Assembly: GCA_900474095.1 (NCBI GenBank)
Contig: UCOA01000135.1
Location: 1 to 49,382 of the forward strand
DNA: 49,382 nucleotides
Origin: Hyphomicrobiales bacterium
GTDB lineage: Bacteria > Pseudomonadota > Alphaproteobacteria > Rhizobiales > Rhizobiaceae
Reading direction: 5' to 3'
The notes beneath the pieces were generated by a model. The model saw only the letters and a program-made list of their open reading frames with translations, did no database searches and was not told the DNA's origin. Every line of letters starts with the position of its first letter. The stretch's first letter is position 1. The position numbers and the translations under genes are program-made. Shown in pieces: positions 1-49,382 of this stretch.

Positions 1-855
1 CGGGAAAATCTCGCCCAAGCCGCTGCTGCCTTCCCGCTGACGATCATAGAGGGAGACATTCGCGATCGCGCGCTGCTGGCGAGGTGTTTCGAGGGTATCG
101 ACACCGTCTTTCACCAGGCGGCGATCCGGATCACGCAATGCGCAGAAGAACCGCGCCTTGCATTCGATGTTTTGGCGGAGGGGACATTCAATGTGCTCGA
201 AGCCGCCGTCAAAGCCAACGTCGCAAAAGTGATCGCGGCCTCCTCGGCCTCCGTCCTTGGTCTTGCCGACAACTTTCCGACAACCGAGGAACATCATCCC
301 TACAACAACCGGACGATCTACGGCGCGGCAAAAGCATTCAACGAGGGGCTCCTGCGCAGCTTCGCGGAGATGTACGGCCTTGACTATATCGGACTTCGGT
401 ATTTCAACGTGTACGGCCCGCGCATGGACGTCTACGGCGCCTATACCGAGGTGCTGATCCGATGGATGGAAAGAATCTCGGCCGGCTTGCCGCCGGTGAT
501 CCATGGAGACGGCAGCCAGACGATGGATTTCGTACATATTCACGATATCGCGCGAGCCAACCTGCTTGCCGCGAAATCGACCGTTACCGACGAAGTCTTC
601 AACGTCGCAAGCGGTACCGAAACAAGTCTCCTGGAACTGGCGCGGATGCTCGCCGGCGTCATGAATTCGGCGCTCGAACCGCAACATCAACCGGCGCGCA
701 AGGTCAATGCCGTGACACGACGGCTCGCCGACACAGGCAAAGCCGAGCGGCTGCTCGGATTCCGGGCGCAGATCACACTCGAGGATGGGCTTCGTGATCT
801 GGTGAACTGGTGGCGACAAGAGAGGGCGGTTGAAACCGGGGGGCAGGCCGCATGA
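1..855 (+). CDS. NAD-dependent epimerase/dehydratase (5' end outside the window)
   Basis: Extended short-chain dehydrogenase (Rossmann fold) acting on a nucleotide sugar, probably for surface polysaccharide synthesis. The reading frame is open from base 1, so the N-terminal dinucleotide-binding GxxGxxG part lies upstream. Visible family marks are FHQAA (beta-4 strand), the SSASV segment, the catalytic YGAAK (Tyr-x3-Lys), LRYFNVYGPRM and a DFVHIHDIARA segment typical of UDP-glucose/UDP-N-acetylglucosamine 4-epimerase relatives. An internal TTG at 172 could be mistaken for a start, but conserved sequence continues before it. The stop overlaps the next start in an ATGA, so the two genes are translationally coupled. 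Substrate cannot be told from sequence; the coupled aminotransferase suggests an amino-sugar route (inference). Confidence 0.9.
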   Translation, partial: RENLAQAAAAFPLTIIEGDIRDRALLARCFEGIDTVFHQAAIRITQCAEEPRLAFDVLAEGTFNVLEAAVKANVAKVIAASSASVLGLADNFPTTEEHHPYNNRTIYGAAKAFNEGLLRSFAEMYGLDYIGLRYFNVYGPRMDVYGAYTEVLIRWMERISAGLPPVIHGDGSQTMDFVHIHDIARANLLAAKSTVTDEVFNVASGTETSLLELARMLAGVMNSALEPQHQPARKVNAVTRRLADTGKAERLLGFRAQITLEDGLRDLVNWWRQERAVETGGQAA

Positions 856-2039
856 AACCGACGCTTCTCCAAATTCCTGTCGCCAGGCCTCTTCTAGATG
901 AGATGGAGGTCGAGGCGGTTCGCCGGGTCGTGTTGTCCGGATGGGTAACACAGGGACCGGAGGTCGCGGCGTTCGAAAGCGAGTTTGCAGATTTTGTGCA
1001 GGCCGATCATGCCTGCGCGGTTTCAAACTGCACGACTGCTCTTCATCTCGCTTTGAAGGCCATCGGTGTCGGTCCAGGCGATGAGGTCATAACCGTCAGC
1101 CATTCGTTCATCGCAACGGCGAATGCAATCCGTTACTGTGGGGCGATCCCCGTCTTTGTTGACATCGAAGCCGACGGGTTCAACATGGATCCGGACCTGA
1201 TCCTGTCGGAAATCACGTCGCGGACGAAAGCGATACTGTGCGTGCATCAACTTGGCATGCCCTGCAATCTCGTAAGTATAGTCGACATCGGCCGGAGCCA
1301 CGGCATTCCGGTCATCGAAGATGCCGCATGTGCAACAGGCAGCGAGATCCTGTGGAATGACAAGTGGCAAAAAATCGGCAAACCGCACGCGGATATTGCC
1401 TGCTTCTCCTTTCATCCGCGCAAGGTCGTCACAACCGGCGATGGCGGCATGCTGACTACCGGAAGTGCCGAGTACGACCACAAGTTTCGCCTCTGGCGAC
1501 AACACGGCATGAGTGTTCCCGATACGGTCCGCCACGGTTCGAAGCAGGTGATCTATGAAGGCTACCCTGAGCTTGGCTACAATTATCGCATGACCGACCT
1601 GCAGGCAGCGATTGGCCGGGTTCAGCTGGCACGCCTGCCGGCCCTTGTCGCAAGACGGCGCCATCTTGCTGCGCTTTATGGGCAAGGACTACGAAACACC
1701 CCCTGGCTCGAAATCCCCGCCGAGCCCTCATGGGCGCGAAGTAACTGGCAGAGCTATTGCGTAAAGCTTCCGCCATGGATCGATCAGCGGGACACGATGC
1801 AGGCGCTGCTCGACATGGGCGTTTCGACCCGGCGAGGCATCATGAACATCCACCGTGAGGATGCTTATGCGGATAAGGCGTCGCATCGCGTGGCTGCAAG
1901 CCAGCTTGCGCGAAGCATCGCGGCGCAGGAAGGCGCGATCATCCTGCCGCTGTTTGCGCAGATGACGGACGACGAGGTTTCGTTTGTCACCGAGGCGCTT
2001 TGCGACTTGTGCAGCGACCGCCGGACTGCGATTGCATAG
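852..2039 (+). CDS. DegT/DnrJ/EryC1/StrS family sugar aminotransferase
   Basis: A 395-residue PLP-dependent enzyme of the family that transaminates keto-sugar nucleotides in the cytoplasm to make amino sugars for O-antigen, capsule or glycoprotein. Family marks: PLLDEMEVEAVRRVVLSGWVTQGPEVAAFE at the N-terminus (quoted in parts: SGWVTQGPEV), AVSNCTTALHLAL, EDAACATGSE, and the PLP-lysine segment FHPRKVVTTGDGGML, followed by GYNYRMTDLQAAIG. Full family length. It overlaps the epimerase stop by 4 bases (ATGA), so both are probably made from one transcript: the epimerase or dehydratase may supply the keto sugar and this enzyme aminate it (inference). The flippase gene converges from the other side, about 100 bases downstream. 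Confidence 0.92.
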   Translation: MKPTLLQIPVARPLLDEMEVEAVRRVVLSGWVTQGPEVAAFESEFADFVQADHACAVSNCTTALHLALKAIGVGPGDEVITVSHSFIATANAIRYCGAIPVFVDIEADGFNMDPDLILSEITSRTKAILCVHQLGMPCNLVSIVDIGRSHGIPVIEDAACATGSEILWNDKWQKIGKPHADIACFSFHPRKVVTTGDGGMLTTGSAEYDHKFRLWRQHGMSVPDTVRHGSKQVIYEGYPELGYNYRMTDLQAAIGRVQLARLPALVARRRHLAALYGQGLRNTPWLEIPAEPSWARSNWQSYCVKLPPWIDQRDTMQALLDMGVSTRRGIMNIHREDAYADKASHRVAASQLARSIAAQEGAIILPLFAQMTDDEVSFVTEALCDLCSDRRTAIA

Positions 2040-2140
2040 GCTGGTCGAAGACCCCGACTGAAAGTCTTCTCTTGCACAATTCGCACAATTGTTGCGAGCT
2101 TTGCGCATCCTGTCGCGCCAGCTGGTCTGCTGCCCCGCCG

Positions 2141-3649
2141 TTAAACTGACCTCAGCACCCATTTTCTGATCGGCCAAGGAAGTAGCTCCGGCGGAAGAAG
2201 CTCGATCAACAGCTTCAGGGAGTAAAGTCCGCTGAGGAGCACTGCCAGCGAACCCAGCGCGGTCGCTTGCCAGAGCGGGAGGAATACGGTCGCGCAAAAT
2301 ACCAGTCCCGACGAGACAAGGAAAATGAACCCGATGCTCCGGTTTTCGGCGGACCACCGAAATCCGGTGAGCTTTCGGGCGAGCACATAGATAAGAACAC
2401 TGTGCCAGAGATAAAGTCCAAAAAATGCCGCAGCGGAGCCAGCCAGGCCGAACGTTGATACCAGCAACCAGGCCAATCCTATGTGAACGGCAGTTGCGGC
2501 AACTTCCGTCCAGAAGAAGATGGTCTCTTCACCCTTCGCAAGCACGATGTAACCCATCGGCCAGGCTATGATGCGAAGCAGCATGCCAAGGCAGATCCAG
2601 CGGAGAAGGTCCGCGGCGGCATAGAACTCTGGTGAATAGAAGAGCCACATCACGAAGGGCGCGAACGTTAGGGTCGCAAGCACTCCCGGTCCCGCAAGCA
2701 GGATGCTGACCCGTGCCTGCTCGTTCACCAGCCGGTTACAGGCGGCATGGTCGCCTGCGATCGCCGTCAGGCGAGGATAGAAGTCAGTCCCCATGGCCTG
2801 CAGGATGAAGCCGGCGTAGAGACTGCCGAGTGCCCAGGCGGCTTGATACAAGCCCGCGGCCGCAACGCCACCTTGCTGCAGGACGATAATGCGAACGACA
2901 TAAGCGCTGCCCAGAGTGAGCAAGCCGCTGATCATGAAGACGAAGCCCAGTTTCACGAGGCCGGCCAATTCTTGCCTGAACTGGGGCGCGGACAGATTGG
3001 GCTCATTTTGGGGCATCCGCCGGCTGTACCACCACGAGGTCAGAAGCGTCGCGGCGGCGCCGGCGACGAGCGACGGCACGATCCCCTCCGCCCCGAAGAC
3101 GTACACCAGCGGTATGGTTATCACCGTCGTGAAAAATGCGGCAAGCACGTTGATTCGGGCAAGAATTGAAATTTCACGCAGTCCCTGAATCAATGCGGTC
3201 TGGCCCGCGGACGTCAAACGAAGGAAAATTGCAAGCGAGAGCAGGGCGACGCCGACGACGTGCTGATGGTCGCCGAAGGTGAACCACGAGACGGGAAAGG
3301 CTAACGCCGCAAGCATGATCGCGCCGGCGATGCCCAGCGCGATGGATACGCTTTGAAGGACGGACGCGGTTCGTGCGACCTTGCCGGCGTCTCCTGTTCC
3401 GGCCGCCTCGGCGATTTGGCGAACGCCGCTGGACTGAATGCCGAGACCGGCGACCGTCTGAGCGATATCGGCGATCGAGTTGTAAATGCCCATCAGACCC
3501 ACACCTTCCGGTCCAAGCAGCATTGCCAATGCCTTGTTGCGGATGATGGCGAAACCCATCGTGACCACGGATGAACTGCCGATCAACACGGTCGATTTGA
3601 GGATTTGGATGTAGGTATGCCCTGCAACAGTGGATTGGTTCAGTTTCAT
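2141..3649 (-). CDS. Wzx-type polysaccharide flippase (O-antigen translocase family)
   Basis: Polytopic inner-membrane protein of about 502 residues, with roughly 12-14 hydrophobic segments in pairs, of the MATE-like/oligosaccharidyl-lipid flippase superfamily. The N-terminus with the segments IRNKALAMLLGPEGVGLMG and NSIADIAQTVAGLGIQSSGVR matches O-antigen/ECA translocases. It would move lipid-linked repeat units to the periplasmic face for polymerisation. I chose the ATG at 3649, 7 bases after the rmlD stop; a GTG at 3676 would extend the protein by nine residues into rmlD without a better ribosome site. It is downstream of rmlD on the same strand and probably co-transcribed. No Wzy polymerase or glycosyltransferase is seen in the window, so the rest of the cluster is likely to the left. 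Confidence 0.88.
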   Translation of the reverse strand: MKLNQSTVAGHTYIQILKSTVLIGSSSVVTMGFAIIRNKALAMLLGPEGVGLMGIYNSIADIAQTVAGLGIQSSGVRQIAEAAGTGDAGKVARTASVLQSVSIALGIAGAIMLAALAFPVSWFTFGDHQHVVGVALLSLAIFLRLTSAGQTALIQGLREISILARINVLAAFFTTVITIPLVYVFGAEGIVPSLVAGAAATLLTSWWYSRRMPQNEPNLSAPQFRQELAGLVKLGFVFMISGLLTLGSAYVVRIIVLQQGGVAAAGLYQAAWALGSLYAGFILQAMGTDFYPRLTAIAGDHAACNRLVNEQARVSILLAGPGVLATLTFAPFVMWLFYSPEFYAAADLLRWICLGMLLRIIAWPMGYIVLAKGEETIFFWTEVAATAVHIGLAWLLVSTFGLAGSAAAFFGLYLWHSVLIYVLARKLTGFRWSAENRSIGFIFLVSSGLVFCATVFLPLWQATALGSLAVLLSGLYSLKLLIELLPPELLPWPIRKWVLRSV

Positions 3650-3656
3650 GGATCGC

Positions 3657-4574
3657 TCAGGCCTTTCGTTTCCCACGCGCTTTCGGGGGAAAGCCTGGGT
3701 AGTCCGCGGCGATGATGCGCCGGACGACGGTGTTAACGCTCGTCTGCCAGGTTGGCGCTCGCCAACCGAAGGTCTTGTCGAATTTGTCAGTGGAGAGGCA
3801 CGAATTGAACGGACGCTTCGCCCGCGTGCCGTAGTCGGCGGAAACGATGTCCCTCACCTCGGAGAAGGGGCCGCCATGGGCCTGGCTCACCTCGAAGATA
3901 TATCTGGCGAACCCGGACCAGTTGATCTCGCCGGTACCGGCGACATGAAAGATGCCGGTATAGTGTCTTGCGGGGTGCGTTGCGACGAGCAGAATGGCGA
4001 CTGCCAGGTCCAAAGCGGATATTGGATTGCCCCATTGATCGGAAACGACTGTAATCGTCTGGCGCTCGGCTGCAAGACGCAGCATCGTCCTGACAAAATT
4101 GTGGCCGAAGGGACTATAGACCCAGCTCGTCCGCAAGATTATGTGGCGAGGGTTGATGCTGGCAACGGCGCGTTCACTTCGCAGCTTGGTGTAGCCATAG
4201 ACTGTTTTCGGTTCTGCCTCGTCCTCTTCATGGTAGGGATAGGGATCGTCTCCGGAAAAAACGTAATTGCTGGACAGGTGTATGATGGGCACGTGGAGCG
4301 TTGCCGCCGTCTCGGCGACGGTAGCGGCACCGTCCACATTGATTGCATAGGCGAGGTTCTGTTCGTCCTCGGCGCGATCGACCGCTGTATAGGCGGCGGC
4401 GGACACGACAATTTCGGGCTTTTCAGCAAGGATTGCCTGTCTGATGGAAGAGGGATCGGCGAGGTCGAACTCGGGTCGGCCGACGGTTACCAGATCGATG
4501 TTAGGCATGCTGGCCGCCACCTCGACAAGGCTGGTCACCACTTGGCCGCCGGTACCGGTCACCAAGATTTTCAT
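3657..4574 (-). CDS. rmlD: dTDP-4-dehydrorhamnose reductase
   Basis: NAD(P)H-dependent SDR that reduces dTDP-4-keto-L-rhamnose to dTDP-L-rhamnose, the last step of rhamnose donor synthesis. 305 residues, full family length. Seen: KILVTGTGGQV (nucleotide-binding Gly motif), EFDLADP, NAYTAVDRAE-like segment AAAYTAVDRAEDE, catalytic VYGYTKLRSE (Tyr-x3-Lys), LRTSWVYSPFGHNFVRTML and SDQWGNPIS, all strongly diagnostic of RmlD. rmlA, rmlB and rmlC are not in the window. The start ATG overlaps the stop of a short unknown upstream frame (ATGA). Downstream the flippase follows after 7 bases. Rhamnose would go into surface polysaccharide (inference from context). Confidence 0.95.
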   Translation of the reverse strand: MKILVTGTGGQVVTSLVEVAASMPNIDLVTVGRPEFDLADPSSIRQAILAEKPEIVVSAAAYTAVDRAEDEQNLAYAINVDGAATVAETAATLHVPIIHLSSNYVFSGDDPYPYHEEDEAEPKTVYGYTKLRSERAVASINPRHIILRTSWVYSPFGHNFVRTMLRLAAERQTITVVSDQWGNPISALDLAVAILLVATHPARHYTGIFHVAGTGEINWSGFARYIFEVSQAHGGPFSEVRDIVSADYGTRAKRPFNSCLSTDKFDKTFGWRAPTWQTSVNTVVRRIIAADYPGFPPKARGKRKA

Positions 4575-4825
4575 TGCCCCGCCGCCAGTCTGTCACAGCG
4601 GCTGCCGCCGGAGGTGACTTCGTGGATCGGATTCCACCACCACCATTCATCCTCGAGATAACAGGGGCTTCCAGCGAGCATCAGAAACTTGGACGTTGAT
4701 CGGCAGCATCTGTTTCGACACTGCAATGGGAAGGGATAAAGACGCGTGCGTCCCCGCCCGGCCAGTATGATCTCTTCATTGCTAGAGCCTCTTGGTTCTG
4801 CTCGAAATGCATCTGATCTTTTCAT
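4571..4825 (-). CDS. Possible small gene or gene remnant upstream of rmlD
   Basis: An 84-codon frame whose TGA stop overlaps the rmlD ATG (ATGA). I recognise no family. It contains an unusual run of four tryptophans (DEWWWWNPIHE) near the C-terminus. There is no clear Shine-Dalgarno before its ATG, and codon use is less regular than in the neighbours. It may be the decayed 3' end of a polysaccharide gene, or chance. It matters because otherwise the 280 bases between rmlD and the exoF-like gene hold no gene. Confidence 0.2.
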   Translation of the reverse strand: MKRSDAFRAEPRGSSNEEIILAGRGRTRLYPFPLQCRNRCCRSTSKFLMLAGSPCYLEDEWWWWNPIHEVTSGGSRCDRLAAGQ

Positions 4826-4856
4826 TAGTTTCGTCAGGCTGCGTTTACAAAATGTT

Positions 4857-6164
4857 TCATTGGCTAACCTGTTCGGCTCGCGGGTTCTTTGTCGCCGGAA
4901 GGTCCGTCACTTCCGGAGATGCCTTGGATGTCTCGGACGGTTTGCGAAGGACCCGCACGACATCGCCAGGCTGCAGGAAGGTTGTATCCGATGCCGGGAT
5001 CTCTCTGACGGTTTCACCGGTCCGTCGCGTTACCGTAAAGGCGAGCGAAACGCCGCTGGCCTCCATGCCCTCGGAAAGGGCGTTCAACAGAAGTTTCTGT
5101 GTGGTGTCGCGTTTCAAGGCCAGCTGATCCAGAACCGCCTTTGCCGACTGCAGTTCGATGGCAACCTCTGTCCGTTGCTTGTCGTAGAGGCCCTCGAGGT
5201 TGCGTGTCGTTTCGGCGATGTTCTGGCGTGCCCGCATGATCGCTGTCACCAGATCCAGCCGATTGGCGTGGTAGCTGCGCAGCGTCCGTTCAAGATCCGC
5301 TTGGCGGGACGGAAGTGCAATGCCGCGCTCGACCATGCTTTTGGCATTCGCGAGTTCTTTCTTGATCGACGCAATATCCTCGTCGGTGCCTCCGATCTTC
5401 TTTTCGATCATGCCGATTTCAGCCCTCAGGAGATCGCGCAGTTCCACCAGAGACTTCGACTGCCGGTTCATAACATTGATGCGGGCGGCAAGGATGAGCT
5501 TTTCCTGTTGAAGAATTGATGCGGCGAGTTCCTGATCTTCTTCCGAACCCTGATCGAACCGCATCTCGTTTGCGCCCGAAATCTCAGCTTGAAGCCGGGC
5601 AATTTTTATCTTGCTGCGCAACAGTGAGTTTTCGATCTCCCGAAGTTGGCCGACATATCCTGTCTTACCCCCGGAACCCGGGGAGCTGTTCAATGCTCGA
5701 AACTCGCCGCCGCTCATGGCCAATGACTGCAAGACGGTGAGCCCGGGGTGAAACTTGTATTCTCCCGGCTTGCTTACATCTCCCACGACGTAGATCGGCT
5801 GCTGTTCGAGGATTTCGACGGTGACGTGAGGTGTTTCGACCAATCCTATTTTGGCCTTCAGTTCCCTGGAAATTTCCGCGGCGAGTCCCACGCTGTCGAG
5901 ATTGCTGACTGGCAGAGTACCGATAACGGGCAGCGACACCGTGTTCGCCTCTGAAATCAGGAACTCGCCGCCGATCGAATCCCATTTTTCATAGAGGCCT
6001 TTGGTGGGCATCCATTGGACGATCGTCAGCCGAATTTTAGTCTGTGGCGCAAGTTGAGAGCTATCGGCCAGAACGGGTGTAGACATGCCGCCGAAAACAC
6101 TCATCGCTGCCGCAATGGACGCCGCAAGAAGCGGTCCACGGTAGGGCCGGAAGGATACGTTCAA
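4857..6164 (-). CDS. exoF: ExoF-like polysaccharide export periplasmic/outer-membrane protein
   Basis: Polysaccharide biosynthesis/export (Wza-related) protein with a signal sequence, about 435 residues, close in size to rhizobial ExoF (about 420). Order: hydrophobic N-terminus ending near VLADSS; the export domain with GGEFLISEANTVSLPVIGTLPV and the LVETPHVTVEI strand; an SLBB-type beta-grasp segment (PIYVVGDVSKPGEYKFHPGLTVLQSLAMSGG); a long alpha-helical coiled-coil region (about residues 150-330); and a second beta domain ending FLQPGDVVRVLRKP. The ribosome site GGAG seven bases before a TTG at 6164 supports that start; a further TTG at 6191 has none. It would form part of an envelope-spanning exporter with an inner-membrane copolymerase not present here. 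The symbol is by similarity of domain layout; substrate is unknown. Confidence 0.82.
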   Translation of the reverse strand: MNVSFRPYRGPLLAASIAAAMSVFGGMSTPVLADSSQLAPQTKIRLTIVQWMPTKGLYEKWDSIGGEFLISEANTVSLPVIGTLPVSNLDSVGLAAEISRELKAKIGLVETPHVTVEILEQQPIYVVGDVSKPGEYKFHPGLTVLQSLAMSGGEFRALNSSPGSGGKTGYVGQLREIENSLLRSKIKIARLQAEISGANEMRFDQGSEEDQELAASILQQEKLILAARINVMNRQSKSLVELRDLLRAEIGMIEKKIGGTDEDIASIKKELANAKSMVERGIALPSRQADLERTLRSYHANRLDLVTAIMRARQNIAETTRNLEGLYDKQRTEVAIELQSAKAVLDQLALKRDTTQKLLLNALSEGMEASGVSLAFTVTRRTGETVREIPASDTTFLQPGDVVRVLRKPSETSKASPEVTDLPATKNPRAEQVSQ

Positions 6165-6191
6165 GGTCTTTCTCCAAGCTGCAAAAACCAA

Positions 6192-6678
6192 AGAGCCCGT
6201 GGCCTGAAGGCAAAGAGCTATGCTCAGTGTGCCAATTGAACGCGGATTGAGAAGGGGAAGAGTGGCGCTTCGGCTTCATCAATATTGCTGAAAAGCGGAT
6301 GCCGCGCGTACCTGAAATGCGCTCAAGTGGACACCGGCTTATCCCGACTGATCTAACGACGGATGGTGGCCAAGAAAGGGTAGGAGAACAGGCGCAGGGC
6401 TACTACCGTCGGAGCTCAGGTACTAGACCGTTTGGATGAGTGAGGGCCTAGCTGTATCTCCTCATCTATTGAGCTTCGCCCCCCTCTCAGCCGTTTTGCG
6501 TCGTCGCAGTTGTCCACCAGCTAGGCTAAAGTCCGCTACTGACGTGTGGATGCATTTCGTGCGCGCCGGGGCAAGCAGAGACTGCTTGCCTCCGCGTGCT
6601 CAAATCGCTCCAACATTGTGAATTTTGTAGATCCTGAAATCGGCCGGTTTAGGGATCTGTGCAAAGTGGTGATAGGTA
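6192..6678. other. Divergent intergenic region, exoF-like / luxR-like genes
   Basis: About 490 bases without a convincing gene. It must hold the promoters of both divergent genes. The only strong structure I see is the 21-base palindrome at 6570-6590, on the luxR-like side. No clear sigma-70 or EcfG boxes were found. Confidence 0.6.
6570..6590. promoter_or_regulatory. Perfect 9-bp-arm palindrome upstream of the luxR-like gene
   Basis: Arms GGCAAGCAG and CTGCTTGCC are separated by AGA. It lies about 90 bases before the luxR-like start. No T-run follows on either strand, so an operator is more likely than a terminator. Which protein binds is unknown; autoregulation by the adjacent LuxR-type protein is a guess. 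Confidence 0.45.
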
Positions 6679-7434
6679 ATGGATATGCTGTTGGACGGGA
6701 ATGCGTATGACGCTGCAGGCGCCAGAAGGCGGCTTGAGCCGCGACGCGTCATTTTACTTCTGACGAACAGCGGCAGCGTATCGGAACGATTGATCGACGC
6801 CATTGAACGGGAATTCCCCTGGATCCGGATCGAGCAGGTCGAGCATGTAAGCGCTGCCTGTACGACCTTTTCTCATCCGGTGGCACTTATTCTCGTCGAC
6901 ATGGCATTGATGAAGAAAGCAGAAGCCGCGTCGGCCGAGCTTCTGCGTATTCACCCGCATGCCCTTACCGCCGTCATCGAGCCTTACGACAAGGTTCAGG
7001 TCGCGCCCCTGAGCGAAGTTGCCGCGTCTCCGCTCATTCGCAGCGTCCTGCCAATGGACCTCAGGCTCGATGTCTGGCTGTCCATCATCCGTCTGATGCT
7101 TTGCGGCGGGGAGTATTTTCCACCGGGGTCGATGATCAGGACGATGTTGCGCGATCAAAACGCGACTTTGTCTACACACAACGGCGCAGCGCACGTTTCG
7201 CAAGGTCGAATGACCAACATGGCCGAACTCACCGCGCGAGAGTCGCAGATTCTCGGGATGGTCTCACACGGCCTCCAGAACAAGCTGATTGCCGCCGAAT
7301 GCGGGTTGTCCGAGCATACCGTGAAGATCCATCTGCATCACATCATTCGGAAGCTGGGTGTCCACAATAGGACGGAGGCCGCGGCACGATTTCGCAATCT
7401 TCACGACAATGGGCAGCCGATGAACGAGATCTGA
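6679..7434 (+). CDS. LuxR-family transcription regulator with degenerate receiver domain
   Basis: 251-residue DNA-binding protein. The C-terminal LuxR/NarL helix-turn-helix is clear at about residues 184-238 (LTARESQILGMVSHGLQNKL ... SEHTVKIHLHHIIRKLGVHN). The N-terminal 20-150 region has the beta/alpha pattern of a response-regulator receiver (VILLLTNSGS, VALILVDMALM), but the acidic pair after the first strand is missing, and the usual Thr/Lys positions are not recognisable. Phosphorylation-dependent control is therefore doubtful. It is divergent from the exoF-like export gene, so a role in polysaccharide gene control is plausible but inferred. The start ATG has only a weak ribosome site (AGGTA); a second ATG lies two codons later. 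Confidence 0.85.
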   Translation: MDMLLDGNAYDAAGARRRLEPRRVILLLTNSGSVSERLIDAIEREFPWIRIEQVEHVSAACTTFSHPVALILVDMALMKKAEAASAELLRIHPHALTAVIEPYDKVQVAPLSEVAASPLIRSVLPMDLRLDVWLSIIRLMLCGGEYFPPGSMIRTMLRDQNATLSTHNGAAHVSQGRMTNMAELTARESQILGMVSHGLQNKLIAAECGLSEHTVKIHLHHIIRKLGVHNRTEAAARFRNLHDNGQPMNEI

Positions 7435-7537
7435 GCGAGGATGCCGTTTGCCGCCCAGGCAAAACTTCCCGTCAACGGAACTGGTGGCGCAACATTTGCC
7501 GCGCCACTCGAGCTCCGATTGTCGGTAGTGATCTGAC

Positions 7538-7563
7538 GGAACTATCGCAACGTCTCTCGCGTC
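7538..7563 (+). promoter_or_regulatory. Candidate EcfG-type general-stress promoter (one mismatch)
   Basis: GGAAC at 7538-7542, 17 bases, then CGTC at 7560-7563, against the alphaproteobacterial consensus GGAAC-N16/17-CGTT. It is about 65 bases before the GTG start at 7630. The last base of the -10 element deviates, so this is weaker than the three perfect sites elsewhere in the window. Confidence 0.4.
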
Positions 7564-7629
7564 GTGGCGGTGTGTCGTAGACGCGAAGCAAACCAGACCT
7601 CCCTTAAGTTTTCAGTGACAGGAGGCACC

Positions 7630-7878
7630 GTGAACATCGTAACGCCAAAGCCAAATTTGGCATACCCGGATCATGACTTACACGAGAGCCTTGAGCGCGT
7701 CCTGCGGGAAATCCTTTCCGACACAAATGGCAACGACCGTTGGGGCAAGACCAAGGTGACAAATCACGCACACGAGCCGCGTCCCGCAAATGCGCCACGC
7801 AAGTCCGATCTACATCCATCCAACAACAGGCCCGCTGCCATGGTCGCGCGTCGGTCGACGGGATCAGGTGCGCCATGA
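7630..7878 (+). CDS. Small hypothetical protein (82 aa)
   Basis: No family recognised. The GTG start is set by a strong ribosome site (GGAGG, spacing 5); the open frame extends upstream to 7564 but without a ribosome site. The product is hydrophilic and rich in Asn, Pro, His and Arg, without signal peptide or membrane segment. The segment DHDLHESLERVLREIL could form one amphipathic helix, and the rest looks disordered. The stop overlaps the next start (ATGA), so the two are translationally coupled. The possible EcfG-type site upstream suggests stress induction (inference). Confidence 0.6.
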   Translation: MNIVTPKPNLAYPDHDLHESLERVLREILSDTNGNDRWGKTKVTNHAHEPRPANAPRKSDLHPSNNRPAAMVARRSTGSGAP

Positions 7879-8162
7879 CGCATTATGCCTGGACGATAAG
7901 GGTACATGGTTGGCATGACATTCAGAAGGTCACCACGCTGGCTGAGCTGCGCGACATTCTCGAGATACTGGAGCTGCCGGGCGTATCCCCGCCAGATTGG
8001 GTTATCATGGACGCATGGAGCGATGAGGTTAAAGGGCATGGTCGCTATACCCACGACGTGGGGGGCAAGGATGAGTGGTCGATCTCGTGGACAACGGTGG
8101 ATGATGCGCCAACCGATGGAATGGCATCGCCGGAAAAGAAGCACAGGAGGAGACTGTTTTGA
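7875..8162 (+). CDS. Small hypothetical protein (95 aa), coupled to the gene before it
   Basis: Starts at the ATGA overlap with the preceding stop and reads MTHYAWTIRVHG. Predicted cytoplasmic, with a Trp-rich alternating pattern (HYAWTIRVHGWHD, PDWVIMDAWSDE, DEWSISWTTVDD) that suggests a small beta-rich fold, followed by a basic tail (KKHRRRLF). I do not recognise the family. Coupling with the 82-residue frame suggests that the two proteins are made in fixed ratio, as in small complexes or antitoxin-toxin-like pairs, but there is no sequence evidence for toxicity. Confidence 0.6.
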   Translation: MTHYAWTIRVHGWHDIQKVTTLAELRDILEILELPGVSPPDWVIMDAWSDEVKGHGRYTHDVGGKDEWSISWTTVDDAPTDGMASPEKKHRRRLF

Positions 8163-8513
8163 CGACGATGTCAGGAAAGGTCCGTCGCCGCATGGCGTGA
8201 TGCCTCAGACCTTGGTCCTAAGCGGTTGGGACGAATGTCCTACCTTTGGCGGGGGAAAGGTCCGACATCGCCGGTTTGGCTTCGTCTGGAGTTGACGCGG
8301 CAATCGAGCCGTGAGCAAAATCTTGAAGGCCTGATGGATACGACTGTTGAGGACTCCCCGTTGGTCCACCATGCCTCAATGAACCCTTTGCTCCGCTCCT
8401 CGCAACGGTTGTGATGATCGTGTCCGCAACATCCGCCATTGCTCACCGGCGCGTATTTCGATAGCCGATATCAGGCGAACGATACGCCAATCGGAGTTTT
8501 CAAGGGAATAGTA
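8163..8513. other. Intergenic stretch without recognised gene
   Basis: About 350 bases upstream of the first Gly-rich secreted protein gene. Short open frames occur on both strands but none has a ribosome site or recognisable product. The promoter of the downstream gene must lie here; I could not identify it. Confidence 0.5.
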
Positions 8514-8936
8514 ATGACGTCGGGTCGGAGATTTTTTACAGCGCTGTGTTCGGTCGCGATCGCTCTTTCAGTTTCCATGATCCCTTGCAAAATTAATATT
8601 TCCGGTTCGACCCTTGTTTTGGATCTTCAGACCGCTTTGGCCAAAAACGGCGGGAACGGTGGCGGCAAGGGAGGTGGCGACGGTAATGGAAGTGGAAACG
8701 GCAAGGGAAATGAGGGCTCAAACGGCAAGAGCTCCAGCGGCAAATCCAGTGGGACGAGTAAAAAGGGCACGACGGTCGAAGACGACCCTTCAGCCTTTGG
8801 CGTTCGCCATGTCGATGGTATGAGCGAAGAGATCAAGAACGGCCGCTACATCATGAAAGACGCGCGAGGGCGCACCATTGTGAACCGGCGAGCAACGTCA
8901 GCGGATGAAAGACGGCTTCAATCCCTTGTTCACTGA
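8514..8936 (+). CDS. Secreted Gly/Asn/Ser-rich protein (140 aa)
   Basis: Start ATG at 8514 is preceded by AGGGAA at good spacing; an earlier frame start at 8439 has none. Layout: basic N-terminus and hydrophobic signal sequence (RRFFTALCSVAIALSVSMIP), probable cleavage near QTALAK, then a low-complexity Gly/Asn/Lys/Ser stretch (about residues 45-85), then a conserved-looking C-terminal part (FGVRHVDGMSEEIKNGRYIM, TIVNRRATSADERRLQ). It shares signal end and Gly/Asn-rich character with the protein at 11253-11978 on the other side of the two-component system. Its 3' end overlaps the convergent response-regulator gene by 7 bases. Function unknown; an exported envelope or matrix component is inferred. 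Confidence 0.7.
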   Translation: MTSGRRFFTALCSVAIALSVSMIPCKINISGSTLVLDLQTALAKNGGNGGGKGGGDGNGSGNGKGNEGSNGKSSSGKSSGTSKKGTTVEDDPSAFGVRHVDGMSEEIKNGRYIMKDARGRTIVNRRATSADERRLQSLVH

Positions 8937-9580
8937 CCGCGCTGGTCCAGCGCGTCACGCAGCACCATGGCAGCTTCGGTCCGGTTCGTGACGCCCAGTT
9001 TTGTCATGATCTGCGTCATATGGTGCTTGACGGTCTTTTCCTGCAGATCGAGCTTCCTCGCGACATGCTTATTGCTCATGCCTGCTCCCACGAGGTGGAG
9101 GACCTCCTGTTCTCTGGGGGTCAGGCTCGCAACCAGTTCAGACCGGTTTGCAGGGGTCTGCGAGCGGTTGGACAGCAGCTTGGCTGATAGCGTCGGGGCG
9201 ACATAGCTCTCCCCGGCGGCGACCATGCGAATGACATCTGCCAGTGCGCGGGATCCGATCCCCTTAAGGACATAGCCCTTTGCGCCAGTGTTCAAAGCTG
9301 CGGTGACATCGTCGCTAGCCTCCGAAACGGTGAGCATGACGATCTTCTGCAACGGCGCGATTTCAAGGATCAGCGGGATGGCATTCAGTCCGCCGCCTGG
9401 CATCGAGATATCCATCAACATGACGTCCGGGTTAATATTGCCGGCAATGCGGACCGCATCGTCCTTCGAACTCCCTTCCGCGACGATTTCAAACCCGTCG
9501 ATCTCCGACAGACTTCGCGTCACTCCCTCTCTGAACAGTGGATGATCGTCGATTACCGCCACGCGTATTCCTGCCGTCAT
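8930..9580 (-). CDS. NarL/FixJ-type response regulator
   Basis: 216 residues. Intact receiver: acidic pair DD at 11-12, phosphoacceptor Asp about 57 (DVMLMDISMPGG), Thr about 84 (VMLTVSE), Lys about 106 (GYVLKG). The C-terminal LuxR-type helix-turn-helix is at about 150-208 (LTPREQEVLHLVGAGMSNKH ... EKTVKHHMTQIMTKLGVTNR). Start overlaps the kinase stop by 4 bases (ATGA), so it is the cognate partner of that kinase. Targets may include the two flanking exported-protein genes (inference from position); a palindrome at 11115-11130 could be a binding site. Confidence 0.93.
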   Translation of the reverse strand: MTAGIRVAVIDDHPLFREGVTRSLSEIDGFEIVAEGSSKDDAVRIAGNINPDVMLMDISMPGGGLNAIPLILEIAPLQKIVMLTVSEASDDVTAALNTGAKGYVLKGIGSRALADVIRMVAAGESYVAPTLSAKLLSNRSQTPANRSELVASLTPREQEVLHLVGAGMSNKHVARKLDLQEKTVKHHMTQIMTKLGVTNRTEAAMVLRDALDQRGQ

Positions 9581-11016
9581 GCTAGTCCAATCTCCTCGAT
9601 GCTGAGCGACATCCTAACGACCGTACCGGGCGCAGAAGATGTGACTTCAAATGCGCCGCCCAGACTTTCGATCCGTTCCCTCAGACCGGCAAGCCCAAGG
9701 CTTGTAGGCTGTATGCGGCCGGGATCGAAGCCTGGTCCGCTGTCTGCAACCTCAATCCTGACCTGGTCGCCCTCCATCGTCTGCACGACACGCTGGCCGA
9801 CCCCTCCACCGTGGCGGTAGGCGTTGTTAAGCGCCTCCTGCACGAAGCGGTATATGCAAATTTTGGCGGAGGGCGAAAGGCGATCGGGCGAGGCGGACAT
9901 CGACAAGTCCACTGTCGATCCCGTTCGCTGCTTGTGCGCCTGAACGCTCCGCTCCAATATTTCCGACAAGCTCGCAGCCTCTATCTGCGGCAGGACCAGC
10001 CCACTGCATATCGTTCTGATCTCGTCCATGGCCTCATCGAGGCTCGCCTTGATGGCGATGATTTCGCGTTCGCGCGCCTCTAATGACGTTGTCGGGCTGA
10101 CCAATGCGTTGCTATCCAGCCGCAACGAGGCGAACGCCACGAGTTGCGCAGGGCCGTCATGCAAATCGGCGCCGATCCGTCGCAGATGGCTCTCGTTCAG
10201 TGCCGTCGCCCGTTGCGACGCGCGCTGGAGACGTTCTCGCAGCGTCTCGTTTTGCGAAAGTAGCGCCGAAAGTTCGTCAATACGCTGTCGCAGGGCGCGG
10301 CGTTGACTTTCGATGGTTCTGCTGCCCCGCAGGACGATTGCCGAAAGCACGATGAAGAAGGAAGCCGTGAAAGCCGCAACTGCCAGCCATGCATGGAAAC
10401 GTGCCTGGCGCAGGCTCCGCTGGAAGTCATTGGCGATCTCATGGAATTCGGACACGGCGACAACCTGTCCTGACCACGGTTGGAGAACCGGATTGTAGAT
10501 CTTAAGGAGTGGCGCGCCGCCCGTCCGGTCTGTCTCGTTCGCAGCGGCGTCAAACGGCTCAAAGCGTGCGACCATCTGGCCGGCAAATGCCGTCCTTAGC
10601 TCGTCATTGAGGTCAAGCCGCTTGCCAACCGCTTTCTCCTCGTTCGAATAGAGAACAGTGCCATCTGCGCGCCAAAGGCGGAACGACCGAAGACGACCGC
10701 CCAGCGCTCCCTGTCCGAGCGTTTCGTCGAGCGCGCGGGTTGCTGCGTCATCCAGAACCTGGGTCGTCTGCATGTCAGGCAAGAGCGGCGCGATCACGCT
10801 GTCTACATAGAGCGCAGTAGTCGCGGCCGAATTTCGCGTAACCGCATCCTCGATGAGGCTGGATACAAATCCGCCGACCAGCACCATGGCCGTCGTCGCG
10901 ACGATGCCGCCGATCAGCAGGAACTGTTTCGTCAGGGACTGCGTGTTCCATCGTGTAATCAGGGTGTTGGCGCGCACGAGTAATCTCGGGATCGGCCCCT
11001 GGCTTGCAGGCGGCAA
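9577..11016 (-). CDS. Membrane sensor histidine kinase, HisKA_3 (NarX/DegS) type
   Basis: 479 residues. TM1 about 33-53, periplasmic sensor region about 54-208 (with LWRADGTVLYSNEEKAVGKR, a dCache/PAS-like extracellular pattern), TM2 about 210-229, coiled coil about 235-275, HisKA_3 dimerisation box with phospho-His about 286 (GADLHDGPAQ), then HATPase: N box FVQEALNNAYRHG (about 391-403), G box DSGPGFD (about 426-432) and GLAGLRERIESLGG. The start is uncertain: TTG at 11016 has no ribosome site, and a GTG at 10977 would remove 13 residues; an in-frame stop lies just upstream. Coupled by ATGA to the response regulator. Signal unknown, but sensed in the periplasm. Confidence 0.9.
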   Translation of the reverse strand: MPPASQGPIPRLLVRANTLITRWNTQSLTKQFLLIGGIVATTAMVLVGGFVSSLIEDAVTRNSAATTALYVDSVIAPLLPDMQTTQVLDDAATRALDETLGQGALGGRLRSFRLWRADGTVLYSNEEKAVGKRLDLNDELRTAFAGQMVARFEPFDAAANETDRTGGAPLLKIYNPVLQPWSGQVVAVSEFHEIANDFQRSLRQARFHAWLAVAAFTASFFIVLSAIVLRGSRTIESQRRALRQRIDELSALLSQNETLRERLQRASQRATALNESHLRRIGADLHDGPAQLVAFASLRLDSNALVSPTTSLEAREREIIAIKASLDEAMDEIRTICSGLVLPQIEAASLSEILERSVQAHKQRTGSTVDLSMSASPDRLSPSAKICIYRFVQEALNNAYRHGGGVGQRVVQTMEGDQVRIEVADSGPGFDPGRIQPTSLGLAGLRERIESLGGAFEVTSSAPGTVVRMSLSIEEIGLA

Positions 11017-11114
11017 GTTGGTAACGTTCGAGTCGGCAAACTAGCGGCTCCAGGTGAGCGGTCAATGGTGCCCGGTCCATGCTGATACTTCTCGGACTTT
11101 TGGCGCCATCACGA

Positions 11115-11130
11115 TAAGACCTAAGTCTTA
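11115..11130. promoter_or_regulatory. 16-bp inverted repeat between kinase gene and Gly-rich protein gene
   Basis: TAAGACCTAAGTCTTA: perfect 6-base arms around a CTAA centre, in the divergent region between the kinase (start 11016) and the secreted protein (start 11253). Size and symmetry fit a dimeric NarL-type regulator site. Binding by the adjacent response regulator is inference. Confidence 0.4.
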
Positions 11131-11252
11131 CCTGTTGTAGCAATGGTCTGTAGGCAATGGAACCGGGCGCCCGCACGAACTATTGTCGTTTTACGTCGAG
11201 AGTGGCTCATTCATTTCTAACGAGGGCCGCGAATATCCAACGGGAGGTCATT

Positions 11253-11978
11253 ATGACTATTGCGAAACTACTCGGACGAAGCATCGTCGCTTTGACTATT
11301 GCGGCTGCCCCGATGGCGAGTGGCACCTTTGGCATCGCTGGCACGGCCTTTGCCAAAGACGGCAACGGTAACTCCGGCGGCGGCGGCAATGGCAATGGCG
11401 GCGGTAACGGCAATGGAGGAGGTCGCGGCGGCAGCGAGAACCATGGAAAATCGAATGCCGCACGCTCAGGCAAGAACGAAAAGCGTAGCAGCGCCGACGA
11501 CACGCCGACGCTGAAGTCGCTTTTTACGTTCGGGAAGAAATCCGAAAAGGCAGCCAAGACCGAAAAGGCGCCGAGGGCCGACAAAACGGCCAAGGTGAAG
11601 GTGACGTCAGACAAGGCCAATACGGCTGGATTGAGCTCGCTCAATCGCAATTATCATGCATACCTCAATTCGAGTGATCCCCGCATGGCGGCGATTTCGG
11701 CCTATGCGATAGCCTATGCCGAGTTCGAGGCTGCGAACGGCCCCGACGTCGTTCCGGCCGATCCGGCTCTCAGCGACGAGGCACTGCGCGACGCTCTGGC
11801 CAGCTTCACCAAGGACGGCGTTGTGACCGATGACAGTTTGGAGACTGCCAAGGGCATACTTGGTGTGGGACCCGCAGTCGGCAAGATCGACCAGATTCGT
11901 GACACGCTTCCGGAAACGACGTCTGAGACGACCACTACGACGACAACAACGACGATTGAAATCGATACGGCAAACTAG
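11253..11978 (+). CDS. Secreted Gly/Asn-rich protein with poly-Thr tail (241 aa)
   Basis: ATG at 11253 has a strong ribosome site (GGGAGG). Signal sequence (IVALTIAAAPMASGTFGIAG) with probable cleavage after TAFA; then a Gly/Asn tract (about residues 30-55), a Lys/Ala-rich basic linker (about 60-115), and a folded-looking domain (about 118-215; SSLNRNYHAYLNSSDPRMAA, ALSDEALRDALASFTKDGVV) followed by a C-terminal oligo-threonine run coded by ACN repeats. The region around YHAYLNSSDPRMA resembles small rhizobial exported proteins, but I cannot name a family. Divergent from the kinase gene. It pairs in style with the 140-residue protein at 8514-8936. Confidence 0.75.
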   Translation: MTIAKLLGRSIVALTIAAAPMASGTFGIAGTAFAKDGNGNSGGGGNGNGGGNGNGGGRGGSENHGKSNAARSGKNEKRSSADDTPTLKSLFTFGKKSEKAAKTEKAPRADKTAKVKVTSDKANTAGLSSLNRNYHAYLNSSDPRMAAISAYAIAYAEFEAANGPDVVPADPALSDEALRDALASFTKDGVVTDDSLETAKGILGVGPAVGKIDQIRDTLPETTSETTTTTTTTTIEIDTAN

Positions 11979-12059
11979 GCCGTCGTGTCGCCGGCACGGA
12001 TCTAATCTGCTGGCCACGCCTTCACAGGCTTGGTCACCCGGCGAACATCCGGTTCGGCG

Positions 12060-12623
12060 TCAACGAAGATATGCGGTACGGCGCAGGTTATCGAGGACGA
12101 TGTCGCCCCTGTCCGTTTTGAGGACCAACACGACGTGGCCTTCGCCGGAGCGGCGGCTGACGACGACTTGCATCGCTGTCGCAGGAATACCGGCTCGAAT
12201 AAGCCTGCGACGCTTTGTCATGACATAGTCGTCGCAATCCCCGCTCGAGACATCGGCCGACCACACATCGACGGTTTCCCGCCTCGGGATTATTGCGCCG
12301 TTGACCTGGGTTTGAACCTTGCTCACGAGTTGCATCAACGGGGCCGAATAGCGGACGAACCGGGGTCCTTTCGTCGGGCACTCATCGAGGTGATCCATGC
12401 AATAGATGCTGAATGCGATTGGTTCGGCTGCACTTACCAATGAGAAGAACGCAGAGGCCAGCCAGAAGAGAATTGCCAGGGCGGCAAGCGTCATCGATCC
12501 GAAGATCAAGAGCAAAGACCAGTTGCGGCCCTCGTGCCGCTCGCAAGCCATCAGGCCGGCGTCGATGGAGTGGCAAGTGGTATCAGACTGCCTGCGAGAT
12601 GTGGCTGGGTCGAGCGTCCTCAT
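12060..12623 (-). CDS. Transglutaminase-like cysteine protease (BTLCP/LapG-related)
   Basis: 187 residues from the ATG at 12623, which has AGGGA eight bases upstream; the GTG at 12650 has none. One membrane segment (about 36-62) anchors a periplasmic domain with a papain-like triad pattern: Cys about 130 in SSGDCDDYVMTKRRRL, His about 163 in GEGHVVLVLKTDRGD, Asp about 178 in IVLDN. This is the bacterial transglutaminase-like cysteine proteinase family; its best known member, LapG, clips surface adhesins in response to c-di-GMP. No LapD homologue or large adhesin is adjacent; the nearby exported Gly-rich proteins and the RTX protein at 19 kb are possible but unproven substrates. Short compared with LapG. 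Confidence 0.85.
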   Translation of the reverse strand: MRTLDPATSRRQSDTTCHSIDAGLMACERHEGRNWSLLLIFGSMTLAALAILFWLASAFFSLVSAAEPIAFSIYCMDHLDECPTKGPRFVRYSAPLMQLVSKVQTQVNGAIIPRRETVDVWSADVSSGDCDDYVMTKRRRLIRAGIPATAMQVVVSRRSGEGHVVLVLKTDRGDIVLDNLRRTAYLR

Positions 12624-13368
12624 CGTCAAAGTCCCTTGCTCGCCGTGCACGACAAAGTGCGCTGCGTTCAGCAGAAAAATCAGCTACGTTATTGATAGTA
12701 ATGTGGTCTCAGCGATAACCGAGTTTCTGGGTGCTCGCGCTACTTCGAATAAAAAAGCATTTTGACCCCCATGCGATGGTACAGTTTGGTGTTTCCAGCA
12801 ACCTGCAATCCGTGGGGCATGGGATTGGCGGTAGGCGCCAGCCGCGCCCTCTGGCAGTGAACCGACACGTCCTTTTTTACCATTTCACGGTTGCGGTAGG
12901 CAGAATGATACAAGCGGTAGCGGCGCAGGCTTTCGGCTGACAGATGACGGCCGCAAGAGGTATGGCGGCATGCGAACGGGGGCGCCAAACGCCGGAAAGG
13001 CGGTCGCCAAATAGGCGCCGCTACTTTCACGGGCAATGGCAGCGAGCATGGTAGGTAAAACAGGGGGTCAGCCCCTCATCTAGCGCAACGCGAGTGGCGA
13101 CCGGGATGTTGAATTCGTCAACCATTTTGATGACCCAGTCGCGGCAAGGGTCGGCGACTTCATACGCCACAGCAGTAGTGATGACGATGAATTCCTCGTT
13201 ATAATTGGGCACTTAGAATTGCCATCAGGGGCGGTCTTCACTACACTACTGAGTCGGTGCAACGGGATGCTGACTTGTCTTATCCCGGCATTGAACACCG
13301 GCGCGGATGCGCAATATGTCGCCCTCGTCGCCAATCTATGAATTCATTGCTGATGCCGGTTATGTGAA
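12624..13368. other. Intergenic region before the prkA operon
   Basis: About 750 bases. Apart from one weak small frame on the minus strand (13027-13212), I see no supported gene. Base composition is less biased than in flanking genes. The right end carries the prkA promoter. Confidence 0.5.
13027..13212 (-). CDS. Possible small protein (61 aa)
   Basis: Short frame starting GTG with no clear ribosome site. Its composition looks protein-like (FIVITTAVAYEVADPCRDWV, then FNIPVATRVALDEG), with four cysteines, but I recognise no family. It may be a real small gene, a remnant, or chance. Confidence 0.25.
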   Translation of the reverse strand: MPNYNEEFIVITTAVAYEVADPCRDWVIKMVDEFNIPVATRVALDEGLTPCFTYHARCHCP

Positions 13369-13393
13369 GGAACTTACTGCAAGGGAAACCGTT
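13369..13393 (+). promoter_or_regulatory. EcfG-type general-stress promoter of the prkA operon
   Basis: GGAAC (13369-13373), 16 bases, CGTT (13390-13393): a perfect match to the alphaproteobacterial ECF15/EcfG consensus. It is about 60 bases before the prkA start, in the right orientation. The three downstream genes are known stress or stationary-phase functions in enterobacteria, which supports the call. Confidence 0.75.
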
Positions 13394-13454
13394 GATCTCA
13401 TGAGCGAGCCGACAAGCCAGCGATCCCATGGCAACCAACCGGCCGCGGGAGAGC

Positions 13455-15407
13455 ATGATGCAAAAGGGTGAAACCGACGTCTTCGATCTCTTTTCGGAGA
13501 TTTACACCAGTGCAGCGCAAGAGGAGATCAGTCTCCAGGAATATCTCCTCGCATGCCGTGATGATAAAAACATGTACGCCACCGCGCAGGAGCGGATGGT
13601 AGCAGCCATCGGAGACCCGACCTTCGTCGAAACAAGTTCAGACGAGCGTCTCGGCAGAATTTTCTCCAACCGAACAATCAAAGTTTATCCGGCATTCTCG
13701 GACTTCTATGGCATGGAAGATACGATCGAGCGCATCGTCGGTTATTTCCGCTATGCGGCTCAGGGCCTCGAAGAACGCAAGCAGATCCTTTATCTGCTCG
13801 GCCCGGTCGGTGGCGGCAAGTCGTCGCTGGCTGAGCGGCTGAAGAAGCTGATGGAGCAGCGGCCCATCTATACGCTGATGGTCGGCGGCAAGATCAGCCC
13901 CGTCTTCGAGTCCCCGCTTGGCCTGTTTGATCCCGAGCGCATGGCCGATCTTCTGGAGGACAAGTATGGCATAGCCAGGCGGCGTCTCACGGGCATGATT
14001 TCGCCCTGGGCCACCAAGCGGCTCGACGAGGTGGGCGGCGACATCTCGAAATTCAGCGTCGTCAAGCTGATGCCGTCCCGTCTGCGCCAGATCGGCATCG
14101 CCAAGACCGAGCCGGGCGATGAAAACAACCAGGACGTCTCGTCGCTGGTGGGCAAGGTCGACATCCGCCAGCTTGAAAACTTCAGCCAGGCCGATCCTGA
14201 CGCCTATTCCTACAGCGGCGGGCTGAACCGCACGACGCAGGGCTTGCTTGAATTCGTTGAAATGTTCAAGGCGCCGATCAAGGTCCTTCACCCGCTTCTG
14301 ACCGCGACCCAGGAGGGCAACTACAACGGCACGGAGAATTTCGGTGCGTTCCCGTATCAGGGCATCGTCGTCGCCCATTCGAACGAATCCGAATGGCTGC
14401 AGTTCAAGAACAACAAGAACAATGAGGCATTCCTCGACCGCATTCTGGTGGTCAAGGTGCCCTATTGCCTTCGCGTCACCGAAGAGCGCCAGATCTACGA
14501 AAAGCTTCTTCGCGAAAGCGAACTGGCCAACAATCCGTGCGCGCCGGAGGTGCTAGAGAATCTTAGCCGCTTCACCGTTTCCACACGGCTCGCGGAGCAT
14601 GAAAACTCGCCTCTCTACACAAAGATGCGGGTTTATGACGGCGAGAACCTGAAGGACATCGATCCGAAGGCGAAATCGGTGCAGGAATATCGTGACGCCG
14701 CCGGCGTCGATGAGGGGATGACGGGCGTCAGCACCCGTTTCGCTTTCAAGGTGCTGTCGGAGACGTTCAACTACGACACCAAGGAAATTGCTGCCGATCC
14801 GGTCCATCTCATGTACATCATGGAGCAGGCGATCCGGCGCGAGCAGTTCCCCAAGGAGACGGAAGCAGGCTATCTCGACTTCATCAAGTCGGAGCTGGCG
14901 AGCCGCTATGCCGAGTTCATCGGCCATGAAATCCAGAAGGCCTATCTGGAATCTTACAGCGAATACGGCCAGAACCTGTTCGACCGCTATATCGCCTATG
15001 CCGACGCATGGCTCGAGGACCAGGACTTCAAGGACCCCGACACCGGGCAGATCCTCAACCGGACAGTTCTTGACAACGAGCTGTCGCAGATCGAGAAACC
15101 GGCCGGCATCGCCAATCCGAAGGACTTCCGCAACGAGGTTGTCAAGTTCACGCTTCGCGCCCGTGCCAAGAACCACGGCCGAAATCCGTCGTGGATGAGC
15201 TATGAAAAGCTGCGCGAAGTGATCGAAAAGCGTATGTTTGGCCAGGTGGAAGATTTGCTGCCTGTGATCAGTTTCGGCTCTAAGAAAGACAGTGCCACCG
15301 AAAAGCAGCATGCAGAGTTCGTCCAGCGCATGATCGAGCGCGGATACACCGAAAGGCAGGTTCGGCGGCTCGTCGAGTGGTACATGCGCGTTAACAAGGC
15401 GGGGTGA
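13455..15407 (+). CDS. prkA: PrkA serine protein kinase / AAA protein
   Basis: About 650 residues, full family length (YeaG in E. coli). N-terminal AAA-like domain with Walker A GPVGGGKS at about 116-123, preceded by FYGMEDTIERIVGYFRYAA; C-terminal PrkA kinase-like region. The protein acts in starvation and stationary-phase adaptation in other bacteria. GGGAG sits before two adjacent ATGs (13455, 13458); either may be the start, the second having the better spacing. The ATG at 13428 lacks a ribosome site. First gene of prkA-yeaH-spoVR, an order conserved in proteobacteria; a 139-base gap with a rhizobial palindromic repeat separates it from yeaH. Confidence 0.95.
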   Translation: MMQKGETDVFDLFSEIYTSAAQEEISLQEYLLACRDDKNMYATAQERMVAAIGDPTFVETSSDERLGRIFSNRTIKVYPAFSDFYGMEDTIERIVGYFRYAAQGLEERKQILYLLGPVGGGKSSLAERLKKLMEQRPIYTLMVGGKISPVFESPLGLFDPERMADLLEDKYGIARRRLTGMISPWATKRLDEVGGDISKFSVVKLMPSRLRQIGIAKTEPGDENNQDVSSLVGKVDIRQLENFSQADPDAYSYSGGLNRTTQGLLEFVEMFKAPIKVLHPLLTATQEGNYNGTENFGAFPYQGIVVAHSNESEWLQFKNNKNNEAFLDRILVVKVPYCLRVTEERQIYEKLLRESELANNPCAPEVLENLSRFTVSTRLAEHENSPLYTKMRVYDGENLKDIDPKAKSVQEYRDAAGVDEGMTGVSTRFAFKVLSETFNYDTKEIAADPVHLMYIMEQAIRREQFPKETEAGYLDFIKSELASRYAEFIGHEIQKAYLESYSEYGQNLFDRYIAYADAWLEDQDFKDPDTGQILNRTVLDNELSQIEKPAGIANPKDFRNEVVKFTLRARAKNHGRNPSWMSYEKLREVIEKRMFGQVEDLLPVISFGSKKDSATEKQHAEFVQRMIERGYTERQVRRLVEWYMRVNKAG

Positions 15408-15485
15408 GAGAACGGATGTCCAGAGCCGGATGATTTCAGGTCGAATCCACCTCAGATCGGAATCCGCCTCTCAATAAACGAGTTG

Positions 15486-15536
15486 GAGCATGATGTCGCC
15501 CGAAAGCCGGTTCACACTTTTCGGCATTATGTTCTA
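15486..15536. repeat. Rhizobial intergenic palindromic repeat
   Basis: Imperfect palindrome with outer parts GAGCATGATG and CATTATGTTC and inner arms CCGAAAG / CTTTTCGG. This resembles the short GCATGAT...TTTTCGG palindromes dispersed in intergenic DNA of Rhizobium, Sinorhizobium and Mesorhizobium. It lies between prkA and yeaH and could form an RNA hairpin that tunes expression within the operon (inference). Confidence 0.65.
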
Positions 15537-15546
15537 GGGGTAGTCA

Positions 15547-16863
15547 ATGCCGAATTTCATCGACCGTCGCCTTAACCCTAAAGACAAGAGCCTCGGTAAT
15601 CGACGGCGTTTCTTGAGGCGGGCACGCGAGGAACTGAAGCGGACCATCAAGGAGCATGTCAAGACCGACCGGATCGCCGATGTCGACGCCGGGCACAAAG
15701 TACCTATGCCCGCGGGCGGCGCCAACGAGCCGACTTTCCGACCTTCACGCGATAGCGGCGATCGGCAATATATCCTGCCCGGCAACCGGGAATACATGCC
15801 GGGAGACCGCATCGAGAAACAGAATGCGGGCGCGGGAGGGAAGGGTTCCGGCGCCGGGACCGGCACAGACGAGGACGATTTCCAGTTCCTGCTGTCGCGC
15901 GAGGAAGTGCTCGATCTTTTCTTCGAGGATCTTGAACTTCCCGACATGGTCAAACTCAGTCTCAAGGAAGCCGTCGCCTATAAGCCGCGGCGAGCAGGCT
16001 TCGCCACCAGCGGCTCCCCGACTAACATCAACGTGGGCCGCACCATGCGCAACAGCTATGGGCGGCGCATCGCGCTGCATCGGCCTGGGCGAAAGGTGGT
16101 CGAGGCAATCGCCAACGAAATCGCCCAGTTGGAGGCAGAAAAGAGCCCAGACGCCGCTCAACGCCTGCGCTTACAAGCACTGCGTGAGGATCTGGACAGG
16201 TTGGAGCGCCGCCGCCGGCGTATCCCCTATGTCGATCCAGTCGACATCCGCTTCAACCGTTTCGAGCGTCAGCCGCTCCCGAATGCCAATGCCGTGATGT
16301 TTTGCCTCATGGACGTTTCGAGCTCGATGGGCGAGCGGGAGAAGGATCTCGCCAAACGCTTCTTCGTCCTGCTGCACCTTTTTCTGAAACGGCGCTACGA
16401 CCGGATCGACATCGTCTTCATCCGCCACACCGACGAGGCCGGCGAAGTTGATGAAGACACCTTCTTCTACAGCACGCAAAGTGGCGGCACGGTGGTATCC
16501 ACCGCGCTTGAGGAAATGCTCAATATCATTCGCGAGCGCTATCCCGCGAAGGAATGGAACATCTATGCCGCTCAGGCCTCGGATGGCGACAATATCCCCC
16601 GCGATTCCGAGCGCTGCGCCTCGATACTCAACGGGGCGCTGATGCGGCTCTGCCAATACTACGCCTATGTTGAAATCATCGATGAACGGGAGACCGAAAT
16701 CTTCGGTTCGACCGACAACGGCACCTCGCTTTGGCGCGCCTATCGCACCGTCGACGACAAATGGCAGAACTTCCAGATAACACGCATCGCAAGACCCTCC
16801 GACATCTACCCTGTCTTTCGAAAGCTCTTCGCCAGGCAACCGACCATGCAGTTTCGCAGTTGA
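15547..16863 (+). CDS. yeaH: YeaH/YhbH family protein (DUF444), von Willebrand A-like
   Basis: 438 residues. Begins with the family signature FIDRRLNPKDKSLGNRRRF, has a Gly-rich linker near 94-108, and a C-terminal vWA-like domain with the metal-site DVSSSMG at about 256-262, then a Thr in STQSGGTVVS and an Asp in QASDGDN. Ribosome site AGGGG before the ATG. It is the usual partner of PrkA (YeaG); the pair acts in nitrogen-starvation and stationary-phase survival in E. coli. AAA proteins and vWA proteins often work as a chaperone-like pair, which may apply here (inference). 12 bases before spoVR. Confidence 0.94.
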   Translation: MPNFIDRRLNPKDKSLGNRRRFLRRAREELKRTIKEHVKTDRIADVDAGHKVPMPAGGANEPTFRPSRDSGDRQYILPGNREYMPGDRIEKQNAGAGGKGSGAGTGTDEDDFQFLLSREEVLDLFFEDLELPDMVKLSLKEAVAYKPRRAGFATSGSPTNINVGRTMRNSYGRRIALHRPGRKVVEAIANEIAQLEAEKSPDAAQRLRLQALREDLDRLERRRRRIPYVDPVDIRFNRFERQPLPNANAVMFCLMDVSSSMGEREKDLAKRFFVLLHLFLKRRYDRIDIVFIRHTDEAGEVDEDTFFYSTQSGGTVVSTALEEMLNIIRERYPAKEWNIYAAQASDGDNIPRDSERCASILNGALMRLCQYYAYVEIIDERETEIFGSTDNGTSLWRAYRTVDDKWQNFQITRIARPSDIYPVFRKLFARQPTMQFRS

Positions 16864-16875
16864 ACGGAGCCATCG

Positions 16876-18411
16876 ATGGGAAAGAGCACTGACTCACAGC
16901 TTCTTTTTCACAGTTCCGACTGGAACTTCAAAACGCTGTCGCGGGCCTATGACGCCATCGAGACGATCGCGCTCGAAGAACTCGGCCTCAACGTCTATCC
17001 GAACCAGCTCGAAATCATCTCCGCCGAGCAGATGCTCGATGCCTATTCCTCTGTCGGCATGCCTCTGATGTATCAGCACTGGTCCTTCGGTAAGCGCTTC
17101 GTTTTCGAGGAGCACCACTACCGCAAGGGCCATCACGGCCTTGCCTACGAACTGGTGATCAACTCCAATCCCTGCATCAGCTACCTGATGGAGGGAAACA
17201 CCATGGCCATGCAAACCCTGGTGACCGCTCACGCGGCCTTCGGCCACAACCATTTTTTCAAGAACAACTACCTGTTCCGGCAGTGGACCGACGCCAATGC
17301 CATCCTGAGCTATATGGAGTTTGCCAAGAAATACATCACGAAATGCGAGGAGAGGCACGGAACATCGGCCGTGGAAGCCATTCTCGATTCCGGCCATGCG
17401 CTCATGGATCAAGGCGTTTTCCGCTCGCGGCGCCCGCCGCGCCTGTCCACGCAAAAGGAGCAGGAGCGAGCCCGCGAGAGACTGGAATATGAGGAGCAGA
17501 CTTATAGCGATCTTTGGCGGACACTTCCTCGCTCAACCGAGCGCCCCGACCAGGAAGAGGCCGAACGTGAGGCTTCGGAGCGAAAGAAGGCGCTCAACCT
17601 GCCGGAGGAAAATCTGCTCTATTTCCTCGAGAAGAACAGCCTGATCCTGGAGCCGTGGCAGCGGGAACTTCTTCGGATCGTCCGCGTCATCGCCCAGTAT
17701 TTCTATCCGCAGAGACAGACGAAGGTGATGAACGAGGGATGCGCCACCTTCGTACACTACACCATCATCAACCGGCTGTTCGACCAGGGAAAAATAACCG
17801 AAGGCTCCATGCTGGAGATGCTCCACAGCCACTCCAGCGTGGTCTTTCAGCCCTCTTTCGATGATCCGCGATACTCCGGCATCAACCCCTATGCGCTCGG
17901 ATTTGCCATGATGCAGGAGATCGAGCGCATTTGTAACCACCCGACGCCGGAGGACCGCGATTGGTTTCCGCATATCGCCGGCAGCGGCCAATGGCGCGAA
18001 ACGCTTCTCGATGCCTGGGCAAATCACCGGGACGAGTCTTTCATCCTGCAATATCTGAGCCCCGCGCTGATCCGCAAATTCAGACTATTCCTGCTGACGG
18101 ACCAGCGGAAAGACAAATACTGCGAGGTCGCCGCAATCCACAACGAGCGTGGTTACAGGACCGTGCGCGCGGCACTCGCCAAGAGTTACGATATCGGCGC
18201 TAACCAACCGGACATCCAGGTCGTGGATGTCGACCTGCTGGGCGACCGCCAACTCCGCCTGCGGCACAACATAAAGAACGGCATCCTTTTGGAGGAAAAA
18301 GAGCGTGACGCTACCCTCCAGCACATTCGCCATCTGTGGGGCTATGACGTGAGCCTGGCGGGCGTCGACGCGGAAACAGGTAAGGTTCGCTATGAATGCT
18401 CGACGTCGTAA
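16876..18411 (+). CDS. spoVR: SpoVR family protein
   Basis: 511 residues, full length for the family (YcgB in E. coli). Family marks: DWNFKTLSRAYDAIETIA, NQLEIISAEQMLDAYSSVGM, PLMYQHWSFGKRF, AHAAFGHNHFFKNN, and VMNEGCATFVHYTI, EGSMLEMLHSHSSVV. The function in Gram-negatives is not settled; the name comes from a Bacillus spore-cortex gene, but this organism does not sporulate. Last gene of the prkA-yeaH-spoVR operon, GGAG ribosome site, converging on a small stress gene. Confidence 0.95.
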   Translation: MGKSTDSQLLFHSSDWNFKTLSRAYDAIETIALEELGLNVYPNQLEIISAEQMLDAYSSVGMPLMYQHWSFGKRFVFEEHHYRKGHHGLAYELVINSNPCISYLMEGNTMAMQTLVTAHAAFGHNHFFKNNYLFRQWTDANAILSYMEFAKKYITKCEERHGTSAVEAILDSGHALMDQGVFRSRRPPRLSTQKEQERARERLEYEEQTYSDLWRTLPRSTERPDQEEAEREASERKKALNLPEENLLYFLEKNSLILEPWQRELLRIVRVIAQYFYPQRQTKVMNEGCATFVHYTIINRLFDQGKITEGSMLEMLHSHSSVVFQPSFDDPRYSGINPYALGFAMMQEIERICNHPTPEDRDWFPHIAGSGQWRETLLDAWANHRDESFILQYLSPALIRKFRLFLLTDQRKDKYCEVAAIHNERGYRTVRAALAKSYDIGANQPDIQVVDVDLLGDRQLRLRHNIKNGILLEEKERDATLQHIRHLWGYDVSLAGVDAETGKVRYECSTS

Positions 18412-18453
18412 AGCGTCGAACCCCTGTTGCCCGCAAAGAAACGGATGGAGCCA

Positions 18454-18645
18454 TCAATACCGGAACTTCGGCTTCCTGGGCGGTGCGTTGACTTCGAGTT
18501 CGTGCCGGCTTGCGAAACGACCCAGCATTTGAACGATCTTGCGAGCTTCGGACTTATCGATCCCGTTTTTCTTGCAGTGACTGGCGACCTCATAGGTCGG
18601 CTTAGCGTTTCTTTGGGTTTGTCGATTGTCGATGTGATGGGTCAT
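18454..18645 (-). CDS. Small DUF3606-like protein (63 aa)
   Basis: ATG at 18645 has an ideal ribosome site (AGGAGGA). The product is small, basic and cytoplasmic; PTYEVASHCKKNGIDKSEARKIVQMLGR resembles the DUF3606 pattern (YEV...W/C-x3-G-x4-E). The family link is tentative. A perfect EcfG-type promoter lies 23 bases upstream, so it is probably a general-stress gene. It converges with spoVR, which is itself in a stress operon. Confidence 0.7.
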   Translation of the reverse strand: MTHHIDNRQTQRNAKPTYEVASHCKKNGIDKSEARKIVQMLGRFASRHELEVNAPPRKPKFRY

Positions 18646-18667
18646 CGTTTCCTCCTGTTTATACCGA

Positions 18668-18693
18668 AACGCTGGCCGCAGGACCGAAGTTCC
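18668..18693 (-). promoter_or_regulatory. EcfG-type promoter for the DUF3606-like gene
   Basis: On the minus strand: GGAAC (18693-18689), 17 bases, CGTT (18671-18668). Perfect consensus; the short distance to the ribosome site and start at 18645 fits a transcript start just before it. Confidence 0.75.
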
Positions 18694-18732
18694 AAACGAA
18701 AAAGCCGCCGCCGGGGGGGCGACGACTGGCAT

Positions 18733-19069
18733 CTACGCCTATCGACTTAAGAGCTGCCGGGGTTGATACTCAGCCGAAGGAAATCCCGGCCGGAGTCCGG
18801 TCCTGTACTCTAATCGTTCATTTGCCGTTCGTACTTATTTTAGTTAAGCCTTTTGGAAGGCCACAGAACCGCTCCAGGGCGGCTGGCACCATGCATATCG
18901 CGGGCCGAGCTCCGTACCTCGCGACAGCGCGAACTGTCCCACAAACGTTCTCCCGATGAATTGCTAAGCCATTCCACACGAGGGCGTCCTGCGGCGCCCA
19001 TTCACGATTGCCCACCCGTAGAAGTCACGGTAAGAATTCTCTCTCATCGTGTAACCTGGGAAGAAGCTG
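18733..19069. other. Intergenic region upstream of the RTX gene
   Basis: About 340 bases with no supported gene, including an AT-richer patch near 18810-18860. The RTX gene promoter should be here; I see no clear consensus. Confidence 0.5.
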
Positions 19070-20455
19070 ATGCCGACGTTAAGCAATGGTAGCGAACTCA
19101 GTGTTTGGGAAGACACGAACAATGAGAGTCAGAGTGCAATTCTCTTTACGATAACCGAACCGGACGGCGATGTGACCGGCCCGGTCGGAGCACGCGAGGA
19201 TTATTTTTTTGGTTGGGTCGATTTGGCGTCGGTAGATGTTTTCGACGGCTTCTTTACCGTCACCACCTTCACCAATGACGGCAGAACCCACGTCTTTACG
19301 ACGCTGGAAACGCATGTTTTCGACAATGAGGGCAATTACATCCGAACCCTGTCCGAGCAGGCTGCCTATCTTTCGACAGCGGTCATCTCCGTCACCGCAG
19401 AGAGCCCTGACGACATCGTCGTCACCTGGCTGGGCGCGAACGAATATTTCGGCGGCGAAAACACCCATTACGGGGCGCACGAAATCATTCTGAAAGACGG
19501 CGTGCTTCTGCCCGACACTTTCGTCAATCATGCCCCGACCGTCACCAACCTGAGCTTCACGCTTTCACCGGGGCAATCGCTCGATGATATCAAATTCAGC
19601 GCCACGGATGCCGATTTCGATCTGTTGAAATTTGTCGTCGTCGAAGGACCGGCTCATGGAACGCTGGAGCAGGAGACGCAATATGACAGTGGCTATTATC
19701 CGTTTCCGCAGGGAGAATATGTCGGCAGCCTGCATTATCACCAGGATTATCTGAGCGGCAACTATTTCGACTACGCGCCCGAGGCCGGGTTCACCGGCAC
19801 TGATCGTTTCACTGTTTATGCCACTGACGGTCAGGGCAACAGTAATCTGGCGACCATCACCATCATGCTTGCTGAAAACATCGCGCTAACCGACGCGAAG
19901 GATACCGTGAGCTACAAGGCCTACGATCATCCGGTCCTGGTCGCCGCGATGGACGGCAACGACCGGGTCATCGGCAGCCGGTTCAACGATACCCTCGACG
20001 GCGGTGCGGGCCACGACCGTCTGCGTGGCGACATTGGCGACGATAGCATTGCCGGCGGCGCGGGCTGCGACCACATCCGTGGCGGCGCGGACGATGACGT
20101 CGTCATGGGTGGCGCGGGCCGCGACTGGCTGTCGGGCGGCACGGGTCATGATGCATTCGTCTTCGACACCGCGCCTGGGCCTGAGAACGTCGACAGGATC
20201 TTGGACTTCCGCTCCGTCGACGATGTATTCCGGCTGGACAGTTCCGTCTTTGACGGGCTTTTGGCGGGCGCTCTCGGGGCAGAGTCGTTCGTGATCGGTA
20301 CGGCGGCCGTCGATGGAAACGATCGCATCGTCTACGATAAGGACTCGGGCGCCCTGCTGTTCGATGCGGATGGCAATGGTGGGGCGGCGGCAATCAGGTT
20401 TGCAACCGTGACTGGCGGCATTTCGGTGACTGCGGAAGACTTCCTTGTCTTCTAA
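19070..20455 (+). CDS. RTX-type calcium-binding protein, probable type I secretion substrate
   Basis: 461 residues with no N-terminal signal peptide. Order: a beta-rich N-terminal domain with a WTEP-like pattern (about 1-150), a cadherin-like/Ig-like module (about 155-268; NHAPTVTNLSFTLSPGQSLD ... AGFTGTDRFTVYATDGQGNS), then about six GGxGxDxhx calcium nonapeptides (about 300-365; GGAGHDRLRG, GGAGCDHIRG, GGAGRDWLSG, GGTGHDAFVF) and a C-terminal region ending FLVF that is typical of type I secretion signals. No TolC, ABC exporter or adaptor is in the neighbourhood. Surface or extracellular protein; enzymatic activity not apparent. It ends in two hairpins. Confidence 0.85.
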   Translation: MPTLSNGSELSVWEDTNNESQSAILFTITEPDGDVTGPVGAREDYFFGWVDLASVDVFDGFFTVTTFTNDGRTHVFTTLETHVFDNEGNYIRTLSEQAAYLSTAVISVTAESPDDIVVTWLGANEYFGGENTHYGAHEIILKDGVLLPDTFVNHAPTVTNLSFTLSPGQSLDDIKFSATDADFDLLKFVVVEGPAHGTLEQETQYDSGYYPFPQGEYVGSLHYHQDYLSGNYFDYAPEAGFTGTDRFTVYATDGQGNSNLATITIMLAENIALTDAKDTVSYKAYDHPVLVAAMDGNDRVIGSRFNDTLDGGAGHDRLRGDIGDDSIAGGAGCDHIRGGADDDVVMGGAGRDWLSGGTGHDAFVFDTAPGPENVDRILDFRSVDDVFRLDSSVFDGLLAGALGAESFVIGTAAVDGNDRIVYDKDSGALLFDADGNGGAAAIRFATVTGGISVTAEDFLVF

Positions 20456-20506
20456 ACACGGCGGCCGGCCGTCGTGTCGACGAGCCGCCCCATTTTGCCG
20501 CGGCTC
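20456..20506 (+). terminator. Two tandem hairpins after the RTX gene
   Basis: First: ACACGGCGGCC / GGCCGTCGTGT (20456-20477, one mismatch). Second: GAGCCGC (20482-20488) / GCGGCTC (20500-20506). Both immediately follow the stop codon. No T-run follows, so termination or transcript-end protection is inferred. Confidence 0.4.
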
Positions 20507-20588
20507 CAGCGTCTGTTCATTTTTGAGGGAAGATCACGCCGCGGATACGAAGCGTTAACCATATGTTTTGTAAACAGGATTGGCGAAC

Positions 20589-20918
20589 ATGGAGAACCGC
20601 CGGATGAGTGCTGCGTTGAAGGATGTGCGTTTTTCGGATTCGGAAGAACGAGTCGTGCCATTTCCCCTGGCAGGACAGGTAAGCCTGGTCCGGCGCTGTG
20701 CGTCGGAGCTTGAAAACATTCACGGCGAAGCCGCCCTGCAATACTGGAAAACCGAGTGCCGTGCGCTGGCGGCAAGGTTGAAGACGCTTGGCTGCGCCGA
20801 AGAGGCGATCTCGCAGCAGGTCATGGCGTTCCAGACGGAAGTCCAGGTGGAAATGATGCGACGCTATTCGGATCGCCTCGCTGCCGAAGCGCAGGACGCT
20901 TACCGCCTCGATCCGTGA
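20589..20918 (+). CDS. DUF6074-like small protein (109 aa)
   Basis: Contains the VVPFPLAGQVSLVRRCASEL segment and a downstream ALQYWKTECRALAARLKTLG...FQTEVQVEMMRR pattern, as in the small rhizobial family DUF6074. Mainly helical, cytoplasmic; function not known. Possible starts are ATG 20589 (AGGA nine bases upstream) and ATG 20604. Located alone between the RTX gene and pncB. Confidence 0.6.
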   Translation: MENRRMSAALKDVRFSDSEERVVPFPLAGQVSLVRRCASELENIHGEAALQYWKTECRALAARLKTLGCAEEAISQQVMAFQTEVQVEMMRRYSDRLAAEAQDAYRLDP

Positions 20919-21148
20919 GATGATGATATCACCACCAGCAGTCGCCTATCTTTTGGGCGACATGGTGACTTGATTCCATGGCGGAACCAGACCCCGCGAA
21001 ACTCGATACCGGTCAACCGTGCGTGCCCCACTTTTCGATGAAACGCTTTTTGCGTCAGCCCGTTGCGGTAAGGTCGGATACCGTGTCATGAGTGCAGGAG
21101 TGAGCCCATACGTATGAGATTGAAGGGCAGGACGGGGGAGTTTTTTGC

Positions 21149-22453
21149 ATGACCAAGACGGATATCGCCCGCCGCGTCTACGACAATGCCTGGAAGCTCG
21201 ATCCGGTGGTGCGCAGCCTGCTCGATACGGACTTCTACAAGCTCTTGATGCTGCAGATGATTTGGCGGCTTTATCCCGAGGTCGACGCAACCTTCTCGCT
21301 GATCAACCGCACCAAGACCGTGCTTTTGACCGAAGAGATCGACGAGCAGGAACTGCGCGAGCAGCTCGATTACGTGCGCGGCCTGCGCTTCACCAAGAAG
21401 GAAATGATCTGGCTCGCCGGCAACACCTTCTATGGCCGCAAGCAGATCTTCGCCCCCGATTTCCTTGCCTGGCTCGCTGATTTCCAGTTGCCCGATTATG
21501 AGCTGTCGCGTCGACACGGCCAATATGAGCTGACCTTCCCCGGCAAGTGGACGCACACGACCATGTGGGAAATCCCGGCGCTGGCGATCATCAACGAATT
21601 GCGCTCGCGTACCGCCATGAAGGACATGGGTCCTTTTGCACTCGACGTGCTTTATGCCCGCGCCAAGGCCAAGATGTGGTCGAAGGTGGAGCAACTCAGG
21701 GCTTATCCCGACCTGCGTATCTCGGATTTCGGTACGCGCCGCCGGCACAGCTTTCTCTGGCAGCGCTGGTGCGTCGAGGCTTTGAAGGAAGGCATCGGCA
21801 AATCCTTTTCCGGCACCAGCAACGTGCTTCTCGCCATGGATACCGATCTCGAGGCGCTCGGCACCAATGCGCACGAATTGCCGATGGTCGCAGCCGCCTT
21901 GTCCCGTAACGATCAGGAACTCGGCGAAGCGCCCTACAAGGTGCTGCAGGACTGGAACCAGCTTTATGGCGGCAATCTCTTGATCGTTCTGCCGGATTCT
22001 TTTGGCACGGCCGCCTTCCTGCGCAATGCGCCTAACTGGGTCGCGGATTGGACGGGCTTCCGTCCCGACAGCGCACCGCCGATCGAAGGCGGCGAGAAGA
22101 TCATCGCCTGGTGGCAGAAGATGGGCCGCGATCCGAAGGAAAAACTGCTGATCTTCTCGGACGGCCTCGACGTGGAGACGATTCTCCAGGCCTACCGCCA
22201 TTTCCGGGGCAGGGTCAGGATGAGCTTCGGCTGGGGCACGAACCTCACCAACGATTTCGCTGGCTGCGCACCGGTTGAGGTCAGCGGGCTCAATCCCATT
22301 TCCATCGTCTGCAAGGTCAGCGACGCCAATGGCCATCCCGCTGTCAAGCTCTCCGACAATCCGCGCAAGGCAACCGGCGAACCGTCGGAAGTGGAACGCT
22401 ACCTGAAATTCTTCGGAACGGAGGATTTTGCCGAGCAGGCGGTAAAGGTCTGA
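21149..22453 (+). CDS. pncB: Nicotinate phosphoribosyltransferase
   Basis: Cytoplasmic enzyme of the NAD salvage (Preiss-Handler) pathway: nicotinate + PRPP (+ ATP) to nicotinate mononucleotide. 434 residues, full length. Seen: [16 protein letters not shown] at the N-terminus, [39 protein letters not shown] (phosphoribosyl/His loop), [10 protein letters not shown], and IIFSDGLD-like segment [12 protein letters not shown] with [11 protein letters not shown]. All are characteristic of the bacterial PncB. Ribosome site GGGGGAG before the ATG. Single gene unit. Confidence 0.97.
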
Positions 22454-22561
22454 CCGCTTTAAGGGCAATGACGCTTCCAGCGCGATTGTTGTTCCTGCGA
22501 CCCGTCTGTGCTAATTTGAGCGCCTTCTAACGAAGCCGAAGGTGGGATCGGAGGCTCGGCG

Positions 22562-23152
22562 ATGAATTGTCTTTACACTTCTGCCCTTGGGGCGATGTTA
22601 TGGGTGGCTGCCGCGGCAGCCGGTCCCCTTCACGACGCCTCCAGGAATGGCGATGTCGAAGGCGCCAAACGCTTGCTGGAGCAGGGCCTTGACGTTTCCG
22701 AACCCGACAGTGCCGGGGAGCCGCCCCTGCTTCTTGCCTCGCTTGCTGGACACGCGGGCGTCGTTGCGGTCTTGCTGGATCGCGGCGTCGATATCGAAAT
22801 TCGCAACAAAGGTGGCCTGACCGCGTTGCATGCGGCCGCCTATGGCGGAAATCTCGATGTCGTGAAGCTGCTTGTCGCCAAAGGAGCAGCGATTAACGAC
22901 AGCAAGAATTTCTACAGAATGACACCGCTCCATGCGGCAGCTGAAGAGGGCCACGCGGATGTAGTCGCCTTTCTGCTGGCCAACAAGGCGGACATCGAAG
23001 CAAAGGAAAGAAACGGCTACACGCCTTTGACCCAGGCGGGGTGGCGCGAGCACTGGGACGCGGCGGGCATTTTGTTGAAGGCAGGCGCCGTCTGTCAGGA
23101 CGCAGCACTCGTCGGCCCATGGCTCTATACCGAATGCACGAAACGAAAATGA
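22562..23152 (+). CDS. Exported ankyrin-repeat protein (196 aa)
   Basis: Hydrophobic N-terminus (YTSALGAMLWVAAAAAG) looks like a signal peptide, so the protein is probably periplasmic. It has about five ankyrin repeats (PLHDASRNGDVEGAKRLLEQ; PPLLLASLAGHAGVVAVLLD; TALHAAAYGGNLDVVKLLVA; TPLHAAAEEGHADVVAFLLA; TPLTQAGWREHWDAAGILLK). These are protein-interaction modules; the partner is unknown. The YHS-domain gene follows after 47 bases on the same strand, so they are likely co-expressed. Confidence 0.88.
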   Translation: MNCLYTSALGAMLWVAAAAAGPLHDASRNGDVEGAKRLLEQGLDVSEPDSAGEPPLLLASLAGHAGVVAVLLDRGVDIEIRNKGGLTALHAAAYGGNLDVVKLLVAKGAAINDSKNFYRMTPLHAAAEEGHADVVAFLLANKADIEAKERNGYTPLTQAGWREHWDAAGILLKAGAVCQDAALVGPWLYTECTKRK

Positions 23153-23199
23153 TATCTCGTCGCAGCATGAAGCCGCGCCCGTAAAAAACGGAGTGTGTT

Positions 23200-23724
23200 A
23201 TGTCTGATCACAACCAAAAATACCGGCATGGAATCACCGGTGCTCTCGGGTTTACTGCGATCCTGTTGCTGTTTGCTCAGCCCTCCGGGGCCGGAGATTT
23301 CGTCAATACCGGCTACTTCGGCGACGTTGCCATCAAGGGTTACGATCCGGTCGCCTATTTTACCCAGAACGAGGCTGTGGAAGGATCCTCGAAATACAGC
23401 CATCGCTGGCTGGGCGCCACCTGGCATTTTGCGAGCGCCGAAAACCGTGACCTTTTCATCAAGGAACCGGCCAAATATGCGCCCCAGTATGGCGGCTATT
23501 GCGCTGACGGGGTGTCGCTCGGAACCGTTACGACCAATGTCGATCCGAGGGCCTGGCGGATCATCGAGGGCAAACTTTACATCAATTATGATCCTGGAGC
23601 CGCCGACGGGTTTGCGAAGAACCCGACCAAGGTCGTCAATTCGCAGAAGCATTGGGCCGAGGTCCAGCACACCCTTGTTTCTGAAAAACTGCAGCCGGAT
23701 TGGCGGCACAATACGGCCAAGTAG
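23200..23724 (+). CDS. Exported YHS-domain protein (174 aa)
   Basis: Signal sequence (ITGALGFTAILLLFAQPSGAG) followed by a YHS-type domain: KGYDPVAYFTQNEAVEGSSK, WLGATWHFASAENRDLFIKE, KYAPQYGGYCADGVSLG. YHS domains occur in proteins linked to metal handling or redox enzymes, and this exported form is common in proteobacteria; the exact function is not established. Probably co-transcribed with the ankyrin gene. It converges on the cyclase gene with only 20 bases between the stops. Confidence 0.88.
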   Translation: MSDHNQKYRHGITGALGFTAILLLFAQPSGAGDFVNTGYFGDVAIKGYDPVAYFTQNEAVEGSSKYSHRWLGATWHFASAENRDLFIKEPAKYAPQYGGYCADGVSLGTVTTNVDPRAWRIIEGKLYINYDPGAADGFAKNPTKVVNSQKHWAEVQHTLVSEKLQPDWRHNTAK

Positions 23725-23744
23725 TCCGGTTACCGTCCGATCCT

Positions 23745-25964
23745 TTATGCAGGGGCGGGCGAAAAGAATTTCAGTGCCTGCGGCGTAACGTGAATGTATT
23801 GCGCCGCGGGATTCTGGTTGGTCATATTGCGGTAAACATACCCGCAGACCATGCGATCGAGGAACGAGCCGCCGAAGGTTTCGCAGAGGCGGTCGTCCTT
23901 TATTTCCACGACCCCCGTAATGCTCGTATTGGCGCTGCGATAGGCGGTGTTTCCAGCCTTGTCGAAGTGCTGGATGAAATCAGTGCCGTTCCTGTGCTTG
24001 CCCATCCACGTCTTGTCGCTGACGAGATCCCGCAGCTCGGAGCCTGCGACCCGATCAGCCTCTTTCCCTTCAAAGCCGAACGGCCATTCAGGAATGCCGG
24101 CGGCCCGTAGGCCGGTCAGATGGTACTGGAGGTCATCCTCGCGCCAATAGTCATAGAGATAGCTGTAATAGGTAAGATTGGTATCCGGAAACAGCTCCAG
24201 CAGTTTGGCCGCTTCCTGCGTGCCGTGCTGTCGATCGCCCGTGGTCGTATACGCTGCTGCAAGATATTCGTGCACCGGTTCGGCGTTTGGTAGAGCTTCG
24301 CGCGCCGCTTCCATCAGCGGAATAGCCCGTTCGTTTTCGCGCGCCATGTAAAAAACGATCCCTGCCAGTAACTGGAAGCTCGGCGGCGGCGTAGGATCGA
24401 GCCGCAAGGCTCTTTCCATCTCGGCAATCGCTTCGTCATGCCGTCCGGTATGCGCCAGTATGAGCGCCAGGTTGGAAAAGGCCTCCGCATCGCTCGGCTG
24501 GGCTGCCACTGCCCTGCGGGCGGAATCCATCGCTTCCACGTCGCGGCCGTCGACCAGCTGCAACAGTGCAAGGACGGTGTGCGCGCGCGCGTTGTCGGGA
24601 TCCAGTTTCAGGGCTTGCCCCGCAGCGTCATAGGCAATCTTGCGGGCCACCGCGGCGGACCACAGAAAGGTATAGTCATTCCGCCAGACGTCGACGGCGA
24701 CGCGGGCGATCCCTGCATGCGCGTTGGCAAAAGTTGGATCAAGATCGATTGCCTTCTGATAGTAAGACAAAGTCCGGCGGTAAGTCTCGACATCGCTATA
24801 GGTGACGCCCTCCTGCTCGGCTCTCAGATAGTAGTCATAGGCCTCCAAATTATTGGTTGGAATCCGCGCCAACTGGTCCCGTTCGCCTTCACTCAGCTTC
24901 ACTGACAACGCCGAAATGATCTTGCCTATGACGTCGTCCTGCACGGCGAAAAGATCTGCGTACTGGCGGTCATAGCGCTCTGCCCAAAGGGAAAGCCCGG
25001 TCACCGCGTCGATCAGCTTGACGTTGATCCGCAGTCTTTGCCCGGCTCTTTGCAAACTGCCTTCCAGAACATAGTGCACGCCGAGTTCAGCGGCGACTTC
25101 CTGAACCTTGGCCGGTGCATTTGCAATCGCGAAAACTGAATGGCGTGCGATCACGAAGAGGCCTGAAACCTTCGACAATTCGGTGATGAGATCGTCTGTC
25201 AGACCTTCGGCCAGATGGTCATGCTCCTTGTCGCCGCCAACATTGATGAAGGGAAGCACCGCAACAGACGGTTTGTCAGGAAGCGGATATGCGAACCGAT
25301 TGGTCGTTGACGGCGTTTGGATCAACGCCCATGGTTGCACCCACAGGGCCGCACCCGCCATCAGGAGGAAAACGACCGTTGCGATCATGGCCTGAAAGCG
25401 CCAGCGACGCAGGTTTTTCCGGGCGCCAGCCGTGCTGCCCGCCGCCGCCGGGTCAAGCACGACATGGTATACGCGAATCGGCTCGCCAATACTTTTGACC
25501 TTCTGTTCACCAAGCGACACGTAGCCGACCGAGAGCTTTGTTTTCACCTGATCATAGGCCGCTCCGGAAATGGCGATACCGCCCGGTTTGGCAAGCGTTT
25601 GTATCCGCTCTGCGATATTGACGCTGTCGCCATGGATGTCCTCACCCTCGACGATGATGTCGCCAAGATTGACGCCGATCCGGAAATCGAGCCGCTGGTC
25701 AGGCGGGACTGCAGCATTCTGCTTCGCCTTTTGTTGCTGCACCTCCACCGCGCAGCGCAGTGCATCAACCACGCTGTGGAACTCGACCAACATGCCATCG
25801 CCCATGGTTTTGACCAGACGACCGCTGTGCTCCGCGATCTGCGGCTCGAAGATATCCTTCATGTCGCGTTGGAAACGAAAGCGCGTCCCTTCCTCGTCGA
25901 TCTGGCTCAAACGGCTATAACCAACGACATCGGCGATCAGAATTGCGGCGAGGTGGCGCTCCAT
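23745..25964 (-). CDS. Membrane class III adenylate/guanylate cyclase with TPR domain
   Basis: 739 residues from ATG 25964; a GTG at 25994 lacks a ribosome site. Layout: class III nucleotidyl cyclase domain (about 1-180) with metal-binding Asp about 12 (AILIADVVGYSR) and Asp about 56 (KTMGDGMLVEF), then GVNLGDIIVEGEDIHGDSVN; a membrane segment (about 198-220); a TolB-N-like module (KPSVAVLPFINVGG, EGLTDDLITELSKV, RHSVFAI) and a long TPR array (about 350-620) with DAEAFSNLALILAHTGRHDE; then a C-terminal globular part. Architecture common in rhizobia, many copies per genome. The periplasmic TPR region may sense a protein ligand (inference). Makes cAMP or cGMP. Confidence 0.92.
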   Translation of the reverse strand: MERHLAAILIADVVGYSRLSQIDEEGTRFRFQRDMKDIFEPQIAEHSGRLVKTMGDGMLVEFHSVVDALRCAVEVQQQKAKQNAAVPPDQRLDFRIGVNLGDIIVEGEDIHGDSVNIAERIQTLAKPGGIAISGAAYDQVKTKLSVGYVSLGEQKVKSIGEPIRVYHVVLDPAAAGSTAGARKNLRRWRFQAMIATVVFLLMAGAALWVQPWALIQTPSTTNRFAYPLPDKPSVAVLPFINVGGDKEHDHLAEGLTDDLITELSKVSGLFVIARHSVFAIANAPAKVQEVAAELGVHYVLEGSLQRAGQRLRINVKLIDAVTGLSLWAERYDRQYADLFAVQDDVIGKIISALSVKLSEGERDQLARIPTNNLEAYDYYLRAEQEGVTYSDVETYRRTLSYYQKAIDLDPTFANAHAGIARVAVDVWRNDYTFLWSAAVARKIAYDAAGQALKLDPDNARAHTVLALLQLVDGRDVEAMDSARRAVAAQPSDAEAFSNLALILAHTGRHDEAIAEMERALRLDPTPPPSFQLLAGIVFYMARENERAIPLMEAAREALPNAEPVHEYLAAAYTTTGDRQHGTQEAAKLLELFPDTNLTYYSYLYDYWREDDLQYHLTGLRAAGIPEWPFGFEGKEADRVAGSELRDLVSDKTWMGKHRNGTDFIQHFDKAGNTAYRSANTSITGVVEIKDDRLCETFGGSFLDRMVCGYVYRNMTNQNPAAQYIHVTPQALKFFSPAPA

Positions 25965-26331
25965 GTCTGGACTTTCTCGGAGTGCGGCTTCCACAGTTTA
26001 CAGCAGGTCTGACATCGATGCCATTGTGGCTGTCTCCAGATGTCGACGCGAAGCTGGAGGCCGTCAAGGCCACCACCAGCAGGCAGCGTCAGGACTTGCC
26101 GCCGGCGACCTGTCTTGCCAACTGATCGAGCCATTCGCGCCGTATTTCAAGCTCTGCGCCATGAGCTGAATGCCGCCGTTAAACAGATGGGTCAGGTCAA
26201 CCAGCAGAATGCGGGATAGTCGAGGAGGCCCGAGAGTGACAATCTGAGCGCTTCACCCTGCAAGACAGCTGATCGCGGCGGTGCTTATCGCCGACGCGCG
26301 GCATAAAAATTCGCTAGGTCCGGCAAAACAA
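25965..26331. other. Intergenic stretch without supported gene
   Basis: About 370 bases upstream of the cyclase gene and downstream of the small gene at 26409-26669. Short frames on both strands have no ribosome site or known product. The cyclase promoter must lie here but was not identified. Confidence 0.45.
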
Positions 26332-26362
26332 AACCCAGCCGGTGGAGGCGTCCGGCTGGGTT
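26332..26362 (-). terminator. Rho-independent terminator of the small minus-strand gene
   Basis: Perfect 11-bp stem AACCCAGCCGG / CCGGCTGGGTT with a 9-base loop; on the minus strand it is followed by TTTGTTTTG. It lies 47 bases past the stop of the gene at 26409-26669. Confidence 0.85.
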
Positions 26363-26408
26363 AAGTTGCGCATTCTTTTTGAGGATGCGCCGGGAGGATA
26401 GGTTTTCG

Positions 26409-26669
26409 TTACGCGCTCATGCGCAGGTCGGAACGCGACGCAAGAGGGTGCACCATCGAGAGCAGCCGGCGTTTCGGCGCGGCAAGAAGATTGGCCGTAT
26501 GTTTCTTGGCGCTCACGGTTCCCGGCTGCGTCTGGCGAAGCGCGCTTGCCGCCGAATAGAGGAGCGTTTTCATCTCATTTGTGGTGACGCCATCCGCACG
26601 CATGACGGCGCGGATCATCGGGTCGGTCAGAACCTCAGTGATGGTCAGATCGCTGTTTGCCGGGTGCAT
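26409..26669 (-). CDS. Small hypothetical protein (86 aa)
   Basis: ATG at 26669 has AAGGA seven bases upstream; a second possible start (26690) adds seven residues and has a weaker site. The segment LTDPMIRAVMRADGVTTNEMKTLLYSAASAL resembles short helical proteins common in rhizobia, but I know no function. No signal peptide. It is divergent from a TetR gene, shares the operator-bearing region with it, and ends in a strong terminator; it may be under the control of that TetR protein (inference). Confidence 0.65.
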   Translation of the reverse strand: MHPANSDLTITEVLTDPMIRAVMRADGVTTNEMKTLLYSAASALRQTQPGTVSAKKHTANLLAAPKRRLLSMVHPLASRSDLRMSA

Positions 26670-26730
26670 GGGGTATTCCTTCGGGTTCATCGTCTTTTCC
26701 GGCGGGCGTATCCCGGCCGGGGTCTCAAAC

Positions 26731-26792
26731 TTGACATCGTTTTTATGAGGTGTTACCAGTAAGTAACATTCGAATAGTTACCGACCGGTCAC
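26731..26792. promoter_or_regulatory. Promoter/operator region of the tetR gene
   Basis: TTGACA at 26731-26736 could be a -35 box with a poor -10 (TACCAG, 17 bases later). Two symmetric elements follow: GTTACCAGTAAGTAAC (26752-26767, 5-base arms) and GACCGGTC (26783-26790, perfect palindrome). These are typical of TetR operators and sit where binding would block tetR transcription. Autoregulation is inference. Confidence 0.45.
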
Positions 26793-26880
26793 ACCTATGT
26801 CAAGAAGCCTTGTCAATAAAAATTCGAAATCCGTATCGATCCCGAAACCGGCAGATGTAAGGCTGGAGGATGGTGGTTGT

Positions 26881-27477
26881 GTGCACCCCCGTATGGCGCC
26901 CCGAGATCGTATAGTGTCAACGGCGTGCGAACTGTTTCGGCAACACGGCATCCGCGGTATCGGCGTGGATGCCATCGCCGAGGCGGCCGAGACCAACAAG
27001 ATGACGCTCTACCGTCATTTCGGCTCCAAGGACGACCTGGTCTGCGAAACGCTCAGGTTCAAGTCCGAACAAGCCTCCGCCCTCTGGGAAGAACTCGAAG
27101 CGCAGCACCCGAACGACCCGATGGCGCGTCTGCACGGCTGGGTCAAAGCCAGAGCCCAGTGTCTTGCCGACAATCAGTACGGCTGCGATCTCGCCAATGC
27201 CGCGGTCGAACTCAAGGAACAGGGTCATCCGGCCCATGCGGTGATCGAAAATTTCAAACTGGCGCAGCGCCTCCGTCTTGAAAAACTCTGTTGCGACGCC
27301 GGTGTGGCCGAACCGGAACTGTTGTCGGACACACTTTCCATGCTGATGGAGGGCGCCCAGGTGAGCAAGCTTGCCACTGGCAGCGAAGGTCCGTCGATGC
27401 GGTTCATGCGTGCCTGCGAAGCGGCAATCGCTTCGTTCCGCCAACCGGCTGCAACGCTCGAACCTCCCGTATCATAA
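26881..27477 (+). CDS. TetR/AcrR family transcription regulator
   Basis: About 198 residues from GTG 26881. N-terminal TetR helix-turn-helix: RDRIVSTACELFRQHGIRGI, GVDAIAEAAETNKMTLYRHFGSKDDLV; the C-terminal ligand and dimer domain (ANAAVELKEQGHPAHAVIEN) resembles TetR_C groups without known ligand. Start choice: GGAGG is 11 bases before the GTG; the open frame extends to an ATG at 26797, but that has no ribosome site, and the 28 codons between are AT-rich and rarely used. It precedes the amidohydrolase-peptidase-ligase operon by 168 bases on the same strand, so it may regulate that operon; no copy of its putative operator was seen at 27.5-27.6 kb. Confidence 0.9.
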   Translation: MHPRMAPRDRIVSTACELFRQHGIRGIGVDAIAEAAETNKMTLYRHFGSKDDLVCETLRFKSEQASALWEELEAQHPNDPMARLHGWVKARAQCLADNQYGCDLANAAVELKEQGHPAHAVIENFKLAQRLRLEKLCCDAGVAEPELLSDTLSMLMEGAQVSKLATGSEGPSMRFMRACEAAIASFRQPAATLEPPVS

Positions 27478-27644
27478 CCAAGGCTGGAATTCCCACCGTG
27501 GGGCTTCTGGTCGCATGGCTGATGGACGGCCGGCGCAGACGTTCAATGGAACAAAACAGACTTTCCCTCCATTTACTCGTTGATTGAAAAAGAGCGCCGC
27601 GAGGCGAAGTTTTCTCGCCGCTGCCTGTCAACGAGAAGGACGGT

Positions 27645-28466
27645 ATGCCCTCTTTCCAGCATGTCATCGAAGATCCCGATCCGCTGGGCTGGTGGTCGGC
27701 CCATCGCGGCGCCTCGCCGGTCATCGGCACCGCCATTCACAACGGACATCATCTCCGCAGCGATCTCAAAGACCTAATGGCGCTCGACAGCGACGAGCGG
27801 TTGCGCGAAGAGGATCCGTTCACGGAATTCTTCATCCGCGACCTGCCCAACCGCATTGTCTTCCACCGCTCCCGTTTCGAGGTCGATCTGAACCGCGATC
27901 GTGACGGGGCTATCTATTTTCGACCCGAGCAGGCCTGGGGGTTGGAAGTCTGGAAGGAGCAGCTGCCCGACACGGCCATTGCGATCTCGCTGCACGTGCA
28001 CGACGCCTATTACACCATGCTTGACGCTTATTTGCGTGGTGTCGAACAGCAGTACGGCGCCTTCGTCCTCCTCGACATTCATAGTTACAATCATCGCCGC
28101 AACGGCGCCGAGGCACCCGAAATGGCTTTCGACAAGGCGCCGCAGATCAATATTGGCACCTCCTCGATGGACCGTGAGCGCTGGGCCCGGGTGCTGGACC
28201 CTTTCATGGATCAATTGCGCAATTTCGAGTTCCGCGGCGAGCCGATGGACGTGCGGGAAAACATCGCCTTCCAGGGCAGGGGCGAGCAGACGCGCTTCGT
28301 CCATGAGCGCTTCCCGCAGTCCGGCTGTGCCATCGCCATAGAGTTCAAGAAGTTCTTCATGGATGAATGGACCGGCGAGCCGGACATCGAAGCGCTGCAG
28401 GCGATGCGACGGATGATCCGTCTCTCGGTGCCTGTTCTCGAACAATCCTTGCGGGGGGAGTCATGA
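27645..28466 (+). CDS. N-formylglutamate amidohydrolase family protein
   Basis: 273 residues with an AAGGA ribosome site. Family marks of the FGase fold (zinc carboxypeptidase-like): AIHNGHHLR, FRSRFEVDLNRDRD-type segment (SRFEVDLNRDRDGAIY), LLDIHSYNHRR and CAIAIEFKKFFMDEW. The classical enzyme cleaves N-formyl-L-glutamate to formate and glutamate in histidine degradation, but there are no hut genes here, and this branch belongs with the QEGLA and ATP-grasp genes. It more likely hydrolyses an amide on another glutamate-containing substrate (inference). Its stop overlaps the next start (ATGA). Confidence 0.85.
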   Translation: MPSFQHVIEDPDPLGWWSAHRGASPVIGTAIHNGHHLRSDLKDLMALDSDERLREEDPFTEFFIRDLPNRIVFHRSRFEVDLNRDRDGAIYFRPEQAWGLEVWKEQLPDTAIAISLHVHDAYYTMLDAYLRGVEQQYGAFVLLDIHSYNHRRNGAEAPEMAFDKAPQINIGTSSMDRERWARVLDPFMDQLRNFEFRGEPMDVRENIAFQGRGEQTRFVHERFPQSGCAIAIEFKKFFMDEWTGEPDIEALQAMRRMIRLSVPVLEQSLRGES

Positions 28467-30355
28467 CACGAACTCGCCGCAAGGACCGCGACGGGCCCGC
28501 CGTCTATCCTGAATGGCTGGAGGAAATCCTCGGATGCATCCGGACGGCCAAGGCTGTGCGCAAGGATTTCGAACACGGCGGCCGCCTGCATATCGACCGG
28601 CCGCTGCCGTTTCTGTCGATCTTCCTGACCAGGGGACGGGAAGGCCTCGCGGCTCGCGACGTCGCCGCTGCCAATGCTTCCTATTTGATTGCCAATAATC
28701 TTGATGAAGCTCTGCCGATCATCGTGGCGGTCGGCGGCATTCTCAAGCAGCGGTTCGGCGCCTTCATGCTGCTGGACATCGATGAATTGGACCATGACAC
28801 GTTGCTCACGGATGACGCTCCCTATTTGCCGCCGTTCGAGATCAGGATTGCCGCGACTGGTGAGCCAGCCGCCGAGGAGGCCGAAACGGCATTGGCGGAT
28901 GGCGCAGACATCAGACAGGTCAAGTTCCGCACGCCCCGCGTGGAGCGGTTCGCGCTGAATACGGATCTCCAGGCGGCAACACTGGCGAAAGAGACTGGCT
29001 TCCCACTGGTCGCGGTCCGCTTTGCACCGATCTATAAACAGCCGGAATCCGGCAGGATCTATCCCGATCTGCGCGAGCGACTGGTTGCCAACATCTTCGA
29101 CGCCGGACTGAAAGCCTTTGCCGCCTTCGTTGCGGCCACGCAAAGCCTGAAGCTCACCACCCACCGGGCGCTCGGCCGCAAGGCCTTCGTGGATGCGGTG
29201 AGCCGTGCCGACCGCAGCATCGACGAGGTCGCCGCGAGCTTCGACTTCCTTCTGGCGGTCACCCCGATCAATGCCGATGCTGCCTGGCAGGAATTCAGGG
29301 AGAACAAGTTCAAGCGCACGCCGCAATTCCTCTACCGGCCGCTTTCGGTGCAGGTCGAAGCTGAAAAGCGGAAGCTCTTCTCGGTCGCCTTCGACCGCTT
29401 CGAGGATCCGGTTCTCTACCATCTCTATCGCGAGAAGCAGCAGGAGCTTGATCTGCAGCTATCGCTGATCTCGGCACGCGAGAGTAGTCGTTTCGTCGAA
29501 TACGGCCGCGCGCTCTATGGTCCGGTCGAAACATCGCTATACCGCAACGCCGCGGAAATCCTGGTTCAAACGGAGAACCAAGGCGGCGATGACGGCGACA
29601 ACGGCGCGGAGATCGCCGGCTGTTACGATGTCGAAATTGCCGCCCGGGCCATGATCGCCAGCTATCAGCGACAATATCAAGGGTTCACCGCCGAAATCGA
29701 ATTGCGCGACGACCTGCCGCCCGGCCTCCTGGTATCCGACGACCGCCTGCTCATTTCGCGTGCCACCCGTGTGCCGAGGAGCCGGGTGCATGCGCTGCTC
29801 AGCCATGAGATCGGCGTGCACCTGCTCACCTACTTCAACGGTTCGGCGCAAGGCCTGCGGCTGTTCCGTTCGGGTCTTGCCGGCTATGAGGGTATGCAGG
29901 AGGGTCTCGCCGTGTTCTCTGAATACATGGCCGGCGGCATGACGGTCGGGCGATTGCGCCTGGTCGCCGCCCGGGTGGTCGCCTGTTCCTGGATGCTCGA
30001 GGGACGGCCGTTTGCCGAGACCTACAATATGCTGGTCGGCGAACATGGGTTCGGGCCGGCTGCCGCCTTCAACCTGACTTTGCGGCTCTACCGCGGCGGC
30101 GGGCTCGCCAAGGACGCCATCTATCTGCGCGGCCTGCTCGAGCTTCTCAGCCACCTGAAATCCGGCGGTGCTCTTGATCCGTTCTGGATGGGGAAGATTT
30201 CTGCGTCACATTTCCGCGTGATGCAGGAACTCAGCCTGCGCGGTCTGCTCAAGGCGCCGGTCCTCCGTCCCGCCTTCCTTGTCGATCCGCACGCGCAGGC
30301 CCGCCTCGACAAGGCCCGGGCGGGAATGACCCCGCTCGACATGGTCATAAGCTAG
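28463..30355 (+). CDS. DUF1704/QEGLA-motif protein, probable zinc peptidase (MATCAP-like)
   Basis: 630 residues, start at the ATGA overlap. Belongs to the family annotated as flavohemoglobin-expression-modulating QEGLA protein. I see a zinc-peptidase HExxH at about 448-452 (LLSHEIGVHLL), followed 28 residues later by Glu about 480 in MQEGLAVFSEY, a candidate third metal ligand. The eukaryotic relatives with this domain (MATCAP) are metallo-carboxypeptidases that remove C-terminal residues from tubulin. The bacterial substrate is not known. N-terminal part (about 1-180) has segments like DIDELDHDTLLTDDAP and is not recognised. Operon with an amidohydrolase and an ATP-grasp ligase. Confidence 0.85.
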   Translation: MTRTRRKDRDGPAVYPEWLEEILGCIRTAKAVRKDFEHGGRLHIDRPLPFLSIFLTRGREGLAARDVAAANASYLIANNLDEALPIIVAVGGILKQRFGAFMLLDIDELDHDTLLTDDAPYLPPFEIRIAATGEPAAEEAETALADGADIRQVKFRTPRVERFALNTDLQAATLAKETGFPLVAVRFAPIYKQPESGRIYPDLRERLVANIFDAGLKAFAAFVAATQSLKLTTHRALGRKAFVDAVSRADRSIDEVAASFDFLLAVTPINADAAWQEFRENKFKRTPQFLYRPLSVQVEAEKRKLFSVAFDRFEDPVLYHLYREKQQELDLQLSLISARESSRFVEYGRALYGPVETSLYRNAAEILVQTENQGGDDGDNGAEIAGCYDVEIAARAMIASYQRQYQGFTAEIELRDDLPPGLLVSDDRLLISRATRVPRSRVHALLSHEIGVHLLTYFNGSAQGLRLFRSGLAGYEGMQEGLAVFSEYMAGGMTVGRLRLVAARVVACSWMLEGRPFAETYNMLVGEHGFGPAAAFNLTLRLYRGGGLAKDAIYLRGLLELLSHLKSGGALDPFWMGKISASHFRVMQELSLRGLLKAPVLRPAFLVDPHAQARLDKARAGMTPLDMVIS

Positions 30356-30363
30356 GAGCCGCC

Positions 30364-31410
30364 ATGCGTATCGCATTCTTCGTCAATTCGATCGAGAGCG
30401 AGGAGACCGGCTTTACGACGACGGCGCTGGCGATGGTCGCAGTCGCCCGCGGACATGACGTTTGTTACGTCGCTCCGGGCGATTTCGTGCTGCGGCCCGA
30501 TGACAGCCTCATGGTGCGGGCAACGGCCGTTCCCGCCGCGAAATACAAGGATCCGCGAGCCTTTCACGATGCATTTCAAAGCAAGGACGCCAAGGTCCAG
30601 ACCATCGACGCGCGCGAGGTCGACGTCATCTTTCTGCGCAACGATCCCTCGCTTGATGCCGATGATCGTCCCTGGGCGGCCCATATCGGCGCCATGTTCG
30701 GGCGACTTGCCAGCGAGCGCGGCTCAATCGTCGTGAATGATCCCTCAGGTCTGTCGCTGGCGCAAAATAAACTCTATTTCCAGGACTTTCCAAAGGCCGT
30801 TCGTCCAGAAACGCTGATTTCCAAGAGCATCGAGGAAATCCGCGCCTTCATCGCCGATCAACGCAAAGGCGTGATCATCAAGCCGCTGCAGGGTTCCGGC
30901 GGGAAAAACGTCTTCAAGATCGCATCGTCTGACGACGCCAATCTCAACCAGATCTTCGAAGCCGTCAGCGGCGAGGGTTACCTGATCGCGCAGGCCTATC
31001 TGCCGGAGGCCAAGACGGGCGACACCCGCTTTTTCCTGATGAACGGCAAGCCATTGATCCGCGACGGCGTCTATGCCGCATTCCGGCGCGTTCCGGCCAA
31101 GGGAGATCTGCGCTCGAACATGCATGCCGCCGGCACCGCCGAGGCAGCAAAGATCACCGACGGGATCCTGGCAATTGCCGAGATGGTCCGCCCGAAACTG
31201 ATCGAGGACGGCATGTTCCTCGTCGGCCTTGATATCGTCGGCGACAAAGTTTTGGAGATTAACGTTTTCACACCCGGCGGGCTCCCCGATATCGTCGGCA
31301 TGCACAAGATCGATTTCTGCGAGGAAATCATTGAGGGGTTGGAAAACAAGCTGGTTATCCGCAAGACGTATGCGGGCTCGATTTCCAATCGGGCGCTGGC
31401 GACGCTTTGA
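30364..31410 (+). CDS. Glutathione-synthetase-like ATP-grasp ligase
   Basis: 348 residues; TAGGAG ribosome site, 8 bases after the preceding stop. N-terminal domain MRIAFFVNSIESEETGFTTT and the FLRNDPSLDADDRPWA pattern match GshB; ATP-grasp part with VIIKPLQGSGGKNVFKI (phosphate loop), YLIAQAYLPEAKTGDTRFFL, GDLRSNMHAAGTAEA and the metal-binding VLEINVFTPGGLPD. It should form an amide between a carboxylate and an amino acid using ATP. It could make glutathione, but a normal gshB usually lies elsewhere in rhizobial chromosomes; sitting beside a peptidase and an amidohydrolase it may instead act on a peptide end. Substrate unproven. Confidence 0.88.
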   Translation: MRIAFFVNSIESEETGFTTTALAMVAVARGHDVCYVAPGDFVLRPDDSLMVRATAVPAAKYKDPRAFHDAFQSKDAKVQTIDAREVDVIFLRNDPSLDADDRPWAAHIGAMFGRLASERGSIVVNDPSGLSLAQNKLYFQDFPKAVRPETLISKSIEEIRAFIADQRKGVIIKPLQGSGGKNVFKIASSDDANLNQIFEAVSGEGYLIAQAYLPEAKTGDTRFFLMNGKPLIRDGVYAAFRRVPAKGDLRSNMHAAGTAEAAKITDGILAIAEMVRPKLIEDGMFLVGLDIVGDKVLEINVFTPGGLPDIVGMHKIDFCEEIIEGLENKLVIRKTYAGSISNRALATL

Positions 31411-31468
31411 GCTGTATCGCCTCGCCATTTGTGCTATCGCCTTGCGCCTGAGACGTTTGGAAGTGCCC

Positions 31469-32149
31469 GTGATCCCCTGGACCCACATTGACACAGCGAT
31501 AATGCCGGACGGCGGCGGCGAACTGCGGCTGAAGCAGCGCGGGACCGAGTTTTCCATCATGCTCGGGACCATCGAACTGATGAATAGCCGATTGAGCGGC
31601 TCTGAGGAAGCGCTGGCGCGGCTATCCTATGAACGGATCCGCAATCACGCGCGACTGCATATCCTGATCGGCGGGCTCGGCATGGGCTTCACGCTCAGGG
31701 CTGCATTGACCGAACTTCCTGCCGATGCGCGCGTGACCGTTGGAGAGCTCGTTCCTTCGGTGGTCAAATGGGCGCGGGGGCCGATGTCAGACGTGTTCGG
31801 CGGTTGTCTGGATGATGACAGGGTTACCATCCGCGAAGGCGATGTCGGCCGCGTCATCCAGTCCGCGACCGGCGAATATGATGCCATTCTTCTCGATGTC
31901 GATAACGGGCCGGAGGGCCTCACCCGCAAGGCCAACGACGATCTCTACAACACCGCTGGCCTTCGCGCTGCCCGCAGGGCGCTGCGACAAAACGGCGTTC
32001 TCTCCGTCTGGTCATCGGCTCCAGATGCAGGTTTCACGCGCCGGCTGCGCGACGCCGGCTTCGTCGTGGAAGAACTGAAGGTGCGGGCCAGCACCAAGGG
32101 CAGCGGCGCTCGCCACGTCATCTGGATGGCAACAAAGACGGGGAGGTAG
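31469..32149 (+). CDS. Spermidine-synthase-like / class I methyltransferase-fold protein
   Basis: About 226 residues from GTG 31469 (GGAAG five bases upstream); the open frame goes further back into the ATP-grasp gene without support. The Rossmann core is clear: HILIGGLGMGFTLRAALTEL (cofactor loop), VTVGELVPSVVKWARG (second acidic strand), REGDVGRVI, YDAILLDVDNGPEGLT, then NGVLSVWSSAPDAGF. This is the spermine/spermidine synthase-like group, which also contains methyltransferases. Last gene on the strand after the ATP-grasp gene, 58 bases away; it may belong to the same operon. Activity undetermined. Confidence 0.8.
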   Translation: MIPWTHIDTAIMPDGGGELRLKQRGTEFSIMLGTIELMNSRLSGSEEALARLSYERIRNHARLHILIGGLGMGFTLRAALTELPADARVTVGELVPSVVKWARGPMSDVFGGCLDDDRVTIREGDVGRVIQSATGEYDAILLDVDNGPEGLTRKANDDLYNTAGLRAARRALRQNGVLSVWSSAPDAGFTRRLRDAGFVVEELKVRASTKGSGARHVIWMATKTGR

Positions 32150-32159
32150 TTCGGGCAGG

Positions 32160-32528
32160 TCAGAGGCCGTCCCGCTCCATCAGCGTGCGGACTTCCTCGA
32201 ACCGGCGCTTGTTCTCCGGGTTCTTCTCACCGCCAGAATAGCAGGTGCTGGTAAGGCAGAAACGCTGCAGCCCGAACGGTGCCGTGGTTTTAGTGAATTC
32301 GCAGGAGATCGTGTCGACCATGTCCTTCTTCTCGACGCCGTCGCGGGTGGAATAGGTCATGCGGGCGCCTGGTGGTTTGAGTTCGGGAAAGGACTGGACG
32401 ACGCCGGTGTGCAGATTGTCCGTCATCAAAAGGTGTTTCGCCACTTGGACACACAGGTCTTCGACCTTCATCGACTGGGCAGCGGCCGGAGTTGCGGCCA
32501 GCGCCAGAACGAGAGCGATTTTTTTCAT
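32160..32528 (-). CDS. Exported hypothetical protein (122 aa)
   Basis: ATG 32528 has CAGGAG upstream and starts a typical signal peptide (KKIALVLALAATPAAAQS). Mature part about 103 residues with four cysteines (EDLCVQVAK, ISCEFTKT, RFCLTSTCYSG) that may form disulphides. I recognise no family. A perfect EcfG-type promoter lies 45 bases upstream, so periplasmic stress role is plausible (inference). It converges with the spermidine-synthase-like gene, 10 bases apart. Confidence 0.7.
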   Translation of the reverse strand: MKKIALVLALAATPAAAQSMKVEDLCVQVAKHLLMTDNLHTGVVQSFPELKPPGARMTYSTRDGVEKKDMVDTISCEFTKTTAPFGLQRFCLTSTCYSGGEKNPENKRRFEEVRTLMERDGL

Positions 32529-32573
32529 GGCGCACTCCTGAAATGCGAGCCGGCGGGCCAGCACGAAGTATAT

Positions 32574-32598
32574 AACGACTTGGGCCGCTTTCGGTTCC
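32574..32598 (-). promoter_or_regulatory. EcfG-type promoter for the exported 122-aa protein
   Basis: Minus strand: GGAAC (32598-32594), 16 bases, CGTT (32577-32574). Perfect consensus, correct orientation, about 45 bases before the start at 32528. Confidence 0.75.
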
Positions 32599-32842
32599 AC
32601 TTAAGACTGTACAAAAAAGCGTGCGCCGGATACTTTTATCGGCGATCGAAGTGGCGTAGGCTCAACCTGCGATTGGTTTTTGACGCGTTCTTTCTCGTAT
32701 CTTGGGAACGCGATTTCTGGTGTGACATTCCCGGTTTTGTAGTCTGAACGATCCACGCTTGAAAGCAGCGTTTGCGGGCATTATCAGGCGGAACCAAGCG
32801 CTTTCGTCGTAGTATTTTTGGCCATGTGCAAAGGAAAAGCAG

Positions 32843-33076
32843 ATGACGGATATCAGCGAAGACGACATCAGGACAAGAGCTTACGCGCTCTGGGAAGCAG
32901 CCGGCTGCCCGGAAGGTAGTCATGACGAGCATTGGCTCGAGGCACTGCGGCAACTGACGGAGGAAGCCGCTGCAGCCGGCATTCCGACTAAAACTTCCAG
33001 GACTTCGAAACTTTCGGTCGTCAAGAACGACCCGGCGATTGAGCCCGCCCCCAAGAAACGGACCAGAACGGTCTGA
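32843..33076 (+). CDS. DUF2934 family protein (77 aa)
   Basis: Short protein with the DUF2934 pattern: EDDIRTRAYALWEAAGCPEG followed by DEHWLEALRQL. A Lys-rich tail ends the protein (APKKRTRTV). AAGGAAAAG precedes the ATG. The family is found in rhizobia and related bacteria and often sits near stress genes; the function is not known. A GGAAC lies upstream but without a matching -10 element. Confidence 0.85.
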   Translation: MTDISEDDIRTRAYALWEAAGCPEGSHDEHWLEALRQLTEEAAAAGIPTKTSRTSKLSVVKNDPAIEPAPKKRTRTV

Positions 33077-33333
33077 ACCTGTCTTGCGGAGTGCCGGTGG
33101 ACCGGGGCTCCGCAAGCGGACGACAATGTCGATCGACGCGTCTGGCTGTGAAATACATCCCGGGAGCAGCTCGCTCTCCATTTCGCGCGCCGGTTCAGCA
33201 GGACAAATTTTTTTGACGTCCGATGCGCTTTTCTGCGGACATCGACTTCGCTTTGCAACATCATGGGATTGGAGGAGCGGTCCGCGCGGACCGCTTTGCG
33301 ATCGTAACCGTCGGTACAAGGATTGTAACCTGC

Positions 33334-34812
33334 GTGAAGATACTTTCGGTGACGTCGGAAATCTTTCCATTGATCAAGACTGGTGGCCTTGCCGATGTAA
33401 CGGGCTCCTTACCCAAGGCTCTTGCCGGCTATAACTGCTACACGCGCACACTCGTTCCGGGTTATCCTAGGCTGTTTGCCAAGCTCACCGGCGCCCAGCA
33501 GGTTCATTTCTTCCCTGATCTGTTCGGTGCCCCTGCCGCCCTTCTGGAGGCCCGCTATGAACAACTCGACCTGTTGATCCTCGATGCACCGGCGCTCTAC
33601 AACCGCCCCGGTGGCCCTTACCTGGATGAGACCGGCCACGATCACCCGGACAACTGGAAGCGCTTCGCGGTCCTGTCCTACGTGGCATCGGCCATCGCGG
33701 GTGGCCTGATCAGGAACTGGTCGCCGGACGTAGTACACACGCATGACTGGCAGACGGCGCTGACGTCGGTCTACATGAAATATTCGAGCGATGCCCGAAG
33801 CGTGCCAAGCGTGCTGACCATCCACAATCTGGCTTTTCAGGGCCAGTTCCCCATCTCCGTCGTCAACCAGATCGGCCTGCCGCCTGAGGCCGTTTCGCTC
33901 GATTGCCTGGAATATTACGGCGATATCAGCTATCTAAAGGGGGGCATACGCACCGCCACTGCCATTACCACCGTCAGTCCCACCTATGCCCGCGAAGTGA
34001 TTTCGCCCGAACTGGGCATGGGCATGGCGGGAGCCCTTGGTTCGAGACCGCGGGCACTGACGGGTATCGTCAACGGCATCGACATGGAGATCTGGAACCC
34101 CGCGACGGACGCCTATCTGCCCGTCAACTATGACCACAAACGTATAAGGCTGAGGAGCCGGAACCGCGCGAAACTCCTGGAAACATTCCGGCTGGACGAC
34201 GGCCCTGGACCGATCTTTGCGGCAGTCACCCGGCTGACCTGGCAAAAAGGCGGCGACATGCTGGCCGAGGTAGCCGAGGAAATCTCCTATCTCGGCGGCC
34301 GGTTGATCGTGCTCGGCAAGGGCGAGGAACACATCGAAACAGCGCTCCTCGCCGCCGCCGGCCGCCACCCCGATCGCATCGGCGTCCGGATCGGCTATGA
34401 CGAGGCAACGGCCCATCTCATTCATGGCGGCGCCGACGTCATCATCCAGCCGTCCCGCTTCGAGCCCTGCGGCCTGACCCAGCTTTATGCCCTGCGTTAT
34501 GGGGCCGTGCCGGTGGTGTCACGCACGGGCGGACTGTCCGAGACGATCATCGATGCCAATGATGCGGCGATCTCGGCCCGGGTGGCGACCGGCTTCCAAT
34601 TCCATCCGGCGACCCCCGAGAACCTTCGCCTTTCCATTCTTCGCGCCTTCGCGGCCTATCACGATCCGAAGAAATGGGCGCGCCTGCAGAACCAGGGCAT
34701 GAAGGCGAATTTCTCCTGGGAGCGAAGCGCCGAACAATATGCGACGCTCTATGCCCAGCTCATTCCGGACCGCCCGGCAATGCCAATCGTTTCATCGAGA
34801 GCCGCCGAGTAA
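33334..34812 (+). CDS. glgA: Glycogen synthase
   Basis: GT5 glucosyltransferase that elongates alpha-1,4-glucan from ADP-glucose. About 492 residues. The GTG at 33334 (AAGGA upstream) starts exactly at KILSVTSEIFPLIKTGGLADV, whose KTGGLADV is the ADP-glucose-binding signature; the longer frame to 33223 lacks conservation. Further marks: VVHTHDWQTAL, SVLTIHNLAFQG, TAITTVSPTYARE, GIVNGIDMEIWNP, TRLTWQKGGDML and the C-terminal PSRFEPCGLTQLYALRYGAVPVV. It is alone, without glgB/C/P in the window, so it may be a second copy besides a glg operon elsewhere (inference). Confidence 0.96.
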   Translation: MKILSVTSEIFPLIKTGGLADVTGSLPKALAGYNCYTRTLVPGYPRLFAKLTGAQQVHFFPDLFGAPAALLEARYEQLDLLILDAPALYNRPGGPYLDETGHDHPDNWKRFAVLSYVASAIAGGLIRNWSPDVVHTHDWQTALTSVYMKYSSDARSVPSVLTIHNLAFQGQFPISVVNQIGLPPEAVSLDCLEYYGDISYLKGGIRTATAITTVSPTYAREVISPELGMGMAGALGSRPRALTGIVNGIDMEIWNPATDAYLPVNYDHKRIRLRSRNRAKLLETFRLDDGPGPIFAAVTRLTWQKGGDMLAEVAEEISYLGGRLIVLGKGEEHIETALLAAAGRHPDRIGVRIGYDEATAHLIHGGADVIIQPSRFEPCGLTQLYALRYGAVPVVSRTGGLSETIIDANDAAISARVATGFQFHPATPENLRLSILRAFAAYHDPKKWARLQNQGMKANFSWERSAEQYATLYAQLIPDRPAMPIVSSRAAE

Positions 34813-35027
34813 AAGACACCAATATCGGCCCCGCATTCGGCGTCTGGCGGGATAAGTGCAGTGCCTTCGAAGCGGCCCCTGCGAGGACGGCATGCCTGAG
34901 CCAAATCGATAAATGATCGATCCCATTTTCATTGGGCAATGGCAGGTGACAAAGTGCACCGGTAATGCTCTAACTCTCTGAATTGCATGAACATGCATTA
35001 GGCGGTATTACTTTAAGGGGGCCGCGC

Positions 35028-37178
35028 GTGAAGACGGTTTGCGATATCCGGCTGTTTGTGCCGAGGCTTTGGCTGATCGTGGCTGTCATGGTTATCGTCG
35101 CAGTCTGTGGCGGCAAATCCGTTCTTGCGCAGACGCCCACTCCAGCTGTATCCGAGCAAAAGATAGATCAGTTGATCAAGCTGCTCGACGATCCGGAAGT
35201 CCGGGCCTTGCTGAACAAGAGCGCAGCCACCCCCGCCTCGCCGGCTGCAGAACCAGCTGCGGACATGTCCGCTGAGACGTTCAGCACCTGGGGCAACCGG
35301 ATCCGCGAGCATCTGCGAAATATCGGGCAGGCCGTCCCGCAGGTTTCCTCCGAATTCATGCGCGCCGCCAGCACCATTGCGGCCGAGATCAATGGCCACG
35401 GCCCGTTCGGCGTGTTCCTGCTTTTCCTGACGCTGGTGCTGATCGGTCTCGGAGCGGAATGGCTGTTTCACCGCATTGCCAGCCGCAGCCGCGTCCACAC
35501 GGCGTTGGCGGCCAGCGAAAGCGTGCTGCATCGGACCGGCCACCACCTGTTTGCCGTTCTGGCGCCACTGGTGGCCTTCAGCCTGGCAAGCCTTGGGCTG
35601 TTCATGGCACTGACATGGCCGCCGCTTCTGGAAGCCATCATGCTGCCCTTGCTGCTGGGCGTCATCGCCTGCCGCTTCGTGACCCGTATTGCCCGGTTGC
35701 TGCTCGTTGGCCCGCCGTCCGCAAAAAGGCTGGAGGCCCCCCGGGGCCTCCTTGCGATTGATGCCGCCTCCGGCGTCTTCTGGTACAAGCGCATCTTCTG
35801 GTTCTCCTGCATCTTTTTTGCCGGCTGGGCGCTCGCCGGTGTGATGACGGCGCTTCATATCGCACCTGCGGTTCGAGGCGTCGTTGTCTATATGTTAGGC
35901 CTCGGCCTTTTGCTGGTTGGCATCGAAACCATCTGGAACCGCCCTGCCGCCATTGCACGGCCGCAGGGTCGCGGTGTGATGGAGTGGGCTCTGACGGCCT
36001 ATCTCTGCCTGTTGTGGGGTCTGTGGGTCGCAGGCGTGATCATCATTCTGTGGCTCGGCATCTATTTACTGATCCTGCCCGGTCTTTTGAAGACGACGAC
36101 CGCAACGGTACGAAATGCATTCGCCGCCAAGCCTGATGCCCCCGACAACGGAAATCCGGTGTTCGAGGTCCTTGTCGAACGGGGTGCGCGGGCCGGCGTC
36201 ATCGCGCTTGCCGTCGCGTGGCTCGCCTTCCTGGTCAACAAGCGATCCTCGATGTTCACCGGGGACGGAATGGCCGACCGTCTCATTCAAGGCGTCCTGG
36301 TGGGAGCCATCATTCTGCTTGTCGCCGATATTCTCTGGCAGATCGCCAAGGCAGTCATCAACCGTACGATCGACCGAGCACGAATTGCCACCGGCGACGA
36401 TGCCCATCATGCTCGAAACGCCCGCCTCCTGACATTGTTGCCGATTCTGCGAACCATGCTGGCGATCGTCATAGGATTGATTGCCGTCATGATGGTGCTG
36501 TCCGGCCTCGGTGTGCAAATCGGCCCGCTGATAGCCGGCGCCGGCATCTTCGGCGTGGCAATCGGTTTCGGCTCGCAGACACTGGTCAAGGACGTGATCA
36601 GCGGCGTGTTCTACATGATGGACGATGCCTTCCGCGTCGGGGAATACATCCAGGCGGGCAGCTACAAGGGGACGGTAGAATCCTTCAGCATCCGCTCCAT
36701 CAAGCTGCGCCACCACCGCGGCCCGGTATTTACCGTGCCCTTCGGCTCGCTCGGCGCCATCGAGAACATGAGCCGCGACTGGGTGATCGACAAGTTCACC
36801 ATCTCGGTCAGCTATGACACCGACATCAACAAGGTCCGCAAAATGGTCAAGGGCGTCGGCGCGGCGCTGCTCCAGGACGAGGAGTTCGGACCCTTCATCA
36901 TCGAAACCGTCAAGATGAAGGGCGTTGAGCAGTTCGGCGACTACGGCATCAGTCTAAGCTTTGCGATGATGACCAAGCCGGGCTACCAGACGATGATCCG
37001 CCGGCGTGCATACATGATGATCCGCGAGGTCTTCGTCCAGAACGGCGTCGTCTTTGCGTCGCCGACGGTCCAGGTGGCGGGCGGCGACCAGTCCTCCGCT
37101 GCTGCCGCGGCTGCGACGGTCAAAGCTGCGATGGACCAGAAGAAGGTCGAGGGCGGAGCAGGAGGCGAGGGGGCTTGA
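35028..37178 (+). CDS. Large MscS-type mechanosensitive channel
   Basis: About 716 residues from GTG 35028 (AAGGGG upstream; a TTG at 34983 has none). Signal-like N-terminus (LIVAVMVIVAVCGGKSVLAQT), a periplasmic helical region (about 35-120), about ten transmembrane segments, then the MscS core: pore helix region LIAGAGIFGVAIGFGSQTLV, DVISGVFYMMDDAFRVGEYI, and the beta-domain IRSIKLRHHRGPVFTVPFGS. It ends in an Ala/Lys/Gly tail. Larger than E. coli MscS (286), similar to the MscM-like/YbdG class. Inner-membrane channel that opens on osmotic downshift. Confidence 0.93.
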   Translation: MKTVCDIRLFVPRLWLIVAVMVIVAVCGGKSVLAQTPTPAVSEQKIDQLIKLLDDPEVRALLNKSAATPASPAAEPAADMSAETFSTWGNRIREHLRNIGQAVPQVSSEFMRAASTIAAEINGHGPFGVFLLFLTLVLIGLGAEWLFHRIASRSRVHTALAASESVLHRTGHHLFAVLAPLVAFSLASLGLFMALTWPPLLEAIMLPLLLGVIACRFVTRIARLLLVGPPSAKRLEAPRGLLAIDAASGVFWYKRIFWFSCIFFAGWALAGVMTALHIAPAVRGVVVYMLGLGLLLVGIETIWNRPAAIARPQGRGVMEWALTAYLCLLWGLWVAGVIIILWLGIYLLILPGLLKTTTATVRNAFAAKPDAPDNGNPVFEVLVERGARAGVIALAVAWLAFLVNKRSSMFTGDGMADRLIQGVLVGAIILLVADILWQIAKAVINRTIDRARIATGDDAHHARNARLLTLLPILRTMLAIVIGLIAVMMVLSGLGVQIGPLIAGAGIFGVAIGFGSQTLVKDVISGVFYMMDDAFRVGEYIQAGSYKGTVESFSIRSIKLRHHRGPVFTVPFGSLGAIENMSRDWVIDKFTISVSYDTDINKVRKMVKGVGAALLQDEEFGPFIIETVKMKGVEQFGDYGISLSFAMMTKPGYQTMIRRRAYMMIREVFVQNGVVFASPTVQVAGGDQSSAAAAAATVKAAMDQKKVEGGAGGEGA

Positions 37179-37382
37179 AGAAGCGTTACTCGTCGTACAG
37201 TTCCCGCAACGTTTTCAGCGTCTGCTTGAGAACGCCGCCTGGCACGGAACCGAGGCGCCTGACGAGCCGTTGCTTGTCGAGCGCACGGGACTGTTCCAGC
37301 GCGCATCGGCTACAACAATGATTTAACGAAAGAGCGAAGAGCCGCCTGATGGTGATCAGCCGGCTTTCGCATTATCGCGTTC

Positions 37383-37763
37383 CTAGCGCTGGCGGGCCTT
37401 GCGGGCTGCATATCGGCGATCACGTTCCGCCTTGCGTTCGGCTTCGTCAGCCACCACACGGGCAATGCGATCGCGCTCGACCTGTTCGCGCGCTGTTGCG
37501 TCAGCCTTGGCTTCGGCCTCGGCCGCCGCGGTCAGGGCAGCCGCATCGGCGAGCTGTCGTTCGTGTTCCTGTTGCTTCAGACGGTCGCGCTCGGCGCGGC
37601 GGGCCTCGCGCGCTGCCGCATTTGCCTGCCGTTCGGCAAGCTTGGCAGCCAGCTCCGGATCATCAGCCTTCGGTGCCGTTGCAAACTTCTTCAGAAGCTG
37701 CTGCTTGGCTTCGGCCGCAGCTTTGCGCCGATCGGCAAAGCCATTATCGGTTGCGTGTCTCAA
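37383..37763 (-). CDS. DUF6481-like Ala/Arg/Glu-rich protein (126 aa)
   Basis: TTG start with AAGGA nine bases upstream. The N-terminal FADRRKAAAEAKQQLLKKF followed by KADDPELAAKLAERQA and a long Ala/Arg/Glu helix matches the DUF6481 pattern of rhizobia. Predicted to be one long charged helix, likely coiled coil. Function not known. It lies near a cold-shock gene and another small charged protein, all on the minus strand. Confidence 0.65.
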   Translation of the reverse strand: MRHATDNGFADRRKAAAEAKQQLLKKFATAPKADDPELAAKLAERQANAAAREARRAERDRLKQQEHERQLADAAALTAAAEAEAKADATAREQVERDRIARVVADEAERKAERDRRYAARKARQR

Positions 37764-37997
37764 TCTTCGTCGTCCTTGTTGGTAGATTTATCATTTGACC
37801 GGCCTTTGGCCGGCGAGAAGCTCGGGTCGCGAAAACCGCCCACCTGCCGTTTCGCATTTTGAGCTTTCCCAAGATAGAGTGGAAAATGTCAAAAAAACAG
37901 ATAGGCCACCATCTTTCGTGGCTTATTTTCAGGCGACCGAAGAATAGCATCGATGTGCCGGGCGGGAAAGCAGTGGCAGACAATAGGCGGTGGGCAG

Positions 37998-38213
37998 TCA
38001 GCGCTTGGTTGGTTTCCTTCGCGCCGGAACTTTCACGGGTGTGTTGGCTTCCTTTTCGAGGCGCATTTCGCGCAGTCTGAGCGTTTTTGCCTCACGCTGG
38101 GCGGCAACATCGTCGATCTCCGAAATCGTCCGGTTGCGAGCCATGAACTGGGTCTGCGTCCTGCTGAACGCTGATTCCGCCTGGTCGCGGGTTTTCGTTG
38201 AATTCTCGGTCAC
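37998..38213 (-). CDS. Small basic hypothetical protein (71 aa)
   Basis: GTG start with AAAGGAT seven bases upstream. Helical, very basic (38 percent charged by eye) with a lysine/arginine-rich C-terminus (KVPARRKPTKR). No family known to me. A terminator separates it from the upstream cold-shock gene, so it needs its own promoter, not identified. Confidence 0.6.
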   Translation of the reverse strand: MTENSTKTRDQAESAFSRTQTQFMARNRTISEIDDVAAQREAKTLRLREMRLEKEANTPVKVPARRKPTKR

Positions 38214-38250
38214 GGTGAATATCCTTTGGCTCTCTCACCTGAATGCCATG

Positions 38251-38279
38251 AAAAAAGGCCAGGCGATAAGCCTGACCTT
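38251..38279 (-). terminator. Intrinsic terminator of the cold-shock gene
   Basis: Minus strand: AGGTCAGGC, loop TTATC, GCCTGGCCT (one G-T wobble), then six T. It is 65 bases past the cold-shock stop. Confidence 0.85.
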
Positions 38280-38343
38280 CCATTGGGCGTTGCCTCGTCA
38301 ACGATGCCAGTACATCCGTGGTCACCGGAGAGGCTCGGTCCGA

Positions 38344-38553
38344 TTAGGCAGCCTGGAGCTGGCAAGCGGACATTTTGCCCGACTTGTTGTCGCGTTCCAT
38401 CTCGTAGCCGATCTTCTGGCCCTCGACGATTTCGCGCATACCGGCCCGCTCGACAGCGGAGATGTGGACGAAAACGTCCGGACCACCGTTGTCAGGCTGA
38501 ATGAAGCCGAAGCCCTTGGTGGAATTGAACCATTTAACTGTGCCAGTGGTCAT
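38344..38553 (-). CDS. cspA: Cold-shock-domain protein
   Basis: 69 residues, ATG 38553 with GAAAGGG upstream. Full [23 protein letters not shown] (RNP1 KGFGFI) and [12 protein letters not shown] (RNP2), then [11 protein letters not shown]. Binds single-stranded nucleic acid and acts as RNA chaperone. The transcript has a long leader of about 140 bases from a consensus promoter at 38700-38728, like other cold-shock mRNAs, and ends at a strong terminator. Rhizobia carry several csp copies; cspA is used by family, not by exact orthology. Confidence 0.95.
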
Positions 38554-38699
38554 AACGAACCCTTTCAATAGCAACATTGTATTCACCACTGTGCGACGCG
38601 CAGCGGTCAGTAGTCTCGATTTTTGAAGGGGGAAGTTCGTCAGAGACGCGGCAAGCGCGGGCAGAAACAAATATCGGTCAAACAACTATCGATGAGCGG

Positions 38700-38728
38700 T
38701 ATATAGGTTGATCTTTCCGGCTTGTCAA
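38700..38728 (-). promoter_or_regulatory. cspA: Consensus sigma-70 promoter of the cold-shock gene
   Basis: Minus strand: TTGACA (38728-38723), 17 bases, TATATA (38705-38700). Nearly perfect housekeeping promoter, unusual in GC-rich rhizobial DNA. It predicts a leader of about 140 bases before the cspA start. Confidence 0.75.
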
Positions 38729-38833
38729 CTTTTAGTTTTTTCAATCTGATGTAAACGCCTTTCGATTGTACCGTTTTTTTCTTCCCGTCAGGGCGCGCGG
38801 CACATCCCGACCGGCTTTCGCAAACTAATGATC

Positions 38834-38855
38834 GAACAGTTGCCTTTGACTGTTC
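38834..38855. promoter_or_regulatory. Inverted repeat upstream of the mhqO/mhqD-like operon
   Basis: Arms GAACAGT (38834-38840) and ACTGTTC (38849-38855) with an 8-base spacer, about 110 bases before the VOC gene. Pairing almost continues outward (GAT/ATC). Fits a MarR- or LysR-type operator; the regulator is not in the window. Confidence 0.4.
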
Positions 38856-38963
38856 ATCTTCTGAAGACAATCCGTCCAGCCCTGCATGTCTATCGCCTCT
38901 CCCGAAATAGGCACATCTATACCGCCGAAACGAGGCCCGCTTCGGGCAGAAAGGGATCAGATC

Positions 38964-39896
38964 ATGCTCACTCAGATCAAGGGGCTGCACCACGTCACCT
39001 CGATGGCCGCAGATGCCCGCACCAACAACCAGTTCTTCACCCACGTGCTCGGCCTGCGCCGGGTCAAGAAGACCGTCAACTTCGATTCGCCCGATGTTTA
39101 CCACCTCTATTATGGCGACGAGACCGGCGCGCCCGGCACGGTCATGACCTACTTCCCGTTCCCGGACATGGGATCCGGCCGACCGGGCACGGGCGAAGTC
39201 GGCACGACCGTCTTTTCGGTACCCGAAGGCTCGCTCGGCTTCTGGAGTGACCGGCTGTCGAAGCGCGGCGTTACCGGCCTGAAGGCGGAAGAGACTTTCG
39301 GCGAGAAGCGCCTGAACTTTGCCGGCTCCGATGGCGACGGCTTTGCTCTGGTCGAGGTCAGGGAGGACAACCGTCCGGTCTGGACGGCGAATGGCGTCGG
39401 TGAGGATCACGCGATCCGCGGCTTCCACTCCGTAGCCATGCGCCTCCGCGACGAAGGAGCAACCGCTGAACTTCTGAAGTTCATGGGTTATGAAACGTTC
39501 GAGGCCGGAGATGGCGTGACCCGGTTCATCATGCCTGGCAGCAATGGCGCCGGCATCGTCGATCTCGAAACCATGCCGAACATCCAGCACGGCCTGCAGG
39601 GTGCGGGCTCCGTGCACCATGTGGCTTTTTCGGTCGAAAACCGCGAAAAGCAGCTTGAGGTGCGCAAGGCGCTGATGGATACCGGCTACCGCGTCACGCC
39701 GGTGATCGACCGCGACTACTTCTGGGCGATTTATTTCCGCACGCCGGGTGGTGTGCTGTTCGAGATCGCCACCAACGAACCGGGCTTCGACCGCGACGAG
39801 GATACCGCGCATCTCGGCGAAGCGCTGAAACTGCCGCAGCAGCACAAGCATCTGAGACCGATCCTCGAACAGCATCTGCAAAAGCTCGAAGGCTAA
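38964..39896 (+). CDS. VOC-superfamily ring-cleaving dioxygenase (MhqO-like)
   Basis: 310 residues, ATG 38964 with AAAGGGA upstream. Two vicinal-oxygen-chelate modules: GLHHVTSMAADARTNNQFFT with DVYHLYYGDETGAPGTVMTY, and IRGFHSVAMRLRDE, GSVHHVAFSVENRE, FEIATNEPGFD. The metal ligand pattern is His (GLHHVTS), His (SVHHVAF) and Glu (LFEIATN). The family (MhqA/MhqO) is linked to quinone and hydroquinone detoxification in Bacillus. It is followed 12 bases later by a MhqD-type hydrolase, supporting the same role here. Confidence 0.9.
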   Translation: MLTQIKGLHHVTSMAADARTNNQFFTHVLGLRRVKKTVNFDSPDVYHLYYGDETGAPGTVMTYFPFPDMGSGRPGTGEVGTTVFSVPEGSLGFWSDRLSKRGVTGLKAEETFGEKRLNFAGSDGDGFALVEVREDNRPVWTANGVGEDHAIRGFHSVAMRLRDEGATAELLKFMGYETFEAGDGVTRFIMPGSNGAGIVDLETMPNIQHGLQGAGSVHHVAFSVENREKQLEVRKALMDTGYRVTPVIDRDYFWAIYFRTPGGVLFEIATNEPGFDRDEDTAHLGEALKLPQQHKHLRPILEQHLQKLEG

Positions 39897-39908
39897 GGGA
39901 GAAACAAA

Positions 39909-40508
39909 ATGGTTGATTATGGCTACGTGCACCGGCTGAAGGCAGGTGCACCCGGAAACCCGATCTTCTTCGTCTTCCATGGGACCGGCGGCGACGAGAG
40001 GCAGTTCTTCGAATTCGGCGGCGACCTCCTGCCGGATGCGACCATCGTCTCGCCGCGCGGCGATGTGTCCGAACATGGGGCGGCGCGCTTCTTCCGGCGC
40101 ACCGGCGAGGGCGTCTACGACATGGCGGACCTTGCCCGGGCGACCGACAAGATGGCGGCGTTCGTCGCCACGCTTGCCAGGGAACACGAGGCTTCAGACG
40201 TGATCGGACTTGGCTTTTCGAACGGCGCCAACATCCTTGCCAACCTGCTGATCGAGAAGGACCTGTTCGACAAGGCGATCCTCTTGCATCCGCTCATTCC
40301 CTTCAAGCCGAAGGACAATGCAGCGCTCGAGGCCAGGCAGATCCTGATCACCGCCGGCCAGCGCGACCCCATTTGCCCGGCTCCGCTGACGCAGGCCCTT
40401 GCGGACTATTTTAAGGCACAGAAGGCGGCCGTGGATATCGAATGGCACACGGGCGGGCATGACATCCGCCCGAACGAGATCGAGGCGATCAAGCGGTTTT
40501 TGGGGTGA
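39909..40508 (+). CDS. Alpha/beta hydrolase (MhqD-like carboxylesterase)
   Basis: 199 residues. Serine hydrolase with oxyanion region FHGTGGDERQF, nucleophile elbow GFSNGAN, acid in ITAGQRDPICP and catalytic His in HTGGHDIRPNE; size fits the small phospholipase/carboxylesterase group. Second gene of the operon with the MhqO-like dioxygenase, 12 bases apart. In Bacillus MhqD and MhqO belong to the same quinone-stress regulon, so a role in detoxifying quinones or their ring-cleavage products is inferred. Confidence 0.9.
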   Translation: MVDYGYVHRLKAGAPGNPIFFVFHGTGGDERQFFEFGGDLLPDATIVSPRGDVSEHGAARFFRRTGEGVYDMADLARATDKMAAFVATLAREHEASDVIGLGFSNGANILANLLIEKDLFDKAILLHPLIPFKPKDNAALEARQILITAGQRDPICPAPLTQALADYFKAQKAAVDIEWHTGGHDIRPNEIEAIKRFLG

Positions 40509-40581
40509 GGCGGCTAGCTGCGGGTGGGGGTGATCCCTTGCGTATCTGGAAAGTCACCCCACCTCCTCGCCTTGCGCCGAC

Positions 40582-40605
40582 CCACCCCCTTCAAGGGGAG
40601 GGTGG
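40582..40605. terminator. Imperfect GC-rich hairpin between convergent operons
   Basis: CCACCC ... GGGTGG with inner CCTT/AAGG pairing, in the 117-base gap between the hydrolase and ggt. Probably a bidirectional terminator or a dispersed palindromic repeat; no T-run. Confidence 0.4.
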
Positions 40606-40625
40606 AACCGCCGCGAACTTCCCCT

Positions 40626-42362
40626 TCAATATCCCCGTGCGGCCCCCGCTACAGCCCGGCTGTCAATGGCGCCGTTGTACCGCGCGCCGCCGCCTTCCTC
40701 GATTTCGGCCAGGTTCTCGCCGCCCACAAGAATGCCGGCCGCTTGGCCCCAGATCGGCCAACTGGCATCGATCTGCACGTCATGGCCCATTTCCGTCAGC
40801 AGCTTCAGCGTATCGGAGGACAGCGCATAGGGCTCCATATAGACCTTGTCCGGCAGCCACTGGTGATGGATGCGCGGGGCGTCGATGGCTTCCTGGATAC
40901 TCATGCCGTGGTCGATGACATTGATGATCGATTCCAGCGTGATGGTGATGATGCGGGCACCGCCGGGGCTGCCGATGACCATGAAGGGCTTGTCATCCTT
41001 GGAGATGATGGTCGGGCTCATCGACGACAGTGGTGTCTTCTTCGGTGCGATGGCGTTCGCCTCGCCCTGCACCAGGCCGTAAAGATTGGGTGAGCCCGGC
41101 TTGGAGGTGAAATCGTCCATCTCGTTGTTGAGAAGAATGCCGGTTCCGGCTGCGACGACGCCGGCGCCGAAGGAGCCGTTCAGCGTGTAGGTGACGGCAA
41201 CAGCATTGCCGTCCTTGTCGATGATCGAATAATGCGTCGTCTCGGTGCTTTCCCCCATGCCCTTCGGCATCAGGTCCTGTGAGATGCCGGCCTTGAATGG
41301 GTTGATCCTGGCGCGAATGTCCTTGGCATAGGCCTTGTCCAGCAGCTTTTCGACGGGGTTTTTGATAAAATCTGGATCGCCGAGCGCGGAGTTTCGGTCG
41401 ACATAGGCATGGCGCATGGCCTCGATCATCGCATGCACCGTCTGCGCCGAGCCATAGCCCGTGTAGGCGATCGGGTAGCCTTCCAAAACGTTGAGGATTT
41501 CACAAATGATGACGCCGCCCGAGCTCGGCGGCGGCGAAGAGACGATGTGGTAGCCGCGATAATCGCATTCGACCGGCTTCAGTTCGCGCACCGTATATTG
41601 CTCGAAATCAGCCTTGGCGAGAATACCGCCGGTCGCCGCGCTCGCCTTGACGATGTTGTCGGCGATGGCGCCCTTGTAGAAGGCATCCGGACCTTTCTCC
41701 GAGATGCTCGTCAGGCTCGCCGCAAGATCCTGCTGCACCAGCTTTTCGCCGATCTCGAAGGGCTTGCCGTCGGGTTTGAGGAAGATCGCGGCGGCCGCCT
41801 TGTCCTTTGACAGTTTCTTCGCGCCATTGGCGAGCGAGGCGACATCGCCCTGTTCGAGCACGAAGCCCTCCTTGGCGAAGCGGACCGCCGGGGCCAGAAG
41901 TTCGGCACGAGACAGCGTGCCGTAGCGCTCGCGCGCCATCTCGAAGCCCTTGACGGAGCCCGGCACGCCGACGGCGAGATATCCGTTGGTACTGACGCCT
42001 TTGACGATCTCGCCCTTGTCGTCGAGATACATGGTCTTGGTTGCAGCGAGCGGCGCGCGTTCGCGGAAATCGAGGAAAGTCGTCTTGCCGCCCTTCAGCC
42101 GAATGGTCATGAAACCGCCGCCGCCGATATTGCCGGCGGTCGGGTAGACGACGGCAAGAGCGTACCCGACGGCAACGGCGGCATCGACCGCATTGCCGCC
42201 CTGCTTCAGGATCTCGACGCCGACATCGGAGGCGAGGTGCTGGGCGGTAACGACCATGCCATTTTCGGACTTGACCGGCTCGGGCGAAGCGGCCAGCGCC
42301 GCCGAAAGAGTGATGGACAGGGCTAGAGCAATGGAGGCGACGGTACGGGGTACAGGCAGCAT
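40626..42362 (-). CDS. ggt: Gamma-glutamyltranspeptidase
   Basis: 578 residues from ATG 42362 (GGGAG upstream); earlier frame start has none. Periplasmic Ntn-hydrolase: signal peptide (TVASIALALSITLSAALAAS), then MVVTAQHLASDVGVEILKQGGNAVDAAVAV, and the autocatalytic site with nucleophile Thr about 375 in TTHYSIIDKDGNAV. Also GTGILLNNEMDDF and SSMSPTII. It cleaves gamma-glutamyl bonds of glutathione and other gamma-glutamyl compounds. Possible biological link with the ATP-grasp/N-formylglutamate genes is speculative, since they are 10 kb apart. Confidence 0.96.
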   Translation of the reverse strand: MLPVPRTVASIALALSITLSAALAASPEPVKSENGMVVTAQHLASDVGVEILKQGGNAVDAAVAVGYALAVVYPTAGNIGGGGFMTIRLKGGKTTFLDFRERAPLAATKTMYLDDKGEIVKGVSTNGYLAVGVPGSVKGFEMARERYGTLSRAELLAPAVRFAKEGFVLEQGDVASLANGAKKLSKDKAAAAIFLKPDGKPFEIGEKLVQQDLAASLTSISEKGPDAFYKGAIADNIVKASAATGGILAKADFEQYTVRELKPVECDYRGYHIVSSPPPSSGGVIICEILNVLEGYPIAYTGYGSAQTVHAMIEAMRHAYVDRNSALGDPDFIKNPVEKLLDKAYAKDIRARINPFKAGISQDLMPKGMGESTETTHYSIIDKDGNAVAVTYTLNGSFGAGVVAAGTGILLNNEMDDFTSKPGSPNLYGLVQGEANAIAPKKTPLSSMSPTIISKDDKPFMVIGSPGGARIITITLESIINVIDHGMSIQEAIDAPRIHHQWLPDKVYMEPYALSSDTLKLLTEMGHDVQIDASWPIWGQAAGILVGGENLAEIEEGGGARYNGAIDSRAVAGAARGY

Positions 42363-42689
42363 GATGTTCTCCCGGTTCCAGATGAAGCATCTTCGCCGAG
42401 ATCTGGCGGCAATACCACCTGTTTGACGACAGAATTGCCATGACATGCGAGAGAGCGGTTCCGGGTTTACTCAACCCTTGAGGAAGGAGGGCCGGAGCGA
42501 AGCGACGGGGGGTCGGTAACGGTTAAACTCATTGACAGGCCGGGGAAATCGCGCCGGGTGGGATTTTCAGCGATACTGGTCTTCGGCGCGACGCGGTCGG
42601 GAGCCGCTGCGTCGGCACGAGATTGCTGCTAAACAGATGTGAGTTCTCAAGCTCGATATCTTATCGCGATGGGGAATTCAGGAGCGCTG
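42363..42689. other. Divergent intergenic region ggt / coq7-like
   Basis: About 330 bases, must hold promoters for both genes. A TTGACA at 42532-42537 faces the coq7-like gene but has no convincing -10. No gene seen. Confidence 0.5.
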
Positions 42690-43292
42690 ATGCTACAATC
42701 CGATACTAACAGACCGAAGCTCCTTTCTGTGCCCGACGCGCTAACGATTGCCCGTATTGTCAGGGTCAACCACGCTGGTGAGTTCGGTGCGATCCGGATC
42801 TATTCGGCACAAATTCTGGTATCCGGTTGGTTCTGGCCGGATTGCGTACCGGCTTTATCTGAAATGCTTGAGGATGAACGGCGCCATTGCGCTCTTTTTC
42901 GCGAGGCCATGCCGATCCGAAAATCGCGACCTTGCCGTGTCATGCGGTTCTGGAGCTACGGCGGCTGGCTACTTGGTTTTCTGACAGCGCTTGTCGGTCG
43001 CCAGGGCATATGGGCCTGCACAGCTGCCGTAGAAGCTGCGGTGCATCGTCACCTCGATGATCAGTTGTATTTTCTCAAAGGGCGCGATCCTGAATTGAGC
43101 GGCATAGTCCTCTCGATTCGTGAAGAAGAGATCGCCCATCTGCGTTACGCGGAGGAACGACTGGTATCCCCGAATGCTGTACATCGTTCGTTACGGTTTG
43201 CAATTTCTGCGGCGACGGACAGCCTAATCTGGCTGTCTACCTGGGGAGATTCGACCCGAATGGCGCGGGTTCTGAGAGCGAGCAGAAGGTAA
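42690..43292 (+). CDS. coq7: Coq7-type demethoxyubiquinone hydroxylase
   Basis: 200 residues from ATG 42690, which has AGGAG five bases upstream (an earlier GTG at 42639 has none). Ferritin-like di-iron protein with all six ligands: Glu about 31 (NHAGEFGAIRIY), Glu/His about 63 and 66 (EDERRH), Glu about 115 (AAVEAAVHRH), Glu/His about 147 and 150 (EEEIAH). Hydroxylates demethoxyubiquinone in ubiquinone synthesis, in contact with the inner membrane. Stands alone; nearest neighbours are ggt and a toxin-antitoxin remnant. Other quinone biosynthesis genes are not present. Confidence 0.93.
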   Translation: MLQSDTNRPKLLSVPDALTIARIVRVNHAGEFGAIRIYSAQILVSGWFWPDCVPALSEMLEDERRHCALFREAMPIRKSRPCRVMRFWSYGGWLLGFLTALVGRQGIWACTAAVEAAVHRHLDDQLYFLKGRDPELSGIVLSIREEEIAHLRYAEERLVSPNAVHRSLRFAISAATDSLIWLSTWGDSTRMARVLRASRR

Positions 43293-43398
43293 CATCGGTC
43301 CTCGCTGACGATGGGAGTGTCTGGGAGGCCACCGCCCTTCTTGAAGTGGTGCACCCGATGTAATACCTTAATTTGGACAATCCTTACCGAGGTCCACG

Positions 43399-43632
43399 AT
43401 GAGCGCGACATTGACGACGAAAGGTCAGGTGACCATTCCGAAACCAGTGCGGGATTTCCTTGGCATCGTACCGGGAACACGGGTGGATTTTCAGCGGGCT
43501 GCGGACGGCACCGTGATTTTGACGCGGGCAGATGAACAACGACCGGCAAGCCGCTTCAGCAAGCTGCGCGGGCATGCCGGAAAAGGGCTGAGCACCGACG
43601 CCATCATGGCGCTGACGCGCGGTGACGAGTGA
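43399..43632 (+). CDS. AbrB/MazE-type antitoxin
   Basis: 77 residues; GAGG before the ATG. SpoVT-AbrB swapped-hairpin domain: SATLTTKGQVTIPKPVRDFL, GIVPGTRVDFQRAADGTVIL, then an Arg-rich toxin-binding tail (RFSKLRGHAGKGLSTDAIM). Typical VapB/AbrB antitoxin of a PIN-domain toxin, and normally binds its own promoter. Its stop overlaps the toxin start (GTGA), the usual arrangement, but the toxin is broken. Confidence 0.9.
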   Translation: MSATLTTKGQVTIPKPVRDFLGIVPGTRVDFQRAADGTVILTRADEQRPASRFSKLRGHAGKGLSTDAIMALTRGDE

Positions 43633-44026
43633 CCCTCGGACACGAACGTGCTGCTCGTCGTGGTGACGGACGATCCGAACTGGGCAGACTGGTCGGTCGA
43701 ACAACTGGAAGCGGCAGCATTGCACGGCCCGCTTCTGATCAGTGACGTCGTCTATGCCGAGCTTGCGGTGCGCTATGAGCGGATAGAACGGCTGGAAGCC
43801 TTTCTCGCCGAGGCTGGTCTTGACATGGCCGCCATGCCGCGATCGGCGCCCTTTCTTGCCGGAAAGGTAAGTATCGCAAGGCGGGCGGTTCGCGCGCCGG
43901 CGTCCTGCCGGACTTCTTCATCGGCGCGCCAATGCCGCCGTCAATCAACTGAACCTGCTGACACGCGATACGGCGCGCTATCGGACCTATTTTCCGACGG
44001 TCAAGCTGTTTACACCCGACCGGTAG
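43629..44026 (+). pseudogene. Broken PIN-domain (VapC) toxin gene
   Basis: A complete VapC can be read only by changing frame three times: GTG 43629 (VTL), then from about 43639 (DTNVLLVVVTDDPNWADW ... LISDVVYAELAVRYERIERL), from about 43869 (KYRKAGGSRAGVLPDFFIGA) and from about 43928 (NAAVNQLNLLTRDTARYRTY) to TAG 44024. All four PIN acidic residues (D in DTN, E in YAE, D in PDFF, D in TRD) are present but in different frames. Either a decayed toxin or sequencing errors; three shifts in 300 bases favour decay if the reads are good. Confidence 0.85.
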
Positions 44027-44160
44027 GCTGTCGGGATAACCCAGCAGCAACAAAGGCTCGTGTCGTTTCTGGTCAGCTTTCACATGGTGATGTTCCCTGT
44101 GATCGATCTTGGAAACGAAAACGTCCTTCGTCATTCCTGTTACTGTCACAAGATGCCAGC

Positions 44161-44180
44161 CACGGCGCGTCTGCGCCGTG
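44161..44180. terminator. Perfect hairpin after the RND operon
   Basis: CACGGCGC, loop GTCT, GCGCCGTG; 34 bases past the stop of the RND gene on the minus strand. No T-run on that side, so a factor-dependent or stabilising hairpin. Confidence 0.5.
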
Positions 44181-44213
44181 AAAAGAGCCCTTTCCGTTCA
44201 CCGTCCTTATTGG

Positions 44214-47200
44214 TCAGATCATGCCGGCTTCCGCCGCTATGGGTTTCTCTTTCGGCTTGTAGCCGAAGGAGCGCAGGGCGACGTAGAAGACCGGGGTCAG
44301 GAACAGGCCGAGGATGGTGACGCCGAGCATTCCGGAGAAGACGGCGGTGCCGAGCGACTGGCGCATTTCGGCGCCCGGACCCGTGGCGATCATCAACGGC
44401 ACGACACCGAGAATGAAGGCAAAGGCGGTCATCAGGATCGGCCGCAGCCTGAGCCGGCTCGCCTCGATCGCGGCATTGACGGGGTTCATTCCGTCGTCCT
44501 GCGCTTGCCGCGCGAACTCGACGATGAGGATCGCGTTCTTCGCCGCAAGGCCGATCAGCACGATCAAGCCGATCTGCGTCAGGATGTTGTTGTCCAAGCC
44601 CCTCAGATGCACGCCGACCAATGCCGCAAGCACGGCCATCGGCACGACGAGGATGATCGCCAGCGGCAGGATCCAGCTTTCATACTGGGCCGACAGCGCC
44701 AGAAACACAAAGATGACCGACAGCGCGAAAATGAAGATCGCCGTATTACCGGTGTTGCGCTCCTGGAAGGCGAGATCCGTCCATTCGAAGCCCATGCCGG
44801 GCGGCAGGATTTGAGCGGCCAGCGCCTCCATCTTGTCGAGCGCGGTGCCCGTCGAGACGCCAGGGGCAGGATTGCCCTGTAAGGGCACGGACACGTACAT
44901 GTCGTAGCGCTGGACGAGTGCTGGGCCGGTCGTATCCCGGATGTCGACGAGCGTTCCAAGCGGCACGAGGGCGCCCGTGGCAGAGCGGACCTTGAGATTG
45001 AGAATGTCTTCGCGCTCCAGCCGGTATTGCTGGTCGGCCTGCGCACGCACCTGATAGACGCGGCCGAAGGCATTGAAGTCATTGACATAGGACGTTCCGA
45101 GGTTGATCGACAGCGTCTCGAAGATGTTGGGGATCGGCACATTCAGCGCCCGTGCCTTGTCGCGGTCGACCGCCAGGAAATATTGCGGGCTGGAGGCGGA
45201 GAAGGTGGTGAAGACGCCCGTCAGCCCTTCCGTCTGGCTGGCGGCACCCATCATTTGATAGGCAAGCCCGAGCGCGCGGCGCATGTCAGAGCTTTCACGA
45301 TCGACGATCTGCATCTTGAATCCACCGGAATTGCCAATACCTCGGATCGACGGCGGCGGAACGGCAATGATGAAGGCTTCCTGGATGGCCTGCATCGTGC
45401 CGTAGAGCTGGCCGATGATCTGGTCGGCGCTCTGCCCGTGCTTCAGGCGCTCCTCAAAGGATGCGAAGGGTGTGAAGATGACGCCGGAATTCGAGGCGTT
45501 GGTGAAGGTTGCGCCGTTGAAACCGGCAAATGAAACCGCGTCCTTGATGCCCGGCACCTTGCGGATCATCTCGGTCGCCTTCTTTACCACCGCGTCCGTG
45601 CGGGCAAGCGAGGCGCCGTCGGGCAATTGCACGACGACGATCGCATAGCCCTGGTCCATCGTCGGCACGAAGCCACGCGGCACGATCTGGGCCATATACC
45701 AGGTGCCCGCGAGCAATCCGAAAAAGACGATCAGACTGGCGCCGAGCGCAATCTTCGTCGAGACGAGATGGCGAACCGCCCAGGAATATCCGTGGGTCAT
45801 CCGTTCGAAACCGGTGTTGAAGCCGTTGGCAAGGCCGCGGCCGACGCGCGTGAACGGGTTGCGTGTTTCGTGATGTTCCCGATGCGGACGCAGGATCAGT
45901 GCCGCGAGTGCCGGCGAGAGCGTCAGTGAGTTGAGTGCCGAGATCGCGGTCGCCACCGAAATGGTGACAGCGAACTGCAGATAAAACTGCCCGGAAATGC
46001 CCGGAATGAAGGCCGTTGGCACGAAGACGGCGATCAAAACGAGCGAGATTGCGATAACGGCGGTGCCGACCTCGTCCATCGTGACATGCGCTGCCTGCTT
46101 GGGTGTCATGCCTTTGGCCAGGTTGCGCTCCACGTTTTCGACGACGACGATCGCGTCGTCGACGACGATGCCGATCGCCAGCACCAGGCCGAACAGCGTC
46201 AGCATGTTAAGCGAGAAACCGAAGGCCAACAGCAGCGCGAAGGTACCGATCAGGGACACAGGAATGGCTATGATCGGGATCAGTGCCGTCCGCCAGGACT
46301 GCAGGAAGACGAGCACCACGATGGCAACGAGAATGGCGGCCTCGAGAATGGTCTTGTATACCTCGTTGATCGATTCCGAGATGAATTCCGTCGGGTTGTA
46401 AACGATGGTGTATTCGAGGCCCGGCGGGAAATCCTTGGAAAGCCTTTCCATCGTCGCCTTGATTTCCTCGGCAGCGTCGAGTGCATTCGTGCCCGGTCTC
46501 GAGAAGATGCCCATGGCGACGGCGGCCTTGCCATTCAGGTAGCTGTTAGTGACATAGTCCTTGGCGCCGAGTTCAATCCGGGCGACGTCCTGCAGCTGCA
46601 CGAGACGGCCGCTCTCCGTCGCCTTGACGATGACATAGCGGAACTGGCGCGCATCGCTGAAGCGACCCTCGGTCGTCACCGTATATTGGAAAGCATTCGT
46701 CCCGGCAGTCGGCGGCCCGCCGATGGAACCGCCAGAAACCTGAACGTTCTGGTCGCGCAGCGCCTGCACGACGTCGCCGGAGGTCATGCCGTAGGAGGCG
46801 AGCTTTTCCGGATCGAGCCATATGCGCAGCGCAAACTCGCGCTCGCCGAACAGGATAACGTCGCCGACGCCGTCAAGACGCACCAACAGGTCTCGGGCGC
46901 GGGTACGGGCATAGTTTGAGACATAGAGCTGGTCGTAGCGGTCGTTCGGCGACAGCAGATGCACGACCATCATCAGGTCGGGCGAGCTTTTCGCCGTGGT
47001 GACGCCGATGCGGCGAACTTCTTCCGGAAGCCTTGGTTCTGCGATTGAGACGCGGTTCTGGACCAAAACCTGCGCCTTGTCGAGGTCGGTGCCGAGCTTG
47101 AAGGTGACGGTCAGCGCCATCGAACCGTCTGCGGTTGAATAGGAAGACATGTAGAGCATGTCCTCGACGCCGTTGATTTCCTGTTCGAGTGGGGTCGAGA

Positions 47201-47387
47201 CCGTGTTGGCGATCGTCTCGGCGTCGGCACCGGGATAGGCAGTTCGGATGACAATGGTCGGCGGAGCTATTTCCGGATACTGGGCAACCGGAAGCTGGAA
47301 ATAGGCGATACCGCCGACGATCAGAAGCACGATCGACAGAACCGACGCGAAAATCGGCCGGTCCACGAAGAAATGGGCAAATTTCAT
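44214..47387 (-). CDS. RND multidrug efflux transporter (AcrB/MexF family)
   Basis: 1057 residues, full length for HAE1 transporters. Inner-membrane proton antiporter of a tripartite pump. Starts MKFAHFFVDRPIFASVLSIV; two large periplasmic loops; TM4 proton-relay acids in GIVVDDAIVVVENVER (about 405); the sequence GQFYLQFAVTISVATAISAL and the final TM block LIGLAAKNAILIVEFARQ follow. The TQTEGL-like and NDFNAFGRVYQVRAQADQQY segments are those of the substrate-binding pore domains. Closest in pattern to MexF/BepE/BepG. Start overlaps the adaptor stop by 4 bases. Exports a range of hydrophobic compounds (family knowledge); no TolC-like outer-membrane partner in the window. Confidence 0.97.
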   Translation of the reverse strand: MKFAHFFVDRPIFASVLSIVLLIVGGIAYFQLPVAQYPEIAPPTIVIRTAYPGADAETIANTVSTPLEQEINGVEDMLYMSSYSTADGSMALTVTFKLGTDLDKAQVLVQNRVSIAEPRLPEEVRRIGVTTAKSSPDLMMVVHLLSPNDRYDQLYVSNYARTRARDLLVRLDGVGDVILFGEREFALRIWLDPEKLASYGMTSGDVVQALRDQNVQVSGGSIGGPPTAGTNAFQYTVTTEGRFSDARQFRYVIVKATESGRLVQLQDVARIELGAKDYVTNSYLNGKAAVAMGIFSRPGTNALDAAEEIKATMERLSKDFPPGLEYTIVYNPTEFISESINEVYKTILEAAILVAIVVLVFLQSWRTALIPIIAIPVSLIGTFALLLAFGFSLNMLTLFGLVLAIGIVVDDAIVVVENVERNLAKGMTPKQAAHVTMDEVGTAVIAISLVLIAVFVPTAFIPGISGQFYLQFAVTISVATAISALNSLTLSPALAALILRPHREHHETRNPFTRVGRGLANGFNTGFERMTHGYSWAVRHLVSTKIALGASLIVFFGLLAGTWYMAQIVPRGFVPTMDQGYAIVVVQLPDGASLARTDAVVKKATEMIRKVPGIKDAVSFAGFNGATFTNASNSGVIFTPFASFEERLKHGQSADQIIGQLYGTMQAIQEAFIIAVPPPSIRGIGNSGGFKMQIVDRESSDMRRALGLAYQMMGAASQTEGLTGVFTTFSASSPQYFLAVDRDKARALNVPIPNIFETLSINLGTSYVNDFNAFGRVYQVRAQADQQYRLEREDILNLKVRSATGALVPLGTLVDIRDTTGPALVQRYDMYVSVPLQGNPAPGVSTGTALDKMEALAAQILPPGMGFEWTDLAFQERNTGNTAIFIFALSVIFVFLALSAQYESWILPLAIILVVPMAVLAALVGVHLRGLDNNILTQIGLIVLIGLAAKNAILIVEFARQAQDDGMNPVNAAIEASRLRLRPILMTAFAFILGVVPLMIATGPGAEMRQSLGTAVFSGMLGVTILGLFLTPVFYVALRSFGYKPKEKPIAAEAGMI

Positions 47388-48535
47388 TGGCCGTTCTCCG
47401 TTGCGGCGGCTTCGGGCGGCAAAGTGATCATTTTCGGATCGACGACCACGCCGGGTCTGAGCCGGGTCAGCCCGTTGACGACGATGGTCTCGTCGCCGGT
47501 CATGCCCTCGCGAATGACGCGGTAACCGTAGAGCCTCGGTCCGAGCCGTACCGGTTTCGTCGTAAAGCTGCCGTCGCCGGCAACGACATAGACGACACGC
47601 TGGTCCTGGTCGGAGCCGATGGCTTGGTCGGGAATGAGGATGCCCTTGTAGGTGTTGGAAGCGCTGACTTCGACGCGGCCGAAAAGACCGGGCTGCAGCA
47701 CGAAATTCGGATTGTCGAAGCGGGCGCGCACCCGCATCGTGCCGGTTTCCTGGTCGACGCGGTTTTCGGCGAAATCGAGCTTGCCCTTGAAGGGTTTCTC
47801 CGTGGAATCGGCGATGGTCACATAGACGTCGAGCGACCCGCCGCCCTCCTGCAGGTTGCTGCCGTGCTCGCGCGCCTGGCGAGCGTAATTGAGCAAGCGG
47901 CGTTCATCAACATCGAAATAGAAGTCTATGGGATCGAGCGAGACGATCGTCGTCAGCGCAGTTTGGTCGGCCTGCACGAGATTGCCGACCGAAACCAGGC
48001 GCCGGTCGATACGACCGGCCAGCGGTGCAATGATCTTGGTATATTCGAGGTCGAGCTGAGCCCTGGCGAGGCTTGCCTCCGCGCCGCGCAGATTGGCCTG
48101 CGCCGACCGGAGCTCGCGACGGCGGTCGTCAAGGGTGGATACCGGAAGCGTTCCCTTCTGGACGAGTGATTCCGTGCGTGTGAATTCCGCTTCGGCGAAG
48201 ACGAGCGTGGATTTCGCAACTTCAAGGGATGAGGTGGCGACGTCGAGCGTCGTCTGAAACGGTCGCTGGTCGATCACGAAAAGCTGATCGCCCTTCTTCA
48301 CCATGGCGCCGTCGGTGAAACCCACCTCATTGAGATAACCGCCGATCCGCGACCGGACCGTCACTTCATCGACGGCTTCGAAGCGGCCGATGAACTCATC
48401 GACGTCGACGACATCGCGAACGACCGGCTTGGCCACCGTGACAGCCGGCTTCTGTTGTTCCTGAGCTGAAGACGGGGTTGCGGACAGAGCCGTGGAGAAA
48501 AGGAGAATCGCCGGAACCAGCCAGTTTCGCAGCAT
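47384..48535 (-). CDS. RND efflux periplasmic adaptor (membrane fusion protein)
   Basis: 383 residues; AGAGGG before ATG 48535. Signal peptide (NWLVPAILLFSTALSATPSSA), then VTVAKPVVRDVVDVDEFIGR, lipoyl half-motifs VRSRIGGYLNEVGFTDGAMVKKGDQLFVID and APLAGRIDRRLVSVGNLV, an alpha-hairpin with Leu/Ala heptads between them, and a beta-barrel/MP domain (FAENRVDQETGTMRVRARFD). Couples the transporter to an outer-membrane channel. First gene of the two-gene operon; an exact palindrome in its leader is a probable repressor site. Confidence 0.95.
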   Translation of the reverse strand: MLRNWLVPAILLFSTALSATPSSAQEQQKPAVTVAKPVVRDVVDVDEFIGRFEAVDEVTVRSRIGGYLNEVGFTDGAMVKKGDQLFVIDQRPFQTTLDVATSSLEVAKSTLVFAEAEFTRTESLVQKGTLPVSTLDDRRRELRSAQANLRGAEASLARAQLDLEYTKIIAPLAGRIDRRLVSVGNLVQADQTALTTIVSLDPIDFYFDVDERRLLNYARQAREHGSNLQEGGGSLDVYVTIADSTEKPFKGKLDFAENRVDQETGTMRVRARFDNPNFVLQPGLFGRVEVSASNTYKGILIPDQAIGSDQDQRVVYVVAGDGSFTTKPVRLGPRLYGYRVIREGMTGDETIVVNGLTRLRPGVVVDPKMITLPPEAAATENGQ

Positions 48536-48558
48536 GTGTAAGCCCTCTCAAAGCGCAT

Positions 48559-48573
48559 GAAACGTATCGTTTC
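48559..48573 (-). promoter_or_regulatory. Palindromic operator of the efflux operon
   Basis: GAAACGTATCGTTTC: perfect 6-base arms around TAT, 24 bases before the adaptor start. Form and place fit a TetR-type repressor of an RND pump (compare AcrR/BepR). The repressor gene is not adjacent. Confidence 0.6.
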
Positions 48574-48691
48574 CGTGCGGGCGCACGGGTCGGTTGGTCG
48601 CGAGAGCAGGAGGTCGAGCCTTGCCGGATTTCAATATTTTGTGGGCAGTCAGGACAGGGGATTGACCAATCTGCGGTATTTCGAACTCTGA

Positions 48692-48708
48692 AAAAAACTC
48701 AGTTTTTT
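48692..48708. repeat. AT-rich palindrome AAAAAACTCAGTTTTTT
   Basis: Perfect 8-base arms around one C. Too tight a centre for a normal hairpin loop, but the A/T runs on both sides resemble a weak bidirectional terminator; an operator is also possible. Confidence 0.35.
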
Positions 48709-48785
48709 AATGCCATTTCAGCCGGTTAGGCCGATCTGGCGAGGTTCCATTCCCGGTGGGCAGCTTACATTATTCGGATACAGTG

Positions 48786-48998
48786 TCACCCCAAAAAAAC
48801 CATCGTTTCACAGAACGCCTTATTTAAGTTTCGGCTGCTTTTCGTCGCTCCGCCGCACAAAAATAAACCGGAGGTTCGATCCCACTGATCGATGATCCAG
48901 GCGGCGAAAAAGCCGAAGTCGCTGAAGAAGGGGTCTGTCGCTGTCGGGCAGAGCGCGGCTGCGTTGACGGTGATCGAGCCACCGCGCAGTGGCGGCAT
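48786..48998 (-). CDS. Possible small protein (70 aa), low support
   Basis: ATG with a G-run five bases upstream. The first half (PPLRGGSITVNAAALCPTAT, FFSDFGFFAAWIIDQWDRTS) looks protein-like, the second half does not. No family recognised; may be a remnant. Confidence 0.2.
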   Translation of the reverse strand: MPPLRGGSITVNAAALCPTATDPFFSDFGFFAAWIIDQWDRTSGLFLCGGATKSSRNLNKAFCETMVFLG

Positions 48999-49268
48999 AT
49001 ATTAGCCCCCCAGCTGTCCCGCGTGTGCCCGTCGTCGACCGGCTTTCTCGCGAATTTGCAGCGTGGCAGGGCGGAACGTAAAAAGAAATCCGAGATCGAG
49101 GCTTGCCTTTCGGGCAGTCGCTACCCACATCCGCGCCTCCAGCCTCCTCGTCCAGCTTCATGGACGCTTCCAATGCATGTCTTTCGAACACGCGGCTTGC
49201 TTAAATCCGTTTTGGATTGAGAGGCTGTGCGCTAAATATGCAAATGCCCGGGATTCAGGACTATCGAC

Positions 49269-49382
49269 ATGAACGCACATGATATCGGCGAAATCTCCGC
49301 CTGGCTGACCACCCAAGGCATCAAGGGCACGGACGAGATGGATATCGTCAACGGCTTCTGCGAGCGCGCGAGCGCGGCGGGG
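49269..49382 (+). CDS. N-terminus of a protein cut by the window edge, possibly an adenylate cyclase
   Basis: 38 codons, starting NAHDIGEISAWLTTQGIKGT and continuing DEMDIVNGFCERASAAG, open to the edge. The pattern of an initial short helical segment ending FCERASAAG resembles the N-terminus of a soluble rhizobial class III adenylate cyclase. That identification is a tentative memory-based match; the catalytic domain is outside the window. No strong ribosome site is visible. Confidence 0.45.
   Translation, partial: MNAHDIGEISAWLTTQGIKGTDEMDIVNGFCERASAAG

Follow-up and report, generated by a model that had tools for sequence, protein, structure and literature searches.

A recurrent bacterial gene trio encoding an FGase-like amidohydrolase, a MATCAP-type peptidase and a GshB-like ligase: a candidate peptide-bond module in low-osmolarity adaptation

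Three tightly packed genes in the window, by which we mean the whole stretch of 49,382 nucleotides analysed here, encode an FGase-like amidohydrolase (FG), a long metallopeptidase related to human MATCAP (MAT) and a GshB-like ATP-grasp ligase (GSH). This arrangement recurs in distant phyla and hence far beyond chance, and genes for channels and ion transport are linked to it. We propose, as an even bet, that FG-MAT-GSH is a widespread cytosolic module that makes and unmakes peptide bonds as cells adapt to surroundings of low osmolarity or ionic strength.

All features described here lie on the + strand. FG (27645..28466; PF05013) is a free-standing, putatively active protein of 273 aa with an M14-type fold. 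It overlaps MAT (28463..30355; PF08014, TIGR02421; AF2 pLDDT 90.8) by 4 bases. The open frame of MAT covers 28367-30355, and the start at 28463 within the ATGA overlap yields a protein of 630 aa. GSH (30364..31410; NF009110), a 348 aa member of the PRK12458 subfamily, follows after a gap of 8 bases, and the frame of a SpeE-like protein (31469..32149; 226 aa, GTG start; PF01564) opens 58 bases past its end. The spacing that the sequence-only reading had reported for these four genes is thus confirmed from the window coordinates. A TetR-family protein encoded upstream of FG (26797..27477; PF00440), which falls in a cluster of eight loci including the window, is a possible local regulator. Neither the window nor any of nine loci scanned had an Rfam match reaching the gathering score. 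The same gene order, separately annotated, was found on a plasmid of Pararhizobium sp. A13, where MAT identity is 92.7%, and in Sinorhizobium meliloti, a model plant symbiont, the module genes are located on a large plasmid. The SpeE-like protein matched the Spermine_synth family PF01564 weakly (24.8 bits, cut-off 22.9) and was rejected as spermidine synthase SpeE (TIGR00417, 21.8 vs 249.55). Its gene is confined to loci close to the window (a cluster of eight loci including the window, with partial matches in a few more). The gene therefore stands where it had been placed, but it is a lineage-specific addition and not part of the conserved core.

Co-conservation of the three families, which the sequence-only reading had named as a check, was borne out. 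Of 80 loci retrieved with the peptidase as sole query, 69 had the complete trio by our distance rule, and these loci span about ten phyla as judged by record title. Conversely, PRK12458-type ligases adjoin a MATCAP gene in 15 of 16 cases across 398 genomes. The position of FG is more variable: in the phylum sample, with eight window-type genes, FG was directly upstream of MAT in four, 1.4-2 kb away in two and not found in two. Vibrio sp. HDW18 carries MAT with no ligase adjoining. Short stand-alone MATCAP genes occur at 13 loci, and in the two whose neighbours were scanned (L052 and L053) the trio was not seen; two of these neighbours were without any match. Protein clustering of frames of at least 60 aa revealed no further locus member that is constant across phyla. 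At the same frame length no small cluster spans phyla, and a conserved ribosomal precursor peptide was rejected. We found no description of the trio among the open-access papers listed, to which the search was confined. In 2009, Iyer et al. reportedly predicted ATP-grasp/peptidase systems and set out the general idea of peptide ligase-peptidase operons; if the trio is already among those predictions, the gene set as such would not be a novelty.

MAT is genuinely related to human MATCAP and has its catalytic residues in place. It scored 293.4 bits against the MATCAP family PF08014 (cut-off 27) and 352 bits against the QEGLA family TIGR02421 (cut-off 338.65). Its C-terminal peptidase domain (residues 263-627; 29249..30343) has the fold of human MATCAP, and solved human chains align solely from residue 263 on. 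The HExxxH motif (H448, E449, H453; 29804..29821) aligned with the HExxxH of human MATCAP, and the QEGLA motif (29897..29911), holding the presumed third metal ligand E480, aligned with its EGLA stretch. HExxxH and E480 are kept in all 79 aligned MAT rows, window included. The N-terminal part (residues about 1-243; 28463..29191) is an FGase-like domain, apparently catalytically dead in the window and dead by its aligned residues in 73 window-type proteins. In six vibrio-type fusions, by comparison, the FGase domain within MAT keeps most catalytic residues and is largely intact, and we take this fusion as support for the module reading.

The ligase belongs to a subfamily distinct from GshB. GSH carries the whole GshB architecture (PF02951 and PF02955, the latter GSH-S_ATP at 179.6 bits, cut-off 23) and aligns over its full length with GshB (1gsa; E 1.1e-61). 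It exceeded the cut-off for NF009110/PRK12458 (472.9 vs 408 bits) but stayed below those of the GshB equivalogs TIGR01380 (201.9 vs 299.05) and NF003573 (216.2 vs 272). Subfamily scores in the 398 genomes are bimodal, at 436-488 or at most 241 bits. While true GshB shows EINVTSPT (10 of 10 canonical rows, eight of them different), GSH has EINVFTPGG (31255..31281), and E[IV]NVx.PG was found in 56 of 59 module ligases; the MATCAP companion is a further difference. Two vibrio-type ligases (L041, L162) pass NF003573/PRK05246 (277.1 and 291.7 vs 272) and fail TIGR01380; in the ligase tree, the placing of vibrio-type and window-type ligases in one clade or in two has weak support and long branches. 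The sequence-only reading would have fallen had GSH been the ordinary glutathione synthetase, and this is not the case, since the genome has a better PF02955 match on another contig (G000:C152; 245.7 vs 181.6 bits), and its gshA-type and gshB genes lie on contigs other than that of the module. A RimK-family assignment was likewise rejected (TIGR00768, 64 vs 143.4), and the five Pfam matches that GSH gave at E up to 0.001 include no TTL-type ATP-grasp domain.

FG is annotated as N-formylglutamate amidohydrolase. It scored 81.5 bits against FGase PF05013 (cut-off 28.9), in line with its fold, and was rejected as the deformylase HutG (TIGR02017, 27.8 vs 278.75). The FG profile gave no match at E 0.001 among sequences of solved structures, although a fold search succeeded. 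The closest known structures are N-formylglutamate amidohydrolases (2q7s, 2odf) and M14 carboxypeptidases. FG is set apart by its score below the curated HutG cut-off and by its gene context.

The neighbourhood of the module points toward osmotic and ion-transport functions. A gene for an MscS-family mechanosensitive channel (34983..37178; PF00924; place C136:36579-36776), a recurrent neighbour, lies 3.6 kb from GSH in the window, with glgA in between. Of 27 genomes, 13 have MscS within 10 kb of the module (0.81 expected; absent in 14) and seven have CorA there (0.17 expected). The families counted, and some of the genomes, were picked after the clusters had been seen. MscS is near the module in seven of 53 alphaproteobacterial loci. 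No MscS was present within 10 kb of six canonical gshB and ten gshA-type places, the nearest being 11.9 kb away. Genes for K-Cl cotransporter-like, MgtE and ion-channel proteins neighbour the module in some loci. Within one genus, rloABC-like genes adjoin it in L044, L050 and L064, with fragments in L048; the RloA- and RloB-like neighbours score below curated cut-offs (110.6 vs 210 and 414 vs 900). Pseudomonas aeruginosa does not cope with hypo-osmotic stress once all three of its RloA proteases are missing (PMC12239564). In Photobacterium damselae, a published transcriptome lists RS17020 ('GshB') as 38.4-fold and the adjacent RS17025 ('QEGLA') as 27.5-fold up in 1% vs 3% NaCl (PMC10308900), a pair equated with the module by name and adjacency rather than by sequence. 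We count the MscS and CorA linkage, the other ion-transport and channel neighbours, the rloABC-like operon and this low-salt induction in favour of an osmotic role, which the organism of the window would presumably share.

GshB chemistry extends a C-terminal carboxylate. Acting likewise in the cytosol, the module ligase would use ATP to activate the C-terminal carboxylate of a peptide, be it a short one or the tail of a protein, and would then couple an amino acid there. The MATCAP domain would take C-terminal residues off again, and FG, as an M14-type amidohydrolase, might cleave the last or an N-acyl amide bond of what would be a shared substrate. Our guess is that FG may dock onto the dead domain of MAT, since the vibrio-type loci have this domain in an intact, fused form. 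Some loci carry ligase copies of different subclades (three in L127, two in L132), which fits a stepwise addition of different residues. The sequence-only reading had proposed an add/remove pair, perhaps for glutamate, at a peptide or protein end; the pair as such stays plausible because MAT is a MATCAP relative with kept catalytic residues; its model, the tubulin ligases, fits less well, the ligase being GshB-type with no TTL domain in its Pfam matches. That reading had not noted that MAT contains an FGase-like domain, that a vibrio-type fusion exists or that osmotic and ion-transport genes surround the module.

A close contender, to which we give somewhat less than an even chance, is a small-molecule pathway that produces and recycles a novel solute (a thiol, osmolyte or signal), either a short peptide resembling glutathione or an N-acyl amino acid, with no protein target. 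As to chemistry this is a special case of the make/unmake module. DoeB acts in ectoine degradation, and in L043 a DoeB/aspartoacylase-like gene, far below the cut-off (66.9 vs 402.7), adjoins MAT. The complete GshB architecture of the ligase, the naming of FG's family for an N-acyl-amino-acid hydrolase, and six of 27 module genomes, all drafts, that keep the ligase without a PF04262 or PF04107 match speak for such a solute as well. On the other hand, no amino-acid or sulfur biosynthesis enzyme was among 20 scanned neighbour proteins, a minority of the neighbours, and the known, eukaryotic MATCAP members act as carboxypeptidases on protein tails, human MATCAP being a demonstrated C-terminal exopeptidase and deglutamylase (PMC10499314). 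This trimming of protein C-termini (PMC10499314), the tagging of S6 by RimK (PMC12239564) and the channel genes recurring near the module would instead suit protein-tail tagging, with the ligase adding and MAT removing C-terminal residues of a specific protein, for example a channel or ribosomal protein, as in RimK/S6 or TTL/MATCAP. We consider this rather unlikely, as no other cluster among frames of at least 60 aa is constant across phyla and thus no dedicated target is obvious, and as the ligase falls far short of the cut-off for the RimK family.

A second glutathione synthetase with degradation enzymes, serving ordinary thiol metabolism, would agree with the NCBI name of the PRK12458 subfamily, glutathione synthetase, and with the two vibrio-type ligases passing PRK05246. 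The separate gshA-type and gshB genes of the same genome, the bimodal scores, the PG motif in place of EINVTSPT and the six draft genomes mentioned above make it improbable. A remnant of histidine or N-formylglutamate degradation, as the annotation of FG would have it, is scarcely credible given the HutG score and the lack of any hut gene among the annotated neighbours examined.

Several known systems resemble the make/unmake module in part. TTL/TTLL tubulin ligases and RimK are ATP-grasp enzymes that extend a protein C-terminus and are opposed by peptidases; by profile they belong to ATP-grasp families other than that of GSH. Human MATCAP/TMCP1-2 (KIAA0895L, KIAA0895; PF08014) matches only the C-terminal domain of MAT, has no linked ligase gene and acts on tubulin. 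The rloABC system of P. aeruginosa (retropepsin, inactive transglutaminase-7TM, ATP-grasp) likewise combines an ATP-grasp protein with a peptidase and is linked to hypo-osmotic tolerance (PMC12239564). It differs by an unrelated peptidase and by membrane and secreted parts, and its like was not seen in the window, where eight scanned proteins gave no transglutaminase-7TM or Zn_protease match; GSH matched ATPgrasp_ST below the cut-off (23 vs 31.4).

More tentatively, and with considerable doubt, we suggest that a bacterial ligase-MATCAP cycle in about ten phyla reversibly lengthens and trims peptide C-termini in the low-osmolarity response. Such a cycle could control how large the pool of free amino acids is, with residues joined into peptides and released on demand, or could alternatively tag ion-channel proteins. 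If this is true, the tubulin-tail peptidase of eukaryotes would have its counterpart, and perhaps its source, in this bacterial cycle. The module would assign a role to the long MATCAP (QEGLA/DUF1704) proteins of bacteria, would explain a whole ligase subfamily labelled glutathione synthetase in databases and would point to a route of osmotic adaptation that works through peptides. It may further shed light on the origin of the eukaryotic tubulin-tail carboxypeptidase.

The sequence-only reading had described a set of amidohydrolase, metallopeptidase and ligase genes followed by a SpeE-like gene, and the reading frames together with Pfam and NCBIfam assignments bear this out. All four lie on the forward strand: the FGase-like amidohydrolase gene (FG, 27645-28466) exceeds its Pfam/NCBIfam cut-off, as do the long MATCAP/QEGLA metallopeptidase gene (MAT, 28463-30355, starting at an ATGA overlap) and the GshB-like ATP-grasp ligase gene (GSH, 30364-31410; GSH-S_ATP/PRK12458), after which the SpeE-like frame (31469-32149) opens with GTG. 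Among the loci, only those close to the window have this SpeE-like gene behind the FG-MAT-GSH module. None of the papers listed in the literature search backs the TIGR02421 name of MAT, "flavohemoglobin expression-modulating". A Pararhizobium plasmid has the same gene order, with a 92.7% identical QEGLA protein, and glgA and a mechanosensitive channel gene lie downstream of the module in both. Upstream of the module, the opposite strand of the window encodes an adenylate/guanylate-cyclase protein with TPR repeats (23745-25994, minus strand).

FG, MAT and GSH form a genuine module that is conserved as a set in many bacterial groups. Loci were retrieved with the peptidase alone; by title, the best 80 of 574 confirmed loci comprise 53 alphaproteobacterial ones (L065-L117) and 27 from Planctomycetota, Bacteroidota, Verrucomicrobia with Kiritimatiellae, Acidobacteriota, Gemmatimonadota, Calditrichaeota, Poribacteria, Campylobacterota and Deltaproteobacteria. 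The trio was counted as complete when FG ended at most 0.7 kb upstream of MAT or overlapped it and GSH started at most 0.3 kb downstream, all on the same strand, and 69 of these best 80 loci qualified. Among the 11 that failed, four (L093, L095, L100, L110) look complete by coordinates and missed the distance rule because one frame had been extended too far; the frames of L108 are broken, L118 is rearranged, the module reaches the end of the stored stretch in L126, L129 and L136, and FG was not found within the printed coordinates of L138. In L122 an MgtE magnesium transporter gene (5767-7161) lies between MAT and GSH. Independently of this, a ligase model was run against 398 genomes of the phylum and gave 16 matches over the cut-off in 14 genomes (436-488 bits); no other listed match exceeds 241 bits, which is where canonical GshB scores. 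Fifteen of the 16 have a MATCAP domain no more than about 1 kb away, and for the sixteenth (G109) the contig ends 48 bases away. The co-occurrence of the three families that the sequence-only reading had proposed to check was found. A single genome, G113, carries three ligase-MATCAP pairs on separate contigs (L048, L049, L064).

In an alignment of MATCAP genes, the ligase adjoins 13 of the 14 long ones; at the exception, L043, a DoeB/aspartoacylase-like gene (8561-9610, minus strand; 66.9 bits, below cut-off) takes its place. FG is less constant. Among the eight window-type genes, whose FGase-like N-domain is apparently catalytically dead, it lies directly upstream in four (window, L035, L044, L046), 1.4-2 kb away in two (L045, L049) and was not found at two (L043, L048); in all six vibrio-type genes it is fused to MAT. 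Vibrio sp. HDW18 retains the fusion with no ligase adjacent (L161:7965-9956).

Could the ligase be an ordinary glutathione synthetase, the alternative named in the sequence-only reading? Apart from the module, the genome of the window carries a gshA-type gene (contig C201) and a gshB (C152) that matches PF02955 better than the module ligase does (245.7 vs 181.6 bits). Where 10/10 canonical GshB rows (8 different) have the motif EINVTSPT, 56 of 59 module ligases have E[IV]NVx.PG; the remaining three fall outside the pattern. Six of 27 module genomes, themselves drafts, give no PF04262 or PF04107 match. However, one of the two GshB cut-offs is exceeded by a pair of vibrio-type ligases (277.1 and 291.7 vs 272), which fall short of the other. 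The separate genes, the replaced motif and the genomes lacking PF04262/PF04107 matches speak against ordinary glutathione synthesis. Some loci hold several ligases, three consecutive ones in L127 and two in L132; since these fall in different subclades of the ligase tree, they would be consistent with stepwise addition of different residues. RimK-type S6 ligase genes occur about 5 kb (L061:3043-3948, by profile match) and 0.3 kb (L053:726-1646, by NCBIfam) from a stand-alone short MATCAP, which might take glutamate off S6.

Neighbour families were clustered de novo and then assigned with Pfam and NCBIfam. MscS channels, CorA and MgtE magnesium transporters, RCK-domain ion channels and K-Cl cotransporter-like genes lie beside modules in different phyla. 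With copy numbers from whole-genome searches, distances read by eye, random placement assumed and kinship ignored, 13/27 genomes have MscS no further than 10 kb from a long-MATCAP locus (0.81 expected; tail about 6e-14) and 7/27 have CorA there (0.17 expected; about 2e-10), families and genomes having been picked after the clusters were seen and CorA being known beforehand for L120, L135 and L137. The 13 include G093, whose locus (L043) lacks the ligase. MscS was not seen at 12 further long-type loci (L123, L125, L126, L128, L132, L136, L139, L140, L142, L144 and those of G307 and G342), which as misses give 13/39. As a control, MscS lay within 10 kb of 0/6 canonical gshB and 0/10 strong gshA-type places in the same genomes (nearest 11.9 kb). 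Among the best 80 of 574 loci, 14 have an MscS-like frame (7/53 alphaproteobacterial, 7/27 others). L036 encodes, 20 bases after MAT, a protein of 174 aa that matches the MscS beta-domain.

In Photobacterium damselae, RS17020 "GshB" rises 38.4-fold and RS17025 "QEGLA" 27.5-fold in 1% vs 3% NaCl (PMC10308900). We equated these with module genes by name and adjacency, and a Photobacterium replicon in PLSDB has ligase and MAT in that order. Mechanosensitive channels (MscS or MscL) and Mg uptake systems are commoner in lower-salinity bacteria, according to PMC10219603, and both gene kinds also occur beside the module. Next to the module in L044, L050 and L064 lies an rloABC-like operon, of which L048 has fragments; all four loci belong to a single genus. 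The RloC-type ligase of the operon exceeds its cut-off (447 vs 314), and the RloA- and RloB-like proteins score below theirs. PMC12239564 describes P. aeruginosa lacking all three RloA proteases as failing under hypo-osmotic stress and being rescued by loss of rloB or rloC.

Our best reading is that the module encodes a ligase acting on peptide C-termini and two hydrolases that oppose it, as folds, residues and family chemistry suggest, serving low-osmolarity adaptation, to which the neighbourhood statistics and one transcriptome point. A convenient organism for testing it is Sinorhizobium meliloti, in which a large plasmid bears the module, flanked by polysaccharide genes on one side and sugar-transport genes on the other (L159). 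If the ligase-hydrolase reading is true, the module ligase is misnamed in databases.
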